Below, piece by piece: positions 1 to 64,000 of a DNA stretch of 64,000 nt; the first letter of the stretch is position 1; every line of letters starts with the position of its first letter. The position numbers and the translations under genes are program-made. Below the pieces are notes generated by a model. That model was not told the DNA's origin and made no database searches. It worked only from the letters and a program-made list of their open reading frames with translations. The stretch spans positions 124,001-188,000 of the forward strand of contig JAFLCD010000001.1 in the NCBI GenBank assembly GCA_017302715.1. The letters are read 5' to 3'. The DNA comes from Deltaproteobacteria bacterium (GTDB lineage Bacteria > Bdellovibrionota > UBA2394).

Positions 1-1753
1 ACATTTTTCGAGTTCCAGCCAAATGCACGAGCGCTTCTAAGTGTGAAGCTCGCATATTCGTTAATTTTTTCTCGCGACAAACGTTGACGTTAATGTCTTC
101 GTTTTTATTCGCCTCACCGACGATCATTCCCTCATAAACCATCACACCTGGATCAAAGAAAAACATCCCGCGATCTTCAAGGCCACGAATGGCATACTCG
201 GTTGTGGGGCCAGAGCGATCGGCAATCAAAGATCCACTCGTTCTGTGTAAAATCTCTCCTTTATAAGGAAAAAATCCGTGAAACAAAGTGCTAAACAATC
301 CTTCGCCTCGAGTAAGCGTTAAATATTTGGAGCGAACGCCAAGCAATCCCCGAGTTGGAATTTCAATCATCAAGCGAACGCGTTTACTTCCTTGAGAAGA
401 AGTTCCGCCGAGTTGCTCATAAGAAGTCAGAATTCCTTTTCGCTGTTGAAACAACGAGGTGACATCGCCTGCCGCTTCTTCAGGTAAATCCAAGACAGCT
501 TTTTCAAATGGCTCTAAGCGATTACCTGCTTCGTCTTTCGTAAAAAGCACGAGAGGCTTTCCAACCATGAATTCAAAACCTTCGCGTCTCATCTGTTCGA
601 TAAGAATTGCAAATTGAAGTTCACCTCGACCAAGCAGACGAATCTGATCAGGTTGATCTGTCTCTTCAAATCGAATCGCCACATTTTGTCGGCACTCACG
701 CAATAATCGATCCCTTAATTTTCGAGACTGAATGGCCTCACCTTCCTGACCAGAAAAAGGAGAGGTATTGACGGAAAACAACATCCCCAAAGTTGGTTTT
801 TCAACGGTGATTCTTGGAAGAGTTTCTACAGAAGCAGAGCCAGCAAGCGTGTCACCAATTTCAAAATGTTCGGAGCCTGAGATAAGTCCAATGTCTCCTG
901 CTTCTAGTTCTTCAACTTCAGATTGCTTGAGTCCGTCGAATGTATTGATCTGAGTCACTGTAAAATTTTCGTCAACGTTGGATCCGGCGGCGTTAATTCC
1001 TTTGCGAACCATTTTTTGATTTCGTTTTGCGCTTCCAGAGATCACACGTCCGATAGCGAGTCGGCCGACATAATCTGAATAAGCTAAGTTTGAAATCATC
1101 ATGCTGAAATCTGCGCTCGCATTAATCTTTGGAGCGGGAATCGTTTTCAAAATCAAATCAAAGAGAGGTTCGAGCGAGCCTTTTTCTTTTCCAGAAATTA
1201 AATTGGGAATTCTCTCAAAGTCCGTCGTACACCAGCCGGCTCGAGCGCAGGCGTAGACGATGGGAAAATCAGCTTGTTCTTCGTTTGCACCAAGCTCGAC
1301 AAATAAATCGAAAGTTTGATTTACGACTTCTTTAATTCGACTGCCATCTTCGCACTCGCGTCGATCGACTTTATTAATGACTAAGATCACTTTGTGACCT
1401 CTAGCTAAAGCTTTTTCTAAAACGAAACGAGTTTGGGGAAGCGGACCTTCGGCGGCGTCGACTAAGAGCAAAGCTCCGTCGACCATTCCGATGATACGTT
1501 CAACTTCTCCACCGAAGTCTGCGTGTCCAGGAGTGTCGACGATATTGATTTTAGCGTCTTTCACATGAATCGCAGCATTTTTAGCGCGAATGGTAATTCC
1601 TCTTTCGCGTTCAAGATCCATAGAATCCATCACGCGATCGCTTAATTCTTCGTGAGATTTAAAAGTTCCTGCCTGACGGAGCATATAATCCACCAAAGTG
1701 GTTTTTCCGTGGTCAACGTGGGCGACAATGCAAATGTTTCGAATATTTTTCAT
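1..1753 (-). CDS. typA: Ribosome-associated GTPase TypA/BipA (3' end beyond window)
   Basis: Translational GTPase of the EF-G/LepA superfamily that binds the ribosome and supports growth under stress and cold. Reading the minus strand from the ATG at 1753 gives [19 protein letters not shown], with the P-loop AHVDHGKT at residues 11-18. A switch-region RERGIT follows, then a G4 motif NKVD near residue 127 followed by RRECEDG. About 584 residues are present of the roughly 600-610 usual for the family. The last codons read in the window still contain the NMRAS segment of the C-terminal domain, so only the tail is missing. The gene is divergent from the purine permease at 1790. Identification is firm. 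Confidence 0.95.
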
Positions 1754-1789
1754 AGTGTTTTTCTGTCTAAAGACTTTTAATTATGCCTG

Positions 1790-3100
1790 ATGGATCCGGA
1801 GGATAGCAAAGCCAGAATCGATTTCATTAAGCGTGAAGCTATCGCAGGTATTACGACCTTTGTCACGATGGCTTATATCGTTATTGTGAACCCTGCCATC
1901 CTCTCGAGTGATGGAACCGGCATGAGTTTTTCGGGAGTCATGACGGCCACCGTTGTCTTGGCCTTTGTTTCGACTTTGGCGATGGGTCTTTATGCAAAAC
2001 TTCCTTTCGCCGTTGCTCCTGGAATGGGTATCAACGCTGTTTTTACTTATCAGATTATCCTAGGCCAAAAAGTGCCGTGGCCCATCGCTTTAGGAATGGT
2101 TTTTTGGGCAGGAATTCTCTTTTTATTGATTTCGACCACTTCGATTCGCGAAAAAATTGCAGCTGCGATTCCGCTGACCTTAAGAAACGCAACGGCTTGC
2201 GGAATTGGGCTTTTTTTAACTTTTATTGGACTTAAAAATTCAGGGCTTATCGTGGCCGATCCAGTGACGTTTGTGAAAGCGGGCTCTTTGTCGGCGCCGG
2301 CCTTGCTTTCGATTTTTGGATTCGTCATTTTACTTTGGTTTTATCGAAAACAAAATCCATTCGCGTTTTTAATTAGCATCGGAGTAGTTACAGTTTTGGC
2401 GTGGTGGCTTGGACTTGTGCACGCACCCGAAAGATTTTTTTCGCTTCCGGATTTTAGCTCCACTTTTTTTAAACTCGACATCATGGGCGCTTTGCAACTT
2501 TCGCTCGTGCCTGCCATTTTGATTTTTCTATTTATCGATTTATTTGATTCGCTTTCTACATTTGTGGGTGTTTCGTACGCAACAGGACTTGTGGATGAAG
2601 AAGGAAAGCCTAAAAACTTAAAACGCGGACTTATTGTGGATTCGCTTGCGACAGCAGGAGGCGGATTGTTTGGAACTTCTTCGGGAACTGCTTTCATCGA
2701 AAGCTCGGCAGGAATTGAAGCCGGCGGGCGAACAGGTTTAACTTCTGTTTTTACAGCACTTTGCTTTTTGCCTTGTTTGTTTTTGGCACCGCTTGTTTCG
2801 ATGGTGCCGGCGTTTGCGACATCTTCAGTTTTGATTTTTGTCGGAATTTTGATGTTTAAATGCATCGCTCAAATTAATTTTTCAAAATTAGAAAATTTAA
2901 TCCCGGCATTTTTAACGATTGTTTTGATTCCTCTGACGTTTTCGATCACTCACGGAATCATGTGGGGATTTCTTTCGCATGTGGGATGTTATTGTTTTGC
3001 TGGACGAAGAAAAGAAATTCATCCGGCCATGGTTGTGATCGCGGTGTTCTGTGTGATCTTACTTATTTTAGAAAATCCTTCTCTCGGTTCTCGAGGATAA
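1790..3100 (+). CDS. NCS2-family purine permease (guanine/hypoxanthine or adenine type)
   Basis: Inner-membrane proton symporter for a purine base. The N-terminus contains the AzgA/PbuG-type segment REAIAGITTFVTMAYIVIVN (residues about 15-34). This is followed by about a dozen hydrophobic segments and the family region FIDLFDSLSTFVG near residue 250, then GTSSGTAFIESSAGIEAGGRTG near 300, which carries substrate- and proton-site residues in relatives. The 436 aa length is normal. No ribosome site precedes the ATG at 1790. The only purine-rich stretch (GGAGG) lies just inside the gene, so a short-leader transcript or another start is possible. proC follows six bases later, so the two are probably co-transcribed. 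The exact base transported cannot be told from sequence. Confidence 0.9.
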   Translation: MDPEDSKARIDFIKREAIAGITTFVTMAYIVIVNPAILSSDGTGMSFSGVMTATVVLAFVSTLAMGLYAKLPFAVAPGMGINAVFTYQIILGQKVPWPIALGMVFWAGILFLLISTTSIREKIAAAIPLTLRNATACGIGLFLTFIGLKNSGLIVADPVTFVKAGSLSAPALLSIFGFVILLWFYRKQNPFAFLISIGVVTVLAWWLGLVHAPERFFSLPDFSSTFFKLDIMGALQLSLVPAILIFLFIDLFDSLSTFVGVSYATGLVDEEGKPKNLKRGLIVDSLATAGGGLFGTSSGTAFIESSAGIEAGGRTGLTSVFTALCFLPCLFLAPLVSMVPAFATSSVLIFVGILMFKCIAQINFSKLENLIPAFLTIVLIPLTFSITHGIMWGFLSHVGCYCFAGRRKEIHPAMVVIAVFCVILLILENPSLGSRG

Positions 3101-3106
3101 ATTTTA

Positions 3107-3919
3107 ATGCACCAAAAAATGGGAATAATTGGCGCGGGAAGATTCGGCAGAGCCTTCATTGAAGGAATTTTAAAGGCAAAAATTTTTAAGAAAGATCAGA
3201 TTTGGGCGGCAGAGAAAAACCAAACGGCTAAAGAGATGGCTGAGAAATTTTTAGGCATCGAAATCTGCGAAGATTTTTCAGAAAAAATTTCTAAAACAGA
3301 TATTTTAATTCTTGCCGTGAAGCCCGCTCAGATTTCTTCGGTGCTTGAAATTTTGCGTGAACAAAATATCTCTGAAAAAACTTTGATGATTTCAGTGGCA
3401 GCAGGAACTTCCGTCCATAAATTAGAGAATGGTCTTCAGAAAAAAAATCCTGTGATTCGAGCGATGCCTAATTCTCCAGCCATGGTGCAATCGGGAATCA
3501 CGGCTATTTGCCGCGGCACTTATGCAACTGATGAAAGTTTTAAGGTGGCCCAATCTATTTTTGAAGCGCTTGGAGTTTGCGTAGAGATCGAAGAGAAATA
3601 TTTTGATCTCGTGACGGCGCTGAGTGGAAGCGGCCCTGCTTATTTTTATACAATGATTTCAGCTCTTATAGATGCCGGCACAAAGGGTGGGCTTACTAAA
3701 GATCAAGCTAAACAGCTCGCTACGCACACCGCAAAAGGTGCTGCTGAAATGATCTTGAAATTAAATCGTGAGCCTCTCGATCTACGAAATGATGTGGCGA
3801 CACCAGGTGGCTGCACGGTAGAGGCACTAAAAATTTTAGATTTAAATTCCTTTTCTCAATCCATCATAAAAGCGGTAGAAGAAGCCACCCAGGTGGCTAG
3901 TCGACTTGGCAAAAATTGA
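3107..3919 (+). CDS. proC: Pyrroline-5-carboxylate reductase
   Basis: Catalyses the last step of proline synthesis, NAD(P)H-dependent reduction of 1-pyrroline-5-carboxylate. The 270 aa are typical. The Rossmann motif GAGRFG lies at residues 9-14. AVKP follows the third strand. The C-terminal dimer domain has ALSGSGPAYFY and the family signature near LRNDVATPGGCTVEAL. GAGG about 10 bases upstream supports the start at 3107; a second ATG lies four codons in. It follows the purine permease by six bases and is followed by the M48 lipoprotein gene 11 bases later, so these three form a likely operon with no obvious shared pathway. Confidence 0.95.
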   Translation: MHQKMGIIGAGRFGRAFIEGILKAKIFKKDQIWAAEKNQTAKEMAEKFLGIEICEDFSEKISKTDILILAVKPAQISSVLEILREQNISEKTLMISVAAGTSVHKLENGLQKKNPVIRAMPNSPAMVQSGITAICRGTYATDESFKVAQSIFEALGVCVEIEEKYFDLVTALSGSGPAYFYTMISALIDAGTKGGLTKDQAKQLATHTAKGAAEMILKLNREPLDLRNDVATPGGCTVEALKILDLNSFSQSIIKAVEEATQVASRLGKN

Positions 3920-3930
3920 TCGGATAAAAA

Positions 3931-4731
3931 ATGAAAAAAAATTTATTACTTATTTGTTTATTTAATTTTGTTTTGATTGGGTGCGCCATTTCTCCCACGG
4001 GGAGAAAGCAACTTATTTTGGTTCCTGATTCTCAAATGGATCAGATGGGCTCCCAAGCTTTTTCAGAAATGAAAACGGCGACACCTGTAAATAAAGAAAC
4101 AAAGGCTAATCAATATGTTCAGTGCATTGTTTCCGCTTTGCTTAAGCAAGTAGATGCCTCGGTTGCGCCCGAGTGGGAGCTCGTCGTTTTTGAAGAGCCA
4201 AAAACTGTGAATGCATTTGCGCTTCCTGGTGGAAAGATTGGTGTTTACACAGGCATGATGAAGGTCGCGACCACTCAAGATGAGCTTGCAGCGGTGATTG
4301 GTCACGAAATCGGTCACGTGATTGCTCGTCATGGAAATGAAAGAGTTTCGACAGCACTTGTTGCAGAAGGTGGATTGGCCGCGGTCTCTGCAGCGATGGA
4401 TAAAAAAGATACAAAATTTAATCTGTTGATGGCGGCACTAGGACTCGGTGCGCAATTTGGAGTTTTGCTTCCACACTCGCGTACTCAAGAATCCGAAGCG
4501 GATCGAATTGGTTTAGAGTTAATGGCGAAAGCTGGATTCAATCCAAACGCAGCAGTTCAGCTGTGGAAAAATATGGCCAAAGAATCTGGAGGAGAACCTC
4601 CTGAGTTTATGTCGACTCACCCCTCACATCAAACGCGCATCTCTCGCTTGCAAGCTGCTATCGCGGAAGTGATGCCGCTTTATGAGCAGGCAAAGAAAGA
4701 GGGTCGAAGGCCTCGCTGTTCGATGAAGTAA
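3931..4731 (+). CDS. M48-family zinc metalloprotease lipoprotein (LoiP/YcaL-like)
   Basis: Periplasm-facing zinc protease anchored as a lipoprotein, probably acting in outer-membrane protein quality control like Escherichia coli LoiP. A signal peptide ends in a lipobox LIGC with the lipidated Cys at 18. The gluzincin motif HEIGH is at residues 125-129, and the third metal ligand is expected in the later QESEADRIGLELM segment. Residues 200-215 have the usual PEFMSTHPSHQTRI ending. The 266 aa length matches single-domain M48 lipoproteins without TPR repeats. It lies downstream of proC and is followed by the gltA promoter region. Confidence 0.92.
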   Translation: MKKNLLLICLFNFVLIGCAISPTGRKQLILVPDSQMDQMGSQAFSEMKTATPVNKETKANQYVQCIVSALLKQVDASVAPEWELVVFEEPKTVNAFALPGGKIGVYTGMMKVATTQDELAAVIGHEIGHVIARHGNERVSTALVAEGGLAAVSAAMDKKDTKFNLLMAALGLGAQFGVLLPHSRTQESEADRIGLELMAKAGFNPNAAVQLWKNMAKESGGEPPEFMSTHPSHQTRISRLQAAIAEVMPLYEQAKKEGRRPRCSMK

Positions 4732-4735
4732 GCGC

Positions 4736-4765
4736 TTGGATTAATGGGGCGGTTTTCGCTATCAT
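4736..4765 (+). promoter_or_regulatory. Candidate sigma70-type promoter for gltA
   Basis: TTGGAT at 4736-4741 and TATCAT at 4760-4765 are separated by 18 bases. Transcription would start near 4772, giving a leader of about 50 bases before the gltA ATG. The leader holds a small hairpin, GCCCA-ATAG-TGGGC, at 4787-4800, and then the ribosome site AAGGAG. The assignment rests only on match to consensus. Confidence 0.5.
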
Positions 4766-4786
4766 AAAGGGTCTGCGAAAAGTTTT

Positions 4787-4800
4787 GCCCAATAGTGGGC
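4787..4800 (+). promoter_or_regulatory. Small hairpin in the gltA leader
   Basis: A perfect 5-bp stem GCCCA/TGGGC closes an ATAG tetraloop 22 bases before the citrate synthase start, immediately upstream of the ribosome site AAGGAG. It has no U-run, so it is not a terminator. It may stabilise the mRNA 5' end or influence translation; no function is known from the sequence. Confidence 0.35.
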
Positions 4801-4822
4801 AATGTAATGTTAAGGAGATTTT

Positions 4823-6124
4823 ATGGCCACCCCGAAGACTGCAAAGCTAGAACTCGAAGGAAAAGTTTACGAGCTTCCTATTATCGAAGGTACGGAGGGT
4901 GAAAAGGCCATCGATATTACCAAGCTGCGCGCAGAAACGAATTATATCACCCTTGATTCTGGATATATGAATACAGGTGCCTGTACTTCAGCCGTCACTT
5001 TTTTGGATGGCGAGAAGGGCGTGCTTCGATATCGCGGAATTCCTATCGAAGAACTTTGCGCGAGCTCAACCTTTTTAGAAGTTTCGTTTCTTTTAATTTA
5101 CGGACATCTTCCAACGACCGAAGAATTTTCTAAGTTTAGAGAAAAAATTCGTTATCACTCACTCATTCACGAAGATCTGAAAAATTATTTTAACAACTAT
5201 CCCGGCCAAGCTCATCCGATGGCTATTTTGTCCTCGATGGTTTGCTCGCTTTCAGCTTATTATCCTGAGCTCATCAAAGCCGATCAAACTCCTGACGAGC
5301 GAGATGGAACGATCACACGCATGCTTTCAAAAGTTCGCGTGCTTGCAGCTTTTGCTTACAAGCGTTCTGTCGGACAGGCTTTCGTTTATCCACGCAATGA
5401 CCTTATGTATATGGCGAACTTTTTAAATATGATGTTTGCGGTTCCTGCGGAGCCTTATGAAATTGATCCTGTGATTGTAAAAGCAATGGATTTACTTTTC
5501 ATTTTGCATGCGGATCACGAACAAAATTGTTCCACCTCCACAGTGAGAATGGTCGGATCTTCCAAGGCAAATTTATTTGCTTCCATTTCTGCAGGCATTT
5601 GCGCTCTCTGGGGCCCACTTCACGGCGGAGCCAATCAAGAAGTGGTTGAGATGCTCGAGATGATTCAAAAAGATGGTGGCGGATATAAAAAATATATCGA
5701 TAAGGCAAAAGATAAAAACGACAACTTCCGTCTGATGGGATTTGGACATCGCGTTTACAAAAATTTTGATCCTCGTGCAAAAATTATCAAAAAAGCTTGC
5801 GACGATGTTCTCAATAAACTCGGTATTCACGATCCTATTTTAGAAATTGCTAAAGGACTTGAAGAAGAAGCGCTTAAAGATTCTTACTTTGTCGAAAGAA
5901 AGCTTTATCCAAACGTGGATTTTTATTCTGGAATTATTTATCGAGCGATCGGCATTCCTACGAATATGTTCACGGTGATGTTTGCTCTTGGACGCTTGCC
6001 TGGTTGGATCGGTCAGTGGAAGGAAATGATCGAGGATAAGAATATGAAGATCTGTCGTCCGCGACAAATCTATACGGGCGAAGTAAATCGTAAATATGTT
6101 CCAATTGAGAAACGTGGCTCTTAA
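4823..6124 (+). CDS. gltA: Citrate synthase
   Basis: Condenses acetyl-CoA and oxaloacetate to citrate, the entry step of the TCA cycle. The 433 aa and N-terminal beta-rich extension match the long, hexameric, NADH-sensitive type I enzymes of Gram-negatives. The catalytic triad is visible: H267 in GPLHGGANQE, H309 in GFGHRVYKNFDPRA and D366 in VDFYSG. The family segment LHADHEQNCSTSTVR precedes them. AAGGAG lies seven bases before the ATG. The gene has its own promoter, and an intrinsic terminator begins inside its last codons. In this context it feeds reducing power to the respiratory chain encoded at 35-48 kb. Confidence 0.98.
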   Translation: MATPKTAKLELEGKVYELPIIEGTEGEKAIDITKLRAETNYITLDSGYMNTGACTSAVTFLDGEKGVLRYRGIPIEELCASSTFLEVSFLLIYGHLPTTEEFSKFREKIRYHSLIHEDLKNYFNNYPGQAHPMAILSSMVCSLSAYYPELIKADQTPDERDGTITRMLSKVRVLAAFAYKRSVGQAFVYPRNDLMYMANFLNMMFAVPAEPYEIDPVIVKAMDLLFILHADHEQNCSTSTVRMVGSSKANLFASISAGICALWGPLHGGANQEVVEMLEMIQKDGGGYKKYIDKAKDKNDNFRLMGFGHRVYKNFDPRAKIIKKACDDVLNKLGIHDPILEIAKGLEEEALKDSYFVERKLYPNVDFYSGIIYRAIGIPTNMFTVMFALGRLPGWIGQWKEMIEDKNMKICRPRQIYTGEVNRKYVPIEKRGS

Positions 6125-6144
6125 AAGACCACGTTCTCTTTTTT
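6107..6144 (+). terminator. Intrinsic terminator of gltA overlapping its stop codon
   Basis: The arms around AACGTGG (6111-6117) and CCACGTT (6129-6135) extend with GAGA and TCTC on the outside and enclose an 11-base loop. A run of six T ends at 6144. The TAA of gltA (6122-6124) is in the loop. The structure lies inside the coding frame of the next gene on the same strand, so some read-through must occur if that gene is expressed from the gltA promoter. Confidence 0.75.
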
Positions 6145-6605
6145 GGCCGAATCTTAAGTTAAGGCTTTTCGCTTTTTTTAAAGTTCCCGTTTTATTTTTC
6201 GTTAAGCCAACCATTGCTGAGCTTAGTCTTGATCGCGCTGTGATTCAGATCGGGCTTACTCGAAAAACACGCAATCATTATCGTTCGATGTATTTTGGAG
6301 TTTTAGCAGCGGGGGCTGATGTTGCTGCGGGAATTTTAGCAATGGAGCACATCTCTGCCTCAAAAACTAAAATAGGAATTCTTTTTAAGTCTTTTCGAGC
6401 GGAGTTTTTAAAGCGGGCCGAGTCGGATGTGTTTTTTATTTGCGAAGATGGAAAAGTAATTTCAAAAATGGTAGCGGCAACCATTTCAACCGGCGAGAGA
6501 CAAAACGCCGAGGTGAAAGTGCGCGGTGTTGTTAAAAATCTTTCTGGCCCGGAGACTGTGGCGGAGTTTGTCCTGACGCTATCTTTAAAGAAGGCGTCTC
6601 AATAA
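6114..6605 (+). CDS. DUF4442/PaaI-like hotdog-fold putative thioesterase
   Basis: A probable hotdog-fold protein related to DUF4442/PaaI acyl-CoA thioesterases. The body has the expected layout: a long N-terminal helix region, then NHYRSMYFGVLAAGADVAAGILAM (residues about 60-83) where the fold carries its helix, and strands rich in Val/Lys with a C-terminal ETVAEFVLTLSLKK. The start is uncertain. An ATG at 6096 lies inside gltA without a ribosome site. GTG at 6114 follows a GAG-containing stretch and is used here. The gltA terminator hairpin falls in the first codons. The 3' end overlaps the convergent nucleotidase gene by 74 bases. Substrate unknown. Confidence 0.65.
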   Translation: MALKRPRSLFWPNLKLRLFAFFKVPVLFFVKPTIAELSLDRAVIQIGLTRKTRNHYRSMYFGVLAAGADVAAGILAMEHISASKTKIGILFKSFRAEFLKRAESDVFFICEDGKVISKMVAATISTGERQNAEVKVRGVVKNLSGPETVAEFVLTLSLKKASQ

Positions 6606-8211
6606 ACCTAGGTTGTGCTGCATTAAAAAACGCTTTTGGATCGATAAACTTTGAATCTCGAATAAATCTGACAGCCGCTTCTCGAGTAGAAATTCCCGCA
6701 ATGATTCTAAGTTTAGTTTTTGAAACAGAACGGAAAACACCTTCTTGGCCATCGCCGCCTTCAGTTAAATAATCATTGAGGGCTACTTTATAAATTTTCT
6801 TATCTGAGATGGGCTTTTTATTTTTATCTAAAATATTAACGAGCTTATTGTCTTCATTTTCTCGATCCGAAGAGTCAATCAGAATAAATCCGCCGCTAAA
6901 GCCCGCTCGTCCAAATTTTCCTTCGATTGCAATTGATAAAACTTTTTTTAATTCTGCTCCCGTAAGATTTGCGATCACTAAATTATTTTCAAAAGGCAAA
7001 ACTTTATAAATATCTCGGTAAGTTATCTTACCTTTCTCAATATTAGCGCGGATGTTGCCCGCCTGAATGATGGCAAAATCCACAGTCGAATATTTTTTTG
7101 CCATCCACATCACCGAATCCGCAACAAAATTTGTCAGCGCATTTTCTTTATAATAGTTCTGTAGAAAATCTTGGGAGCTGTTTCCCAATGTTTGAATTTG
7201 AATGGTTTGAATTTCATCTCTATAAGGTTTAAGTAGTTTTGTAATAGCGGCGTTTGCTGCTTCGGATTTAACTTTAATAAAAGGATCGAACGCTGCAACT
7301 TGGCCATCTGAATAAAGGTGAAGGGCTCCGACGACATTTCCTAAAGCTCCTGACTGAATAACCGGAGTGCCATGAATCACTCTTTGTGAAGCATAATGAG
7401 TGTGTCCTGCGATCACAGCGTCTAAAGTTTTTCGAGGAAGCGATTGCAGAAGCCGATTGATTTCAGAATCCTCTGTTTTTTCTGAAATTCCAGCATGGGC
7501 AATGAGCACAACAAAATGGCATTGAGAATTTTTTCTTAAAACTTGGGCTTCAAGCAAAACTCTCTGTGTATACTCTGCAAACTGTGTTCCTTTTAAAAGA
7601 CTTGGAAAACTTCTCGAATTTGTTTGAGTCGTTGTCATTCCTAAAAAACAAACTTTGTTCTCAGCCTGTTCAATAACTGTGGAAGATGGAAAGACCGTGA
7701 ACTCACCACTAGCATTTTTAAACTTATCGAATCCTGCTCTAGGCTTTTGTTTCCAAACCCAATTGAGAGATAGCCACTTGAATTTTGCTTCTTTGGAACG
7801 AGCGAGTAAACTTCCTAAAGGTTCATCTCCTTTTTCAGGGATCACCCGTCCTAATATATTGGGACCAAAATCGATTTCATGATTTCCGATCGCGGCCACT
7901 TGAAGTTGAAGAGCGTTCATCAGATCGACGACGGATTTTCCTTTGCTTAAATTTCCTTCAAGTGTCCCCTGAAACATATCCCCCGCATCGACATAGATCA
8001 TTTTCTCGCCATATCGAGCGCGCAGATTTTCGATGGCGTTAGCAAGCCCCTCAGCCTGTTCTAAATTGCCGTGAAAATCTGTCGTACTAACAATGACAAT
8101 CTCGCGATTTCGAATATGCGGATTCTGGCCGAATAAAGAATGTGAAACTAACAAAATCCAAACACTCGCTAAGGAGCGAGCCCAGCTCAGACTTGAATTC
8201 TTAAAACCCAT
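6532..8211 (-). CDS. UshA-type periplasmic 5'-nucleotidase / metallophosphatase
   Basis: Secreted two-domain nucleotidase that dephosphorylates extracellular nucleotides or related phosphoesters. A signal peptide ends near residue 28 (SLFG). The calcineurin-like domain shows all metal motifs: DFHGN (D45, H47), DAGDMFQG, GNHEIDFG, IAHAG and AGHTHY. The C-terminal 5'-nucleotidase domain (about 330-540) has NFVADSVMW, GNIRANI, ITYRDIYKVLPFENNLV and LNDYLTEGGDG, which bind the nucleoside in UshA. The 559 aa length fits. The gene is monocistronic, convergent with the hotdog gene and divergent from nothing immediate; the pirin gene lies upstream on the same strand. Scavenging of nucleotides would pair well with the purine permease at 1790. 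Confidence 0.9.
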   Translation of the reverse strand: MGFKNSSLSWARSLASVWILLVSHSLFGQNPHIRNREIVIVSTTDFHGNLEQAEGLANAIENLRARYGEKMIYVDAGDMFQGTLEGNLSKGKSVVDLMNALQLQVAAIGNHEIDFGPNILGRVIPEKGDEPLGSLLARSKEAKFKWLSLNWVWKQKPRAGFDKFKNASGEFTVFPSSTVIEQAENKVCFLGMTTTQTNSRSFPSLLKGTQFAEYTQRVLLEAQVLRKNSQCHFVVLIAHAGISEKTEDSEINRLLQSLPRKTLDAVIAGHTHYASQRVIHGTPVIQSGALGNVVGALHLYSDGQVAAFDPFIKVKSEAANAAITKLLKPYRDEIQTIQIQTLGNSSQDFLQNYYKENALTNFVADSVMWMAKKYSTVDFAIIQAGNIRANIEKGKITYRDIYKVLPFENNLVIANLTGAELKKVLSIAIEGKFGRAGFSGGFILIDSSDRENEDNKLVNILDKNKKPISDKKIYKVALNDYLTEGGDGQEGVFRSVSKTKLRIIAGISTREAAVRFIRDSKFIDPKAFFNAAQPRFIETPSLKIASGQTPPQSPGQKDF

Positions 8212-8250
8212 GAGGCTTATCGAATATCCGAGCTAGGATTCGTAGTAAAG

Positions 8251-8961
8251 CTATAGCGGCAATAAATCAAAAGCCAAAAATTCTGTGTCGGGAGCGGCTT
8301 TTATAAGGATGTTTTCTGAATCCGTAAATGCTGCGCCATCGCCTGCAGATAAAGTATTTGAATCAATTTTCACAGAGCCTTTGACCACTTGAATCCAAGC
8401 TGTCCGTTCGGCTTCGATTTTAAAATCAATTTCTTGAGCGGCAGAAGATTTTCCCACGTATAAATTTACATCTTGATGCAAACTGACAGAGCCATCTTTT
8501 CCGGACTCACTCGCTACTAAAATAAATTTTTTTTCTTTAAGCTCTGACTCAAAAGATTTTTGTTCATAGCCAGGTTGAATATTTTTCTTATTCGGCAAAA
8601 CCCAAATTTGTAACAAATGTGTTCGACGATCCTTAAAATGATTGAACTCAGAATGTTGAACGCCCGTTCCAGCGCTCATGCGTTGAACTTCTCCGGGTTT
8701 AATAACGGTTGAATTTCCCATCGAATCTTTGTGCTCAAGCGCACCTTCGATCACATACGTAATGATTTCCATATCGCGATGAGAATGCGTGGCGAAGCCA
8801 GCTCCGGCTTCAACAAAATCTTCGTTGATCACTCGCAAATCGCTGAAACCCATATGCTCAGGGTCATGATAATCAGCAAATGAAAAAGTGTGATAGGTGT
8901 CTAACCAGCCATGATTAGCGTGGCCTCGTTCGGAAGATTTGCGAATTTGAATAGTACTCAT
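8251..8961 (-). CDS. Pirin-family protein (YhhW-like putative quercetinase)
   Basis: A bicupin pirin. Bacterial members bind a metal and some oxidise quercetin. Starting at the ATG at 8961 (MSTIQIRKSSERG), the N-terminal cupin has H59 and H61 in THSHRDME and H103 and E105 in VQHSEFN, the four usual iron ligands. The 236 aa match YhhW size. An ATG 12 codons further upstream exists but gives an unrelated leader, so the shorter start is preferred. It is divergent from the M24 peptidase gene with about 110 bases between the starts. The physiological role is unknown. Confidence 0.9.
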   Translation of the reverse strand: MSTIQIRKSSERGHANHGWLDTYHTFSFADYHDPEHMGFSDLRVINEDFVEAGAGFATHSHRDMEIITYVIEGALEHKDSMGNSTVIKPGEVQRMSAGTGVQHSEFNHFKDRRTHLLQIWVLPNKKNIQPGYEQKSFESELKEKKFILVASESGKDGSVSLHQDVNLYVGKSSAAQEIDFKIEAERTAWIQVVKGSVKIDSNTLSAGDGAAFTDSENILIKAAPDTEFLAFDLLPL

Positions 8962-9071
8962 AATATCGAAACATAAGTTCAGAAAAGTAATTGTCAAAGC
9001 TAATTCAAAAAAGCAGAAACTTTAGTAAGTGCGAGTATTCATTCTCGGGTACAAAGAGGTTATTCTTTTTT

Positions 9072-9809
9072 ATGAACGAAACTCACTCATTACGTATTGA
9101 ATCGAGTGCTGCAAAGCCAATGCATGAGAAAGTAGCTGCTACTTTTTTACGCGAAAAACTTTTGTGGGCTCGTGAAAGATCTTGGAACTTACTCGATGAG
9201 ATTCGTGCGCAGCTAAAAGAAGGCATGACAGAGAGACAAGCTTTTCAGCTCGCGATGAACCTTTGCGCGACGAGCGGAATTTCTAAGCAGTGGCATAAGC
9301 CTGTGATTCGATTTGGTCCCGGCACCATTTTAACTTTTGCTGACGAACTCAATGATCAATATAAACTTAAGCGCGGTGATCCTATTTATATAGATTTAGG
9401 TCCTGTGTGGGCCGATCAAGAATATGGATTGGAATACGAAGGCGACGTAGCCGATTCATTTATTTTTGATGGGCAAAATATCGAAGCAAAAAAATGTATC
9501 GCGGCTGCCCGCGAAATTTTTCGTGCCACCGAAGAAGAGTGGATGAAGACAAAAATTTCTGGAATAGAACTCTACAATTTTATCAAAAAAAATGTAGAGA
9601 AGCGCGGATATAAATTAGTCGAAGAAGTTGAAGGCCATCGCATCTCTGATTTTCCTCATCACAAATATTCAAAAGAGAGATTGGCAAAAATCAATTTTGA
9701 GCCCGAACCATTGCTTTGGGTTTTAGAAATTCAGATCAAACATCCTAGTCTCGAAATAGGCGCATTTTTTGAAGATTTGCTTGGATTAGAAAAAGATCGA
9801 AGAATTTAA
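9072..9809 (+). CDS. M24-family metallopeptidase (Xaa-Pro aminopeptidase-like)
   Basis: Single-domain pita-bread-fold protein of the M24 family. Using the ATG at 9072 (MNETHSLRIE) gives 245 aa. Metal-ligand candidates are D108 in YIDLGP, D125 in EGDVADSF, H189 in EGHRISDFPHH, E219 in LEIQI and E234 in FFEDLL, in the order expected for the family. AGAGG lies about 13 bases upstream. An in-frame ATG at 8991 would add 27 residues that overlap the divergent promoter region and look non-coding. The N-terminal domain of true aminopeptidase P is absent, so it may act on small or modified substrates. The downstream HD gene is convergent and overlaps by four bases. Confidence 0.82.
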   Translation: MNETHSLRIESSAAKPMHEKVAATFLREKLLWARERSWNLLDEIRAQLKEGMTERQAFQLAMNLCATSGISKQWHKPVIRFGPGTILTFADELNDQYKLKRGDPIYIDLGPVWADQEYGLEYEGDVADSFIFDGQNIEAKKCIAAAREIFRATEEEWMKTKISGIELYNFIKKNVEKRGYKLVEEVEGHRISDFPHHKYSKERLAKINFEPEPLLWVLEIQIKHPSLEIGAFFEDLLGLEKDRRI

Positions 9810-10447
9810 AAACAAATCTCTTCTTTAAAATTTTTCAAATACGTTTTCATAGTCTCAAGTCTTTTCATGCCTTCGATTTTTCCTGCCGGAGTTTTGAGGG
9901 TCTCGACTGTTTTGAAAAGTTTTGAATAAAAATGATCGATCGTAAATTTTGAATCATCGGGTGGGCGAGATTCACAAAACGGATCTTCCTCGAAGTAGAA
10001 AATTCTTTTCATAAGCCCTGAGGTTGCGAAGACTCTCGCGATTCCAATCGCGCCCAGTCCATCTAAGCGATCAGCGTCTTGAACAATTTTTGCTTCGAGA
10101 GTTTTTGTCTCTATATTAGCGCTATAGCTGTGAGCCATAATCGCATGCGCAATTTCATCGAAAAATTTCTCTGGATAATGATTCTCTTTTAAAAACTGAA
10201 CAGCTGCTTCAGCAGATAATTTAGAAGCCTGACTTCGCCTTGGATCATTTTTAGGAATGATCACAAAATCATGTAACCATGCCGCAGGCAAAACCACTTC
10301 CAGCTTTGCATTCTCTTCTTTGCAAAGCGCCTTCGCCGTCGTCACCACTCTTTTAAAATGCAAAAAATCATGGGCTGGATCTTCATTGGATGCGATCTGA
10401 GAGATCTTCTCTGAAAGAATTTTTTCAATTTCATTAAGATTCATCAT
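9806..10447 (-). CDS. HD-domain phosphohydrolase (YedJ-like)
   Basis: A 213 aa HD-superfamily metal-dependent phosphohydrolase. The ligands are visible: H30 in FLHFKRV, H59-D60 in AAWLHDFVII and D124 in IVQDADRLDGLGA, with an extra AHAIMAHS near 103, the pattern of the YedJ/PF01966 group that acts on nucleotides or related phosphate esters. The substrate is unknown. The first 64 codons have a diverged duplicate at 15010-15202, where the copy is cut off right after the HD motif. The stop overlaps the M24 gene by four bases on the opposite strand. Confidence 0.85.
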   Translation of the reverse strand: MMNLNEIEKILSEKISQIASNEDPAHDFLHFKRVVTTAKALCKEENAKLEVVLPAAWLHDFVIIPKNDPRRSQASKLSAEAAVQFLKENHYPEKFFDEIAHAIMAHSYSANIETKTLEAKIVQDADRLDGLGAIGIARVFATSGLMKRIFYFEEDPFCESRPPDDSKFTIDHFYSKLFKTVETLKTPAGKIEGMKRLETMKTYLKNFKEEICF

Positions 10448-10531
10448 TTTACTTTAGTCGAAAATCTCAAATCTGTCGTTGATCTTAGAAATGAAACTCC
10501 ATTATGTAAGACAAAGAAAAGAGGTCCCAAG

Positions 10532-12646
10532 ATGCGACATTTAATAAGTTTATTCTTTTTTTTCTCATTTATTTTATTAAGTCATTTTGCTGAAGCTCAA
10601 GTTGGTGTCGATTGGTCTCCAGTGACGACAGCGGGGCCAGCTTCTCGAGATGCACATGCCATCGTTTATGATTCAGAGCGTGAAACAAGTGTTTTATTCG
10701 GCGGCGATGATGCCAATGGAAATCGTTTTGATGATACATGGGAGTGGAATGGCACCGAGTGGTTGAATCTGCAGATTGAGGGTCCAGAAGCTCGAAATTT
10801 TCATGCGATGGCTTACGATACTTTTAGAAAAAAAGTTGTTTTATTTGGCGGGCAAACGTCTTCACAAAAAATGGGAGACACTTGGGAATTCGACAGTGCT
10901 TCGGGTGCTTGGAATTTGCAAACAACTGATCTGCCGCTAGAGCGCTCCAATAATGCACTTCCCGCTATTCTCTCAAGAGGTGGAGATGGACCTGTTTATA
11001 CAAATGGTCCTCGCGCACCGTCAGCGCGCACTTATCATGCGATGGTTTACGACGTTGCCAGAAGAGAAACCGTTTTGTTTGGTGGCTCCGATGCAGTCAC
11101 CGGAGTTTCTTACAGCGGAGAAACTTGGGTGTGGAACGGAAGCAATTGGAGATTAGCTTCAAAGACGGGACCATCGCCCAGAATTTTGCATGCCATGGCC
11201 TACGACAAAGTTCGTCAACGTGTCGTTTTATTTGGTGGATCCGACGCTTCTGGAAAACTCGCAGATACATGGGAGTGGAATGGAAGTTCGTGGTCCCAAA
11301 AAAGTACGACGGGACCTTCGGCGAGAGAAAGTCATTCGATGGCGTTCGATGGAAGTAGTTCGCGCGTTATTCTTTTTGGCGGATCGAATACGGGATTTTT
11401 TGGTGACACGTGGGCATGGAACGGAACGGCTTGGACGATATGGGCTGGGCCAGGTCCATATAGTAGAAATCATTCCGCGCTTGTATGGGATGAAGCGAAT
11501 GCACAGCTCACACTTTTTGGTGGTTCTTATGACAATGGAGTTTCATTCGACGCCTATAGTGATACATGGGTTGCTCCGCCTGCAACTCCACCAGAAATTA
11601 TTGTAAGTTCTGTCGATCCAAAGTTATTTCCAAATTTGCCAAAAGGACCGTATGGCGACGCCGTGCAAGGGCTCGCAAGTGATTTTACAAAAATTTATAT
11701 TGGATATGACGATGTAAATTTAAATCATCCATCCGATACAGGACATATCGATATTCTATCGCCGAATGGAATTGTACTTGGAAGAAGAACAACTCCTGTC
11801 GGAGCCGTTCACACAAATGATTTAAAATATGATTTTGATACAGATGAATTGCTTATCATCGATACAAATACTGACGAGACGATTTCTAATGATGAAGATT
11901 TCAGAGCTTGGCGAATCGATGCGCGTGACGGGCATACCTCTTCAAGACTCCCACTTCTTCCAATTACCCCTGCAGGCCATCGACAAACAGCGATCGCTTT
12001 AGATGGCTCTCAAATATGGAGTGGAATTTCAACAACGGCTTTAGAAAATGTTCCCTTTCAAATGGATGCAATCGATAGCGCGGGCAATATTCTTGAGTCT
12101 AGAAGCGCCATCTTAGATGGAGTGGTTCAAGGTTCGTTTATTAAGGATGGATTTTTGTGGTTAATCAAAACGAAGCATGATGATCCACCGAACTCTATCT
12201 TTTATGCGCCATCAATTGATAAATATCGTTTAGATACTGAGCCTATGCGAAATGTAGGACATTGGGATGGATCGCGTCCAGTGGGTGGTGTTATCGAAGC
12301 ACAAGGAATCACAACTTTTAGAGATCGAATTATTTATTCTGTTTTTTATCAGAGCGCACTGGAAAATGGAGTATCTTCGCTTCGTTCTGATCTTAGCGAT
12401 AAAGCAATTGAATACGGATCGTCTGAATCTTTTTATGTGGCAGCAACAGGCACACCTCCACTTTATTTTCAGTGGAGAAAAAATGGAATACCGCTCTCTA
12501 ATGGAGATGGAATTTTGGGTGCAACCACAAACTCACTTACGATTGATCCGATGGATGAAACTCTTGAAGGGCAATATGATTGTGTCGTTTCAAATCTTTC
12601 AGGACAAGCGATCACGAATTTATTTTCTGTAAGTTTGTCTGAATAA
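10532..12646 (+). CDS. Secreted Kelch-repeat beta-propeller with C-terminal Ig-like domain
   Basis: A 704 aa exported protein of unknown role, probably at the cell surface or released. The signal peptide ends at about AEA (residue 22). Six Kelch-like blades occupy about residues 30-345, each with a pattern of P-x-x-R, H-A-M-x-Y-D, V-L-F-G-G and D-T-W-x-W-N-G, which would close a six-bladed propeller. A second domain (about 350-610) has repeated short beta segments such as TDELLIIDTN and may be another propeller. The final 90 residues, with PLYFQWRKNG and EGQYDCVVSN, are a typical immunoglobulin-like domain. Such architectures bind glycans or proteins. The start at 10532 follows AGAGG. Confidence 0.8.
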   Translation: MRHLISLFFFFSFILLSHFAEAQVGVDWSPVTTAGPASRDAHAIVYDSERETSVLFGGDDANGNRFDDTWEWNGTEWLNLQIEGPEARNFHAMAYDTFRKKVVLFGGQTSSQKMGDTWEFDSASGAWNLQTTDLPLERSNNALPAILSRGGDGPVYTNGPRAPSARTYHAMVYDVARRETVLFGGSDAVTGVSYSGETWVWNGSNWRLASKTGPSPRILHAMAYDKVRQRVVLFGGSDASGKLADTWEWNGSSWSQKSTTGPSARESHSMAFDGSSSRVILFGGSNTGFFGDTWAWNGTAWTIWAGPGPYSRNHSALVWDEANAQLTLFGGSYDNGVSFDAYSDTWVAPPATPPEIIVSSVDPKLFPNLPKGPYGDAVQGLASDFTKIYIGYDDVNLNHPSDTGHIDILSPNGIVLGRRTTPVGAVHTNDLKYDFDTDELLIIDTNTDETISNDEDFRAWRIDARDGHTSSRLPLLPITPAGHRQTAIALDGSQIWSGISTTALENVPFQMDAIDSAGNILESRSAILDGVVQGSFIKDGFLWLIKTKHDDPPNSIFYAPSIDKYRLDTEPMRNVGHWDGSRPVGGVIEAQGITTFRDRIIYSVFYQSALENGVSSLRSDLSDKAIEYGSSESFYVAATGTPPLYFQWRKNGIPLSNGDGILGATTNSLTIDPMDETLEGQYDCVVSNLSGQAITNLFSVSLSE

Positions 12647-12653
12647 ATTTATT

Positions 12654-13529
12654 TTAAGGGATGATAGTAAGCGCTTCCCTCGCCGCGTCTTTTAATTCCT
12701 GATAAAGATAGTATCTCTCGGAAGAAATTTCATAAGACATTTCTTTCGCTTGTTCTAAAGAATCCGTCAGATCAGATTCTGAAATAAGTTCTGCGTCCTC
12801 ACGCTGTTCTTCTAATTCATCCATGGCCTCGCGAATAGCATTGAGTCTGCCTTGATCTCGGGATGATGGATTCACTTCTGCAATTTGTTGGCTTAAAGAT
12901 AGAAGCTGCTTCCAATAATTTCTCAATCTTCTGTAACTATTGATTGCTTCAACTTCGTGATGATGCGTCTGATGGACATGTACTTTGCCGACAAGCATAA
13001 CGCTGGTGGTCTCAACCTCATCAAAGAATTCCTCCAACTCATTAAGTTTGGACTCAATTTGGTTATCAAATTTTTCGAGTTGATTGTGGAGATTTAATAA
13101 GTCTCTAATCTGCGAATCTTTCTTGGCCAAAACTTCTGAAATTTTCATATCCATCGCTTTAAACTCGGCTAATTTTTGATTAATTAAATTTTGAGTATCT
13201 TGGTGGAGTTTTCTGCGCTGTCGAAGAAGTGCTGATCTCTCTTTAACGAGTACGCGATTGATACTGAGTGCACCCCATAAAAACCAATCAAAAAATCCTC
13301 GTTGTTCACTTAATTCTTTGAAAGGCGCTCGAAGTTTTTTGAGTTGAACAAGATTTGTTTTTATCGCTTGCGAAAGATCGCGAATCCTTTTTTCATTTTC
13401 AAAAATTTTATTAGAAATTTCTACTCCGCCTTCGGCTGTTACATATTGAAGAGTAGTTTCGCAAAGACCTATTGCTTCAGCGGAAACTGACCTCAATAAT
13501 AAAAAAAGTATGGCGACGCGTTTGACCAT
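12654..13529 (-). CDS. Secreted coiled-coil protein of unknown function
   Basis: I do not recognise a family. The 291 aa begin with a signal peptide (hydrophobic core AILFLLL, cleavage near SAEA at residue 18). A Cys in GLCETT follows, and then long Glu/Lys/Leu-rich helices with heptad-like spacing at about 40-70, 100-170 and 210-290. Two clusters of acidic and basic residues, such as ESKLNELEEFFDEVE, support coiled coils. HVHQTHHHEVE near 186-196 is a His-rich patch that could bind metal. It is convergent with the Kelch gene eight bases away and divergent from the next secreted gene. It could be a periplasmic scaffold; this is a guess. Confidence 0.65.
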   Translation of the reverse strand: MVKRVAILFLLLRSVSAEAIGLCETTLQYVTAEGGVEISNKIFENEKRIRDLSQAIKTNLVQLKKLRAPFKELSEQRGFFDWFLWGALSINRVLVKERSALLRQRRKLHQDTQNLINQKLAEFKAMDMKISEVLAKKDSQIRDLLNLHNQLEKFDNQIESKLNELEEFFDEVETTSVMLVGKVHVHQTHHHEVEAINSYRRLRNYWKQLLSLSQQIAEVNPSSRDQGRLNAIREAMDELEEQREDAELISESDLTDSLEQAKEMSYEISSERYYLYQELKDAAREALTIIP

Positions 13530-13630
13530 TATCCTCTTAATTTGTGCAAGTTTTGTGCCGAAGATTTAAGTCGATGACAATAAGATCTCTTCCAGCTGTA
13601 AGTTCACTCGGGACACGCTAAAAACTAGAG

Positions 13631-13684
13631 GAAGTCTCGTACCTCTTGACTTCTAATGGCTTCAATTGCAGTGTTTTTTGCAAT
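13631..13684 (+). promoter_or_regulatory. Inverted repeats upstream of the secreted propeller-like gene
   Basis: GAAGTC at 13631-13636 and GACTTC at 13648-13653 form an inverted repeat with 11 bases between. ATTGCA at 13665-13670 pairs with TGCAAT at 13679-13684 around an 8-base T-rich loop. The second hairpin ends just before the ribosome site GAGGAG of the gene at 13702. They could be an operator and a leader stem; both are short and may be chance. Confidence 0.25.
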
Positions 13685-13701
13685 AAGAGGAGTTAAGGGT
13701 C

Positions 13702-14934
13702 ATGCGAAAAATTTTGGGTTCATTAGCGGCCATTTCTTTGGCTTTCATCATCTCAAGCGAAAAAAACATTGTCGCCACACCCTATTGTAAGGAAGCGCTT
13801 CAAAACTTATCAGCGCTGATGACTAATCCGATGGTCTATCTGGATCTCAACGATTTTATTCTGGAGCATAAAACTAAAGATCCCGTTCTTGTGGCCGCTG
13901 GCAAAATCGATATCGGACAAGTCGGATATATCACTCATGTTTCATTGGCCGAAAATGGAAGCACGACTCCGCTAAATTCTGCGCTGGTGATTTTAGGTGA
14001 GAAAAATAATCTTCATTTAGAAAAACCGATTAAAATCTCGGATGGTCCATTCACTCACCTTGAATGGGTTTCAAATTATGGAGTTTTTCATTTGGGAACG
14101 GAGGGGTCCGATCGCGTTCATCAGCTAACGCTTAACCCTGAAGGTGTTGTAAAAACATATCGACTGGTTCAGCCTTTTGGTCTGGATAAAAACAATCCTA
14201 AACTGATCGGCTTAAAAGGTGGTGGCCCCGGCTTAAGTATACTTTGGTCTTTTTATGACGATGGATCGGTTTTTGAAATTGCGTCGCCAGAAAAGAAAAA
14301 CGTATTTCGAACCTTTGATAAAGGAGTGGAAAATCTAAAAGTTGTCAGCCAGGCGCAATCGGCTTTGCATACATTTCCAGCCGTTCAAGGGATTTCGGAT
14401 GGCAGCATTCGGCTTTTGAGTTTAGTTGGAGATAAATACGAATCAAGTTGGTTGATGGGGTACTCGAAGCGTGGATGGGTTGTCGCCGACACGGTCATGG
14501 CACCTAAAGGAGATACTGGAATTTCGATTTATGATGGCGAAGGTTATGTGGTTCGCTGGCGAATTGAGAAATCCGAATTGCTTACTGATTATATGACAAA
14601 GCTCGAGGGATATAATCCTCGTATTGATCCCACTTACAAATTTACCGGCAAGCCTCTTCTTATGGGAAGGCGATTAGTAGTTCCGACAATAGATAAAGGT
14701 AGAACTTATATCGATGTGTTTGATCTCGCAGAAACGATGAGTCCGCGAGTTGTGCGATGGGAAATGAATTTGTCTTGGGATTTAAAAGTTTTCATTGGCC
14801 CCGTAGGAGGTGCAGTGAGGATTTCGAATCTCTTCCTTTCTCCAAATGGAAAAGAAATCGTAGCCGTTTCAAACGATGGCTTTCTGGGTGTTTTAAATAT
14901 CGAAAAACTTTTCAATCATTCAAAGCCAGAATGA
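13702..14934 (+). CDS. Secreted protein of unknown function, propeller-like
   Basis: A 410 aa exported protein without a family I can name. The signal sequence runs to about residue 26 (hydrophobic LAAISLAFIISS, then SEKNIVAT). The rest is beta-rich with short strands separated by Gly/Asp turns. Several segments resemble WD or YVTN-type blades, for example LFLSPNGKEIVAVSNDGFLGVLNIE at the C-terminus, so a beta-propeller is likely. GAGGAG lies about 12 bases before the ATG. It stands at the start of a run of orphan secreted genes and just before the truncated HD-gene copy. Binding rather than catalysis is the natural guess, but nothing in the sequence fixes it. Confidence 0.65.
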   Translation: MRKILGSLAAISLAFIISSEKNIVATPYCKEALQNLSALMTNPMVYLDLNDFILEHKTKDPVLVAAGKIDIGQVGYITHVSLAENGSTTPLNSALVILGEKNNLHLEKPIKISDGPFTHLEWVSNYGVFHLGTEGSDRVHQLTLNPEGVVKTYRLVQPFGLDKNNPKLIGLKGGGPGLSILWSFYDDGSVFEIASPEKKNVFRTFDKGVENLKVVSQAQSALHTFPAVQGISDGSIRLLSLVGDKYESSWLMGYSKRGWVVADTVMAPKGDTGISIYDGEGYVVRWRIEKSELLTDYMTKLEGYNPRIDPTYKFTGKPLLMGRRLVVPTIDKGRTYIDVFDLAETMSPRVVRWEMNLSWDLKVFIGPVGGAVRISNLFLSPNGKEIVAVSNDGFLGVLNIEKLFNHSKPE

Positions 14935-14985
14935 CCATGAATATTTTAGTCTGGCCTGCTACTAGCGCAGTGGCTTCAGTATTCC

Positions 14986-15009
14986 GCGTAGTGAAACGAA
15001 GCGTTGAGA
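14986..15009 (+). repeat. 24-nt dispersed repeat, copy 1
   Basis: A 24-base sequence beginning GCGTAGTGAAAC and ending GCGTTGAGA. It is identical to the copy at 19932-19955. It lies directly beside the point where the truncated HD-gene copy (15010-15202) stops matching its parent. Upstream flanks of both copies also share TTCAG and a TATTC- or ATAC-type stretch. Confidence 0.85.
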
Positions 15010-15202
15010 TAGGAATGATTACAAAATCGTGCAGCCAAGCCGCAGGTAAAACTACTTCTAATTTTGCGTTCTCTTCTTTGCAAAGATCCTTTGCTGTTTT
15101 TACCACTCTTTTAAAATGCAAAAAATCATGCGCCGGATCTTCAGCGGAAGCGACCTGAGAAATTTTCTCGGAAAGAATTTTTTCGATTTCAGAAAGATTC
15201 AT
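15010..15202 (-). pseudogene. Truncated duplicate of the HD phosphohydrolase gene
   Basis: The minus strand from the ATG at 15202 (MNLSEIEKILSEKISQ) matches the first 64 codons of the HD gene at 10447-9806. The match includes FLHFKRVV, CKEENAKLEVVLPAAW and LHDFVIIP. It stops abruptly after the codons for IIP, where the 24-nt repeat begins; the frame then continues into unrelated codons to 14912. The D of the later QDADRLDG motif and the rest of the domain are missing, so it cannot be an active HD enzyme. Many of the base changes against the parent are at third positions, so the copy was probably under selection before truncation, or was not copied recently. Confidence 0.85.
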
Positions 15203-15259
15203 GGATGTCAGATTACAAAATGTCCCCATTTAAAGGAAGGGGTGTTCTTGACTTCGATT

Positions 15260-16306
15260 TTATTTAATCGTCAGTTCTCTTTCGGGCACTGCGACGGGTA
15301 TTTTAAATTCAAAATCGAGCCCATGCGCATGATTGAAAGAAAACTCCGAATGGAGCGCGTGTGACACCGCAGAATCAAAGTCATCATTGCGTCTAGGAGG
15401 ATTTTTTGCATCGGCCACAATGTTTTCAAAATTCTTTGGCTCGTTTACTTTAGTGCGAGCAAGGCTTCTCAAAATTAATATTCTGGTTAAGTCTTTAAAG
15501 TCTCTCACTGTGAAATCAAATTGATGAAGCAGTGGAACTGCCATTTGAATGCTTCGATCTGTGGGGGAATATTTTCCCCACTTCAATCCTTTCCCACGAG
15601 CCGAAAACATCACATCACTCAATTCCGCTGGAAACATAACAAATGGTGAAATCCAACCAAACTCTTCTGCATAAACAGTGTGGGGAATTGCTGTTCTCGG
15701 TCCGTAAAAAGATTTTGATTCCGAAGGATCAATAGTTTTATCCGTAAAATATAGATTCACGAAAAAAAACACATTATCACTGCCGCCGAGGATTTGATCG
15801 TTGAATGGAGCAGTATTTCCCGCTCCGTTGAGACCCAAGGCCTCAAGTCGCTTTGCACTTAAAATCATGCCGGGGCGCTTGGAATTTAAATGATGTGAGT
15901 TGTGAACAAAATAAACAGCAAATCTTTTTTTTATTAATTTATAGAGATAAGCCAGATCGGGATCTTGCAAAGCTTGTTCCAGAGAAAATCCGGCGAGGAT
16001 TCGCTTTTTATTTTCAGCGCTAAGTCTTTTTAAGCACGCATAACCAGAGCCATTGCACTTGTAGCCGCGTTTTTGCAAATTTAGTTTGAGGGCTTTATCT
16101 TGCTCTCTTCTTAACATCTCTCGGTCTTTAAATTTATTGATCCCCGCCATCACTTCTTTCGGGCTTAAATCAAAGTCATCTCGTCCTAAAGCTTGAATAA
16201 TTTGTTTAATACAAGCTAAGCGTTCATCTTCTTTTTTTTTCGCGTACGCCGGAACAAAAAAGAACGTGAGCAGAATAAAAAATAAAATTCTTCGAATTTT
16301 AATCAT
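15260..16306 (-). CDS. Secreted protein of unknown function
   Basis: Not recognised. From the ATG at 16306 (MIKIRRILFFILLTFFF) the product is 348 aa with a clear signal peptide ending near PAYA (residue 22). An ATG ten codons upstream is in frame but would bury the signal. The mature part starts with a charged helical stretch, has CNGSGYACLKR (two close Cys, possible disulfide) near residue 85-95, and later a conserved-looking YFVHNSHHLNSKRPGM and GPRTAIPHTVYAEEFGWISPF. The His-rich segment might bind metal. It is followed on the same strand by nothing but the pseudogene and preceded by another secreted orphan, so it may be in a loose operon. Confidence 0.65.
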   Translation of the reverse strand: MIKIRRILFFILLTFFFVPAYAKKKEDERLACIKQIIQALGRDDFDLSPKEVMAGINKFKDREMLRREQDKALKLNLQKRGYKCNGSGYACLKRLSAENKKRILAGFSLEQALQDPDLAYLYKLIKKRFAVYFVHNSHHLNSKRPGMILSAKRLEALGLNGAGNTAPFNDQILGGSDNVFFFVNLYFTDKTIDPSESKSFYGPRTAIPHTVYAEEFGWISPFVMFPAELSDVMFSARGKGLKWGKYSPTDRSIQMAVPLLHQFDFTVRDFKDLTRILILRSLARTKVNEPKNFENIVADAKNPPRRNDDFDSAVSHALHSEFSFNHAHGLDFEFKIPVAVPERELTIK

Positions 16307-16357
16307 ACCGGTAGTGAATTCGAGATCATTATCCATAAATATGCAATTTTCATGTTT

Positions 16358-17311
16358 TCATTTGAAGGAATTTAAAACTTTTTTGCAGATCGAGACCGTA
16401 GCTTTCGCGAACTGAGTGAATTTCGGTGGCGCTTCTACTGGAATGTCAGAGTGTGGAACAAAACTAATTTTAAATTCGTTTCCCCTAAGACTTTCCAGAG
16501 CTTCTTGAACTACTGAGGCTTTCGTTCTTAAATCTGTAGGTGACAATGGCGTTGCGGCCTTCGATTTTTGAATCTGAAACTCTGTAAAGCGATTATTTAA
16601 GAGAGCTTCTATTTGTTGCGCATCATGCTTTTCGAGAAATTGAAGGCCTTCGTCGGTAAGGCCGTATTCGACGATGCCTAAAGGAGTAGCAATTTTTGCA
16701 TTTAATTTTTTTTGAATTCCACTAGCTTTCAATATTTTTAAAATTTCTGCTAAAGAAATAAAATCTCTATAGGAGGGCATATGATTTTGAAGATATTGCC
16801 AGGCTTCAAGTGTTTTTAGTGTTTTTTTATCTAAGGTTCTAGGTCTTCCGTTTTCATCGGTTGAGTAAATTTTTTTTATTTCCTTCGCTGATCGTAGAAT
16901 TGCAATCGGATGAAAATGATAAAATGTAATTTCATTTGCATACTGAAAAATAGCTTTGGGCCCCTCAAGATTTATATACACACCTAAACTTCTATCTTTG
17001 GAATCTAGTGACTGAACCTGACCTAGAGAGGCCTGCATCCAAACGTTCAGCTCATGCACGAAAAACCACGCTTCCTCATTTTTTGAAGTCGCGATCAGTA
17101 AACGCATCTCCGATATTCCGGCATCTTCAGATTTTTCCGTAATGGCCACCTGATTAGGGAATGGATCAACCATTAATTTTTCTGTCTTTTGAAAGACGCG
17201 ATTTTTAGTAGTATTTGCAACAGGAGGGGCAGCGTTCAAAAGCGATAATGGCATGGCTAACATCCAAAGACTCATTATCACTGTGAAATTAGATGGATTA
17301 ATCATTTTCAT
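16358..17311 (-). CDS. Secreted protein of unknown function with an FYHFHP motif
   Basis: Not recognised. From the ATG at 17311 the product is 317 aa; a GTG two codons upstream and another ATG two codons downstream are alternatives. The signal peptide ends around SLLNAA (residue 28). Near residue 130 lies ANEITFYHFHPIA, where two His flank a Phe and could bind a metal. It is preceded by a strand-rich segment (EAWFFVHELNVWMQ), which has some flavour of a JAB/MPN-like peptidase, but the rest of that motif is not visible. An 80-residue helical middle contains AEILKILKASG and TPLGIVEYGLTDEGL. It lies between two other secreted orphans on the same strand. Confidence 0.6.
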   Translation of the reverse strand: MKMINPSNFTVIMSLWMLAMPLSLLNAAPPVANTTKNRVFQKTEKLMVDPFPNQVAITEKSEDAGISEMRLLIATSKNEEAWFFVHELNVWMQASLGQVQSLDSKDRSLGVYINLEGPKAIFQYANEITFYHFHPIAILRSAKEIKKIYSTDENGRPRTLDKKTLKTLEAWQYLQNHMPSYRDFISLAEILKILKASGIQKKLNAKIATPLGIVEYGLTDEGLQFLEKHDAQQIEALLNNRFTEFQIQKSKAATPLSPTDLRTKASVVQEALESLRGNEFKISFVPHSDIPVEAPPKFTQFAKATVSICKKVLNSFK

Positions 17312-17474
17312 GCCCACGTAAGTTTCATTTCAAGATTTAAAGGATGCAAGGCCTATGCCTTTTAAGCGGGTGATTAAGTAATGAATTTCTTTAGCTTTTA
17401 TCGACTATCTCTTTGGAGAAATCATTCAAAGTTGGGATATAAATGTCTCATTAATTTTTAGGATTTCTGAAATC

Positions 17475-18374
17475 TTATTCCTTTGGCTTGTGAACTTGGT
17501 ATCCCCTTGCATCGAATTCAATGACATGTTCTGAATCCCAGAGAAGTGTTAAGGCGAATTGGTGAGGTGTCTTACGAATGAGATCAACGACTGATGAAAG
17601 GATGTCTGGTTTTTCGATCCATTCAAAAGGATAACCGTGATTACGAACATCGAGCACTGTACGAAGTCCCCTGTTCAATAGCGAATATTGCCCATCTTTA
17701 AAAAGATCTAGCAGGCCAAGAACGCTGGCCGTCTGTTGCATGATGTCTAAAGCTGTTTTTGATTTTGTGATTTTCAGTATGCTTTGACCACCTCCGAAAG
17801 CTCGTAGCCAACCTAAAGGGGAATCAAATCTTTTTAGGTCCATATCATGGTCAAGTCGCCCCATCATACTTTCTAAGAATGTTTCCATAGATATTCTCGA
17901 CATTGAAACTGAAGCATATTTAAGGGAAACATTTTCTATCCTTTCGCCGGCTTCATTGACGATAAATCCGTCAAATATCGGAACACTCTTGCCTTGAAAT
18001 TCAGAGAGAAAAACGAAGAGTGCTTTACGATGATGTTTCAAAAATTTGGCATAGTCTCGTGCAGTTTGAAGCTCGGCTGCAAATTCCGTAGTCGAGTATT
18101 TCTCTGAGGGTAGATCATCTAGAACAAGAAGATTGGGCTCCTTCTCATCTTCTCGAAGTTTATAAAGAGTTTTCAAGTCTGCGGAGCGAGGCAATGCAAT
18201 TTTCGTTATTAGTTCAATGAGTGCACGTTCAAAATTAATTAAATCATGGTTCGTTTGTTTACGAATGCAGGCTTTTCTTAATGCCAAGAGGCTTTCTTGA
18301 TCGGATGCAAAAAGCTGAATCGAGAATGTAAGCAATACTAAAATCGACAGTGCTGTAATAAATCGGCAGTTCAC
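17475..18374 (-). CDS. Secreted protein of unknown function
   Basis: Not recognised. A GTG at 18374 begins a 299 aa product with a signal peptide (ALSILVLLTFSIQLFAS, cleavage near residue 24). The mature protein begins with helices containing RKACIRKQTNHDLINFERALIEL, then a mixed region with KFLKHHRKALFVFLSEFQG. The C-terminal third, from LTLLWDSEHVIEFDARGYQVHKPKE, looks like a small strand-rich end. No catalytic pattern is evident. It is the first gene of a minus-strand run of three secreted orphans (18374 to 15260) and follows a 353-base gap that may hold its promoter. Confidence 0.6.
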   Translation of the reverse strand: MNCRFITALSILVLLTFSIQLFASDQESLLALRKACIRKQTNHDLINFERALIELITKIALPRSADLKTLYKLREDEKEPNLLVLDDLPSEKYSTTEFAAELQTARDYAKFLKHHRKALFVFLSEFQGKSVPIFDGFIVNEAGERIENVSLKYASVSMSRISMETFLESMMGRLDHDMDLKRFDSPLGWLRAFGGGQSILKITKSKTALDIMQQTASVLGLLDLFKDGQYSLLNRGLRTVLDVRNHGYPFEWIEKPDILSSVVDLIRKTPHQFALTLLWDSEHVIEFDARGYQVHKPKE

Positions 18375-18727
18375 GACGGCGCTTTATATCACGTTCAAAT
18401 GATTTCCGCATTTTCACGGAACAAGCCGTTAAATTTTGATTGAACTTAAATCCGATCCATTAAAGTACATGAAATAATTAAGGAATTTAGTTCGATGTCA
18501 TAACAAAGTGGACACGATTGCAACCAATTCGAACCGTCTCCAAAATCGACTTTGAATTCACGGTTTTCTGCAAGAACCCTTCTTATACCAGCAGATTAGC
18601 TCGAAAGTGAAAATGTGGCGGTCATTTTATTCAGAAGCTTAGAATTTTCATTGTGAGGCTTATGATTGTGATATTTTCAGCGAGTTGCTGCTCTAAGAAT
18701 TAAGGCTTAAAATTAGTATGGGGTGAA
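18375..18727. other. Intergenic gap between two divergent secreted orphan genes
   Basis: No convincing gene, RNA or repeat is seen in these 353 bases. The gap separates a minus-strand gene starting at 18374 from a plus-strand gene starting at 18728, so it should hold both promoters. An AT-rich TATTTT preceded by TTGTGA near 18650-18680 is only a weak candidate for the plus-strand promoter. Confidence 0.4.
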
Positions 18728-19411
18728 ATGATGAAATCCTTACTAGTATCAATTTTATTTTTAGTTGGATTCGAATCGTATGGACAGGAATGTATAGTAT
18801 CAAATGCCAAAACTGAAAATGTCTTTGAGTATTTAAAAAAAATGGCTGAATCCTTAGCGCATATTAAAATTCAGTTCCAAAAAATAAAATCTGTGCATGG
18901 AAACGAAGGCGCCACCACTGTTGATGCGTTAGTTGCACTAAAAGAGTTGCAGGCTGGATATTTTTGTTCAGCAACTATGATTAGTAATTATAGAAAAAGT
19001 AAGGATAGAAATATTGCTAGAAGCGCTGAGACGCTAGGAGCAAGTTATCAAATGCTTGGTTCGAATGTTAATGAATCAATTTCAGATATTAAATCTTCGT
19101 TAGATGGGAAAGGTCAAATTTCTCCTGGGGAACAAGCTGAGAGAGACGCAGAAAAAATAATTGATGTTAAGAAAAAATGGGAAATAGCTATTTTAGCAAT
19201 TGGTCTTGGAACCCATTCTGCAATCGACAATGAAAGTTCACCTGCAAAAAGACGTGATGCACTTACCATCTCAAAATTAGAGCGTGATGAAGTGGTTAAA
19301 ATATTAAAAATGCAGTTTATCCTTCCCAATAAAAATCAAAATTTTGATCCCATCGATATGGCGGCAAATATTTATTTTAATTTTTTGAATCAGCCTTGGA
19401 AGTTTAAGTAG
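18728..19411 (+). CDS. Small secreted protein of unknown function
   Basis: Not recognised. A 227 aa product with two adjacent ATG codons at its start (18728 and 18731) after a GGGGTGA ribosome-site-like stretch. The signal peptide LLVSILFLVGFESYG ends near residue 18. A Cys in QECIV follows, and a second in YFCSA near 78 could pair with it. The mature part is mostly predicted helix (SLAHIKIQFQKIK, RSAETLGASYQMLG, LSKLERDEVVKILKMQF-like stretches) with high Lys and Ser content. It stands alone, divergent from the preceding orphan and convergent with the four-helix-bundle gene. Confidence 0.6.
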   Translation: MMKSLLVSILFLVGFESYGQECIVSNAKTENVFEYLKKMAESLAHIKIQFQKIKSVHGNEGATTVDALVALKELQAGYFCSATMISNYRKSKDRNIARSAETLGASYQMLGSNVNESISDIKSSLDGKGQISPGEQAERDAEKIIDVKKKWEIAILAIGLGTHSAIDNESSPAKRRDALTISKLERDEVVKILKMQFILPNKNQNFDPIDMAANIYFNFLNQPWKFK

Positions 19412-19461
19412 ATGGTATTCGATCCTTCAAATATAGCTCACTCAGGAATCTCAAAATAAAC

Positions 19462-19773
19462 TCAATTCCCAGGATTTTTAAATGTCGTAAGTTTGTAAAG
19501 ACAAGCGCCAAGGTGATCTGCGAACGCTGCAAGTTCGGCATTTTCATATTTAGCGAGTTTCAAAATTGTTTGGCTTTCTCGAAATGACCCAAGCGCTATC
19601 TGATAAATTCTTTTTTTATCTGCATAAGATCGTTTCGCGTTTCCCTCCGATAAATTGAGCGATACTGAAGAGGCTGCTCTTAAGATTTGATTTCTTAAAT
19701 GTGCAGGTAATTTTATATTTTCAATTGTTTGATAATACTGGATGGCAAGTTCAAGGGTTCTAAAAGTTTTCAT
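19462..19773 (-). CDS. Four-helix-bundle protein (23S rRNA intervening-sequence type)
   Basis: Member of the TIGR02436/S23 four-helix-bundle family first found encoded inside 23S rRNA intervening sequences; related folds also accompany diversity-generating retroelements. From the ATG at 19773 (MKTFRTLELAIQYYQ) it has 103 aa. The core signature is present: LRNQILRAASSVSLNLSEGNAKRS, then KKRIYQIALGSFRESQTIL, and a final helix LGACLYKL. An upstream ATG at 19812 would add 13 residues. The role of the family is unknown, with RNA or protein binding through the basic bundle proposed. There is no rRNA gene in this window. The gene lies instead downstream of tmRNA, separated by a stack of inverted repeats and a 24-nt repeat. 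Confidence 0.85.
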   Translation of the reverse strand: MKTFRTLELAIQYYQTIENIKLPAHLRNQILRAASSVSLNLSEGNAKRSYADKKRIYQIALGSFRESQTILKLAKYENAELAAFADHLGACLYKLTTFKNPGN

Positions 19774-19845
19774 GAGGGGTGTTTCATTGCAATATTTGGA
19801 CCACCCCTTCAATCCTGCAAATTTGCGCTATTTGAGAAATAAATA

Positions 19846-19879
19846 TTCCGGATTTTCGGAAAAACCTCCGGATCCGGAA
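19846..19879. repeat. Inverted repeat TTCCGGAT/ATCCGGAA
   Basis: TTCCGGAT at 19846-19853 is the exact reverse complement of ATCCGGAA at 19872-19879. It overlaps the 12-base palindrome TCCGGATCCGGA at 19867-19878 that forms the terminator core. Together they make a nested symmetric block between the four-helix-bundle gene and tmRNA. Confidence 0.6.
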
Positions 19880-19885
19880 GTTTTT
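19860..19885 (-). terminator. ssrA: Probable terminator of tmRNA, near-symmetric on both strands
   Basis: On the minus strand AACTTCCG, loop GATC, CGGAGGTT pair in 8 bp with one G-T pair and run into five T. This lies about 75 bases past the tmRNA 3' end and is the first U-run hairpin after it. On the plus strand the same bases give one mismatch and also end in T5, so it may stop transcription from both sides. Confidence 0.65.
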
Positions 19886-19899
19886 GTCATTCTGTATTT

Positions 19900-19928
19900 A
19901 GTATTCTGTATACGGTATTCAGAATACT
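19900..19928. repeat. Inverted repeat AGTATTCTG/CAGAATACT
   Basis: Perfect 9-base arms at 19900-19908 and 19920-19928 with an 11-base spacer (TATACGGTATT). It lies immediately left of the 24-nt repeat at 19932. The stretch before it (TTCTGTATTTAG) repeats part of the same theme, giving a run of degenerate TATTCTG units. Confidence 0.7.
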
Positions 19929-19931
19929 GAA

Positions 19932-19955
19932 GCGTAGTGAAACGAAGCGTTGAGA
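19932..19955 (+). repeat. 24-nt dispersed repeat, copy 2, abutting tmRNA
   Basis: Identical over 24 bases to the copy at 14986-15009. Its last base is separated by a single G (19956) from the first base of the tmRNA 3' end at 19957. The 3' ends of tmRNA and tRNA genes are common integration sites, so this could be the border of an inserted element or a decayed attachment site; no integrase is present in the window. Confidence 0.85.
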
Positions 19956-19956
19956 G

Positions 19957-20303
19957 TGGAGGCGGCGGGAGTCGAACCCGCGTCCGAGTGGCTTCTCTCT
20001 ACCCATCTTCATGTGTAGTTCTTCCTTTAATTTAAAACTAAGAAGCTCCGAAGAACGGGATAATCTTAGTTCGAGCTGCGGATATTAATGCTCATCACAC
20101 ACCGAAGCTCTGCGTGAGAACATCCCTGCTTTTTTAACGCCGTCCGAACTTAGCAGGAGTCGGATCGAATCGACGAGCAGCGCTTAGGCTGCCAACGCGA
20201 AGTTAGATTCGTCGTTTATAGTTTGCCAATGAGGTTACGAGATCACTGACACCTCGACATGCAGAGTAGAAATCTACGCACCCGTCGAAGCCAAAACGCC
20301 CCC
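19957..20303 (-). ncRNA. ssrA: tmRNA (transfer-messenger RNA)
   Basis: Rescues stalled ribosomes by acting as alanine tRNA and then as template for a degradation tag. The 5' end at 20303 begins GGGGGCG followed by TTTTGGCTTCGACGGG, the tmRNA D-loop-like signature. The 3' end at 19957 has GGGTTCGACTCCCG (T arm) and CGCCTCC plus discriminator A. The seven acceptor pairs form with one G-T. CCA is not encoded. The length of 347 nt is normal for a one-piece tmRNA. The tag frame lies at 20219-20184 and ends in ALAA-stop. A terminator is present at 19860-19885, and a candidate promoter (TTGCAT, 17 bases, CTAGAT) lies upstream on the minus strand between 20380 and 20340. Confidence 0.95.
20184..20219 (-). 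other. tmRNA tag-peptide reading frame
   Basis: The frame ending in GCG TTG GCA GCC TAA encodes NDESNFALAA when read from AAC at 20216. Aligning AAC-GAC-GAA with the E. coli tag puts the resume codon at 20219-20217, which is ATA (Ile) instead of the usual GCA. A GCA lies 7 bases upstream but in another frame, where it would end after seven codons (ANYKRRI). The tag would therefore be INDESNFALAA. Confidence 0.7.
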
Positions 20304-20363
20304 AAGTTTTCAAAGACCTGAACCCTTAAAGTAGTCGCAATCGATGAATTTATCTAGTTTAGC

Positions 20364-20379
20364 TGCATATTTTTATGCA
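20364..20379. promoter_or_regulatory. Palindrome between tmRNA and an outer-membrane gene
   Basis: TGCATA-TTTT-TATGCA is a 16-base hairpin-capable palindrome 13 bases before the ATG of the plus-strand barrel gene and inside the predicted tmRNA promoter region. On the minus strand it overlaps the TTGCAT proposed as -35. It could be a regulator site serving both directions. Confidence 0.35.
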
Positions 20380-20391
20380 AGATGAGCGCCT

Positions 20392-20946
20392 ATGAAAAAA
20401 TTTATTCGTTTCGTGACCTTAGCGATTCTTCTTCAAACAAGTTTTCAATTGGCAGAGGTAAATGCGGCCGAAGTTTCTAAACCCATATCCGAAAAAAAAT
20501 ATAGTTTAGGCTTAAGTATTTTTACACTTGTGGTGCCAATGATCGAAGTGCCTATCGGAGCTTTTTTAAATCCGAACTTGCGGGTCAGTGTTGCGCCTAC
20601 GATGATTTCTAGTTTTTACGGAAGTTCTGCGCTGGATTCATTTTTAATAGGTGGAACTTTCGCCACCACTTTCTTTTTCGATGACTGGTCTGGATGGTAT
20701 TTAGAGCCTGCTTTCGTTTATCTACACGGAATTAAGAAGAAGGATTCCAGAGATTCAAATGTGGATATGGTCGGCGCTCAGTTGATTGGCGGGTATGAAA
20801 AAGTTTGGAACTCAGGGCTTTTTATGAACTTTGGATTTGGTCTTGGAGTAGGAAAAGTATTTTACGATGATAGAGATGATTATCTTCGAGTTCATCAAGC
20901 TTTTCCTTATCCAACATACAACGCTCTGTTTGGAACGCGATTTTAA
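20392..20946 (+). CDS. Small outer-membrane beta-barrel protein of unknown function
   Basis: A 184 aa exported protein with a signal peptide ending near VNAA (residue 26). The mature part alternates hydrophobic and polar residues in about eight short strands separated by Gly/Asn/Asp turns (for example SWGWYLEPAFVYLHG and GLFMNFGFGLGVGKV). It ends in Phe after ALFGTRF, the signature of a barrel recognised by the BAM complex. The size suits an 8-stranded OmpA/OmpW-like or DUF3575-like barrel. It is divergent from tmRNA. No enzymatic residues stand out. The function, possibly small-solute permeability or envelope stability, is not evident. Confidence 0.7.
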   Translation: MKKFIRFVTLAILLQTSFQLAEVNAAEVSKPISEKKYSLGLSIFTLVVPMIEVPIGAFLNPNLRVSVAPTMISSFYGSSALDSFLIGGTFATTFFFDDWSGWYLEPAFVYLHGIKKKDSRDSNVDMVGAQLIGGYEKVWNSGLFMNFGFGLGVGKVFYDDRDDYLRVHQAFPYPTYNALFGTRF

Positions 20947-21575
20947 GATATAAAGAGAAGCGTTAGTCCGAACAAAATCAGAACGCATCCGGTGATGCGT
21001 TCGATCCAGTGTTTAACGCCAAAAAGTTTTAGCTGAAGTTTTTTTGTACTGAAGACAAAGCTCACCATGCAAAACCAAATCAAAGTAATGCTCGTCATGA
21101 TTATTGTACTCAATGCAACAAAATGCATCTGATGCCCCCACGCACTTAAGCTCGAAATAAATCCAATAAAAAACAGAATCGCTTTGGCGTTAAAGAAGCT
21201 TGTTAAAAAACCCTGACGATACATCGAAAGATTTTTTTTGAGGTGTGGAAGCTGTGTCTCAGCCGAATTTAATTTTTCTTTTTTTGCAGTGAGTCCTTTA
21301 AATCCAATCCATAAAAGATAAATGGCACCCAAAGTTTGAATCACCTTCGGTGCTTGTGGAAAACTTGCAAGTAAAGCTCCAACTCCAAGAAAAGCCGCGA
21401 GAATATGAACGCAGTTTGAAGTTGCAATGCCGGCAGCAGTCCAAATGCCGGCGAGTCTAGAGCGAGTGAGAGAATTTCTGACGACGAGCGCAAAGTCTGG
21501 ACCCGGGCTCACTACGCAAACGAAATGTACGCTCGCTACCATCACTAAAATTTCAAATAAATTTTGAGAGGGCAT
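20943..21575 (-). CDS. LysE/RhtB-family amino acid exporter
   Basis: Inner-membrane efflux protein for amino acids or related metabolites. The 210 aa have about six membrane segments, and the N-terminal family signature is VCVVSPGPDFALVVRNSLTRSRLAG (residues about 19-43), followed by GIATSNCVHILAAFLGVGALL. It overlaps the barrel gene by four bases at the 3' ends. The thrS gene ends six bases upstream of its start on the same strand, so thrS and this gene are likely co-transcribed. Export of threonine or homoserine would fit that neighbour but is only a guess. Confidence 0.9.
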   Translation of the reverse strand: MPSQNLFEILVMVASVHFVCVVSPGPDFALVVRNSLTRSRLAGIWTAAGIATSNCVHILAAFLGVGALLASFPQAPKVIQTLGAIYLLWIGFKGLTAKKEKLNSAETQLPHLKKNLSMYRQGFLTSFFNAKAILFFIGFISSLSAWGHQMHFVALSTIIMTSITLIWFCMVSFVFSTKKLQLKLFGVKHWIERITGCVLILFGLTLLFIS

Positions 21576-21580
21576 AAGAA

Positions 21581-23359
21581 TTACTTTTGTCGCGGTGGCA
21601 AAACTTTGAACGAAGGAGTGCCAACTCGATTTGTAATTTCATTTTCTAATGCGGCAACAACTTCAGATCTTTTAAGTACTCCAAAATCTCCAAACTTCGG
21701 AGACTTAAGTGCGAGAGAATCGGCTTCCATTTCTTTATCACCGATCACCGCGATATAGGGAACTCTTTGAACAGTGGCTTCACGAACTTTACCACCCATA
21801 TTTCCTTCGCTGGTGTCGACAAAAACTCGTATGCCTTTTTGTTTAAGCTCAGCTTCAAGTTTTTTTGCATATTCAAAATGATTTTCGCGAATCGGAACCA
21901 AATAAATCTGAATAGGCGCAAGCCAAGTCGGAAAATATCCTTCGCAGTGCTCAAGATAAACTGCAAAAAATCTTTCAAGTGATCCAAAAATTGCGCGATG
22001 AAGCATCACAGGACGGTGACGTTTGCTATCTTCACCAACATATTCAAGTTCAAATCTTTCTGGCAGAGCAAAATCAAGTTGAAGAGTGGCAAGCTGCCAT
22101 GACCGACCTATCGCGTCTTTTACATGAAATTCATATTTCGGACCGTAAATGGCGCCTTCACCCTCGGCAATTTCATAGGTGACTTTGCGTTTCTTCAATA
22201 AGTCTTCCATGATTTTTTCGGCTTTATCCCAAACTTCATCGGAACCGATTCGTTTTTCTGGGCGAGTGGCTAACTTCACTTCGTATTCTTTAAATCCGAA
22301 AATATTATAAATGAGATCAAGAAAATTAAAAAATCCTTCAGCCTCTTGCTCCACTTGATTTTCAGTGCAGTAAATATGTGCATCATCTTGTGACATCGCG
22401 CGAACTCTAGTCATTCCATGAAGTGCACCCGCTCGTTCATTGCGGTGAAGTTTGCTAAACTCTGCAAATCGGAGCGGCAAATCTTTGTAACTCCAAAGGC
22501 TATGTTTATAGAGTAAACAATGGCCTGGACAATTCATTGGCTTAAGCGACATCTCTCCATCTTCTGTAAAAAACATATTTTCTTTGAAAGTGTCGTAGTG
22601 GCCGCTGCGGTGATAAAGCTTTGCATCGTAGAGAAGTGGTGTGAGAACTTCTTTGTATCCGCTATGAAAATAATGATCGCGAATTAAATTTTGCATTTCA
22701 TTAAAAACAATCGTGCCCTTGGGATGAAAGAATGGAATTCCAGGCGACCATTCGTGAAATGAAAATAAATCTAACCTTTTTCCAAGCTCGCGATGATCGC
22801 GCTTCTTTGCTTCTTCAAGCATTTTTAAATGTGCGTCGAGCGCTTCGGCAGATTCAAAAGCTGTTCCGTAAATGCGCTGAAGCATTGCATTGTTTTGATC
22901 GGCTTTCCAGTAAGCTCCAGAAGTATATAAAAGTTTAAAATGTTTTAGCTCGCCCGTTGTTTTGACATGCGGACCTTCGCAAAGATCGATGAACTCGCCT
23001 TGAGAATAAAAAGTGATGGGTTCGCCCGTAGGAATCGAATCAATTAATTCTACTTTGTAAGTCTGTCCGGCCTTTTTTAAAAAACTTTTCGCTTCTTCTC
23101 GCGGCATTTCGGAATACGTAACTTTTAAATTTTCTTTAACGATTTTTTTCATCGTCTCTTCCACGCGCGCAAGATCTTCAGGAGTTAAAGTCACTCCACC
23201 TAAATCGATATCGTAGAAAAATCCTTCGTCAGTGGCAGGACCAACCGTCAACTTCGCCTGCGGATAAAGACGAATTACTGCTTGCGCCATCAAATGCGCT
23301 GCCGAATGTCTTAGAGCAAAACGATAATCTTTATCAGATGAAGTTCGGAATTTTTCCAC
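21581..23359 (-). CDS. thrS: Threonyl-tRNA synthetase, TGS domain absent
   Basis: Charges tRNA-Thr. The 592 aa contain the editing domain with RHSAAHLMAQAV (residues about 17-28) and CEGPH for Ser-tRNA clearance. The class II core follows, with the motif 2 region LRFAEFSKLHRNERAGALHGMTRVRAMSQDD, zinc-ligand Cys in PMNCPGHC, GEGAIYGPKYEF and motif 3 HRAIFGSLERF. The anticodon-binding domain ends with RVPYIAVIGDKE. Common enzymes have about 640 aa because an N-terminal TGS domain precedes editing; here the protein starts directly at the editing domain. No TGS-like frame is seen upstream between 23360 and 23398. The LysE gene follows. Confidence 0.97.
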   Translation of the reverse strand: MEKFRTSSDKDYRFALRHSAAHLMAQAVIRLYPQAKLTVGPATDEGFFYDIDLGGVTLTPEDLARVEETMKKIVKENLKVTYSEMPREEAKSFLKKAGQTYKVELIDSIPTGEPITFYSQGEFIDLCEGPHVKTTGELKHFKLLYTSGAYWKADQNNAMLQRIYGTAFESAEALDAHLKMLEEAKKRDHRELGKRLDLFSFHEWSPGIPFFHPKGTIVFNEMQNLIRDHYFHSGYKEVLTPLLYDAKLYHRSGHYDTFKENMFFTEDGEMSLKPMNCPGHCLLYKHSLWSYKDLPLRFAEFSKLHRNERAGALHGMTRVRAMSQDDAHIYCTENQVEQEAEGFFNFLDLIYNIFGFKEYEVKLATRPEKRIGSDEVWDKAEKIMEDLLKKRKVTYEIAEGEGAIYGPKYEFHVKDAIGRSWQLATLQLDFALPERFELEYVGEDSKRHRPVMLHRAIFGSLERFFAVYLEHCEGYFPTWLAPIQIYLVPIRENHFEYAKKLEAELKQKGIRVFVDTSEGNMGGKVREATVQRVPYIAVIGDKEMEADSLALKSPKFGDFGVLKRSEVVAALENEITNRVGTPSFKVLPPRQK

Positions 23360-23398
23360 TTCGAAAGCTTATTCGAGCTCTCTAATACTGTCTATTTT

Positions 23399-25120
23399 TC
23401 AGTCGGGAGATCGAGCGGTTCGGGCAAATCCTGATGCCCCTACAATTTTAGAAGCTGTGGATCTACATCTTTGAGGGAATAAAAAACGGTGCGGATCGGT
23501 ATGAATGCCTTCATCGTGATGAGTTGAAGGTTTGCTAGTATCGGCGATTCGAAGTTGAGGAGCGCCGGCGGTTCGAGATTCAGGTGTAAGGTTTGCTGTA
23601 GCCCATTCTCTGCTGAGAATAAAATCGCCTTTATTGTCCCTGGTAATCACACCAAGTTGCTTCAGCGTTTCCCAGATTTCTGGATTTTCGCTATTCATTT
23701 TCTTGTAAGCAAACTCCATAAAGTTTTTTCCATCTCCCATAGCGAGAGCTGACAAAATGTAACGCTGTCCCTTCGAAAGTAAAAAATTCTCTCTATGAGT
23801 TAGAATTCGTTTCTGTTTTTTACCTCTGGCAACTCGAGCTAAGCGAGTGAATTGATCTTTGATTGCTGGGTCGACCCCACCGTGACGTCTAAGGTAATCT
23901 CTCACGATATCTTGAGCATTGAGTAGAGTTCCAACGTCGTAAATAATGGGCAAAGCTAGATTTCGTCGAGGTGTAAAAGTGTCGTTGCGAATAGACTCAA
24001 TCATTTTTTCAAAGATGTATTTTGCCCATGGCAGAGAAGAGGGGCCTTGACGAGTCAGATACTCAAATTTTTCTATAAAAATATCTTTCATTGATGGATC
24101 CAATCGATCCGTGGGAATTCGCATGCGAAGATTTTCTAAAGTTGCGTTCCAAAAAATTTCAAAAGCTTCTTGGGGTAAAAAAATATCTGGAGGAAGTTTC
24201 ATATGCTTCAGTGAAACAGGTTTGTTTTTAAGAATTTGTGAAACAATTTTTATTCTGGCTGTGAAATCATACTTACTTATTATTGGATCTGTTGGCGATT
24301 GTGCCATTTGATTTACAATATCAATCGCGAGCTCTTTCAATCCGCTGTCTCGATTTTCTATCGAATTTTTAAGGCGAGAAATGGGATTTGGGCGCATCGA
24401 AATATCAACGGGGATTCTTGAATAGAATTGAGGAAGATCCTCGGGAAGATGATATAAATACCATTCCTTCCAAATTTGATCTTGATAATTTAGACCAGCG
24501 AGGCCCCACTTTTGAAGTTGGGCCAATGAATCTCTTGGCAGTCCATCAATCATAGAATCGTAATTTAATTTTTCGACAGCGGATTTAGAAATAGTGGTCG
24601 TGGCAATGTGAGAAAGCATATCGACCATCGCACGAGCAATCGATTCACGATCTTCGAATGTCATTAGATTTGCGGTAGCTAGAGCCTTCTGATTTGCGAC
24701 TGATAGAAGTGTTCGATAAAAACCCAGTAATTTGGGATTTCTTTCTTCAACCATTTCTATTTCGAGAGTTTGACGAAAAATAGTTCTAAAGAATGCAGGT
24801 CGTCTCCAGTTTGCATCGTCGGCAAAAGTAATTCTTCCTTCACGAATTCTTTGAGCTGCGGTTTCAAGTAATGTAACGGCTAAATAAGTGTTGGGGCGCT
24901 GGATAGATCTTTTATTGAATTCGGCATTTCTCTTAATGGCATTATCAAAAATAACGGCGGAGTAATTTTCAAATTTTTTGGCGAGGTCTTCAGTTTGAAA
25001 TTCATCTTCAATTTGCTGAGAAAAAGCCACTGGCTGACTTGAAAACAGCACAACAAAACTACTGATCAGACAAACCTTAATCAGTAGAGGGTGCTTCGAA
25101 TTTTCGAATAACCACGCCAT
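23399..25120 (-). CDS. Large secreted protein of unknown function, paralogue of the next gene
   Basis: Not recognised. The ATG at 25120 follows GGAGG by four bases; an in-frame TTG precedes it. The product is about 573 aa with a signal peptide ending near AFSQ (residue 35). It is almost all helical. The N-terminal 250 residues share layout and short matches with the gene at 25269: LAKKFE/LAERFE, a helix then RIREGRITFADDANW against AIRERKVRLTADSPYW, and later VDISMRPNP against LTLNMKPWE. The C-terminus has an unusual basic tail with QRCRSTASK and RTARSP. Tandem paralogues of this kind often arise by local duplication. It may act in the periplasm. No catalytic motif is visible. Confidence 0.65.
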   Translation of the reverse strand: MAWLFENSKHPLLIKVCLISSFVVLFSSQPVAFSQQIEDEFQTEDLAKKFENYSAVIFDNAIKRNAEFNKRSIQRPNTYLAVTLLETAAQRIREGRITFADDANWRRPAFFRTIFRQTLEIEMVEERNPKLLGFYRTLLSVANQKALATANLMTFEDRESIARAMVDMLSHIATTTISKSAVEKLNYDSMIDGLPRDSLAQLQKWGLAGLNYQDQIWKEWYLYHLPEDLPQFYSRIPVDISMRPNPISRLKNSIENRDSGLKELAIDIVNQMAQSPTDPIISKYDFTARIKIVSQILKNKPVSLKHMKLPPDIFLPQEAFEIFWNATLENLRMRIPTDRLDPSMKDIFIEKFEYLTRQGPSSLPWAKYIFEKMIESIRNDTFTPRRNLALPIIYDVGTLLNAQDIVRDYLRRHGGVDPAIKDQFTRLARVARGKKQKRILTHRENFLLSKGQRYILSALAMGDGKNFMEFAYKKMNSENPEIWETLKQLGVITRDNKGDFILSREWATANLTPESRTAGAPQLRIADTSKPSTHHDEGIHTDPHRFLFPQRCRSTASKIVGASGFARTARSPD

Positions 25121-25268
25121 CAAGCCTCCAAACCCTTAAAACTGCAATTTGTATGCCGTAAAATTGAACGGCGCAAGAATAATGAGGCCAATAGTTTCAA
25201 TAGGTTAGTAACAAGCTTTTGTTGTGGGATTTATAGCTGCGACAGGCAGTTCCTAAGAGCTTTGCTTT

Positions 25269-26030
25269 TTACCAATTATTCCCGAGGTTCCTTGGAACGT
25301 TACGTGACGTTTCTCGAGCGATTCCGCCGCAACCATTTGTTGCCGTTCGTTTGGCGGAGAAGAGAAGGGGAATATCTTCGAGATTTTCCCAAGGCTTCAT
25401 GTTGAGAGTGAGAGGAACTCTGATCCATTCAAAAGAAGGTCGAAATTTTTCAGACTCAAGCAGACTTAGTTTTTCAACAGTATCTCTCAAATATCCTTTA
25501 GTAGGACCTCGAAAACTTTTTCGAATATTTGCAGTGTTTCTTTCGCCATTTAAAATCTGAATGAAAACATCCGGAAAAATTTTTTGTAAATTTTCTTTCT
25601 GGCTTGATGTCAATGCACTACCTTTTTTTGATTCGGCAAACATGAGAACAGCCTGAAATTTTGCAGAGAGATACGGGTCCCTTAAAATAAACTGACGGAT
25701 ATAAGCATCAAAAACTTCGGGCGTACTATTGGTGGTCAAGGCATGATCAGTTAAACGATCCTTCCAATACGGAGAGTCGGCAGTTAGGCGAACTTTTCTC
25801 TCACGAATGGCTTCTGCGCTTTTTTTAATTAAATAATTTATCCAATCGGTTACGGCTTGCTCAAATGGATCTCTGTACTGCGGCTTAAGAAAGCTGATGT
25901 ATTGCAATTTTGCGCCAGCTTCAAAACGTTCGGCAAGCGTCTCGGGTGACGGATCTGCCCAAATGAAATTTGTACTTACCGAAAAAAAGACACAAAAGAT
26001 CATCAAAATTTTAAGGACTAAGAATTTCAC
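25269..26030 (-). CDS. Secreted protein of unknown function, shorter paralogue
   Basis: Not recognised. Starts at GTG 26030, with AAGG about ten bases upstream, and is 253 aa. The signal peptide ends near IWAD (residue 26). The helical mature part is distantly related to the N-terminal half of the gene at 23399-25120, with shared short blocks (see that entry). The C-terminus is also basic with one Cys (RTATNGCGGIARETSRN), echoing the basic Cys-containing tail of its neighbour. It stands upstream on the same strand, 148 bases away. The pair may encode two forms of one envelope protein. Function unknown. Confidence 0.6.
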   Translation of the reverse strand: MKFLVLKILMIFCVFFSVSTNFIWADPSPETLAERFEAGAKLQYISFLKPQYRDPFEQAVTDWINYLIKKSAEAIRERKVRLTADSPYWKDRLTDHALTTNSTPEVFDAYIRQFILRDPYLSAKFQAVLMFAESKKGSALTSSQKENLQKIFPDVFIQILNGERNTANIRKSFRGPTKGYLRDTVEKLSLLESEKFRPSFEWIRVPLTLNMKPWENLEDIPLLFSAKRTATNGCGGIARETSRNVPRNLGNNW

Positions 26031-26076
26031 AAATGAACCCTTAATAGGCCTCCCCTTGCTAGATCTTGCAAGTCTT

Positions 26077-26142
26077 ATGCCTTCTAAGCGTAAAGTTTTA
26101 AGAAAAAAGCGTAGTCATATTAAGAGATTAGAGCGGGAATAA
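26077..26142 (+). CDS. Possible 21-residue basic peptide
   Basis: MPSKRKVLRKKRSHIKRLERE is Lys/Arg-rich, begins with MPS and a run of Lys as some tiny ribosomal-like proteins of the COX24/bS22 group do, and ends at TAA. No ribosome site is visible. It lies in an otherwise empty 230-base gap between divergent genes. It could easily be chance; I keep it only as a candidate. Confidence 0.2.
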   Translation: MPSKRKVLRKKRSHIKRLERE

Positions 26143-26260
26143 CGAAAACTAACTTAGAATCTGCGACATCCTCAGCCCTCTATTAACTATCGTCAGTAAG
26201 AACTGGAGAAATATCTGCTATAAACTTGGGCTGGCTGAAGGAAAAGGAGTTTTTAAGTAG

Positions 26261-26821
26261 ATGCTTTTTAATAAGAATATTTTTTTGATTGCGGGATGCG
26301 TATTACCTTTTTTTCAATTGGGTGCGGCAACATCTCCTCGCAAAAGTTCATGTGTTCAAACTACTTCAAGGATACCAGTCGAATCATTAAATCCCCGCTC
26401 AATTCTTGGCGAAGAGCGCAGTGTCCCAAACTCAAATAGTTTTAAATTTTCAAAAGTAAAATTTCTTGAAGGTAAGATGTGGAAAGATCTTCCAACTAGT
26501 TTTAAAAATATTTTGGGTGATCCTATTTTTGTGGTTCTGCCTACACCCACCGACGTCGCTTTAGTGGTTCAAGTTGATGCAAATACAATTGGAGTTGAAG
26601 TTTTTAGACTTTTGGCTGACCACAGATTTATGCGTATAGCTCATTTTACATCAAGTGATGGCGAGCAACTTAACCTTCTGAAGCAGGAGTTTTCTGCTGA
26701 TGCTACTTCTTCCATAGATCTTACCCCACATGTGAATGAGAAGGGGGCACTCATTTTAAATATCCTTCAGTTTAGTCCCCAGCGAAAAGCTAAGGTCTAC
26801 GAATTTGATCTTCCTAAATAA
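26261..26821 (+). CDS. Small secreted protein of unknown function
   Basis: Not recognised. A 186 aa product with a signal peptide: a hydrophobic run from residue 7 (IFLIAGCVLPFFQLGAA), with cleavage near residue 23. Two Cys are present, one in the signal (GCVL, perhaps a poor lipobox) and one in KSSCVQT. The mature part has short strands (VDANTIGVEVFRLLADHRF, ALILNILQFSPQRKAKVYEF) in a beta-rich layout. AAGGAG lies 11 bases before the ATG. It is convergent with the ATP-grasp gene at only one base distance and divergent from the secreted paralogue at 25269. Confidence 0.6.
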   Translation: MLFNKNIFLIAGCVLPFFQLGAATSPRKSSCVQTTSRIPVESLNPRSILGEERSVPNSNSFKFSKVKFLEGKMWKDLPTSFKNILGDPIFVVLPTPTDVALVVQVDANTIGVEVFRLLADHRFMRIAHFTSSDGEQLNLLKQEFSADATSSIDLTPHVNEKGALILNILQFSPQRKAKVYEFDLPK

Positions 26822-26822
26822 G

Positions 26823-27836
26823 TTAATTCAGCAAAATTTTTACGAGTTTATGGAACTCCATGCCCTCGCGTTTTGCAGATCGAGCGAAGTCGTCGTAAGA
26901 ACTCAACGAGGGATTGGGATTTACTTCGAGTAAAAAGGCATCTCCTGTTTTTTCACAGAGACGAAAATCAAGACGAACATAAGATCTAAGTTTTAATGTT
27001 TTAAAAACTTTTTTTGCCGTCGTTTCCATTTGGGCGATTTGATTTTTTAAGATCTTTTTCGCGAATCCATTCTCAATTTTCCATTTTTTTCTAAACTTTT
27101 CGTCCCATTTAGTTTGATAGGTAGCAAATCTAAATCCCTTGCCAGGATACTTCTTAAAATTTAATTCTCGAATGGGTAGAACGCGCACTTTGCCTTGATG
27201 TTCGAAGACGCTGACGTAAAGCTCTCTTCCCGAAATAAATTCTTCAGCCAAAATATCGTGTGCAAATCTTTTATGTAATTTTTGAATGCGCCGCAAAGCT
27301 TCCGAATGTGTGAACACGAGAGAATCTTTTGAAATTCCTTCGGAACTCTCTAGTTTTGTAGGTTTGATAAAAAGAGGAAATTTTAATTTTGATAATTTTT
27401 TAAGAGGCTGCTTGTGGCGAGAAATTTTTCCAGCTGGCATTTTTATGCCAGCTTTTTGAAGAATATTTTTAGTGAGCGCTTTATCTTTGCAAATTTGTAA
27501 AGTCTTCGATGAATTGCCGGTGAATGGAATGCCCAGCTCTTCAAGAAAACTGACAAGCTCAGGTTCTCCGTCTCTTCGACCCGCAAAGGCTTCGGCTAAA
27601 TTAAAAATCATATCTGGTTTGATTTTTAAAATATCTTTTTTAAGTTTTTTCAAATCGTCAAAGACACCCACCATAAATGGCTGATGCCCTAATTTTTTAA
27701 GAGCAGTGAAAACAGATTTTTCTGCTTCCCATTCGATACCCTTAAAAAATTTAGAATAGTCATGATTCTTGAAAGGTGGAATGAGCAGATCAAAGAGTAT
27801 GATTACTTTCTTTGATCGGGTTGGTGAGACGCTCAT
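26823..27836 (-). CDS. ATP-grasp ligase related to D-alanine--D-alanine ligase
   Basis: ATP-dependent carboxylate-amine ligase of 337 aa. The N-terminal lobe has PDMIFNLAEAFAGRRDGEPEL (residues about 75-95), the Ddl-like loop. The lid follows with KPTKLESSEGI. The C-terminal lobe has YVRLDFRL (about 287-294) and the metal/ATP motif FLLEVNPNPSLSS. The 20-odd central Lys/Arg are unusual for a canonical Ddl, and no cell-wall gene is near. It starts one base after the stop of phhA and probably shares its transcript. I would call it a Ddl-family peptide-bond-forming enzyme of unknown substrate. Confidence 0.75.
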   Translation of the reverse strand: MSVSPTRSKKVIILFDLLIPPFKNHDYSKFFKGIEWEAEKSVFTALKKLGHQPFMVGVFDDLKKLKKDILKIKPDMIFNLAEAFAGRRDGEPELVSFLEELGIPFTGNSSKTLQICKDKALTKNILQKAGIKMPAGKISRHKQPLKKLSKLKFPLFIKPTKLESSEGISKDSLVFTHSEALRRIQKLHKRFAHDILAEEFISGRELYVSVFEHQGKVRVLPIRELNFKKYPGKGFRFATYQTKWDEKFRKKWKIENGFAKKILKNQIAQMETTAKKVFKTLKLRSYVRLDFRLCEKTGDAFLLEVNPNPSLSSYDDFARSAKREGMEFHKLVKILLN

Positions 27837-27837
27837 C

Positions 27838-28617
27838 TTAAATAGTTTTGGAATATTCTTTAAAGCCAGTCAAAAGCGAATCAAAAGAGTCGATAAAAAA
27901 TAAATCGTCCTGCATATGATGAATCTCGAACTCTTGATTGGCGACTTTTTCAAAATCAAACGGATGCACCCTTACTTTGTTTCCTAAAGAGTAAATGACT
28001 TCACCTACAGAAGATAAAATTCCGGATCCATAAATTCTCAATCCTTCTTTATTTTTGATCAGGCCAAATTCGACGCTAAACCAATAGATGCGCTGAAGTT
28101 TAACAACCTGTTCGGGTGTTGCACGCGCAGCTACTTTCCCAAAAAATTCATAGAAGTTAGCGAAAGTTTGATTCGTAATAAGTGGAATATGTCCAAAAAT
28201 ATCATGAAACATATCTGGCGAAGGAGTGTATTCAAGTTCTTCGCGTTTTCGAATGAAATCTGTACACGGAAATAATTTTTGTGAGAGCAGTTCAAAAAAT
28301 TCTTTTTCCGGAACAAGGCCTTCAACTCTTGTTAATTTCCATCCGGTAGATTTTTCTAAAACATTACTGACGTCTAATAAGCGAGGAATTCGATCGGCGG
28401 GCAAATTTAGTTTTTGAAGTGCATCTAGATATTCTTGAGATACACGTTGGGGGAGAGCTTCCATTTGTCGTTTAAACATCAATGCCCAAGTGCCATGTTC
28501 TTCTTGAGAGTAAATGGGGACTACTAGATTTTTTAAATCAGAATTATGACCTGTTGTGACAACAACGGATGCATCGCGATATTGATCAGTGACGGATTTT
28601 GATTTCATATCCTTCAT
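27838..28617 (-). CDS. phhA: Phenylalanine-4-hydroxylase, iron-dependent
   Basis: Converts phenylalanine to tyrosine using tetrahydropterin and O2. The 259 aa cover only the catalytic domain, as in monomeric bacterial enzymes. The iron ligands are H138 and H143 in DMFHDIFGH and E183 in WFSVEFG. GLIKNKEGLRIYGSGILSS follows as in the family. The start may be at either of two ATG codons (residue 1 or 4). It shares a strand and a one-base gap with the downstream ATP-grasp gene. The divergent neighbour starts at 28658, 40 bases away. No pterin dehydratase is seen nearby, so cofactor recycling must be encoded elsewhere. Confidence 0.95.
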   Translation of the reverse strand: MKDMKSKSVTDQYRDASVVVTTGHNSDLKNLVVPIYSQEEHGTWALMFKRQMEALPQRVSQEYLDALQKLNLPADRIPRLLDVSNVLEKSTGWKLTRVEGLVPEKEFFELLSQKLFPCTDFIRKREELEYTPSPDMFHDIFGHIPLITNQTFANFYEFFGKVAARATPEQVVKLQRIYWFSVEFGLIKNKEGLRIYGSGILSSVGEVIYSLGNKVRVHPFDFEKVANQEFEIHHMQDDLFFIDSFDSLLTGFKEYSKTI

Positions 28618-28657
28618 TTCTTGTATTCATTATAGCAAGCCCTTAAATTAAAGAAAA

Positions 28658-29311
28658 ATGAACTTTAAAACGACTGCTTTAGAATACAAATACATTCCCC
28701 CGAACTCTGGTGACTGCAAATATCTTTTAATTCTAGTTCACGGTCGCACAGGAAATTTACGACTTTTAGAATGGTATTCAAAGCGTTTTAAAATTGATGA
28801 ACTTGGATTTATTTGTGTTCAAGCTCCATATCCAGATAGACGTCTCGATCAAGCAGATGAAGGATTTTCTTGGTATCTAGAAAAGTATCAGGGTCTAGAT
28901 GAATCTCGGCAAAAAATTTTAAAAATGGTTGAGGAGTTAAAAAGTCAGGGGATGTCTGCCGAAAATACTTTTTGGCTGGGGTTTTCTCAAGGCTCCGTGA
29001 TGATTTTAGATTTGGCGTTAAGAGGTCCTTATAAATTTGGGGGCTTTTTATGTATTTCAGGTTTCTGCATATCTATTCAAGATTATCCAAAAGCCTTTGG
29101 GCCTTTTGCAAAGAAGCAAAATATTTTGATTAGTCATGGCACGCGTGATGAAATTATTTCTTATAAAAAAACAAAGGCTGTTTATGATCAATTGGCAGCG
29201 CTCGGCGTGAATTTTGACTTTCGAACTTATGATAAGCCTCATTCTTTTCATATGCAGAAAGAAATCCCTGAGCTCGAAACACAATTGAAAGAATGGATAG
29301 CATCTAAATGA
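28658..29311 (+). CDS. Alpha/beta-hydrolase (phospholipase/carboxylesterase family)
   Basis: Serine hydrolase of the PF02230/esterase group, 217 aa, cytoplasmic since no signal is present. The oxyanion region is LVHGRTGN (residues about 27-34). The nucleophile elbow is GFSQGS (near residue 108), the acid GTRDEIISY (near 168) and the His KPHSFHM (near 204). The triad Ser-Asp-His is complete. The stop overlaps the ATG of the DMT transporter by four bases (ATGA), which couples translation. The substrate is probably a short-chain ester or lysophospholipid. It is divergent from phhA. Confidence 0.85.
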   Translation: MNFKTTALEYKYIPPNSGDCKYLLILVHGRTGNLRLLEWYSKRFKIDELGFICVQAPYPDRRLDQADEGFSWYLEKYQGLDESRQKILKMVEELKSQGMSAENTFWLGFSQGSVMILDLALRGPYKFGGFLCISGFCISIQDYPKAFGPFAKKQNILISHGTRDEIISYKKTKAVYDQLAALGVNFDFRTYDKPHSFHMQKEIPELETQLKEWIASK

Positions 29312-30183
29312 TCTCGAGTTATTGGTACGCCCTCGCTTCAACCTTTATTTTTGCGAGCTGCAGTGTCGTTTTTGGACATTTTTCGAATAAAATTTCTGTG
29401 CTTTGGATGAATTCTTTCAAGGCATCCATCGCGCTCATCGCATTTTCATTTGCCACTTACATAAGTGGCGGATTTACTCGCATGCCTGAAACGGCAAGTT
29501 TGGTTTCCTTTTTGCTGAGCGGCTTGGTTGGGCTCAATATCGGAGATATTTTTTTACTGCGAGCTTTTAAGTCGATTGGATCGGCGCGCACACTTCTCAT
29601 TTTTAGTTTTCAGCCCATTTTTTTAGGCATCGCTGCCTATTTTATATTTGATCAAATCGTCACTCCCACAAAAATGTTGGCGATTGTTTTTATGATGGCC
29701 TGCGTTTTCACGGTTAGTTACGAAAAATTTAAATTAGCAGGCCGGTGGGAGATTCGTGGCCCGCTTTATGCGCTCATTGGAGTTTCTTTAGATTCGGTGG
29801 GGATATTGCTTACGCGTTACGGATTTAATTCGGATGCAAATGTTTCTGTCTTAGAAGGAAATTTTTACAGATGTCTCGGTGCTATTGTCGGATTTTTTAT
29901 TTTTTCTCGTTTTGTTCCGCTCAATTTAATGAAATCTCTTAAAGAACTCGCACACAAACCAAAGGCTATTGTGATCACGGCAAGTTTTATGGGAACATTT
30001 GTTTCGCTTTGGCTTTATTTAACTGCGCTTAGTCGCGGACATCTCGCCACGATTGCAGCGATTGTTGGAACGGGTCCGATCTTCGCAGCGGTCATTGAAG
30101 CTGCCATTTCAAAAAAATGGCCCTCTAAATATTTATTTATCGCCTTCACTTTGTTTGCAGCGGGCTTCTATCTATTGCTTTAG
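29308..30183 (+). CDS. EamA/DMT-family transporter
   Basis: Inner-membrane drug/metabolite transporter of 291 aa with about ten hydrophobic segments forming two EamA repeats (residues about 3-133 and 148-290). The sequence GLNIGDIFLLRAFKSIGSARTLLIFS near residue 75-100 is the usual second-repeat segment. The last segment ends with LFAAGFYLLL. It overlaps the preceding esterase by four bases, so both form one operon, and the RimB-like gene begins 30 bases after it. Likely exports or imports a small metabolite; the substrate cannot be inferred. Confidence 0.88.
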   Translation: MISSYWYALASTFIFASCSVVFGHFSNKISVLWMNSFKASIALIAFSFATYISGGFTRMPETASLVSFLLSGLVGLNIGDIFLLRAFKSIGSARTLLIFSFQPIFLGIAAYFIFDQIVTPTKMLAIVFMMACVFTVSYEKFKLAGRWEIRGPLYALIGVSLDSVGILLTRYGFNSDANVSVLEGNFYRCLGAIVGFFIFSRFVPLNLMKSLKELAHKPKAIVITASFMGTFVSLWLYLTALSRGHLATIAAIVGTGPIFAAVIEAAISKKWPSKYLFIAFTLFAAGFYLLL

Positions 30184-30213
30184 TTGTTTAAATCATCTCG
30201 CTATACTTTAAAT

Positions 30214-30660
30214 ATGTTGCGCGGGGATTTTCATATTGTGGGTTGGCAAGAGCTTGCGATTTTTCCTGAATGGAAAAATGCAAAAATGAAAGCCAAGGTG
30301 GATACGGGAGCAGCTTCTTCTGCCATTCACGCTGAAGAATATCAAATTTTACATCTGCCGGGAACTCACGACAGACCGCTTAACGAAGAAATTAAGATGA
30401 AGTTGAAGATAGGCACAGTCGCTAATCCTAAGTTTATTTGGGCACATGCTCCTATTGTCGATTATCGAAACGTAAAAAATTCTGGCGGAAAAATTGAAGA
30501 GCGACCATTCATCGAAACTAAAATTTTGATCGGTGGATTAACCCATTCGATTATCTTGAGTGTGACAAACAGAGAAAAAATGAAGTTTCCAGTTTTGCTT
30601 GGCCGCAGTTTTCTCGCAAATAAATTTTTGGTCGATTCGGGATCGAAAAAATTACTTTAG
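30214..30660 (+). CDS. RimB-like retropepsin / ATP-dependent zinc protease family (PF05618)
   Basis: Small soluble aspartic-protease-like protein. Relatives named RimB process the poly-glutamate that RimK adds to ribosomal protein S6. From the ATG at 30214 (MLRGDFHIVG) it has 148 aa. The catalytic DTGA motif is in KVDTGAASSAIHAEE (residues about 37-51). The family end motif is VLLGRSFLANKFLVDSG. A TTG at 30184 would add ten residues and sits right after the previous stop. No RimK is seen here. The 3' end overlaps the convergent PilZ gene by nine bases. Confidence 0.85.
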   Translation: MLRGDFHIVGWQELAIFPEWKNAKMKAKVDTGAASSAIHAEEYQILHLPGTHDRPLNEEIKMKLKIGTVANPKFIWAHAPIVDYRNVKNSGGKIEERPFIETKILIGGLTHSIILSVTNREKMKFPVLLGRSFLANKFLVDSGSKKLL

Positions 30661-31062
30661 AAATTTTTCAATCACGCCGTGCTCGGCCATTTGCTCGAGT
30701 TCTTGAATCAAAAGCTCTACTAAAAATTGCTGATCTTCGTTAAATCGAACTCCTGTATAAAACAAAGTGGCATGATCTAAATCTTTGGGCTCGCTATAAA
30801 TGATTTCGCCTTCCACTTTGATGGGCTCAAAAAAAACATCATTCCATTCAAATTGACAAACAATGGTAGCTTTTAAGTCGTGAGGTTTGAGTTTTCGCGT
30901 TCCGTAAAATCCACAGCCACCTTTGCCCAGCGAAACGAGATAAGAATAAGTTTCGAGTCCAAGAATAGAACCTTTCAGTCCTTTTAACTTGGACACGTGA
31001 TATCTCTCAAATTTTCTTCGACTGAAAAACTTATTGTTATTCATTTTTAAAGCCTCGTTCAT
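30652..31062 (-). CDS. PilZ-domain protein
   Basis: Probable cyclic-di-GMP receptor of 136 aa. The start is the ATG at 31062, because GGAG lies 6-7 bases upstream; a longer in-frame start at 31164 adds a poor, unrelated leader. The PilZ signature is visible as RRKFER (R-x3-R, residues about 14-19) and VSLGKGG near residue 43-49 in place of the usual D/N-x-S-x-x-G. One strand-rich domain of about 100 residues follows. Standalone PilZ proteins modulate motility or surface polysaccharide. The 3' end overlaps the RimB-like gene. Confidence 0.75.
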   Translation of the reverse strand: MNEALKMNNNKFFSRRKFERYHVSKLKGLKGSILGLETYSYLVSLGKGGCGFYGTRKLKPHDLKATIVCQFEWNDVFFEPIKVEGEIIYSEPKDLDHATLFYTGVRFNEDQQFLVELLIQELEQMAEHGVIEKFLK

Positions 31063-31214
31063 AGACGACTCCAATTTCGAATGTCTCGATTCGATTTTCG
31101 TATGAGATTTTGCATAACGCATGCCAAAGTGGCTTCTACGAAAATTGCCTATGGAATAGCACACTTAAGTCTTAAGTGAAGGTTTAGAAATCTTTGAAGC
31201 GCGTATCAGTCTGT

Positions 31215-31227
31215 GTCGAATTTCGAC
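31215..31227. promoter_or_regulatory. Short palindrome GTCGAA-T-TTCGAC
   Basis: A perfect 13-base palindrome in the space between the PilZ gene and the thioredoxin-NHL gene, both on the minus strand. It lies about 150 bases upstream of the PilZ start. It may be an operator; with no known regulator beside it, this is only a position to test. Confidence 0.25.
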
Positions 31228-31257
31228 GTCTTTTGTAAAAGCGGGGCAAAAAGTGGC

Positions 31258-33216
31258 TTAAATTTTTATAAGCAATTTAAGCGGCTGATTTGTTAAGTCT
31301 ATGGATTGCCTAAAGCTTTTGATCTCGCACTGAGAGAGTGCGGTTTCTCCTTCGCCGCAATAGTAAAAACTAAAGTCTGCAAAAAGTTTATGAGCCGAAT
31401 GAGACGTATCCATTTTTGCAGAGATATCGAAGTGTGACGTCGAAATCTTTTGATTTGCGAGTCTATTATATAGAGGAGTTTTTTTATTTTCGATGAGTTC
31501 GTATAACTGCCAAGAAGAAGGAGCCTCTGCATTTATTTTTTTACCCTTAGGCAATTCGATCGCGACCGAAATATGGATGGATTGAGAATTCGACTTCTCT
31601 AAACCACCCTGCACTTTTGGCAATTCAACTAAATTAGGCAAAAAAGGTAATTCAGCTAAAAGAGAATTTTCTTTAGACGTAGTATTATTTAAATTCTGCG
31701 GAACTTTAATTTTAAGTTCGGATAATTCTTTTGTCTTAAGATTAAATTTTTTAATCGAATGATGATTGGTATCTACGATCCAAAGATCATCGCCTAGAAC
31801 CAAAACATCATTGGGTTCCCTGAGGCCCGTTTTTAAAAGAGTTGAGACTTGATTTGTTTTTAAATTAATTTCGCGAATTGCAGAGTTATAAGTATCGGCC
31901 ACATAAATTTTATTTTCACTTACAGCTAAGCCAAGCGGATGTTGAAAGCGTGCCGCTTGAGTTAGGCCATCGATTAAGCCAAATTCAAAAAGTCCTGCGC
32001 CTACAATTGTTTTTACATTTTGCTTTTCTAAAACACGTATGGAACTCGTTTCGGAATCTGCAAAATAAATTTTATTTGCATCAACAGCGAGACCACTTGT
32101 TTGCGCTAAACTTGCGGACTTAAAGTCTCCGTCATCAATATCTTCTCGGCCTGAGCCCGCGAGAACTAAAAATTTTTCTTTCGAAGGATCTGAAGTCAGT
32201 GGCAATCCCCAAATCTGATGAGTGCCCGCCATCGCGATGACCAAAACTTTTTTGCCAGCAATTGGAGTGATAGCTAAATCCCAAGGACTCGCGATGGGAG
32301 TTTCTTTGGCAATATTTTTAGGAGCTCTTTCGTAACCTTGTTTTCCTGTTCCGGCGATGGTTTCAACTTTTTTATTCTTCGTATCTACTCTTCGAATGAG
32401 ATGATTAGAAGTGTCGGCCACATAAACAAAATCTTCGTCGACGATTACGCCTTGGGGTTGAAAAAATTCTGCCTGATTAAAGTCCCCACCTTTTTGACCT
32501 GCCTCGCCCGAGCCCACTACAAAATCAACTTCTCCTTTTTTATCAAATCGAATGAGGCGATGGTGATTCGAATCCGAAATCCAAAATTTTTCTGATCGCG
32601 GATCAAAAGCGATCTTTGCCGGGAAAAGAAGATCCGTTTGGCTTTTTGTTTCTAATCGCACTGGAATTTTATTATTTTTTAAAGTTCCATTTTCTTTTGC
32701 TTCAGCAATTAATTTTTGAATATTTTCTCGCAGCACTTCGTATTGGCCTTCTCCCGAAGTAGATCCTCGATACATACCGCGAGTATCTAGCAAAACAAAT
32801 GAAGGCCATGCGTGAACATCAAACATTCTCCATAAAATAAAATCTTTATCATTGATAACGGGGTGTTCGATTTCGTATCGCAAAATCGCTTCTCGAATAT
32901 TCTCTGAATTTTTTTCATTTTCGAATTTAGCCGAATGTGAACCAATGACGACGAGGTCATCTTTAAATTCATGCTCCAATTTTTTAAGATCGGGCAAAAT
33001 ATGCATGCAGTTAATGCAGCAGTAGGTCCAAAAATCGATCAGAACGACTTTGCCTAGTAGGTCTTCAGACGTTAGAGGTCTAGAAACATTCAGCCAGGGT
33101 AGATTTTTGGCAGTTTCGTAAGCTTGAGGGCGCATGGAGTTTGGCCTTTCATGGGATTGAGTATCACCGAGAATAAAAATGCTCGAGAGAATTAAGGCTA
33201 ACTGAAGAAAGCGCAT
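31258..33216 (-). CDS. Secreted thioredoxin-like protein with NHL repeats (NHLRC2-like)
   Basis: A 652 aa protein combining a TlpA-like thioredoxin domain with an NHL beta-propeller. The signal peptide ends near residue 20. The thioredoxin fold has DFWTYCCINCMH with the redox pair C67-x-x-C70 and an extra C66. WPSFVLLD follows, containing the cis-Pro site. From residue about 185 six or so NHL repeats appear: KFWISDSNHHRLIRF, DEDFVYVADTSNHLIRRV, NKIYFADSETSSIRVL, NKIYVADTYNSAIREI and LWIVDTNHHSIKKF. A C-terminal beta domain has a further Cys pair (FYYCGEG, LSQCEIK). The layout matches human NHLRC2 and bacterial relatives; the substrate is unknown. It may serve thiol redox work in the envelope. 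Confidence 0.85.
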   Translation of the reverse strand: MRFLQLALILSSIFILGDTQSHERPNSMRPQAYETAKNLPWLNVSRPLTSEDLLGKVVLIDFWTYCCINCMHILPDLKKLEHEFKDDLVVIGSHSAKFENEKNSENIREAILRYEIEHPVINDKDFILWRMFDVHAWPSFVLLDTRGMYRGSTSGEGQYEVLRENIQKLIAEAKENGTLKNNKIPVRLETKSQTDLLFPAKIAFDPRSEKFWISDSNHHRLIRFDKKGEVDFVVGSGEAGQKGGDFNQAEFFQPQGVIVDEDFVYVADTSNHLIRRVDTKNKKVETIAGTGKQGYERAPKNIAKETPIASPWDLAITPIAGKKVLVIAMAGTHQIWGLPLTSDPSKEKFLVLAGSGREDIDDGDFKSASLAQTSGLAVDANKIYFADSETSSIRVLEKQNVKTIVGAGLFEFGLIDGLTQAARFQHPLGLAVSENKIYVADTYNSAIREINLKTNQVSTLLKTGLREPNDVLVLGDDLWIVDTNHHSIKKFNLKTKELSELKIKVPQNLNNTTSKENSLLAELPFLPNLVELPKVQGGLEKSNSQSIHISVAIELPKGKKINAEAPSSWQLYELIENKKTPLYNRLANQKISTSHFDISAKMDTSHSAHKLFADFSFYYCGEGETALSQCEIKSFRQSIDLTNQPLKLLIKI

Positions 33217-33294
33217 GAGACATTCTAGTTAAAATCTTTGACCAAGGCCAAAAAACCATTGCCACTAACGCAATGCGTCGTGAAAAGTGAATTC

Positions 33295-34188
33295 ATGTTT
33301 AGGGGGCGGGGGAATCAAAAAATTCTATCTTATATATTAAGCCTCGGCCTTGTTCTTTTAAGTCTGCCAGCCCCCATTTTTGCAGATTGCGCTCAAAACG
33401 TTAGAAAAATCACTAAAATCGAAACTCCAGCGCCTAAAAAGCTGCGTCTTTCGCATTTATTTGAAGTTGTTCCCAATCTGAAAAAATATTGGGAGGCCCC
33501 CAGTGCTTCGGCTGCAACGATCGGTGTTCTAAATATTGTAGCAAGTGAAGCCGTAGCGGTTGGAATGTTGCTGAGAGATTTTCCCGCAGCTCTTTCGATT
33601 CCACTCATCGGTTTAGATTATACGTTGAATGCTGTTTTAATTATCCCCGGAAAATTTTGGACGAATCACAATATTCGTTTAATGGAACTCGATAAGCGCT
33701 TACCTTTTCTTCGACAATTTTTGATCGGTTTATTTTGTTCTTCTGCTTTTAAAGTGGTGGCGAATTATCAACATCTCGGCGATCTCTCACTTACGCGCGC
33801 CGGCGCCGAAATTTTAGCAGCAACTATTTTAAATACTCTTTGGCGAACTCCCACAAATACATCTGTCGATAATTGGGTGAGACAAGCTGACAATCCACTT
33901 TCAGATGTAAAAGATCGCGACAATGTTCGCGCCGCCTATTTGATGCCATTTAATTTAATCGGCTCACCCATGTATATTTTTTCACTGATGCCCGATCAAA
34001 AAGTTATCGCGCACCTACCTTTACTTGATCTTAATCAATGGCATCTCGGCATGTTGGCTCTAGGAGCGGCTGGTGCAGCTTTTTGGAAATTTCCAAAACT
34101 TTATAATCCAACGGCGAAGCCAATAGCTCGAGGGGTTCATTTTGTAAAAAATATTTTTACGAAGAAAGAAGAAGCTCAGGGCCCATAG
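33295..34188 (+). CDS. Membrane protein of unknown function, first of a tandem pair
   Basis: Not recognised. From the ATG at 33295 the product is 297 aa; a TTG at 33238 would add 19 residues ahead of the signal. The signal peptide or first membrane segment is ILSYILSLGLVLLSLPAPIFA, followed by DC. About five more hydrophobic segments follow. Near the C-terminus WHLGMLALGAAGAAFWKFPKLYNPTAK matches the end of the next gene (GHFVMVAVGAVAGAAWAYPKIYHFPIQ), and WRTPTNTSVDNWVR matches WRVPVEFGIPKWVR there. The two thus belong to one family. It precedes the act operon but on the evidence of gene gaps is not clearly part of it. Confidence 0.6.
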   Translation: MFRGRGNQKILSYILSLGLVLLSLPAPIFADCAQNVRKITKIETPAPKKLRLSHLFEVVPNLKKYWEAPSASAATIGVLNIVASEAVAVGMLLRDFPAALSIPLIGLDYTLNAVLIIPGKFWTNHNIRLMELDKRLPFLRQFLIGLFCSSAFKVVANYQHLGDLSLTRAGAEILAATILNTLWRTPTNTSVDNWVRQADNPLSDVKDRDNVRAAYLMPFNLIGSPMYIFSLMPDQKVIAHLPLLDLNQWHLGMLALGAAGAAFWKFPKLYNPTAKPIARGVHFVKNIFTKKEEAQGP

Positions 34189-34209
34189 ATTTTTTTGGAG
34201 GGGGAAAAT

Positions 34210-35292
34210 TTGTTTCGTTCAGTTTTTTTATTTTTTGTTTTTTTTCTTTCGCTTTCATTTCACTTATTTGCAGCAGACTCTGTTCGGATTCGTGATCGAG
34301 GGATCCCCTGCGGAATTTATTTAAGTAAACTCGCAAGCCCTTCGATGGGAGAAAAAATTTCTGAGATCAACGAAAATGAATTTAAAAAATTTCTTTTAGA
34401 AAATCCTGAACTAAAAGATGTGAAATTTTTTGCTGTCGGCGTTCCACTTTTAAAATCTGAGAGAAGGGAAGCGCTCGCCATGATGCGAGAGAATTTAAAA
34501 GACGCCGACTTAGAAGAAATTTCGGTAGGCGCGATCACAAAACCGGCCAATTTACTTGAAAGTGCGCTGATGTTTTTTCCGCTTCGAGAAGATTTTCAGA
34601 TGCCAACGAGAGGCGAGATGACGCCCTCTCTTATTTCTTGGTCACTGGGAACGGCCGCTACGGGTTTAGTTTTGCTTTCAACTCAACCCTTGAAAGTTGC
34701 CTTGCCATCACTGGCAATCAATTCTCTTTTTAGTGCCTCCACTACTTTTCCGCGCCAAAGTTGGGGAAACTATTTTATTCGATCGCGAAACTTTCCCGAA
34801 AAATTTGCTAAGCAGATCATGATGGGCATGGTTTTCACTTACGGCGTCTACGCGGCCGGTCAGGGAAATTTCGAAGCTGCAGCCACGGCTCTGACATTGG
34901 GGGGATTCGTGAATTTTCTCTCTCACAAGTGGTCGAATATTCTTTTTCAATCGAGTTGGCGTGTGCCGGTTGAATTTGGAATTCCAAAGTGGGTTCGACT
35001 TGAAACGAAGGCTGGAAATGAACAGCAGGCCCGAACTTATGGTTCTTGGTATCGAGCGATTGCCACGAATGTTGCCACTCCGGCATGGGCCTATTCGACC
35101 TTAACCCATTCGAAATGGGGAACTATGCTCGGAATTGATTGGACGACCGGACACTTTGTAATGGTTGCCGTCGGTGCAGTTGCGGGAGCTGCGTGGGCTT
35201 ACCCAAAAATTTATCATTTTCCGATTCAGCTCATCGAAAAAATAAAAGAGCAGATGAAAACTTTACGCGCACGTGAGGTGCGTGAGAATTGA
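34210..35292 (+). CDS. Membrane protein of unknown function, second of a tandem pair
   Basis: Not recognised. GGAGGGGG lies six bases before a TTG at 34210, so that TTG is the likely start (MFRSVFLFFVFFLSL); an earlier TTG at 34195 lies inside the ribosome site. The 360 aa include a signal peptide ending near LFAA, a soluble region of about 130 residues (charged, with RRLALAMMRENLKDADL-like helix), then about six membrane segments. The C-terminal half is a paralogue of the preceding gene (see there). The stop is at 35292 and the actA start at 35352, with a promoter in the gap. Confidence 0.6.
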   Translation: MFRSVFLFFVFFLSLSFHLFAADSVRIRDRGIPCGIYLSKLASPSMGEKISEINENEFKKFLLENPELKDVKFFAVGVPLLKSERREALAMMRENLKDADLEEISVGAITKPANLLESALMFFPLREDFQMPTRGEMTPSLISWSLGTAATGLVLLSTQPLKVALPSLAINSLFSASTTFPRQSWGNYFIRSRNFPEKFAKQIMMGMVFTYGVYAAGQGNFEAAATALTLGGFVNFLSHKWSNILFQSSWRVPVEFGIPKWVRLETKAGNEQQARTYGSWYRAIATNVATPAWAYSTLTHSKWGTMLGIDWTTGHFVMVAVGAVAGAAWAYPKIYHFPIQLIEKIKEQMKTLRAREVREN

Positions 35293-35303
35293 AGCTTGAT
35301 CGA

Positions 35304-35334
35304 TTGACACGTTGAAAGTCGTACTCCTTAATAT
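35304..35334 (+). promoter_or_regulatory. Candidate promoter of the act-cox respiratory operon
   Basis: TTGACA at 35304-35309 is a perfect -35 box. TAATAT at 35329-35334 is one base from consensus, with a 19-base spacer (18 if shifted by one). A start near 35341 would leave only about 11 bases before the actA ATG, and no strong ribosome site is seen, so the first gene may be translated from a very short leader. Confidence 0.5.
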
Positions 35335-35351
35335 CTTAAGACGTTTTTCTA

Positions 35352-36020
35352 ATGAGTGATGATAAGTGTGAAAATTCAGTAAGTTCACGTAAAGCATGTA
35401 TTGTTTTAGCACTTGCCGTTCTTGGAACTCTCGCTATTGCTGCACTCGCTTTTAGTCCGCTTGGATTCGGGCCCGCATGGTATCAAAACTATGCTCCTAA
35501 ACAGCCGATTCCTTTTTCGCATAAAACTCATGCGGGCCAATTCAATATTCCCTGTCTCTACTGTCACGGCGCTGCGGAGTACGCAGCTTTCGCCGAAGTT
35601 CCAGGCGTAGAAACTTGTATGAACTGTCACAGCGTCGTGAAGACAGATTCGCCTTGGATCAAGCAAGTTAAAGAAGCTTACGATACGAATAATCCAATCA
35701 AGTGGGTGAAGGTGCATGTGCTTCCAGATTTCGTGCATTTTAATCACAAGCGACATATCGCTGCGGGCCTTGAGTGCGAGACTTGTCACGGTCCGGTGAA
35801 AACAATGGATACAGTTTATCAATATTCGGCTTTGACCATGGGTTGGTGCGTGAACTGTCACCGCGATAATAATTATGTAGGCCCAAGTCGAGCTGAGTGG
35901 ACGAAGGCAAGAGATGCATTGCGAGGCGAGAGCTTGAAAGACAAGCCTTTCTGGTTTCAGATGTTGTCGCATCCTGATCCACACAATGCAGATGTAAGCT
36001 GTTCAACTTGCCACTATTAA
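35352..36020 (+). CDS. actA: Alternative complex III pentahaem cytochrome c subunit ActA
   Basis: Pentahaem c-type cytochrome anchored to the membrane, electron-carrying subunit of alternative complex III, the quinol:cytochrome c (or direct oxidase) reductase. The 222 aa have one N-terminal membrane segment (residues about 15-37). Exactly five CxxCH sites follow at 68-72, 89-93, 142-146, 166-170 and 217-221. Two additional conserved His (FSHKTH, FNHKRH) are the likely distal ligands. It is the first gene of the operon that runs to coxD. The next small gene starts 18 bases later. Confidence 0.95.
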   Translation: MSDDKCENSVSSRKACIVLALAVLGTLAIAALAFSPLGFGPAWYQNYAPKQPIPFSHKTHAGQFNIPCLYCHGAAEYAAFAEVPGVETCMNCHSVVKTDSPWIKQVKEAYDTNNPIKWVKVHVLPDFVHFNHKRHIAAGLECETCHGPVKTMDTVYQYSALTMGWCVNCHRDNNYVGPSRAEWTKARDALRGESLKDKPFWFQMLSHPDPHNADVSCSTCHY

Positions 36021-36038
36021 ATAGATTGAGGATTTTTG

Positions 36039-36230
36039 ATGAACGAGATCGCAGAAATTAAGCCCGCAAAATCTTCTGAAAGTGCTAGCGGTCGCTCGCC
36101 CCGTTTTTGGGGACTTGTGGCGCTGTCCTTTATTGTGGGCGGATTTGCGATGGCAAAGAAAAAGCGACGAGGTCTTCCGACAAAATCCGTGGCGAGAGCT
36201 ACTAATCAAACAGGAAATCCTAAAGTATGA
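36039..36230 (+). CDS. Small one-segment membrane protein between actA and actB
   Basis: Not recognised as a family. From the ATG at 36039 the product is 63 aa; a TTG just before is also in frame. A single membrane segment, FWGLVALSFIVGGFAMA (residues about 24-40), is followed by KKKRR on the likely cytoplasmic side. The stop overlaps the actB start by four bases (ATGA), so it is translationally coupled. Some alternative complex III operons carry a small extra membrane subunit (ActG in Rhodothermus), but its position there is different, and homology cannot be judged at this length. It may be an assembly or structural subunit of the complex. Confidence 0.6.
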   Translation: MNEIAEIKPAKSSESASGRSPRFWGLVALSFIVGGFAMAKKKRRGLPTKSVARATNQTGNPKV

Positions 36231-39200
36231 GTACAGCTGAAAAAGATCTTGAAGCTCTGCGCATTCGTCAGGAGCAAATGCTTACTCAAGAAAAGCGTGG
36301 GCTCTGGATTACTACTGAAGAGATCGGCGAAGACTTTGAAGTTTCTAAAGCTCGCCGCGCTAAAGAATTTTTAGAGAGCTCAAAGACAGATGCAGACTTA
36401 GCGAAAATTTCAGCTGACGAAGATTCAAATTCTTTTAGCCGCAGACGTTTTTTGCAGTGGATGGGTGCGGCAACCGCATTGATGGGAACGGCGGCTTGCA
36501 CGCGCAGACCTGTCGACACTTTAGTTCCCTATGTTCACAAGCCTCAGGGTTTTGTTTATGGAGTTCCCGTTTGGTATGCCTCTTCTTCGGCGAATGGTTA
36601 TGGAGTTTTAGTTAAAACTCGAGAAGGTCGACCGATTAAGCTCGAAGGAAATCCCGATCATCCTGTGAATCAGGGTGGTTTAGATGCTGCAATTCAAGCC
36701 TCTATTTTAGATTTTTATAATCCAGAGCGACTTCGTGGTCCTGCTACTGCAGATGGCAAAGCCTTAGGATGGAAAGAAGTCGACGATTTCATGAAATCAG
36801 CTGTGAGGACGGCTGAAACAAAACCTGGAAGCCTTCGCGTTTTAACGGGTGCGATGACAAGCCCAACAGCGCTATCTGTTTTAAAAAAATTCATCGAAGT
36901 TTCTAAGGGCGAGCATCATGTTTTAGAAACCTTGGGATCAGATCCGATTGCTAAGGCTTACGAAATTTTGACCGGACATTCTGTTGTTCCTACTTTGCGA
37001 TTTGAAAAAGCAGATGTGGTTGTTTCTTTAGATGCAGATTTCTTGGCCACTTGGCTGCGACCTCTTGAGTTTGCAAAGGGATTTTCAAAACGACGAAAAG
37101 TTCATTTCGGCGAAAAAGATATTAACCAACTTTTCGTTTTTGAAAGCATGTACACCACAACGGGTGTCGCCGCTGACTATCGTGCAAGTATTTTACCTTC
37201 GCAGCAATTGGCCGTTGTATTAGCTATCGCAAATTATGTTTCTCAATCTATCGGTGGCGCGGATGCGGGCTTCAAAAATATTTTTGGAAGCTACAGTTTA
37301 GAAAAAACCGCTCAGAATACAGGAATCGATGTCGAAGTTTTAAAGACTGCGGCGGCTGCACTCGTCAAAGCTAAAGGAAAATCTTTAGTAGTCGCTGGCG
37401 GAAATGGCCCAGACGCTTTAGCCGTTCAGTTAGCAACCGCTTTGCTCAATCAAATGCTTCAGAATTTTGGAGCGAGCATTGATCTTGAAACTCCGATGGT
37501 GACTGGTTTTGAAAGCGGAAGTTCATTTGATAAATTGCTCGAAGATATCAACGCAGGAAAAGTTGAGACTTTAATTTTGCAAGGCGTAAATCCACTTTAT
37601 ACTTTTCCTTCTAAAGAGATCGAAGCTGCATTTGGCAAAGTTAAAAATATTATCACCATCACTTCAGAAATGTCTGAGACAGCTGCGAAATCAAAATATA
37701 TTTTGCCTGAGAGTCATTTCTTAGAAACTTGGGGTGATTCTGAAATTCGCGCAGGCGTTTTTAGTATTCAGCAACCTGCGATCGAGCCACTTTTTGATTC
37801 GCGAAATTTTTCTGAAAATCTTTTAGCGTGGATGGGTGCTGAAGGCGCAAACGATTATCGAACGGTCGTTCAAAATTATTGGAAACAAAATATTCATTCG
37901 GGGCTCGATTTTTCTGCCTGGTGGAACGATCAACTTCGAAAGGGGGCAACTTTAGGTAATTCAAAAGCTGCTCGTCGAGGAATTTCGATTAAGGCTGGAA
38001 GCGCTGCCGCTTATTTTGCAAAAGCTTCGGACGTAAAATCAAATTACCAACTTGTTTTGTATTCCTCTTCGAATTTGGGAGATGGATCTCAAGCCAATAA
38101 TGCTTGGTTGCAAGAAGTTCCCGATCCAATTTCTAAAGTGACTTGGGGAAATTTCGCAGCGATTTCACCTGCGCTTTCGAAAAAATTAGGCGTTCATCAA
38201 AATGATTTGATTGAATTGAAGGCCAATAATCAAAGTTTAAAATTACCTGTTTACGTGATGCCGGGACTGCGCGCTGATGCAGTGGCTGTCTCTATCGGAT
38301 ACGGTCGAAAAATCGGCGGATCAATCGGAACGGGTTGCGGAGAAAACGCGAGTGTTTTCATTTCGCGAGATCCTAAGAAAAATGATTTCATCCAGCTCTC
38401 TGGAATTCCTGTTGAAATTTCTAAAGCAGGCGGTCGCTATGAGTTAGCTTGCACTCAGAAATATTTTGATATTCAAGGGCGAGATCACGATATTTTACAG
38501 CAAACGACTCTTGCTGAATTTTTAAAAAATCCGATGGCAGCGAAGCAAAGTGAAGCAGTTCACGAATCGACTTCGCTCTATCGAAAAAATGAATTTGTTT
38601 ACCCTGGCCACAAATGGGGAATGGCAATCGATCTCAATACTTGCACTGGCTGTAATTCATGCGTTGTTTCTTGCTACAGTGAAAACAACGTCTCTGTCGT
38701 AGGCGCTGATCAAATTCGAATGGGTCGACATCAAGCCTGGATGAGAATGGATCTTTATCATAGCGGCACGGCTGAAGCTCCTGAATCTGCTTTCGAGCCG
38801 ATGCTTTGTCAGCAATGTGATTCTGCTCCGTGTGAAACCGTTTGTCCTGTGCTTGCAACCGTCCATAGTTCGGATGGCTTAAATGATATGGTTTACAATC
38901 GTTGCGTTGGAACTCGATACTGCGCCAACAATTGTCCTTACAAAGTTCGTCGTTTCAATTATTTCTTCTATTCCGAATCTCTCGCCGACAAAATTCAGAT
39001 GGTGGATCCGCTTCCGATGTTGATGAATCCAGATGTCACCATTCGATCTCGCGGCGTGATGGAAAAATGTACTTTCTGCGTTCAGAGAATTCGCAAAACA
39101 GTAGATGAGCATAAGAGCAATGCCGGCGGAAAATTGGTTAAAGTTCCAGACGGTGAAATCAAGACAGCATGTCAGCAGTCTTGTCCGTCGGATTCGATTG

Positions 39201-39340
39201 TGTTTGGAGATTTAAATGATCCAAACTCTGAAGTTTCAAAAATTTCTGCAAAGAAACAAGGTTTCAGAGTTCTCGAAGTTTTAAATACGAAGCCTTCGAT
39301 TACGTATTTGCCACGAATTCGAAATAAGGGGAATGCATGA
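36227..39340 (+). CDS. actB: Alternative complex III iron-sulfur subunit ActB
   Basis: Large periplasmic subunit formed by fusion of a molybdopterin-oxidoreductase-like domain that no longer binds cofactor and a ferredoxin-type domain with Fe-S clusters. It is 1037 aa. A Tat-like motif SRRRFLQ is at 71-77 followed by a hydrophobic stretch and Cys91 (TAAC), which may be a lipidation site as in studied ActB. The ferredoxin part starts with CTGCNSC (C806) and continues with [20 protein letters not shown] and CTFC...CQQSCP, giving ligands for three [4Fe-4S] and one [3Fe-4S] cluster as in the family. Translational coupling exists to the genes on both sides. Confidence 0.95.
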
Positions 39341-40707
39341 GTCAGGCTGTATTAAGAGATGAGCCACTCGTAGAGGGCGGAAAAACTTACGCCGATATTT
39401 CGAATGATGTTTGTAGGCCTCTTGAATCTTTTCCAACCAAAATTTGGTGGGTAGCGTTTGCAATTTCTCTCAGCGTGATGACGATGGGTTTCTCGCTCAT
39501 CGGCTATATGCTTTATCAGGGCGTGGGTATGTCGGGAATTCGTAGTCCAGTTAGCTGGGGTATGATGATTATCACCTTCGTTTTCTGGATCGGTATTGGT
39601 CACGCCGGAACTTTGATTTCAGCGATTCTCTTTTTGTTCCGACAAAAATGGCGAACGGCGATCAATCGCTCTGCTGAAGCGATGACGATTTTTGCCGTTA
39701 TGTGCGCAGGAATTTTTCCGCTCATTCACACCGGTCGACCTTGGTATTCGGCTTACTGGTTGTTTCCTTATCCAAACGTGATGGGGCCACTCTGGGTAAA
39801 TTTTCGATCTCCACTTTTGTGGGATGTGTTTGCAGTTTCGACTTACTTAACGATTTCGCTCGTATTTTGGTACACAGGTTTGGTTCCCGATCTTGCGACC
39901 GTTCGCGATCGCGCGAAAAATTTCTGGCGAAAAAAATTCTACACCATTCTTTCATTGGGATGGAGAGGTTCAAGTCGTGGATGGCATCACTACGAAGTGG
40001 CGTATTGGATTCTTGCAGGACTTTCGACTCCACTCGTTCTTTCGGTTCACACGATCGTTTCTTTTGACTTCGCGGTCTCGATTATTCCTGGTTGGCATAC
40101 GACGATTTTTCCTCCGTACTTTGTTGCCGGAGCGATTTTCTCAGGATTTGCGATGGTTGTTACCTTGCTTGTCATTGCTCGAGAAGTATTTGGTCTTAAA
40201 CAATACATCACGCTGAATCACCTCGATGCGATGAACAAAATTATTCTCGCCACCGGTATGATGGTGGGGCTCGCTTACGCCACAGAATTTTTTATCGCCT
40301 GGTACAGCGGCGTTCCTTACGAGAGATTTATTTTTATTCAACGTGCGATGGGTCCGTATGCTTGGGCCTATTGGACGATGGTGTGTTGCAATGTTTTATC
40401 TCCGCAGTTTTTTTGGTTCAGAGCTTGCCGAAGAAATATTCCACTCATGTTTATTCTCTCTATTTTCGTAAATATCGGAATGTGGTTTGAGAGATTTGTG
40501 ATCGTTGTCACATCACTGGCGAACGATTTCTTGCCCTCTTCTTGGAATTATTTTCAATTATCTCCCTGGGATTATGGAGTTTTACTTGGAAGCTTTGGAA
40601 TGTTTTTCACTTTCTTCCTCTTGTTCTGTCGAGTTCTGCCGACGATATCGATTGCAGAAGTGAAGGCTGTTCTTCCTGCTAAAGAAGGGGAGCATCATCA
40701 TGGCTAA
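39337..40707 (+). CDS. actC: Alternative complex III NrfD-like membrane subunit ActC
   Basis: Integral membrane quinol-binding subunit of the NrfD/PsrC family, 456 aa with about ten membrane segments. The N-terminal soluble strip (about 50 residues) is followed by segment pairs such as [18 protein letters not shown] and [21 protein letters not shown], the GHAGT site being typical of the quinol pocket. It has a Pro-Trp-rich [17 protein letters not shown] near residue 140 and [25 protein letters not shown]. Starts by ATGA overlap with actB and overlaps actD by eight bases. ActC and ActF are paralogous and both lie in this operon. Confidence 0.95.
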
Positions 40708-41224
40708 GAAAATTTGCGTCGTAGGATATTATTTTGATACGCATGCAATTATTGAAGCTTCTCGAAAAACTCGCGATCGAGGATTTCAAAAGTTCGACGC
40801 TTTCGTTCCATTTCCTGTGCACGGAATTGATGAAGCTCTGGGCATCAAGAGAAGTTGTCTTCCTTATATTAGTTTTGTGGCTGGTTGTGCGGGATTGACG
40901 ACGGCGATTGTATTACAAGTTTGGACGCATATGTTTTCGTGGCCCATGAATATTGGCGCGAAACCTATTTTGGCCATTCCAGCTTACGTTCCGATTTTCT
41001 TTGAACTTACGGTTTTGTTTGCGGGAGTTACAACGGCTGTCGTAATGTTCACAAAATTTTTGGGATTACCTAATTTTAGTGAACCTATTTTTCACCCAGA
41101 TATCACGAACGATAGATTTGCTTTGGCCATCGAAGTTTCTTCAGAAGCTGAAGTTGAGCCCGTGAAAAGATTTTTGAAAGAAATCTACGCTGCAGAAGTG
41201 CATCATGTGGAGGGCCGACTGTGA
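40700..41224 (+). CDS. actD: Alternative complex III subunit ActD (DUF3341)
   Basis: Membrane subunit of the complex with two predicted hydrophobic segments ([21 protein letters not shown] near residue 55-75 and [18 protein letters not shown] near 95-115). The 174 aa match the DUF3341 size. The N-terminus [23 protein letters not shown] is the domain's typical opening and the C-terminus ends with [12 protein letters not shown]. Overlaps actC by eight bases and actE by four. No cofactor is expected. Confidence 0.93.
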
Positions 41225-41850
41225 AAAAAGCATTAGGCACTCTGATTCTTGTCATTTTGATTTTTGTGGGCGCGTGGATGTTTTATAAGCACAGCGGATT
41301 CTTTTTGTATGAGCAAAGCCCTCTGCAATATATGCCCAATATGCATCACACTCGCGCTTTGATTCCTCAGCGTGGTTATGATTTTTACAAAAATGGTGCT
41401 GCCACTCGAGTTCCTCCTTCGGGAACCCTATCGAGAAATCAAAAAGTTTATCCTTATAAAAAAGAAGACGACGCAGGCAAAGTAGAAAGATTTGTTAATC
41501 CACTCCCTATCACTCTCGATGTCGTGATGCGTGGAAAGAAAATGTATATGCAGTACTGCGTGGTTTGCCACGGAGTTACAGGGCAAGGAAATGGCTATGT
41601 CGTTCCTCCTTTCTCTCAACCACCTTCTTTGAATTCAGATAAGATTCGCGGCTATGCTGATTCGCAAATTTTTCATGTGATCACAGTCGGACAGAATTTA
41701 ATGGGAGCTTACGGTCCGCAGATTCGTGAGAACGATCGCTGGGCTGCTATTCATTATCTTCGTGTCTTACAACGTTCTGAAAATCCAACGCCCGAAGATA
41801 TTGCAGCCTTCGATAAGATGTTGAATAAAACAGGAGAAGGAAGCAAATGA
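41221..41850 (+). CDS. actE: Alternative complex III monohaem cytochrome c subunit ActE
   Basis: Monohaem c-type cytochrome of the complex, thought to pass electrons to the oxidase. The 209 aa have one membrane segment (residues 6-22), with the haem site CVVCH at 113-117 and GAYGPQIREND with ligand-side residues near 170. GTG start overlaps the stop of actD by four bases, and the stop overlaps actF by four bases. In ActE of relatives a lipid anchor may be used; no lipobox Cys is visible here, so the N-terminal segment is the likely anchor. Confidence 0.93.
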   Translation: MKKALGTLILVILIFVGAWMFYKHSGFFLYEQSPLQYMPNMHHTRALIPQRGYDFYKNGAATRVPPSGTLSRNQKVYPYKKEDDAGKVERFVNPLPITLDVVMRGKKMYMQYCVVCHGVTGQGNGYVVPPFSQPPSLNSDKIRGYADSQIFHVITVGQNLMGAYGPQIRENDRWAAIHYLRVLQRSENPTPEDIAAFDKMLNKTGEGSK

Positions 41851-43046
41851 GCGCAACCGTTCAACCTTTTCGAATGAGTTTTCAGATGAAAACAATTTTG
41901 GGAATTTTCATCGCAGCTGGAGTGCTTTGTCTTCACCTCACTTTTCAAGAGAATGTTTCCAGAGCTTGGCTGAATGTTTTGATCGGCAGCACTTTGTTTT
42001 TAGGAATGGGACTCTGCGGACTTTTCTTTACCGCGATTCAACATCTCACTTCAGCAAAGTGGAGTGTGGTCCTTCGAAGAATTTTCGAAGCGATGTCTTT
42101 AACTTTGCCTATCGCTGCCATTCTTTTCTTTTTTGTTTTTCGAGGAATGCATCACCTCTATGAATGGACACATGAAGCCGCTGTCGCCCACGACCTTTTA
42201 TTGCAATGGAAAGCTCCGTTTTTAAATGAGCGCGCGTTTGGCATTCGTTTGATTATTTATTTTGCGATTTGGATCGTCGCTGCACTTTGTTTGGTTTTAA
42301 GTTCGCTCAAGCAAGATAAGACAGGTGATATTTCGATTACGAAACGTAACTTTAAAAAATCCGCTCTCATTTTAGTTTTATTTGGCCTCAGTGTTACGAT
42401 GGCGGGCTTCGATATATTGATGTCGATCGAGCCTCATTGGTTTTCGACCATGTTCGGTGTTTATTTTTTTGCAGGATTTTTTCAAGCCGGTTTAGCGATG
42501 ATTATGATTTTAGCTTGGATTCTTTACCGACGCGGAACTTTTCAAGGATTTGTCAGCATCGATCACTTTCATGACATCAACCGATTTGTTTTTGGATTTT
42601 CTATTTTCTGGGCTTATATCGCGTTTTGCCAATTCATGTTGATTTGGTATGCCAATCTTCCTGAAGAAACCTTCTTTTTCTATCACCGCATGAATCACGG
42701 TTGGGAATGGGTTAGCTTTGTGCTTTTAACCATTCGTTGGGGCATACCCTTTTTGGTCTTGATGCCTTTTGCAGCTAAACGTAATTTCAAAGTCACTGTT
42801 CCGATCGCAGCTTTGATCATTTTTGGACAGTGGCTGGATATTTTTTGGGTGACCAATCCTGCGATGCGACTGGTTCTGGGCGTTCATGAAATCGCTCCAA
42901 GCATTCAATGGAAAGAGATCGCGATTGGCTTAGGATTTGTATCATTGTTCCTGTTTATTGTTGGTTTTATTATGGAAAGGATTCAGATGGTTCCAGTGAA
43001 GGACCCACGTTTGGAGGCTTCTATCCATTACTATCATCACGGATAA
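41847..43046 (+). CDS. actF: Alternative complex III membrane subunit ActF
   Basis: Second NrfD-like membrane subunit, paralogue of ActC. The 399 aa contain about ten membrane segments. Charged residues at segment ends include the EWTHEAAV (near 108) and DILMSIEPHWFSTMFGVYFFAGFF (near 190) regions that define ActF. HFHDINRFVFGFSIFWAYIAFCQFMLIWYANLPEETFFF follows, and PAMRLVLGVHEIAPSI closes near residue 350. It starts by ATGA overlap with actE and stops three bases before the SCO gene. Probably forms a proton path rather than a quinol site, as inferred for the family. Confidence 0.93.
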   Translation: MSATVQPFRMSFQMKTILGIFIAAGVLCLHLTFQENVSRAWLNVLIGSTLFLGMGLCGLFFTAIQHLTSAKWSVVLRRIFEAMSLTLPIAAILFFFVFRGMHHLYEWTHEAAVAHDLLLQWKAPFLNERAFGIRLIIYFAIWIVAALCLVLSSLKQDKTGDISITKRNFKKSALILVLFGLSVTMAGFDILMSIEPHWFSTMFGVYFFAGFFQAGLAMIMILAWILYRRGTFQGFVSIDHFHDINRFVFGFSIFWAYIAFCQFMLIWYANLPEETFFFYHRMNHGWEWVSFVLLTIRWGIPFLVLMPFAAKRNFKVTVPIAALIIFGQWLDIFWVTNPAMRLVLGVHEIAPSIQWKEIAIGLGFVSLFLFIVGFIMERIQMVPVKDPRLEASIHYYHHG

Positions 43047-43049
43047 CTC

Positions 43050-43874
43050 ATGAGAATTTTCTCCGCCATTTTTAGCTTCGCCTTCATAAGTTTTGCGGGC
43101 CTGCATCTTTTTGCGGAAGAAAATCTTGGAAAGCCAACTTCAAGTACAGTCGCTCACGATTTAAGCGATATCAAGATCACCGAAAATCTTGGCGCTCAAG
43201 TGGATATCGATGGTCTTCATTTCAAAGATGAAGATGGTCAAGACGTAGCGCTTTCAAAATATTTTCGAAAAGGTAAGCCCGTCATTATCACTTTGGTTTA
43301 TTACGGATGTCCTAATCTTTGTACGTTCATGTTGAATGGACTTTCAAACGGACTTCGTTCGTTTGCTTGGAACTTAGGTGAAAAATTTGACATCGTTACG
43401 GTAAGCATCAATCCCAATGAAGGCTCTTCGCTCGCGACACAAAAAAAGGCTGCTTATCTTAAAGAATACGGAAGACGAAATTCAGAAAATGGATGGCATT
43501 TTTTAACGGGTCAGCAGGATCAAATTGAAAAGCTCGCTGGCACTCTTGGGTTTGGTTATCGCTATGATCCTCCTACTAAAGAATATATTCACGGCTCTGC
43601 TATTTTTGTTCTTACTCCCGAAGGAAAAATTTCTAGAATTTTATACGGCATCGATTTTCCTGAGAAAAATTTAAAACTTTCATTGCTTGAAGCTTCAAAT
43701 GGAAAAGTAGGCACCGTAATCGATAGATTTTTAATGTTTTGTTATCAATACAATCCAAATTCTCGCGGATATGCATTGTATGCGATGCGAATCGTGCAAG
43801 TGGGTGGCGCACTTACGATACTCATTTTAGGCATTTTTATATTTTCACTATGGCGAAGGGAGAGATTCCGATGA
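43050..43874 (+). CDS. SCO1/SenC copper chaperone for cytochrome oxidase
   Basis: Delivers copper to the CuA site of subunit II. The 274 aa start with a signal peptide (FSFAFISFAGLHLFA). The thioredoxin-like core has the copper motif GCPNLC with C87 and C91, and a partner His in YIHGSA near residue 178. Unlike short SCO proteins, a C-terminal membrane segment is added (VGGALTILILGIFIFSLW), which anchors it. The stop overlaps the coxB ATG at 43871, giving translation coupling to the copper acceptor. It fits the assembly of the caa3 oxidase encoded next. Confidence 0.93.
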   Translation: MRIFSAIFSFAFISFAGLHLFAEENLGKPTSSTVAHDLSDIKITENLGAQVDIDGLHFKDEDGQDVALSKYFRKGKPVIITLVYYGCPNLCTFMLNGLSNGLRSFAWNLGEKFDIVTVSINPNEGSSLATQKKAAYLKEYGRRNSENGWHFLTGQQDQIEKLAGTLGFGYRYDPPTKEYIHGSAIFVLTPEGKISRILYGIDFPEKNLKLSLLEASNGKVGTVIDRFLMFCYQYNPNSRGYALYAMRIVQVGGALTILILGIFIFSLWRRERFR

Positions 43875-44932
43875 ACGGCCGTCTCGCAGATACATTACCT
43901 CTGGCAGCTTCAGACTTGGCGACACGCTGGGACGACCTTTATATTTGGCTGTTTTACGTTTTGCTCGTTTTCTTTTTTATTGCGATTGGCCCGATGGTTT
44001 ATTTTGCAATTAAGTATCGCGCAAAGCCTGGCGTAAAAAGCTCTCCAGCTCATGATCACAATACCCCACTAGAAATTTTGTGGACCGCTATTCCTACGGC
44101 AATTGTTTTCGCCATTTTTGCCTGGGGATGGATTGTCTATAAAGACATGGTTACGGCTCCTGCTGATTCAATTGAAGTTCGTGTTATCGCAAAACGCTGG
44201 GGTTGGACTTTTCAATACGACGATGGTCGAATTTTTCAGAATCAACTTTTTGTTCCTAAAGATAAGAACGTAAAACTTATCATGACTTCACAGATGGATG
44301 ATGTACTTCATTCATTTTTCGTGCCGACTCTTAGAATCAAGCAAGATCTCGTACCAGGAATGTATACCTACATTTGGTTCAACGTAAAAATGGCAGGTCA
44401 GCATCAAGTTTTCTGCGCGGAGTATTGCGGAACGGGCCACTCAGGAATGCTTGCAAAGTTAGTCGTGCTCGAGCCTGAAGAATGGCAGTTATGGAAATGG
44501 GGCAAAGAAGTTCCACTTCCTCCTTCAGTGGGTGTGGGTAGTCTTGCAGAACTTGGTTTCAAAGATGAGCAACTAAAAAATTCACGTACGGCCTCACTTT
44601 CTTCAGAAGTTTTAAGTGATATGCCCCTTCCAAAACTGACTCTTGCGGATCAAGGAAGAAAATTAATGGAGTCTCGCGGATGTATGTCTTGTCACTCGGA
44701 CAATGGATCTCGATTGCTCGGGCCATCACTTCACGGACTTTTTGGACACGAGACTTTTCTTTCAAATGGAAGAACAACTCTCGCCGACGAAAATTACATT
44801 CGTCGTTCTATTGAAATTCCTCAAGCTGATATCGTCGGTGGATACGAAGGGGTGACGATGCCTCCTTATGCAGGACAACTAAGTGAAACTGAAATGAATG
44901 CATTGATCGCCTATATTAAGAGCTTGAATTAA
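43871..44932 (+). CDS. coxB: Cytochrome c oxidase subunit II with fused cytochrome c (caa3 type)
   Basis: Subunit II of a haem-copper oxidase. The ATG at 43871 follows GGGAGAG and overlaps the SCO stop; an earlier ATG at 43739 lies inside that gene. It is 353 aa. Two membrane segments occur at about 28-48 and 72-90. The CuA ligands are H147, C182, E184, C186, H190 and M193 ([18 protein letters not shown]). A cytochrome c domain is attached with CMSCH at 271-275, a lone haem near the C-terminus. That marks a caa3-type oxidase that can take electrons directly from the Act complex. Confidence 0.95.
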
Positions 44933-44955
44933 ACGTCAGGTCGAAAGGAAAGATA

Positions 44956-46554
44956 ATGTCAACCGCGGTAGCTGGAACAAATTATTTAAATTATCCGAAG
45001 GGACTTAAATCTTGGCTCTTTACTTTGGATCATAAGCGAATCGGAATGCTTTATTTCTTTTCGATTCTCTTTTTCTTTTTAGTCGGCGGAATTTTTGCAC
45101 TCTTGATTCGTTTAGAATTAATGACCCCTGGTTTCACGATCATGGGACCTGATACTTATAATAAAGTTTTTACATATCACGGAACGGTGATGGTTTTTAT
45201 GGTCATCATCCCGATGATTCCTGCCGCGATGGGAAATTTTATTTTGCCGATGATGCTTGGGGCAAAGGATGTCGCTTTTCCTCGACTGAACTTAGCATCT
45301 TATTACGTTTATTTATTTGGGGCGATGGTTGCACTCGCTACTCTTTTCTTTAAGGGAGTAGACACGGGTTGGACTTTTTACGCACCTTACTCAACCCGCA
45401 CAGGTTCAGCAGCGGGAATGATGGTCATGGCCGCATTCATCATGGGATTTTCTTCGATTTTTACGGGAATCAATTTTATCGCGACCATTCATAAACTTCG
45501 CGCGCCCGGTCAAACGTGGACGAGACTTCCACTTTTTCTTTGGGCTCTCTACGCAACAAGCGTGATTCAAGTTTTGGCGACTCCTGTTTTAGCGCTAACC
45601 TTGGTTTTACTTGCGCTAGAAAGAGTTTTTGGAATTGGAATTTTTGATCCGGCTTTAGGTGGAGATCCTGTTTTATTTCAGCACTTCTTTTGGTTTTATT
45701 CTCACCCTGCTGTTTACATTATGATTTTGCCAGCGATGGGTGTGATCTCAGAAGTGATCACCGTATTTTCTAGAAAAAATATTTTTGGTTACAAAGCAAT
45801 GGCCGTCGCAACTTTTGGTATCGCTCTTGTTGCGTTCATTGTTTGGGGGCACCATATGTTTGTCAGCGGTCAGTCGCATACCGCGAATTTTGTTTTCTCA
45901 TTTTTAACGATGTTCGTAGCGATTCCAACTGGCGTGAAAGTTTTTTCATGGGTTGCGACTTTATATAAAGGATCGATCAGCTTTTATGCTCCGATGCTTT
46001 ATGCCTTAGCTTTTTTATTCGTTTTCACGATTGGCGGATTAACCGGAGTTGTTCTCGCCACTTTGGCAACGGATGTTCATTTAACGGATACCTATTATGT
46101 AGTCGCTCATTTTCACTACGTTATGGTGGGCGGAACCTTGATGGCCTTTATGGCAGCCGTTCATTATTGGTTTCCGAAATTTTTTGGAAGAATGTATGCC
46201 GAAGCTCCTGCACGAGTTTCTTGGTTTTTGATTTTCTTAGGATTCAACGTCACTTTCTTGCCTCAATTTATTGCAGGTTCACGGGGAATGCCTCGTCGCT
46301 ATTACGATTATGTTCCTGAATTTACGTGGCTCAATCAGCTTTCGACGATTGGTTCGTGGTTGATTGCTTTAGGATTTGTGATCGCTGCTGTCTATTTGGC
46401 CTACGCCTTATTCAAAGGTCCAAAAGCTCCTGCGAATCCTTGGAATTCACGTACGTTAGAGTGGGAATCAGAATCTCCACCACCTGTAGAAAACTTTTCG
46501 CATGATCCTGTCGTTAGACACGGACCTTACGATTATCACTGGGAGGCTAAATGA
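44956..46554 (+). CDS. coxA: Cytochrome c oxidase subunit I (haem a/a3-CuB)
   Basis: Catalytic subunit of the oxidase, 532 aa with twelve membrane segments. The low-spin haem His is in YHGTVMVFM (near residue 71). CuB ligands are in [21 protein letters not shown] (the HPxVY motif with linked Tyr) and the HH pair of [11 protein letters not shown], with the haem a3/a His pair in [14 protein letters not shown] and the family segment [13 protein letters not shown] are intact. The K and D channel residues are not examined. AGGAAAG precedes the ATG. The stop overlaps coxC by four bases. Confidence 0.97.
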
Positions 46555-47216
46555 GTTCACCTCATCAATCTTCATCTTCGGTTGAGCACCACGTAGCTCA
46601 CCATTTCAAAGATGGAGAGCATGAATTTTTAACGGCGAAGCAAGGAATGTGGTTGTTCTTGCTTCAAGAAGTTTTATTCTTTAGTCCGCTATTCGTTGGA
46701 TATTTTATTTTCCGACATATGTATTACCACGATTTTCATGTGGCTGCTCAACAGCTCGATTGGGTGATGGGTGCAGTGAATACGGTCATTCTTATCTCGA
46801 GTAGCTTCACAATGGCTCGAGCAGTAAGCAATGCTCAAAAAGGCAAACGAGAAGAAACAGTCGAAGCTCTGTTGTTTACGATTTTATTCGCGTTTGGATT
46901 CTTGGTCGTAAAATATTTAGAATATTCTCATAAGATTCATGCGGGAACTTTGCCTGGACACTTCTTTCACGACGCAGAACTTTTAAAAGCAGCTCCACAT
47001 GCTCCACTGTTTTTTACTTTTTATTTTGCAATGACTGGATTGCACGCCATTCACGTGATCGGCGGAATTGGCATTCTTATTTGGATTTTAATGCGAGCAA
47101 GACGCGGAGAGTTTGGTCCAAAATATTTTACACCCGTTGAGTTAACGGGACTTTATTGGCACTTCGTGGATTTAGTTTGGATTTATTTATTCCCACTTTT
47201 GTATTTGGTGGGTTAG
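46551..47216 (+). CDS. coxC: Cytochrome c oxidase subunit III
   Basis: Seven-segment membrane subunit that stabilises the catalytic core. The 221 aa start with a His-rich strip ([18 protein letters not shown]). Segments contain [43 protein letters not shown] and the family end [26 protein letters not shown]. It starts by ATGA overlap with coxA. It is followed by coxD after a 30-base gap with a strong ribosome site (AGGAGCGAGAGG). Confidence 0.95.
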
Positions 47217-47246
47217 GGAAAGTGTACAGGAGCGAGAGGAAAAAAA

Positions 47247-48050
47247 ATGGGATCGCATAACGACTCAAACGAACATAAACCTCATGATCACATCTTATCG
47301 AATAAGTTGGGACTTAAAGTTCTTATCGCTCTTTTGATTTTGACAGTGATCACAATCATTGCCTCTCGAATCGATTTTGGTGCACTTAATTTTCCGATCG
47401 CGATGCTCATTGCTTCTGTCAAAGCTCTCATGGTCGTTCTGATTTTCATGGGTCTTAAATATGACGACAATGAAAATCGAGTTATCTTTTTTAGCTCCTT
47501 TGTATTTGTCGCGATTTTTATTTTGCTGACGGCGGCGGATATCTTTACTCGCGGTGACTTTCAGGTGAAAGGCAATTTTTTGATGCAAGCTCAGTCGAGC
47601 ACAAAATTTAAGAAACCGTGGATTTCTTCGCCTGAAATTCTTGCGCACGGAAAAAAAATCTACACTGAGCAATGCGTGATCTGTCACGGAGCAAATGGAT
47701 TTGGAGATGGAGTAGCTGCAGCAGCTCTTAATCCGAAGCCACGAAATTTTCACGAAGACGCTGGCTGGAAAAATGGTAGAAGTGCTTCTCGAATTTTTGG
47801 AACGCTTTTAACAGGGCTTGGTTCTATGCCTTCATTTAAAGAAACTTTGCCCTCAAGCGATGATAGATGGGCTGTTACACAATATATTCTTACGCTTGAT
47901 CCAACGAAGCCCCTTGACGATACAGAAGCTGATCTTAAGAAAGTTGGCTTTGATCCTGCTAAAGGCGACTACGGAAAAGACGAAGCGGCGGATGTTGTTA
48001 AGCGCAAGATCCCGATTGATTTTGCGATCGATCGATATTTAGGAAAATAG
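47247..48050 (+). CDS. Cytochrome c oxidase subunit IV fused to a cytochrome c domain
   Basis: Normally a short three-segment protein of about 100 aa (CoxD/CtaF type). Here residues 20-100 have the three segments (LKVLIALLILTVITIIA, PIAMLIASVKALMVVLIFMGL, VIFFSSFVFVAIFILLTA). A cytochrome c domain is added, with CVICH at 143-147 and a methionine in LGSMPSFKE as possible sixth ligand. The total is 267 aa. It is the last cox gene of the operon. The extra haem would join the one in CoxB, giving a diheme oxidase complex on the outer side. The C-terminus is Lys/Asp-rich. This combination is not the textbook form. Confidence 0.88.
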   Translation: MGSHNDSNEHKPHDHILSNKLGLKVLIALLILTVITIIASRIDFGALNFPIAMLIASVKALMVVLIFMGLKYDDNENRVIFFSSFVFVAIFILLTAADIFTRGDFQVKGNFLMQAQSSTKFKKPWISSPEILAHGKKIYTEQCVICHGANGFGDGVAAAALNPKPRNFHEDAGWKNGRSASRIFGTLLTGLGSMPSFKETLPSSDDRWAVTQYILTLDPTKPLDDTEADLKKVGFDPAKGDYGKDEAADVVKRKIPIDFAIDRYLGK

Positions 48051-48051
48051 T

Positions 48052-48954
48052 TTGTTAAGTTCGAAGGTCTTTATGGTAAGGCCTTCGAAGTTTATTTTTA
48101 ATTCCGAAACTTCTTCGTCAAATTTATTTCAAAATTCTTTATCACTTTCAGAAGGTGAAATTTCAGCGCGTGCGCTAAAAGAATTTAATTCTTTTAAAAA
48201 TTTACTCGATGAAAATGGAGTGAAAGTTTTTTGTTTAGAAGATGACAGGCCAGGCCTTACTCCTGATTCAATTTTTCCTAATAATTGGATTTCATTTCAT
48301 GAAGACGCATCGATTGTTATTTATCCCATGATGGCTAAAAATCGCAGACTAGAAAAAAGGGCAGATTGGATACATCTTCTTTCAAAGCAGTTTGAGAAAT
48401 CAAAAATATTGGATCTAAGTTTTTTTGAAGAGCGAAGCGAATATCTGGAAGGTACGGGAAGTCTTATTCTCGATCGAGAGAGAAGAATAGCCTATGCAGC
48501 TTGGTCCGCTAGAACCTGTGCAAGCCCTTTAGAATATTTTTGTAAGAAGCTTGGTTATCAATCTATAGAGTTTCATGCGACCGATGAGACAGGAGTTCCC
48601 ATTTATCATACGAATGTTTTAATGGCGCTTGGAGAAGCAGAAGCCATCGTTTGTTTAGAAAGTATTCGAGATCCAAATGAGAGAGAAAGGCTAGCAACCT
48701 CATTAAAAAAATCTTCTAGAGAAATTATCGATATTTCCTTTGCACAGATGAGATCGTTTTCAGGAAATCTACTTCAGCTTCAAAACTCAAATCATGAAAA
48801 GTTATGGGTAGGTTCTATATCCGCCATGGATGCGCTTTCGCGCTCACAAAGAGAAGTTCTGTCTAAGAGTTCAAAGCTTCTAAGTAGCGATTTATCGACG
48901 ATTGAAGGGATCGGCGGTGGAAGTGCGCGCTGCATGCTTTGTGAGATTTTCTAG
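48052..48954 (+). CDS. ctlX: CtlX-type amidinotransferase / citrulline-utilisation hydrolase family
   Basis: Penta-beta/alpha fold enzyme related to citrulline hydrolase CtlX and dimethylarginine hydrolases. From the TTG at 48052, with AGGA seven bases upstream, it has 300 aa and opens SKVFMVRPSKFIFN as the family does (usually MIRP...F.FN). PDSIFPNNWISFH (residues about 74-86) supplies the Asp/Asn substrate contacts, YHTNVLM (near 185) the His, and the C-terminal SARCMLCEIF the nucleophile, probably C294. An ATG at 48073 would drop seven residues. It is out of place between cox genes and haem A genes. Confidence 0.8.
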   Translation: MLSSKVFMVRPSKFIFNSETSSSNLFQNSLSLSEGEISARALKEFNSFKNLLDENGVKVFCLEDDRPGLTPDSIFPNNWISFHEDASIVIYPMMAKNRRLEKRADWIHLLSKQFEKSKILDLSFFEERSEYLEGTGSLILDRERRIAYAAWSARTCASPLEYFCKKLGYQSIEFHATDETGVPIYHTNVLMALGEAEAIVCLESIRDPNERERLATSLKKSSREIIDISFAQMRSFSGNLLQLQNSNHEKLWVGSISAMDALSRSQREVLSKSSKLLSSDLSTIEGIGGGSARCMLCEIF

Positions 48955-48983
48955 CTGCTTCGCCTAGGCATTTACGCTAGGAT

Positions 48984-49880
48984 TTGCCTGTTTTGAAGAT
49001 CCTCAATCTTTTTCAATTCGCTGTTTGTATCATTCTTTTTGGTCTGATTGTTTTGGGTGCCGGGGTTCGTTTAGCGGACGCAGGACTTTCTTGTCCCGAT
49101 TGGCCCTTATGTTACGGCAAGGTCATTCCTGTTTTTGATACGAAGATTTTTTTGGAATGGTTTCACAGAGTCATCGCTGGATTAATCGGCATTCTCGCTC
49201 TTGGTTTAACGATCAGCTTTTTTGTTAAAAAAAATATTCCAAGTTCTGTAAGAAAACTTTCTGTTCTTTCTCTCACTCTTTTTTTTGTTCAAGCTTTTCT
49301 CGGTCAGCAAACGGTAATTCAGCTTTTAAGAGGAGAGATCGTGGCTGCCCATTTGATCGGCGGCTATTTACTTTTTGCAGTAAATCTTTTCATCTTGTTT
49401 CGTCTTAAAATCCAAAGAGTTTTCACCGTGCCCCTGGATGAGAATCGACTTAGAAATTTGAGACTATTTTTTACGACATTAAGTTTTGTCGCCATTTTTC
49501 AGGCGACCTTAGGTGGAGTGGTGAGTTCTCATTATGCTGGCCTCGTTTGCCCAGATTTCCCCACTTGTTATGGTTCATGGTGGCCCGGATTTTCTGGCCT
49601 CATTGGAATTCAATTTACCCATCGATTGACGGCTTTTGTTTTATTGTTTGCGAGTTTCATTGGAGCAGGTCTTTTTTTACGAAGAAAAGTAGATCAAACG
49701 ATTGGCAAAAGTTTTTATCTTTTAATGTTTTTGTTAAGCCTTCAGATTATTTTTGGCGCGAGTATGATTTTTCAAAAAGTGCATCCATTTTTAAGTTTGT
49801 TACATTCGGCAACATCGTTAGCTATTTTCACAACTCTTTTGGTAGGAACAAATCGTGTTTGGTTTGGTAAAAATATTTAA
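48984..49880 (+). CDS. ctaA: Haem A synthase (CtaA/COX15)
   Basis: Oxidises the methyl of haem O to the formyl of haem A, needed by the cox operon next to it. About 298 aa with eight membrane segments in two symmetric halves. The Cys pair loops LSCPDWPLCYG (first half) and VCPDFPTCYG (second half) are intact. The haem His pairs are WFHRVIAG, AAHLIGGY, FTHRLTAF and LHSATSL. The start is TTG at 48984 or the TTG at 48993, which has a better-spaced AGGA. It overlaps ctaB by 26 bases. Confidence 0.93.
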   Translation: MPVLKILNLFQFAVCIILFGLIVLGAGVRLADAGLSCPDWPLCYGKVIPVFDTKIFLEWFHRVIAGLIGILALGLTISFFVKKNIPSSVRKLSVLSLTLFFVQAFLGQQTVIQLLRGEIVAAHLIGGYLLFAVNLFILFRLKIQRVFTVPLDENRLRNLRLFFTTLSFVAIFQATLGGVVSSHYAGLVCPDFPTCYGSWWPGFSGLIGIQFTHRLTAFVLLFASFIGAGLFLRRKVDQTIGKSFYLLMFLLSLQIIFGASMIFQKVHPFLSLLHSATSLAIFTTLLVGTNRVWFGKNI

Positions 49881-50748
49881 TCGCTATCTCAATCTAACTA
49901 AGCCAACCATCGTGGTTCTTGTTGCGATCACGGGAATTACTACCATGATGGCTGAGGGAAGTATTTTTCTTGAACCAGCAAAAATGTGGATGGTTCTTTT
50001 GATGACGGTAGTTGCGGCGGGCTCCGCCAATGCTCTCAATCAATTTATCGATAGAGATATTGATTCGATCATGGATCGAACACGTAAGCGTAGACCTCTA
50101 CCCCTTGAGCAAGTTTCTCCCAGAACCGCACTTTTATTTGGAATTTTTTTAGCGTTGATTTCGACTTTTTATTTTTGGATGGAAGTTAATCCATTAACGG
50201 CGATCATCAGTTTATCCACGATTTTATTTTATGTTTTTATTTATACACTTTGGCTGAAGAGGCGACATTACTACAATATTGTGATCGGAGGGGCAGCGGG
50301 AGCGACGGCGCCCTTGATTGCATCAGCGGCAGCGACGGGAGAAATTTCTACCCTCGCTTGGATTTTGTTTTGGATTATTTTTATGTGGACCCCGCCACAT
50401 TTTTGGGCGCTCGCATTAGCGATCAAAGATGAATATGAAAAAGTAAAAATCCCAATGCTTCCAAACGTACTTGGCGATAAGCGCACGATCATTGAGATCT
50501 ATATTTATACGATTTTGCTTCTGCCCCTAACGATTCTGCCATTTTTCTTAGGAGCAGCTTCAATCGTTTATGTGGTTGCGGCCACTTTGCTTTGGATTTG
50601 GTATATGCGCGAAAGTTTTTTAAGACTCAAAGAGCAGACGCGCCCTGCCTATAAAAAATTATTTTTCGTTTCTATTTTTTATTTATTTTTTGTTTTTATC
50701 GCAATCGGGCTTGATGGGTGGTTAAGATATGCAGGAGTCATTTCTTAA
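49855..50748 (+). CDS. ctaB: Protohaem IX farnesyltransferase (haem O synthase)
   Basis: Adds a farnesyl group to haem B, the first step from haem B to haem A. The 297 aa have about nine membrane segments. The prenyl-diphosphate motif NQFIDRDIDSIMDRTRKRRPLP is near residue 60-80 and the second Asp-rich part is DEYEKVKIPMLPNVLGDKRT. A GTG start follows AGGAACAA. The gene overlaps ctaA, and the stop overlaps the first base of the MFS start. CtaA, CtaB and the SCO protein together supply cofactors for coxABC. No Cox11/CtaG-type CuB chaperone is seen nearby. Confidence 0.95.
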   Translation: MFGLVKIFNRYLNLTKPTIVVLVAITGITTMMAEGSIFLEPAKMWMVLLMTVVAAGSANALNQFIDRDIDSIMDRTRKRRPLPLEQVSPRTALLFGIFLALISTFYFWMEVNPLTAIISLSTILFYVFIYTLWLKRRHYYNIVIGGAAGATAPLIASAAATGEISTLAWILFWIIFMWTPPHFWALALAIKDEYEKVKIPMLPNVLGDKRTIIEIYIYTILLLPLTILPFFLGAASIVYVVAATLLWIWYMRESFLRLKEQTRPAYKKLFFVSIFYLFFVFIAIGLDGWLRYAGVIS

Positions 50749-51926
50749 TGCCGCAAAGAAAATCTTCGAAGCTCATTATATTTCTTATCGTTTTCATTGA
50801 TTTGCTTGGATTTGGAATGATGATTCCTATGCTGCCTTTTTTCGCAAGGCACTTTGGAGCAGACGCCATGCAGATTGGCTGGCTGATGTTTGTTTATTCT
50901 TTCATGCAAATTTTTGTTTCGCCACTTTGGGGACTTTTATCAGATCGATTTGGAAGACGTCCTATTTTGTTGATCACCATTGCGGGCCAGGCCGCCGCGT
51001 TTTTGTGGGGTGGATTTGCGGCAGGTTATTTAAGTTTATTATTAAGTCGAGTTTTTGCAGGAGCTTTCGCCGCGAATATTTCTACGGCCTCTGCTTATAT
51101 GGCGGATATTACCACTAAAGAAGAGCGAGCCAAGGGAATGGGATTGATTGGTGCAGCCTTTGGTTTGGGATTTATTTTTGGTCCAGCGATCGGCGGATTT
51201 TTAGTTTCAGTGGGATATGAATGGCCGTCTTTGATGGCAGGCATTGTAAGCCTCATCAATTTAGTTTTCGCATTCTTTATTTTGGATGAGCCGATTAGAT
51301 CTCGTTTAGATCGCTCCCAAAATCGAAGACGACTTTCTTGGGAAGCTTATAAAAAATCTTTTAGCTCGGTTTATATTTTTGCTCCGATGATTTTGTTTTT
51401 TTTACTTACTCTCGCTTTCACGCAACTAGAAATTGTTTTTGGATTATTCGTTTCAGACCGATTTTTTCTGAATGAACGAGATGCAGGTTTGATGTTCGCG
51501 GGAATGGGAATTGTAATGGCCATTGTTCAAGGGGGACTCATCGGCAGATTTGTTAAAAAACTTGGCGAGATTGGAGTGATTCGAATTGGCCTTCCGCTTG
51601 TTGCTTTGGGGCTTTTAGGTCTCATCGAAGCCACTAACTTTTGGTTTTTAAGTGGAAGTCTATTGGTGATGGCGATTGGATATAGCTTAGCGAATCCCTG
51701 TCTTTCGGCGATCACCTCAAAGTCGGCGGACGCCTCTAATCAAGGTTCTGTCTTAGGGATTTATCAGTCTATGGGTTCTTTGGCGCGAGTATTTGGTCCG
51801 CTGCTAGCGGGATTTCTCTATAAACGAAGCCAGTCGGCCGCCTTTATTTGTGCCGTCTTGATTGTGTTCATGGCGCAAATCATTTTTGCCTTGGTTTACC
51901 GTCGCTCGTATACTCAGAACTTATGA
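50748..51926 (+). CDS. Major facilitator superfamily drug/metabolite exporter (TetA-like)
   Basis: Twelve-segment proton antiporter of about 392 aa. The start is the ATG at 50748, which has GGAG upstream and shares its first base with the ctaB stop. The antiporter motif GLLSDRFGRRPILL lies between segments 2 and 3 (near residue 65-78), and motif C-like FGLGFIFGPAIGG near 135-150. The group includes tetracycline and bicyclomycin exporters, but the substrate here is not known. It overlaps metG by four bases (ATGA). Confidence 0.85.
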   Translation: MPQRKSSKLIIFLIVFIDLLGFGMMIPMLPFFARHFGADAMQIGWLMFVYSFMQIFVSPLWGLLSDRFGRRPILLITIAGQAAAFLWGGFAAGYLSLLLSRVFAGAFAANISTASAYMADITTKEERAKGMGLIGAAFGLGFIFGPAIGGFLVSVGYEWPSLMAGIVSLINLVFAFFILDEPIRSRLDRSQNRRRLSWEAYKKSFSSVYIFAPMILFFLLTLAFTQLEIVFGLFVSDRFFLNERDAGLMFAGMGIVMAIVQGGLIGRFVKKLGEIGVIRIGLPLVALGLLGLIEATNFWFLSGSLLVMAIGYSLANPCLSAITSKSADASNQGSVLGIYQSMGSLARVFGPLLAGFLYKRSQSAAFICAVLIVFMAQIIFALVYRRSYTQNL

Positions 51927-53593
51927 CTTCTCGTCTTATAACTGCAGCTCTTCCTTATGCGAATGGCCCTCTTCACTTTGGACATTTAGCCGGCGTCTAT
52001 ATTCCAGCGGATATTTTTTTTAGACACTCTCGTCTGATTGAAAAAGATGCAGTTTATATTTGCGGAAGTGACGAGCACGGGGTGGCGATCACTTTGAACG
52101 CCGAAAAACAAAAAATGCCATATCAACAATACGTCGATCAGTGGAATAAAGATCATCAGGATCTTTTTAAATCTTATAATATTGAATTTTCTTATTTCGG
52201 CCGCACAACTTCTAAACTTCACGCCCAACTTGCGCAGGATTTTTTTTCAAAAATTCATAAGGCAGGTTATCTTGTCGAAAAATCTGAGAAGCAGGCCTAC
52301 TGCCTCAACGACAAAACATTTTTGCCTGATCGCTATCTGACAGGCGTGTGCACAAAATGTGGATATCCAGAGGCAAGATCGGACGAATGCCCCAATTGTG
52401 GATCGTGGTTGAGCTTTGATGAAATTCGCGATCCAAAATGCTCGATCTGCGGAAAAGGAAATATTGAATCTCGAGAAGTGAAGCATTGGTATTTTGATTT
52501 GCCAAAACTCGCTCCTCAACTTCGAGAATGGTTGCAAAAGCAAACTCACTGGAAGTCGAATGTAAGAAATTATGCACTTTCACTTTTAGAAAGCACTCCT
52601 CAGCGAGCGGTTACAAGAAATGTAACTTGGGGAATTGATTTGCCGCCCGAATTTCATGCCGATGGAAAAAAAATCTATGTTTGGTTTGAGGCGCCCGTTG
52701 GATACCTTTCAAATTTAAAAGAATGGGCGGCCCAAAAAGGTGATGCCGATCTTTGGAAAAAATATTGGGATCCAAAATCTGAACTCATTCATTTTATCGG
52801 CAAGGATAATATTATTTTTCACACGATCATTTGGCCTGGAATGTTGCTTGCGGCAGGCGAGCGATTGCCGACCAATGTGCCGGCCAATATGTTCGTCAAT
52901 TTAATGAAGAAGCAATTTTCGAAGTCTTCGGGTTGGTACGTGGATGCTCGAGAAGCACTTCAAACTTATGGAGTCGATCGAGTTCGCTATTATTTGACGA
53001 CGATTATTCCTGAAGTTCAGGACACTAATTTTGACTGGCAAAATTTTCACGACAAAGTGAATGCTGAACTCGTCAATAAAATTGCCAATCTTTTTAATCG
53101 AGTGGGAACGCAGATAAAAAAACATTACGACGGTATTCTCACTCCCGAAAATTTTAAGACGATCAAAAATTTAGCGAGTGCGCATTCAGATGTGATCGCA
53201 CTTTTAGAAAAATACGATATTAACGGCGCTCTTTCCCGAGTGGTCACTCTCTGCGAAGAAGCCAATAAATATTTAGACGATGTAAAACCCTGGAGCGAAG
53301 TTAAAGTAGATAAAGAAAAAGCTAAAATTTTATTTGCGGTCGCTTCTAACTATATGATGTCGGTTGCAGCTTTACTTCAGCCGTTTGTTCCAGCTTATGC
53401 TGATCGACTTTTGACAGCGTTTTCGATTCCTCAAGATGAAAAGTTGCGAGCTACGATTTATCAATCTGGTGCTTTTGAAATGCTTCAAGGTCGAGGTTTA
53501 AAAATTCAAGCGGAATCCGATTTTGTCATTCCTCGAATTGATTCAAAAATAATCGAAGAAGAAATTAAAAAATTAGGTCAGTTGAAAGGTTAG
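51923..53593 (+). CDS. metG: Methionyl-tRNA synthetase
   Basis: Charges tRNA-Met. The ATG at 51923 overlaps the MFS stop; 556 aa. Class I signature HFGH (residues 18-21, usual HIGH). The zinc knuckle region shows two pairs, [17 protein letters not shown] and CSICGKG. The KMSKS loop reads KKQFSKSSG (near residue 330), so Q replaces the first Lys while the essential second Lys is kept. The anticodon-binding helical domain with DVKPWSEVK and the C-terminal IEEEIKKLG follows. No C-terminal tRNA-binding EMAPII domain is present. Confidence 0.96.
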
Positions 53594-53603
53594 GCGTGAT
53601 TCA

Positions 53604-54218
53604 ATGGCAACACTTGTGATGCTAAGGCATGGTCAATCTATTTGGAATTTAGAAAATCGATTTACAGGTTGGGTGGATGTAGATTTATCCGCTCAAGGAG
53701 TTGAAGAAGCAAAACACGCGGGGCAAATTTTAAAAAAAGCTGGATATAAATTTGAATTAGCTCACACCTCTCGATTAAAGAGAGCTCAAAAAACTTTAGA
53801 TATTATTTTATCTGAAATTTCTCAGAAGCCGCCGGTCACCATGGATTCTGCTTTAAACGAGCGCCACTACGGAGATCTTCAAGGCCTCAATAAAGATGAA
53901 TGCCGAAAAAAATACGGAGAAGAACAGGTTCATATTTGGAGAAGATCTTATGATATTCCTCCTCCGAATGGCGAGAGCTTGGCGGATACCGCAAAACGAA
54001 GTCTTCCTTATTTTCGAGAATATATTTTAAAAGATGTTAAAGCTGGCAGAAATATTTTAGTCGCCGCTCACGGAAACTCTTTGCGTTCGATTGTGATGGA
54101 GCTCGATCAACTTACAAAAGAGCAAATCATCGAAGTAAATATCGATACAGGCGTTCCTTACGTCTATCAGATCGATGCCTCTGGCAAAGTAACGAGTAAA
54201 GAAATTTTGGGCCATTAG
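53604..54218 (+). CDS. gpmA: Phosphoglycerate mutase, 2,3-bisphosphoglycerate-dependent
   Basis: Interconverts 3- and 2-phosphoglycerate in glycolysis. The 204 aa are a little shorter than E. coli GpmA (250). The phospho-His is H9 in [23 protein letters not shown] (residues 7-29). [13 protein letters not shown] and the second His in [15 protein letters not shown] are intact. The spacing to metG is ten bases, so they are likely transcribed together. The shorter length is within the range seen in dPGM from several phyla. Confidence 0.93.
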
Positions 54219-54249
54219 AATAGTTTATAGGCATTTACTGATACATATA

Positions 54250-54272
54250 CATATGCTATTATCATGCATATG
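54250..54272 (+). promoter_or_regulatory. Candidate operator/promoter of the VapBC pair
   Basis: CATATG occurs at 54250-54255 and again at 54267-54272, with TATTAT (a -10-like box) at 54257-54262 between them. CATATG is itself palindromic, so the two form a symmetric site over the antitoxin start. Such autorepressor sites are normal for VapBC. The start codon may be the ATG at 54264 or 54270. Confidence 0.4.
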
Positions 54273-54455
54273 AGAACAACGCTAATTTTACAGGACGATC
54301 TTCTAATGAAAGCTAAGAGTCTTACTCAAATTGAAGAGAAGACGGCTTTGGTGCATGCGGGGCTCAAAGCTCTTATTGAAAAGTACGCTCGTAAGCGGCT
54401 GGCCTTTCTAGGTGGATCGGACAAATCGGCTAAAGCACCAAGAAGAAAGAGATGA
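54264..54455 (+). CDS. vapB: VapB-type antitoxin
   Basis: Small DNA-binding antitoxin of 63 aa, 61 if the ATG at 54270 is used. RTTLILQDDLLMKAKSLTQIEEKTALVHAGLKALIEK is a ribbon-helix-helix, the usual VapB start, and the basic C-terminus (KSAKAPRRKR) binds the toxin. It overlaps the toxin gene by four bases. The pair represses its own promoter in known cases. It sits between gpmA and an unrelated minus-strand operon and could have been gained by transfer. Confidence 0.85.
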   Translation: MHMRTTLILQDDLLMKAKSLTQIEEKTALVHAGLKALIEKYARKRLAFLGGSDKSAKAPRRKR

Positions 54456-54817
54456 GCAGCGTAATTGTTGATACAAATATTTGGATCAATCATTTTAAAA
54501 ATAAAAATTCTGTTCTTGAAGAGCTACTTACAGAGGATCGTGTTGTTTTACATCCATTTATTTTAGGTGAACTTGCCTGCGGCAATCTTGATCGTAGGGC
54601 TGAGATTTTAGAATTATTTTCCTGGCTTCCAAAATCTGAAATTCTTTCGGAAGAGGAAGTGCTGAGTTTTTTAGCTTCTGAAAAAATTTATGGAAAAGGT
54701 TTGGGTTGGATCGATGTCCATTTATTGGGTGCTGCAAGAATTTCTAGGGCTCAGTTATGGACTCTAGATAAAGCTTTATTAAAGGAAGCTAAGCGATTTT
54801 CGATTAACTTTAATTAA
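54452..54817 (+). CDS. vapC: VapC-type PIN-domain ribonuclease toxin
   Basis: Endoribonuclease toxin of 121 aa that cuts tRNA or rRNA when freed from VapB. The four acidic PIN residues are visible: D7 in IVDTNIWINHF, E40 in LGELACG, D88 in GWIDVHLL and D106 in LWTLDKAL. The start overlaps the antitoxin stop by four bases. The 3' end is three bases from the convergent barrel gene. Confidence 0.88.
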   Translation: MSSVIVDTNIWINHFKNKNSVLEELLTEDRVVLHPFILGELACGNLDRRAEILELFSWLPKSEILSEEEVLSFLASEKIYGKGLGWIDVHLLGAARISRAQLWTLDKALLKEAKRFSINFN

Positions 54818-54819
54818 TT

Positions 54820-55911
54820 TTAAAACCAAGAATAAGTAAGTCGAGCTGACATTTCATGTAAGCTCTTGATGTCTGCTCGATTGCCAAACAAATTAGCGTA
54901 CGTGACTTCCCAAAAAAGTTTAGATCCTGACATTCCCATCGCCTTTAAACCTGTCCCATATCCAGTGTCGTTTCTAAAGCGAGTAGGCGTGATTTCGCGA
55001 TAGGTGATTCCGTGAACGAAAGGCCTTAAGAAGAATTTATAATTCGTCGGAAGTTTAAATCGAGGGCCCGCCTCAAAAGTAGCGGCGCGATCGGCTCGAA
55101 TATCCGAAACTAAAAGACCTAAGCCTTCTTGAAATAGATTTCCATCTTTGATGGCGTTCAATCGATCTACACTTGATACATAACTCACTTGGGCTTTAAC
55201 AACTCCTGTGACTTTCTCTGAAAATTTATAGTTTTCAACAAATCCCCAAGAAGCTTTTAAAAATTTATCGGCATCGAGCGTAAAAACGGCCGCTCCCCAT
55301 GGGCGCTGATGACCTCTCCATTTATAGGTGGCGTATAAAGTAGAGCGCAAACCGGAATCTAAAATTTCGGAAGGAGAGTTACCTCCATTGTATTGGAGAA
55401 GAACGGCAGGGCCATGCTCTAAAAAATTCCCTGGTCGAACAAAACTAGCGTTCGATGAAACAGAATAAAAATTATAAATTTTTAAATCGTAAAAAAACTT
55501 TCCATAGAGAGAAAGATCTGTGTTTCGATAGCCGGCACCCAGATAAGTATCAAATCGATGCCCCTTAAAATTGTAAGCATCTAAACTAATTCCATCTACT
55601 CGAGGCTCGTCTCCGGCTATTGTGATAAGAGTTTCAAATCCACCGATCAGCTCATACTTTTTATTGATGATCCATGCGTTTTCAATTCGGTTGTAGAGAA
55701 CCGCGATCAAGGCTGTCGTTCGAAATTTTTCAGAAGAGGCTTTGTAACTTAAAAAAGGTTTGATAGTGGTCCATGAATAACTGACGTCATCATTGAGTCT
55801 TTGATTGACGGAAAGCCCGCCTACTAGGCTTTGATTGCGAGGTTTTAGTTCATCGGCATAAGCATTTACCAAACCGAAAAAAAACAGACCCAATAAAATA
55901 GTTCTAAACAT
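54820..55911 (-). CDS. Outer-membrane beta-barrel protein of unknown function
   Basis: Not recognised to family. A 363 aa exported protein with a signal peptide ending at AYA (residue 19). The mature region alternates hydrophobic and polar residues in about 14-16 strands separated by short Gly/Asn/Asp turns (for example YLGAGYRNTDLSLYGKFFYDL) and ends with SARLTYSWF, where the final Phe is the BAM signal. It is the last gene of the minus-strand run leuS-hemB-MFS and overlaps the MFS gene by eight bases, so it may act as an outer-membrane partner in export of whatever the MFS moves. Confidence 0.65.
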   Translation of the reverse strand: MFRTILLGLFFFGLVNAYADELKPRNQSLVGGLSVNQRLNDDVSYSWTTIKPFLSYKASSEKFRTTALIAVLYNRIENAWIINKKYELIGGFETLITIAGDEPRVDGISLDAYNFKGHRFDTYLGAGYRNTDLSLYGKFFYDLKIYNFYSVSSNASFVRPGNFLEHGPAVLLQYNGGNSPSEILDSGLRSTLYATYKWRGHQRPWGAAVFTLDADKFLKASWGFVENYKFSEKVTGVVKAQVSYVSSVDRLNAIKDGNLFQEGLGLLVSDIRADRAATFEAGPRFKLPTNYKFFLRPFVHGITYREITPTRFRNDTGYGTGLKAMGMSGSKLFWEVTYANLFGNRADIKSLHEMSARLTYSWF

Positions 55912-57100
55912 TTTTCACCTCTTGAACTCTAAAGGGTAAAAACAAAATAATAGAAAGGATAGTAGATAAAACGGCAAATCCCAGTCCATAAGAAGCGCCA
56001 AAGCGTTGCCATAAAAACCCGCAGATAGCGCTAGCAGGCAAGGTGCCTAGTCCAACGATTAGATGATAAAGACCGAAAGCGGTTCCGCGTAGGGATATTG
56101 GAGCGAGAGCCGTGATTAAAGATTTTTCTGGCGCCTCTGTAAGTCCAAAATAAACTCCATAAAAAAGAAAACTAAAAAGGATGAGGTACATATGATTAGA
56201 AAAAGCGAAGCAAATATAACAGGCCAGATAAACAGCCCAGCCCAAGAGAACAGCCTTCTTCGCACCTACCTTGTCTGAAAAACCACCGGCCCAAAATGTA
56301 CTGAGCATCTTGATCAAATTGAGAGCTGCCCAAAGACTTGGAATCCAAACTTCTGAAATTCCTGCATCGTGAAGCCTTAAAATAATAAAAGCATCCGCCG
56401 AATTGCTCAGAGTAAAAATCATAAGAACAAATAAAAAATAATAAAAGGATCGAGGAAGTTTTTTAATGTCTCGAAAACTTATTTGTTTTTTGATTTCGTC
56501 TATTGGCTCGTTACGAGATTCTTCTGAGCGAGAAGCTTTTATGGCCTTCATGACGAAAAATAAACTGAGGAATCCTGGAATAAAAGTCAGAATAAAAAGC
56601 ATTCGGTATTCTTCAGGAAAGAAAAATAAAAATCCTGTCGCTAGAAGGGGAGCCAAAGTCGCACCGAAATGGTCCATTCCGCGATGAAATCCAAAAATTT
56701 TTCCTCTCGTTTTTTCTGTTGTGTATTGGGCGAGCCATGCGTCTCGCGGAGCAGTGCGAATACCTTTTCCAAGGCGATCAGAAAATCGAACCGCTAGAAT
56801 TTGCCAGGGTGCCGTCGCGAATCCGATAGTCGATCGAAGCATCGAAATGAAATAGCCTACAAAAACAAATCCAAATTTATTCTTAAATTTGTCTGAATAA
56901 AAGCCTGAAAAAACTTTAGTTAAACTAGAAATGGCTTCAGCCACTCCTTCGAGAAGTCCGATAAAAACTAAACTTACCCCGAGGGTTTTCGTTAGAAAAA
57001 ATGGCAGAATAGGATAAATCGCTTCACTTGAAATATCGGCAAAGAGACTGACGAGTCCCAAATAAAAGACAGAGCGAGGCAGTCCTTTAAAATTGAACAT
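55904..57100 (-). CDS. Major facilitator superfamily transporter
   Basis: Twelve-segment inner-membrane transporter of 398 aa. The N-terminus LGLVSLFADISSEAIYPILPFFL (residues about 14-36) and GKGIRTAPRDAW near residue 112-123, with TRGKIFGFHRGMDHFGATLAP, mark the subgroup of MFS proteins of unknown substrate related to fosmidomycin-resistance-like exporters. It is downstream of hemB by 10 bases and overlaps the barrel gene by eight, so it is likely cotranscribed with both. Whether it is linked to haem metabolism is not clear. Confidence 0.85.
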   Translation of the reverse strand: MFNFKGLPRSVFYLGLVSLFADISSEAIYPILPFFLTKTLGVSLVFIGLLEGVAEAISSLTKVFSGFYSDKFKNKFGFVFVGYFISMLRSTIGFATAPWQILAVRFSDRLGKGIRTAPRDAWLAQYTTEKTRGKIFGFHRGMDHFGATLAPLLATGFLFFFPEEYRMLFILTFIPGFLSLFFVMKAIKASRSEESRNEPIDEIKKQISFRDIKKLPRSFYYFLFVLMIFTLSNSADAFIILRLHDAGISEVWIPSLWAALNLIKMLSTFWAGGFSDKVGAKKAVLLGWAVYLACYICFAFSNHMYLILFSFLFYGVYFGLTEAPEKSLITALAPISLRGTAFGLYHLIVGLGTLPASAICGFLWQRFGASYGLGFAVLSTILSIILFLPFRVQEVKNV

Positions 57101-57110
57101 CGAATGAAAC

Positions 57111-58097
57111 TTAGTGGCGTTTTAAAATTCGAGCGAGGTCTTTTGCAAAATAAGTCACTAAAATGTCTGCGCCAGCTCTAAATATTGCGGTTGAGCTTTC
57201 TAAAATAGCTCGATCTCGATCGAAAAGTTTGGCTTTAGCGCCAAGTTCGATCAATGCCGCCTCTCCGCTGACATGATAGGCCGCTACGGGAACTGAAGAT
57301 TCTCTTTTAAAATCCGCAATGACATCGAGATACCAAGAAGCGGGCTTTACCATCACGATATCGGCGCCTTCGCAGAGATCGAGTTTTAATTCTCTAAGAG
57401 CTTCCTTTCGGTTGGCTGGATCCATCTGATAAGTCTTTTTATCTCCGATCAGATTTGCGCCGAGCGTGTCTCGAAATGGACCGTACAAACAAGAGGCATA
57501 TTTAGCCGTATAAGAAAGTATAATTGTTTTCTGAAAATTCTCTTCATCAAGGGCTTCTCGAATCCCGAGCACTCGTCCATCCATCATATCGGAAGGAGAA
57601 ACAATTTGAGCTCCGGCTTTTGCATGCATCAAAGACATTTTAGAAAGAGCTTCGACCGTTTCGTCATTTAAAATTTCGTAATCGCCTGAAGACTTGATTT
57701 TGCAAAGTCCATCGTGACCATGATCGGTATAAGGATCGAGAGCGATATCAGTGCCTACGATCATCTCGGGAAATTTAGATCGAATCTCTGAGATCGCTTT
57801 CATTAGCGGTGAGTTTGGATTGAAGGCTTCAGAAGCTTTTGCATTTCTTTTTTCGGTTACGCCAAAAAGTAAAACGAATTTGATTCCCTCTTTCTTTGCG
57901 CTTTCGACATATTTTAAAAGTCGATCGAGTGAAAACGTCATTAGCGAGGGGATATTCTTATTAGATTTTTCTATGTTTTTTCCATCGGTGACAAAAAGTG
58001 GAAGACAAATTTTAGACAGAGAAATTTCCGTTTCGCGCACAAGATCTCTGATAAACGGAGATTGTCTAAGTCGTCGTGGGCGGTGATTGAGTTTCAT
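57111..58097 (-). CDS. hemB: Delta-aminolevulinic acid dehydratase (porphobilinogen synthase)
   Basis: Condenses two aminolevulinate molecules to porphobilinogen for haem and other tetrapyrroles. The 328 aa are normal. The Schiff-base lysines are K199 in SYTAKYASCLYGPFRD and K251 in VMVKPASWYLDV. The metal loop reads DIALDPYTDHGHDG, where Asp/Ala replace the three Cys of zinc enzymes, so it is of the Mg-dependent type. The gene lies 10 bases after leuS and 10 before the MFS gene. It supplies porphyrin for the many c-type and a-type haems encoded at 35-50 kb. Confidence 0.96.
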   Translation of the reverse strand: MKLNHRPRRLRQSPFIRDLVRETEISLSKICLPLFVTDGKNIEKSNKNIPSLMTFSLDRLLKYVESAKKEGIKFVLLFGVTEKRNAKASEAFNPNSPLMKAISEIRSKFPEMIVGTDIALDPYTDHGHDGLCKIKSSGDYEILNDETVEALSKMSLMHAKAGAQIVSPSDMMDGRVLGIREALDEENFQKTIILSYTAKYASCLYGPFRDTLGANLIGDKKTYQMDPANRKEALRELKLDLCEGADIVMVKPASWYLDVIADFKRESSVPVAAYHVSGEAALIELGAKAKLFDRDRAILESSTAIFRAGADILVTYFAKDLARILKRH

Positions 58098-58107
58098 TTT
58101 GTGACCG

Positions 58108-60501
58108 TTATGGCTTTACTACAAAATTATACAGCTTTTTAGGAACGAAAATTTCTTTTACAATCGTACCTGCTAAGTACCCGGATATTTTAGAGTTTTC
58201 AAATGCTAAAGCGCGCACCGTTTTTTGATCGGCTTCAGGAGAAGCTTCAACCGTGCCTCGCAATTTTCCATTCACTTGAATCGCAAATTCAACTTTATCT
58301 TGAACCAAATATTTCGCATTCACTTCGGGCCATTTGGCTTCGATGATCGAAGGTTTATGCCCAAATATTTCCCAAAGTTCTTCGGCGATATGTGGGGCAA
58401 ATGGCGAAAGTAAAATCGTAAAAACTTCGGCTGCAGATTTCGAAATATCATTCTGATCGCTCAACGTATTATGGCAAATCATCAACTGCGAGATCGCTGT
58501 ATTCATTCGAAGATTTTCAATATCGTCGCTTACCTTGTGAATCGTCTGATGAATGGCGCGAAGTTCGATCTCGTTGATCGCTCGATCAGAAATCTTTGAT
58601 TCATGAACAAAAGTTCTCCAAATACGATTTAAAAATCGATATACACCATCAATATTCGAAGTAGACCAAGGCTTTACTTTTTCAAGCGGGCCTAAAAACA
58701 TTTCGTACATTCTAAAAGCATCGCAACCATATTGGTTGATCACATCGTCAGGATTAACCACATTGCCGCGAGACTTACTCATCTTCTCGCCGTCTTCTCC
58801 TAAGATAAGTCCAGGATTTACTAATCGCTTAAAAGGTTCCTTCGTTGAAACATAACCAAGATCGTAGAGAACTTTATGCCAAAATCTTGCATATAAAAGA
58901 TGCAAGACTGCGTGCTCGACTCCGCCGACATACAAATCAACTGGCATAAAATATTTTTCGATTTCTTTATTCCAGGCTTCTTTATCATTTTTAGCGTCGA
59001 GATATCTTAAATAATACCAACACGATCCTGCCCACTGAGGCATGGTGTTCGTTTCGCGCTTCGCTTTTTTTCCGGTTTTCGGATCAATGACATTCACCCA
59101 TGAATCAATAGTTGAAAGCGGGCTTTCTCCCGTTCCACTCGGCTCATATTTTTCAACATCAGGAAGTAGAACTGGCAATTCTGATTCATCGAGAACTCGA
59201 AAACTTCCATCTTCAAAGTGCAAAATCGGAAACGGCTCACCCCAATAACGTTGACGAGAAAAAATCCAGTCGCGAAGTCGGTAAGTGACCGTGGCTTTTC
59301 CTTGGCCCATTTTTTCTAGCTCTGCACAAATTTTCTTTTTGGCGTCTGCGATATTGAGTTCATTAATGAAACTCGATTCGATATGTGCGGCATCTCCCGT
59401 GAAAGGAAGTTCATCGCATTCTAAAACTTTGACGATAGGAAGTTTAAATTTAGTCGCAAATTCAAAATCTCTTTCGTCGTGAGCAGGCACAGCCATTAAA
59501 GCGCCAGTGCCGTAGTGACCCAAAACAAAATCAGCGATCCAAATCGGCATTTCTTTTTTTGTAAACGGATGAATCACGTAGGCGCCGGTGAACACACCGG
59601 TTTTTTGTTTAGCGAGTTCTGTCCGATCCAAATCTGATTTTGAAGCCGTGACTTCTTGATATTTTTTTACTTCAGCCTTTTGTTCAGATGTTGCCAATTT
59701 ATCCACAAGTGGATGTTCAGGTGCGAGCACAACAAAAGTTGATCCAAAAAGTGTGTCGGGCCGTGTCGTGAAAACTTTAATTCGCTCTTTTGAGCCTTTG
59801 ATTTCAAATTCGATTTCAGCGCCTTCAGATCTTCCGATCCAATTTCGCTGCATCTCTTTAATATTTTCTGGCCAATCGAGTTCATCGAGATCTTCAACTA
59901 ATCGATCGGCGTAAGCCGTGATTTTGAGCATCCACTGACGCATATTTTTTCTGACAACTGGATGGCCACCGATTTCGGATTTTCCATCCACGATTTCTTC
60001 ATTCGAAAGAACCGCTTTTAATTCAGGACACCAATTCACCGGCACATGAGCTTCGTATGCCAAACCTTTTTTATAGAGCTGAACAAAAATCCACTGCGTC
60101 CATCGGTAATATTTTGGATCAGTCGTATCGACTTCTCGATCCCAATCATAAGCAAATCCAAGTCGTTTTAATTGTCTGCGAAAAGTCGCGATATTTTTTT
60201 CGGTAGTGATTCGCGGATGCGTTCCCGTTTTGATGGCGTAATTTTCGGCGGGCAATCCAAAAGCATCAAAGCCCATGGGATGCAAAACATTCATGCCCTT
60301 CATTCTTTTAAATCGAGCAACGATATCGGTGGCCGTATAACCCTCAGGGTGACCAACGTGAAGGCCCGCGCCGGATGGATAAGGGAACATATCGAGCACA
60401 TAAAATTTAGGTGCGTTTTTATTAAAATGGGTTTGGAAACTTTTATTTTTTTCCCAATAGGCTTGCCACTTATGTTCAAGGCTCGCTGGATTGTAATGCA
60501 T
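58108..60501 (-). CDS. leuS: Leucyl-tRNA synthetase
   Basis: Charges tRNA-Leu. The 797 aa are slightly shorter than the E. coli enzyme (860). Class I signature HVGH (residues 48-51) follows PYPSGAG. The editing domain inserted after about residue 220 contains [19 protein letters not shown] and the Asp region [15 protein letters not shown]. The KMSKS loop is exact (573-577). The anticodon domain and C-terminal end lie at 650-797. It is divergent from the HIT gene with 46 bases between starts and leads the operon leuS-hemB-MFS-barrel. Confidence 0.97.
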
Positions 60502-60547
60502 TCTAGTATTTATTCCCTAAAATTTTTAATTTGAATAGATTTAGCTC

Positions 60548-60931
60548 ATGACGATTTTTGAGAGGATTGTAGCAGGAGAAATCCCCTGTCATAAGGTTTG
60601 GGAGAGCGATGAATTTCTGGCCTTTTTAGACATTCGGCCCGTAGCACCCGGCCATACTCTGGTAATCCCAAAAAATGCCATAGATCCAGTTTTTGCGATG
60701 GATGATGAGGCCTATCAGCGCTTTTTATTGGCCGCAAAAAAAGTCGCCGAAATTTTAAAGACGAAAATTCACTGCGAGAGAATTTGTATGTCGGTCGTGG
60801 GATTTGAAGTTCCTCATGCTCATATTCATTTGATTCCTGCTCGTGGGATGTCTGATTTTCCATGGCCCGGTGGGGCGCCTGCTAAGGCAGAAGATTTAGC
60901 AAAATTATCCGAGAAATTAAGGGCGCTTTAA
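60548..60931 (+). CDS. HIT-family (histidine triad) nucleotide hydrolase
   Basis: Small purine-nucleoside phosphoramidase/hydrolase of 127 aa. FERIVAGEIPCHKVWESDEFLAFLDIRP (residues 4-31) is the typical opening, and the catalytic triad motif is PHAHIHLIP near residue 91-99. A Trp-Pro tail closes the domain. No ribosome site is strong before the ATG. It is divergent from leuS and overlaps nothing. Probably Hint-like and cytoplasmic; its role in cells of this group is unclear. Confidence 0.92.
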   Translation: MTIFERIVAGEIPCHKVWESDEFLAFLDIRPVAPGHTLVIPKNAIDPVFAMDDEAYQRFLLAAKKVAEILKTKIHCERICMSVVGFEVPHAHIHLIPARGMSDFPWPGGAPAKAEDLAKLSEKLRAL

Positions 60932-60932
60932 G

Positions 60933-61673
60933 GTGAAGAGCATTGCAAAAGTTTTAATTATCATTCAAGCGCGGATGGGTTCCACTCGTCTTCCTGGTAA
61001 AATTTTAAAGCCAATTCTTCAGAAAACTTTACTTGAATATGAGATCGAAAGACTTAAGCGGGTTAAATCTGCAACTCAAATTATTATCGCCACAACGACT
61101 GATAAAAAAGACGATGCTGTTGAAGCTCTGTGCAAAAAAATCGACATCGAAGTTTTTCGTGGAAGTGAAAGCGATGTTCTCTCTCGATATTTTGAAGCTG
61201 CAAAAAAATTCAAAGCCAGTGTCGTAGTGCGAATCACGGCCGACTGCCCTTTGATCGAACCAGAGATTGTCGATCAAGCGATTCGAATTTTCTTAGAGAG
61301 TCCCTCTTCGGCATCTTATGTTTCAAATACCATTCACAGAACTTTTCCTCGTGGCTTAGACGTTGAAGTTTTTTCGTTTGAAGCTTTAAAGAACGCTCAT
61401 GAAAAGGCAACAGATCAAGCCGATCGAGAGCATGTCACTCCTTTTATAAAGAGACATACTGACTTGCCTCATTTGAAAAATATTTTACATAGCGAAGATT
61501 TTTCTCATTACCGCTGGACGGTAGATACGCCCGAAGATTTTGAACTTATTAAAAGAGTTCTAGAGGCTCTTTATCCTCAAGATCCGCATTTTACTTTAAA
61601 AGATGTGCTTCGTTTGCTAGAGATTCATCCAGATTGGCCGCAAATAAACGCTCATATTGAGCAGAAAAAGTAG
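60933..61673 (+). CDS. SpsF/PseF-type cytidylyltransferase family protein
   Basis: Nucleotidyltransferase related to SpsF and to the CMP-sugar synthases that activate acidic nine-carbon sugars. The GTG at 60933 lies one base after the HIT gene stop; 246 aa. The sugar-nucleotide motif IIQARMGSTRLPGKIL (residues about 9-24) is intact, and VVVRITADCPLIEPEIVDQAI contains the metal Asp. GLDVEVFSFEAL and HYRWTVDTPEDFELI are also typical. Its position two genes before pseH and pseI suggests it makes the CMP-activated form of pseudaminic acid or a related sugar, though a true PseF usually has other surroundings. Confidence 0.85.
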   Translation: MKSIAKVLIIIQARMGSTRLPGKILKPILQKTLLEYEIERLKRVKSATQIIIATTTDKKDDAVEALCKKIDIEVFRGSESDVLSRYFEAAKKFKASVVVRITADCPLIEPEIVDQAIRIFLESPSSASYVSNTIHRTFPRGLDVEVFSFEALKNAHEKATDQADREHVTPFIKRHTDLPHLKNILHSEDFSHYRWTVDTPEDFELIKRVLEALYPQDPHFTLKDVLRLLEIHPDWPQINAHIEQKK

Positions 61674-61701
61674 TTGGCACGTTTCCTGCATCTAAAAGGC
61701 T

Positions 61702-62571
61702 ATGAGATCATTTCAACTTTTACTGCTTTTAGTCGCTTTTTTAATTCTTAGAATTTCTGCTTTTGCTCAAGAAGAAAGCTCAGCTTATTCGTATGCGAAA
61801 ATCATTGATCTCATTGGTAACGAACATTTGAAAATGAGTAGAGGCAATCCTGCCTTTGAAAATTTAAATCCACGAATTTATGGAATTCCTTATGAAGTTT
61901 CTGATGAAAAAGGCCAAAAAATATCTGGAGTTGCCGTGTCTACTATGGATGCAACTTATTTTATTCCTGCAAATGTAGATCAAAACTCTAAAGAGAAATT
62001 TATTCAATTTGAAGCAAGCGATAAGACAAAAATTTTTGTACGCCTCGAATATATTGATTTGCAAGATACTCTCTATTCAACGACAGGAACTTCTTTCTCG
62101 GGTTCAGGAGAATACGAAAAAGCAAATCCTCAGAAACTTGCGGGAGATCAGCTCGATAAATTTTCTGAGTTTTTGAAATCTAAAACTTTAGAAAGATTTT
62201 CTTCGATGACTCGTATCTTAGATACTGAAATGAAAAAATTTGAGGCTTCTTATTTTGATGGCGTTATTCCCGCGAAGCAGCCCGCTTTCGATTTAAAAGC
62301 TCGCGAGGCTGCAGCTCGAAGCGGCTTTGATCGACTCAAGATAGATTTCGCTTTGCGAATACAGCAAGCATCGGAGGTGGCCAATGCGATGCATAAAGAT
62401 CCGGAGTTTGTGGCAAAAATCGAAGAGCAAAAAATGGAAATCTTGAACAAAAATTATCCTCTCAAGTATATCAATGACCAAATCGACACAGATCCAAATC
62501 CTGTGATCTATAAAGCTACCGAGATTCAGCAATCTAAACCCGATTGCGCCGCATCAAATTTAAAAAAATAG
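61702..62571 (+). CDS. Secreted protein of unknown function
   Basis: Not recognised. A 289 aa exported protein with a signal peptide (LLLLLVAFLILRISAFA, cleavage near residue 22). The mature part has a strand-rich first half (FIPANVDQNSKEKFIQFEAS, KIFVRLEYIDLQDTLYSTTG) followed by mostly helical second half with many Lys, and one Cys near the C-terminus (KPDCAAS). No known motif is visible. It lies between the SpsF-like and pseH genes on the same strand but shows no glycan-related signature. Confidence 0.6.
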   Translation: MRSFQLLLLLVAFLILRISAFAQEESSAYSYAKIIDLIGNEHLKMSRGNPAFENLNPRIYGIPYEVSDEKGQKISGVAVSTMDATYFIPANVDQNSKEKFIQFEASDKTKIFVRLEYIDLQDTLYSTTGTSFSGSGEYEKANPQKLAGDQLDKFSEFLKSKTLERFSSMTRILDTEMKKFEASYFDGVIPAKQPAFDLKAREAAARSGFDRLKIDFALRIQQASEVANAMHKDPEFVAKIEEQKMEILNKNYPLKYINDQIDTDPNPVIYKATEIQQSKPDCAASNLKK

Positions 62572-62625
62572 AAGCCTTTTGACTCTGCATGTCAGCCTCT
62601 TATTCCAGAGATAATGGAGTAAGCA

Positions 62626-63174
62626 ATGGAGGCTGCGCGTATTTCACAGGCTGTGACATATTGTCTTCGTCCTTTTTTGGAAGAAGATTTGAAACTGGTA
62701 TTTGAATGGCGAAACCAAGATCGCGTTCGCGTGGTTTCGGCTACACGACGACTTATCACTTACGACGAACATCAAAAATGGTTTGAAAAAATTCAAGCAG
62801 ATCCAAAACAAGTCGGTTTAATTTTCGAAATGAATTCAAGGCCTGTCGGAACGATAAAGTTTTGGGATCACGATCTTCAAAAAAATTCGGTGAGCTGGGG
62901 ATTTTATTTAGGTTACGACGATCTGCCTAAGGGTACGGGAACCATCATGGGTAAGTACGCACTTGATTATGCCTTTTTCAAAATGGAAGTTGGGCAAGTC
63001 GACGCCGAAGTTTTTGTAACCAATCCACGATCCATCGCCTATCACGAAAAACTTGGTTTCATGGAGCACTCAAGAGCTCCCAAGGAAATCGATATTGGAG
63101 GAAGCGAAGAGCTGATTTCGTATACGTTGCCAAAGAAAATTTGGAATGAAAGGCGGAAGAACTTTCATGAGTAA
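62626..63174 (+). CDS. pseH: PseH-like N-acetyltransferase for UDP-4-amino-4,6-dideoxy sugar
   Basis: GNAT enzyme that acetylates the 4-amino group of the altrosamine intermediate in pseudaminic acid synthesis. The 182 aa start YCLRPFLEEDLKLVFEWRNQDRVR, matching PseH openings. The acetyl-CoA site occurs near GTGTIMGKYALDYAF (residues about 104-118). EVFVTNPRSIAYHEKLGFMEHS closes the fold. The stop overlaps pseI by eight bases. Assigned by its pairing with pseI and by the WRN motif; other acetyltransferases of this subgroup exist. Confidence 0.8.
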   Translation: MEAARISQAVTYCLRPFLEEDLKLVFEWRNQDRVRVVSATRRLITYDEHQKWFEKIQADPKQVGLIFEMNSRPVGTIKFWDHDLQKNSVSWGFYLGYDDLPKGTGTIMGKYALDYAFFKMEVGQVDAEVFVTNPRSIAYHEKLGFMEHSRAPKEIDIGGSEELISYTLPKKIWNERRKNFHE

Positions 63175-64000
63175 GAATATGAATAAAAATTTTCGTATAG
63201 CGCATTTTATGGTGGGAAAAGATCATAAGCCTTTCATTGTCGCTGAAATGTCTGGCAACCATAATCAGTCTCTTGATCGTGCACTCGCAATTGTCGATGC
63301 CGCTGCTGCTGCAGGCGCACATGCTTTAAAAATTCAAACCTATACTGCCGATACGATGACTTTGAATCTCAAGCGAGATGAATTTTTAATTAAAGATCCA
63401 AAGAGTCTTTGGAATAATCGCTCGCTCTACGATCTTTACGAAGAAGCTCATACTCCTTGGGCTTGGCACGAACCTATTTTCGATCGCTGCAAAAAATATG
63501 GAATGATTGGCTTTAGCGCGCCGTTTGATGAAACGGCGGTGGATTTTTTAGAGAGCTTAAATGTTCCCTGCTATAAAGTGGCTTCGTTTGAGATGACAGA
63601 TTTGCCATTGATTCAAAAAATCGCGGCGACAAAAAAACCAATCATCATTTCTACAGGAATGGCGAATGAAAAAGAAATTTCGGAAGCTGTGCGAGCCGCA
63701 AAAAATGCGGGATGCGAAAATCTTATTTTGCTTAAATGCACGAGCACTTATCCAGCGACTCCAGAAAATACGAATCTTGTAACTATTCCTCATATGAAAA
63801 AGCTTTACGGATGTCCGATTGGACTTTCAGATCACACGATGGGAATTGGCTGCTCGGTCGCAAGTGTTGCGCTTGGCGCTGTGATGATCGAAAAGCATTT
63901 TACATTGAAAAGATCAGACGGAGGAGTGGACTCAGCATTTTCTTTAGAGCCAGAAGAAATGAAATCCTTAGTGATTGAATCTGAGAGAGCTTTTTTAGGT
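63167..64000 (+). CDS. pseI: Pseudaminic acid synthase PseI, NeuB family (3' end beyond window)
   Basis: Condenses a six-carbon deoxy-sugar with phosphoenolpyruvate to form pseudaminic acid. The ATG at 63167 overlaps the pseH stop. About 278 residues are in the window of roughly 340-350 total. The NeuB domain is clear: PFIVAEMSGNHNQSLDRAL (residues about 23-41), HALKIQTYTADTMTLN, FSAPFDETAVDFLESLNVPCYKVASFE and IGLSDHTMGIGC. The SAF (antifreeze-like) C-terminal domain would lie beyond. The gene is in operon with pseH. Confidence 0.93.
   Translation, partial: MSKNMNKNFRIAHFMVGKDHKPFIVAEMSGNHNQSLDRALAIVDAAAAAGAHALKIQTYTADTMTLNLKRDEFLIKDPKSLWNNRSLYDLYEEAHTPWAWHEPIFDRCKKYGMIGFSAPFDETAVDFLESLNVPCYKVASFEMTDLPLIQKIAATKKPIIISTGMANEKEISEAVRAAKNAGCENLILLKCTSTYPATPENTNLVTIPHMKKLYGCPIGLSDHTMGIGCSVASVALGAVMIEKHFTLKRSDGGVDSAFSLEPEEMKSLVIESERAFLG

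Follow-up and report, generated by a model that had tools for sequence, protein, structure and literature searches.

A probable small mobile unit with an S23-family gene at the 3' end of a Bdellovibrionota tmRNA gene

Why does a gene of the S23/IVP protein family, which is known mainly from ribosomal RNA insertions, lie at the 3' end of a tmRNA gene in a member of the Bdellovibrionota? The rRNA intervening sequences (IVS) that carry such genes have been described as relics of an unidentified mobile element, and we know of no function assigned to S23/IVP proteins since 1993. We analyzed a 64-kb window (i.e., the whole stretch of 64,000 nucleotides) of a draft genome of 2.39 Mb. Both the closest relative among named proteins and the genomes with the pattern described below belong to the Bdellovibrionota as well.

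The original prediction placed an S23-family gene directly 3' of the tmRNA gene on the same strand, with inverted repeats between the two and a 24-nt repeat touching the tmRNA 3' end. These observations held: the two genes were identified by ARAGORN/Rfam and by TIGR02436/PF05635 scores, the inverted repeats were confirmed at 19860 to 19885 and 19897 to 19931, and the 24-mer is exact and has a second copy in the window (Table 1). From the tmRNA 3' end, the order is 24-mer, period-7 array, terminator-like palindrome, leader hairpin, and S23 gene. RNA folding of positions 19850 to 19957 gave a z score of -3.0. The array scored 14 at period 7, a value also reached by just one of the remaining 182-nt segments of the window (n = 693), and its pattern has no other occurrence in this genome, where the S23 unit is likewise single copy. 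It is palindromic on the upstream side of the open reading frame (ORF) only; many relatives have enclosing arms, and many also carry a leader hairpin 5' of the S23 gene. A search for a target duplication around the window unit found none. The tmRNA, whose tag peptide is DESNFALAA, ends in ...CTCCAC in the window. A 3' CCA is encoded in two other genomes (G001 and G004) and not at this end (19956 to 19961), so it must be added post-transcriptionally.

Table 1. Positions of the tmRNA gene, the S23 gene, and the associated repeats in the window
Feature	Position	Strand	Evidence
tmRNA gene (ssrA)	19956-20303 (lower bound also called 19954)	-	ARAGORN; Rfam RF00023, 170 bits
24-nt end sequence GCGTAGTGAAACGAAGCGTTGAGA, adjoining tmRNA; last base is the one before the tmRNA 3' end	19932-19955	-	
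Exact second copy of the 24-mer GCGTAGTGAAACGAAGCGTTGAGA	14986-15009	-	Sequence search
Degenerate period-7 array, self-palindromic (CAGTATTCTGAATACCGTATACAGAATACTAAATACAGAAT)	19889-19931	-	Repeat scoring
Palindrome AAAAACTTCCGGATCCGGAGGTTTTT, a stem resembling a terminator, between the tmRNA trailer and the S23 gene	19860-19885	-	Inverted-repeat search, folding
Leader hairpin GGGGTG...CACCCC, directly 5' of the start codon	19775-19808	-	Inverted-repeat search, folding
S23 gene, 103-aa basic four-helix-bundle protein (TIGR02436/PF05635)	19462-19773	-	Profile match

The ORF at 19462 to 19812 (minus strand) scored 57.8 bits against TIGR02436 (curated cut-off, 24) and 53.4 bits against PF05635 (curated cut-off, 33.8). 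Comparison with relatives placed the start at the ATG at 19773 to 19771 (MKTFRTLE...), and the resulting protein has a predicted pI of 9.7. In the AF2 model (pLDDT, 92.9), helices at residues 3 to 18, 24 to 46, 50 to 73, and 79 to 97 form a predicted four-helix bundle, for which the best PDB folds were 2gsc (XCC0516) and 2rld (BT_0352), with Avd matching more weakly. The S23 motif GxxRxxxSxxxNxxE (PMC3936711) corresponds to Q29, R32, S36, N40, and E43 in the window protein, i.e., Q replaces G; all five positions are invariant in alignment A2. The dN/dS values (0.05 to 0.2, between species and between copies) indicate that the S23 protein is subject to purifying selection. The gene is patchily distributed (present in 12 of 59 genomes in one survey and in 73 of 291 in another), and no relative of the window protein was detected in the viral contigs, plasmids, and phages searched at the settings used.

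We compared the flanks of about 150 related S23 loci from several phyla. The arrays beside these genes are degenerate tandem repeats of 6- to 8-nt units, mostly 7 nt. In a first set (73 loci from a genome-wide scan; 800-bp flanks), an array score of at least 14 was found in 41% of the near flanks, compared with 5% of the far flanks (1.6 to 2.4 kb away) and 1.3% of shuffles; period 7 was the commonest, followed by period 6. A second set, which was collected by another route with 500-bp flanks and shared some loci with the first, exhibited a similar enrichment (44% of near versus 10% of far flanks; P = 2e-9). The left and right arrays were inverted copies of each other in 38% of cases versus 0.7% in the first set (P = 6e-10) and in 46% versus 0.6% in the second (P = 2e-9; six loci common to the first set were dropped for this test). 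The arrays of one locus are not copies of those of other loci. Since the arms match within a locus and not between loci, each unit has an arm pair of its own. Pairing of these arms can give the whole unit the shape of an rRNA IVS, a long stem whose loop holds the S23 gene.

Many units in the Bdellovibrionota contain an S23 gene on either side of the leader hairpin, in head-to-head orientation with the 5' ends inward (28 pair calls were divergent and 2 convergent; a small number of loci entered twice). Such pairs around a palindromic leader were observed at L028, L003, L058, L062, L040, L045, L051, and other loci. The two arms of a pair resemble each other less than one and the same arm does across sites, so the pair moves as one. 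This arrangement bears on a retroelement model, in which S23, like Avd, would serve a reverse transcriptase in trans, and fold-back of the cDNA at the leader hairpin would prime its own synthesis to give head-to-head pairs. The orientation of the pairs and the hairpin between them agree with this, and so do the modeled resemblance of the fold to Avd and to the reverse transcriptase-bound Avd of a diversity-generating retroelement (DGR) and the match of one relative to bAvd as well. However, no RVT_1 domain was found in the window genome (G000) or in G017, in which S23 units are multicopy, and only L012 and L021 adjoin a reverse transcriptase and look like the Avd of a DGR. We therefore rejected a reverse-transcriptase partner as a current requirement, and we regard the retroelement model as a whole as quite unlikely. 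The TIGR02436-like genes beside a reverse transcriptase at L012 (in G005) and L021 (in G026) are probably Avd genes of DGRs. The Avd protein is a related four-helix bundle (PMC10053308); the window genome differs from DGR carriers in having no detectable reverse transcriptase.

Copies of S23 units within one genome have sharp borders and lie in unrelated sites. In G006, an 807-nt S23 unit lies between two copies of CGGAAATTT, and a further duplication reads CTATCGCG. The joined flanks of the unit align uninterrupted to one place in G014, a genome of the same genus in which our family search found no S23 gene; this place represents the empty site. A corresponding empty-site comparison in the genus of Desulfobacter latus revealed flanks that were not conserved. 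G017 contains many S23 copies (several 95 to 98% identical), 50 copies of the inverted end GGTTCTCTTCTGAAATTG, deletion derivatives of 189 to 207 nt, and the 8-bp duplication ATGGCAAT. On these sequence features, the spread of the S23 units and short derivatives represented by L224 and L230 (G017) and by L035 and L076 (G006) is MITE-like, with 8- to 9-bp target duplications. The proposal that the gene and its repeats form one unit is thus borne out by the array enrichment, the inverted arms, and the sharply bordered multicopy units.

The G006 and G017 copies resemble MITEs of DDE transposons in their inverted ends and 8- to 9-bp duplications, and the unit could accordingly be viewed as the passenger of a DDE transposase that recognizes inverted ends. 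The 50 ends and the short derivatives of G017, the duplications of G006, and the empty site in G014 all fit this view. Nevertheless, a search for the G017 end in the window genome, G006, and G053 found none, the window unit shows neither ends of the G006 and G017 type nor a duplication, and in other phyla the ends are heptad arrays that differ at each locus. S23 units also differ from MITEs in carrying a conserved protein-coding gene. For the window unit, we consider a MITE passenger decidedly unlikely.

The positions of S23 units relative to RNA genes addressed the further proposal that the unit is a small mobile unit that inserts at RNA genes. Eleven tRNA genes were located within 400 to 500 bp of S23 units (116 kb), whereas the outer flanks (417 kb) held a single one (conditional P = 5e-7). 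Counted by loci, P was 4e-5, or 3e-4 if the genome is assumed to average one tRNA per 70 kb. About eight independent loci underlie these counts, and in most of the tRNA-adjacent cases the 3' end of the RNA points toward the S23 unit. Most of the RNA-adjacent units, whose RNAs are tRNA-Ser, tRNA-Glu, tRNA-Asn, tRNA-Ala, and tmRNA, fall into two clades of the S23 tree, which was built on 95 columns for 95 rows and in which the tRNA-lineage clade was recognized after the fact. The window clade comprises the window unit (tmRNA), L032 (tRNA-Ala), and L005/L033 (tRNA-Glu; the gene is broken by an assembly gap). Many of the compared genomes are drafts whose contigs break in these repeats. Near this clade, L186 lies next to a 10-nt stretch resembling the 3' end of tRNA-Glu. 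In the second clade, each of the eight rows is located at the 3' end of a tRNA (Asn, Ser, or Glu) or at a short remnant of such an end. The proposal therefore holds for the window lineage and for a second lineage at tRNA 3' ends and fails as a rule for the family: most TIGR02436 units lie away from RNA genes. Family-wide targeting of RNA genes was rejected on this ground.

The usual layout at these sites is a tRNA gene ending in CCA, a 7- to 10-bp stem, an array arm, a loop, the inverse arm, and the S23 gene. The window unit conforms to the sequence of RNA 3' end, palindromic array, and S23 gene, and does not have the A/T stem that adjoins the CCA in its relatives. The sequence of this stem varies between units while its pairing is kept, and the stem is absent from tRNA-Ser genes that have no adjacent unit (G047, G009, G112, G177, and G130). 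Hairpin-plus-array units with no S23 gene were also observed, i.e., L272 (G047, tRNA-Ser), L265 (G127, tRNA-Ser), and L274 (G069, tRNA-Met); those of G127 and G069 contain only part of the palindrome. Between G069 and G047, the flanks are 91 to 100% identical, and a 532-nt S23 block stands against 161 unrelated nt, with the border 3 nt past the CCA, a difference for which gain and loss are indistinguishable.

Within genus g41 (family f6), tRNA-Ser and S23 were probably inherited as a pair rather than newly brought together by insertion. This retention across the genus, together with the low dN/dS values, would suit a domesticated gene, i.e., an S23 gene of long vertical descent that serves the host in RNA maturation and that selection has brought near RNA genes. 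However, S23 genes are absent from most relatives, as their patchy distribution shows, and the RNA gene beside the unit differs between species. Domestication is thus a very unlikely explanation.

For the tmRNA locus, we examined the 3' flank in 17 genomes including that of the window, in 15 of which ARAGORN placed the tmRNA; among these 15, the window genome was the only one with an S23 gene 3' of tmRNA. Two members of the same family (G001 and G002) have the thrS-tmRNA order of the window and neither an S23 gene nor an array in the tmRNA 3' flank. The searches returned no genome of the same genus, and at this family-level distance the absence of the block agrees with the original prediction. 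In some relatives with no S23 gene, palindromes nevertheless adjoin the CCA (e.g., at the tmRNA of G002); the hairpin may thus serve as a terminator for the host.

tRNA 3' ends are general insertion hot spots. Integrase-type islands at tRNA and ssrA 3' ends could accordingly have left the S23 gene and its repeats as cargo or debris, with no targeting of RNA genes by the unit itself. Beside the tmRNA gene at L124/L146 (G002), L115 (G007), and L105 (G038), its 3' end is present in further copies, inverted or direct, of the kind that islands or fold-back synthesis leave behind; such copies in several relatives mark the tmRNA site as a general hot spot. In G177 and G130, moreover, the S23 unit follows a 12- to 14-nt tRNA-Ser 3' remnant that lies 6 to 12 kb from the tRNA-Ser gene, from which later insertions seem to have split it. 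On the other hand, no island lies between the RNA 3' end and the unit in the window or at L032, L002, L154, L158, L159, and L160, and units with the same array anatomy are also found away from RNA genes. The window unit shares with ssrA/tRNA integrative islands a border at a tRNA-like 3' end and differs from them in its size (about 0.5 kb), in having no integrase inside, and in the lack of a duplicated end: the 64-kb window contains a single tmRNA 3' end, with no duplicate at a far border. Overall, we consider the hot-spot explanation unlikely.

A direct clue within the window comes from the 24-mer. Its second copy is positioned where homology ends in a truncated paralog that is 92% identical over 64 aa to the ORF at 9809 to 10453 (the truncated paralog itself occupies 14912 to 15229 on the minus strand). 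At the tmRNA, the junction reads CTCCAC followed by TCTC, versus CTCCACCA in G001 and G004. Since the 24-mer begins at broken-off host sequence in both copies, these junctions hint that it may be the terminus of an element that moved.

Taken together, these results lead us to favor, with moderate confidence, the reading of the block at 19462 to 19955 as a copy of a small mobile unit whose lineage takes up sites at the 3' ends of genes for tRNA-like RNAs. Its parts are an end sequence that is fixed, a palindrome of heptad repeats, and the gene of a basic S23/IVP protein; tmRNA would suit the unit as a target because the tmRNA 3' end is tRNA-like. RNase III is the enzyme that removes IVS from 23S rRNA. 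By analogy, transcription of the RNA gene may run on into the unit as a trailer, and 3' maturation may then cut the unit out as a structured RNA, so that the host RNA survives. The S23 protein may bind the stem RNA or DNA of its own unit and may help a trans-acting enzyme, possibly different between lineages, to copy the unit to another tRNA-like 3' end.

A broader proposal, which we advance tentatively and regard as possible rather than probable, is that S23/IVP proteins are a conserved component of bacteria-wide mini-elements with inverted degenerate-heptad ends. Some lineages would home to tRNA-like 3' ends, accompanied by partial units lacking S23, as a counterpart of tRNA-targeting retroelements and SINEs, and the rRNA IVS would be members that landed in rRNA genes. 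An anatomy for the element behind the rRNA IVS is provided by the inverted heptad arms, the S23 genes paired head to head, the lineages at tRNA 3' ends, and the partial units that lack S23, and the finds at tRNA-like 3' ends extend a family known mainly from rRNA. In the literature searched, which included few subscription journals, we found no description of S23 genes at tRNA or tmRNA 3' ends or, apart from the heptamers of Coxiella, of a link between S23 genes and heptad arrays.

The closest known systems are the 23S rRNA IVS of Coxiella and Leptospira and the 16S/23S insertions of CPR bacteria, which share the protein family and an inverted-repeat stem around the ORF. These rRNA IVS lie inside the rRNA gene, whereas the window unit follows tmRNA and its relatives follow tRNA; furthermore, the arrays of S23 units are degenerate and locus specific, and most S23 units are not at RNA genes. 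Heptanucleotide repeats are also what constitutes the cyanobacterial STRR. The Coxiella IVS carries tandem GACAGAT heptamers directly 5' of its ORF (PMC4990558), and the CPR rRNA insertions encode S23/IVP family proteins (PMC11270868). TAACTGA heptanucleotide repeats form period-7 intergenic arrays in Beggiatoaceae, cyanobacteria, and Bacteroidetes, in a paper that mentions no link to S23 genes (PMC4679880). Those arrays are near-uniform, whereas the S23 arrays are degenerate and paired as inverted arms. In a Desulfobacter-group genome, the same hexad arrays recur at many sites away from the query S23 gene (L207, L211, L214, L215, and L217 in G317; L206 in G293).
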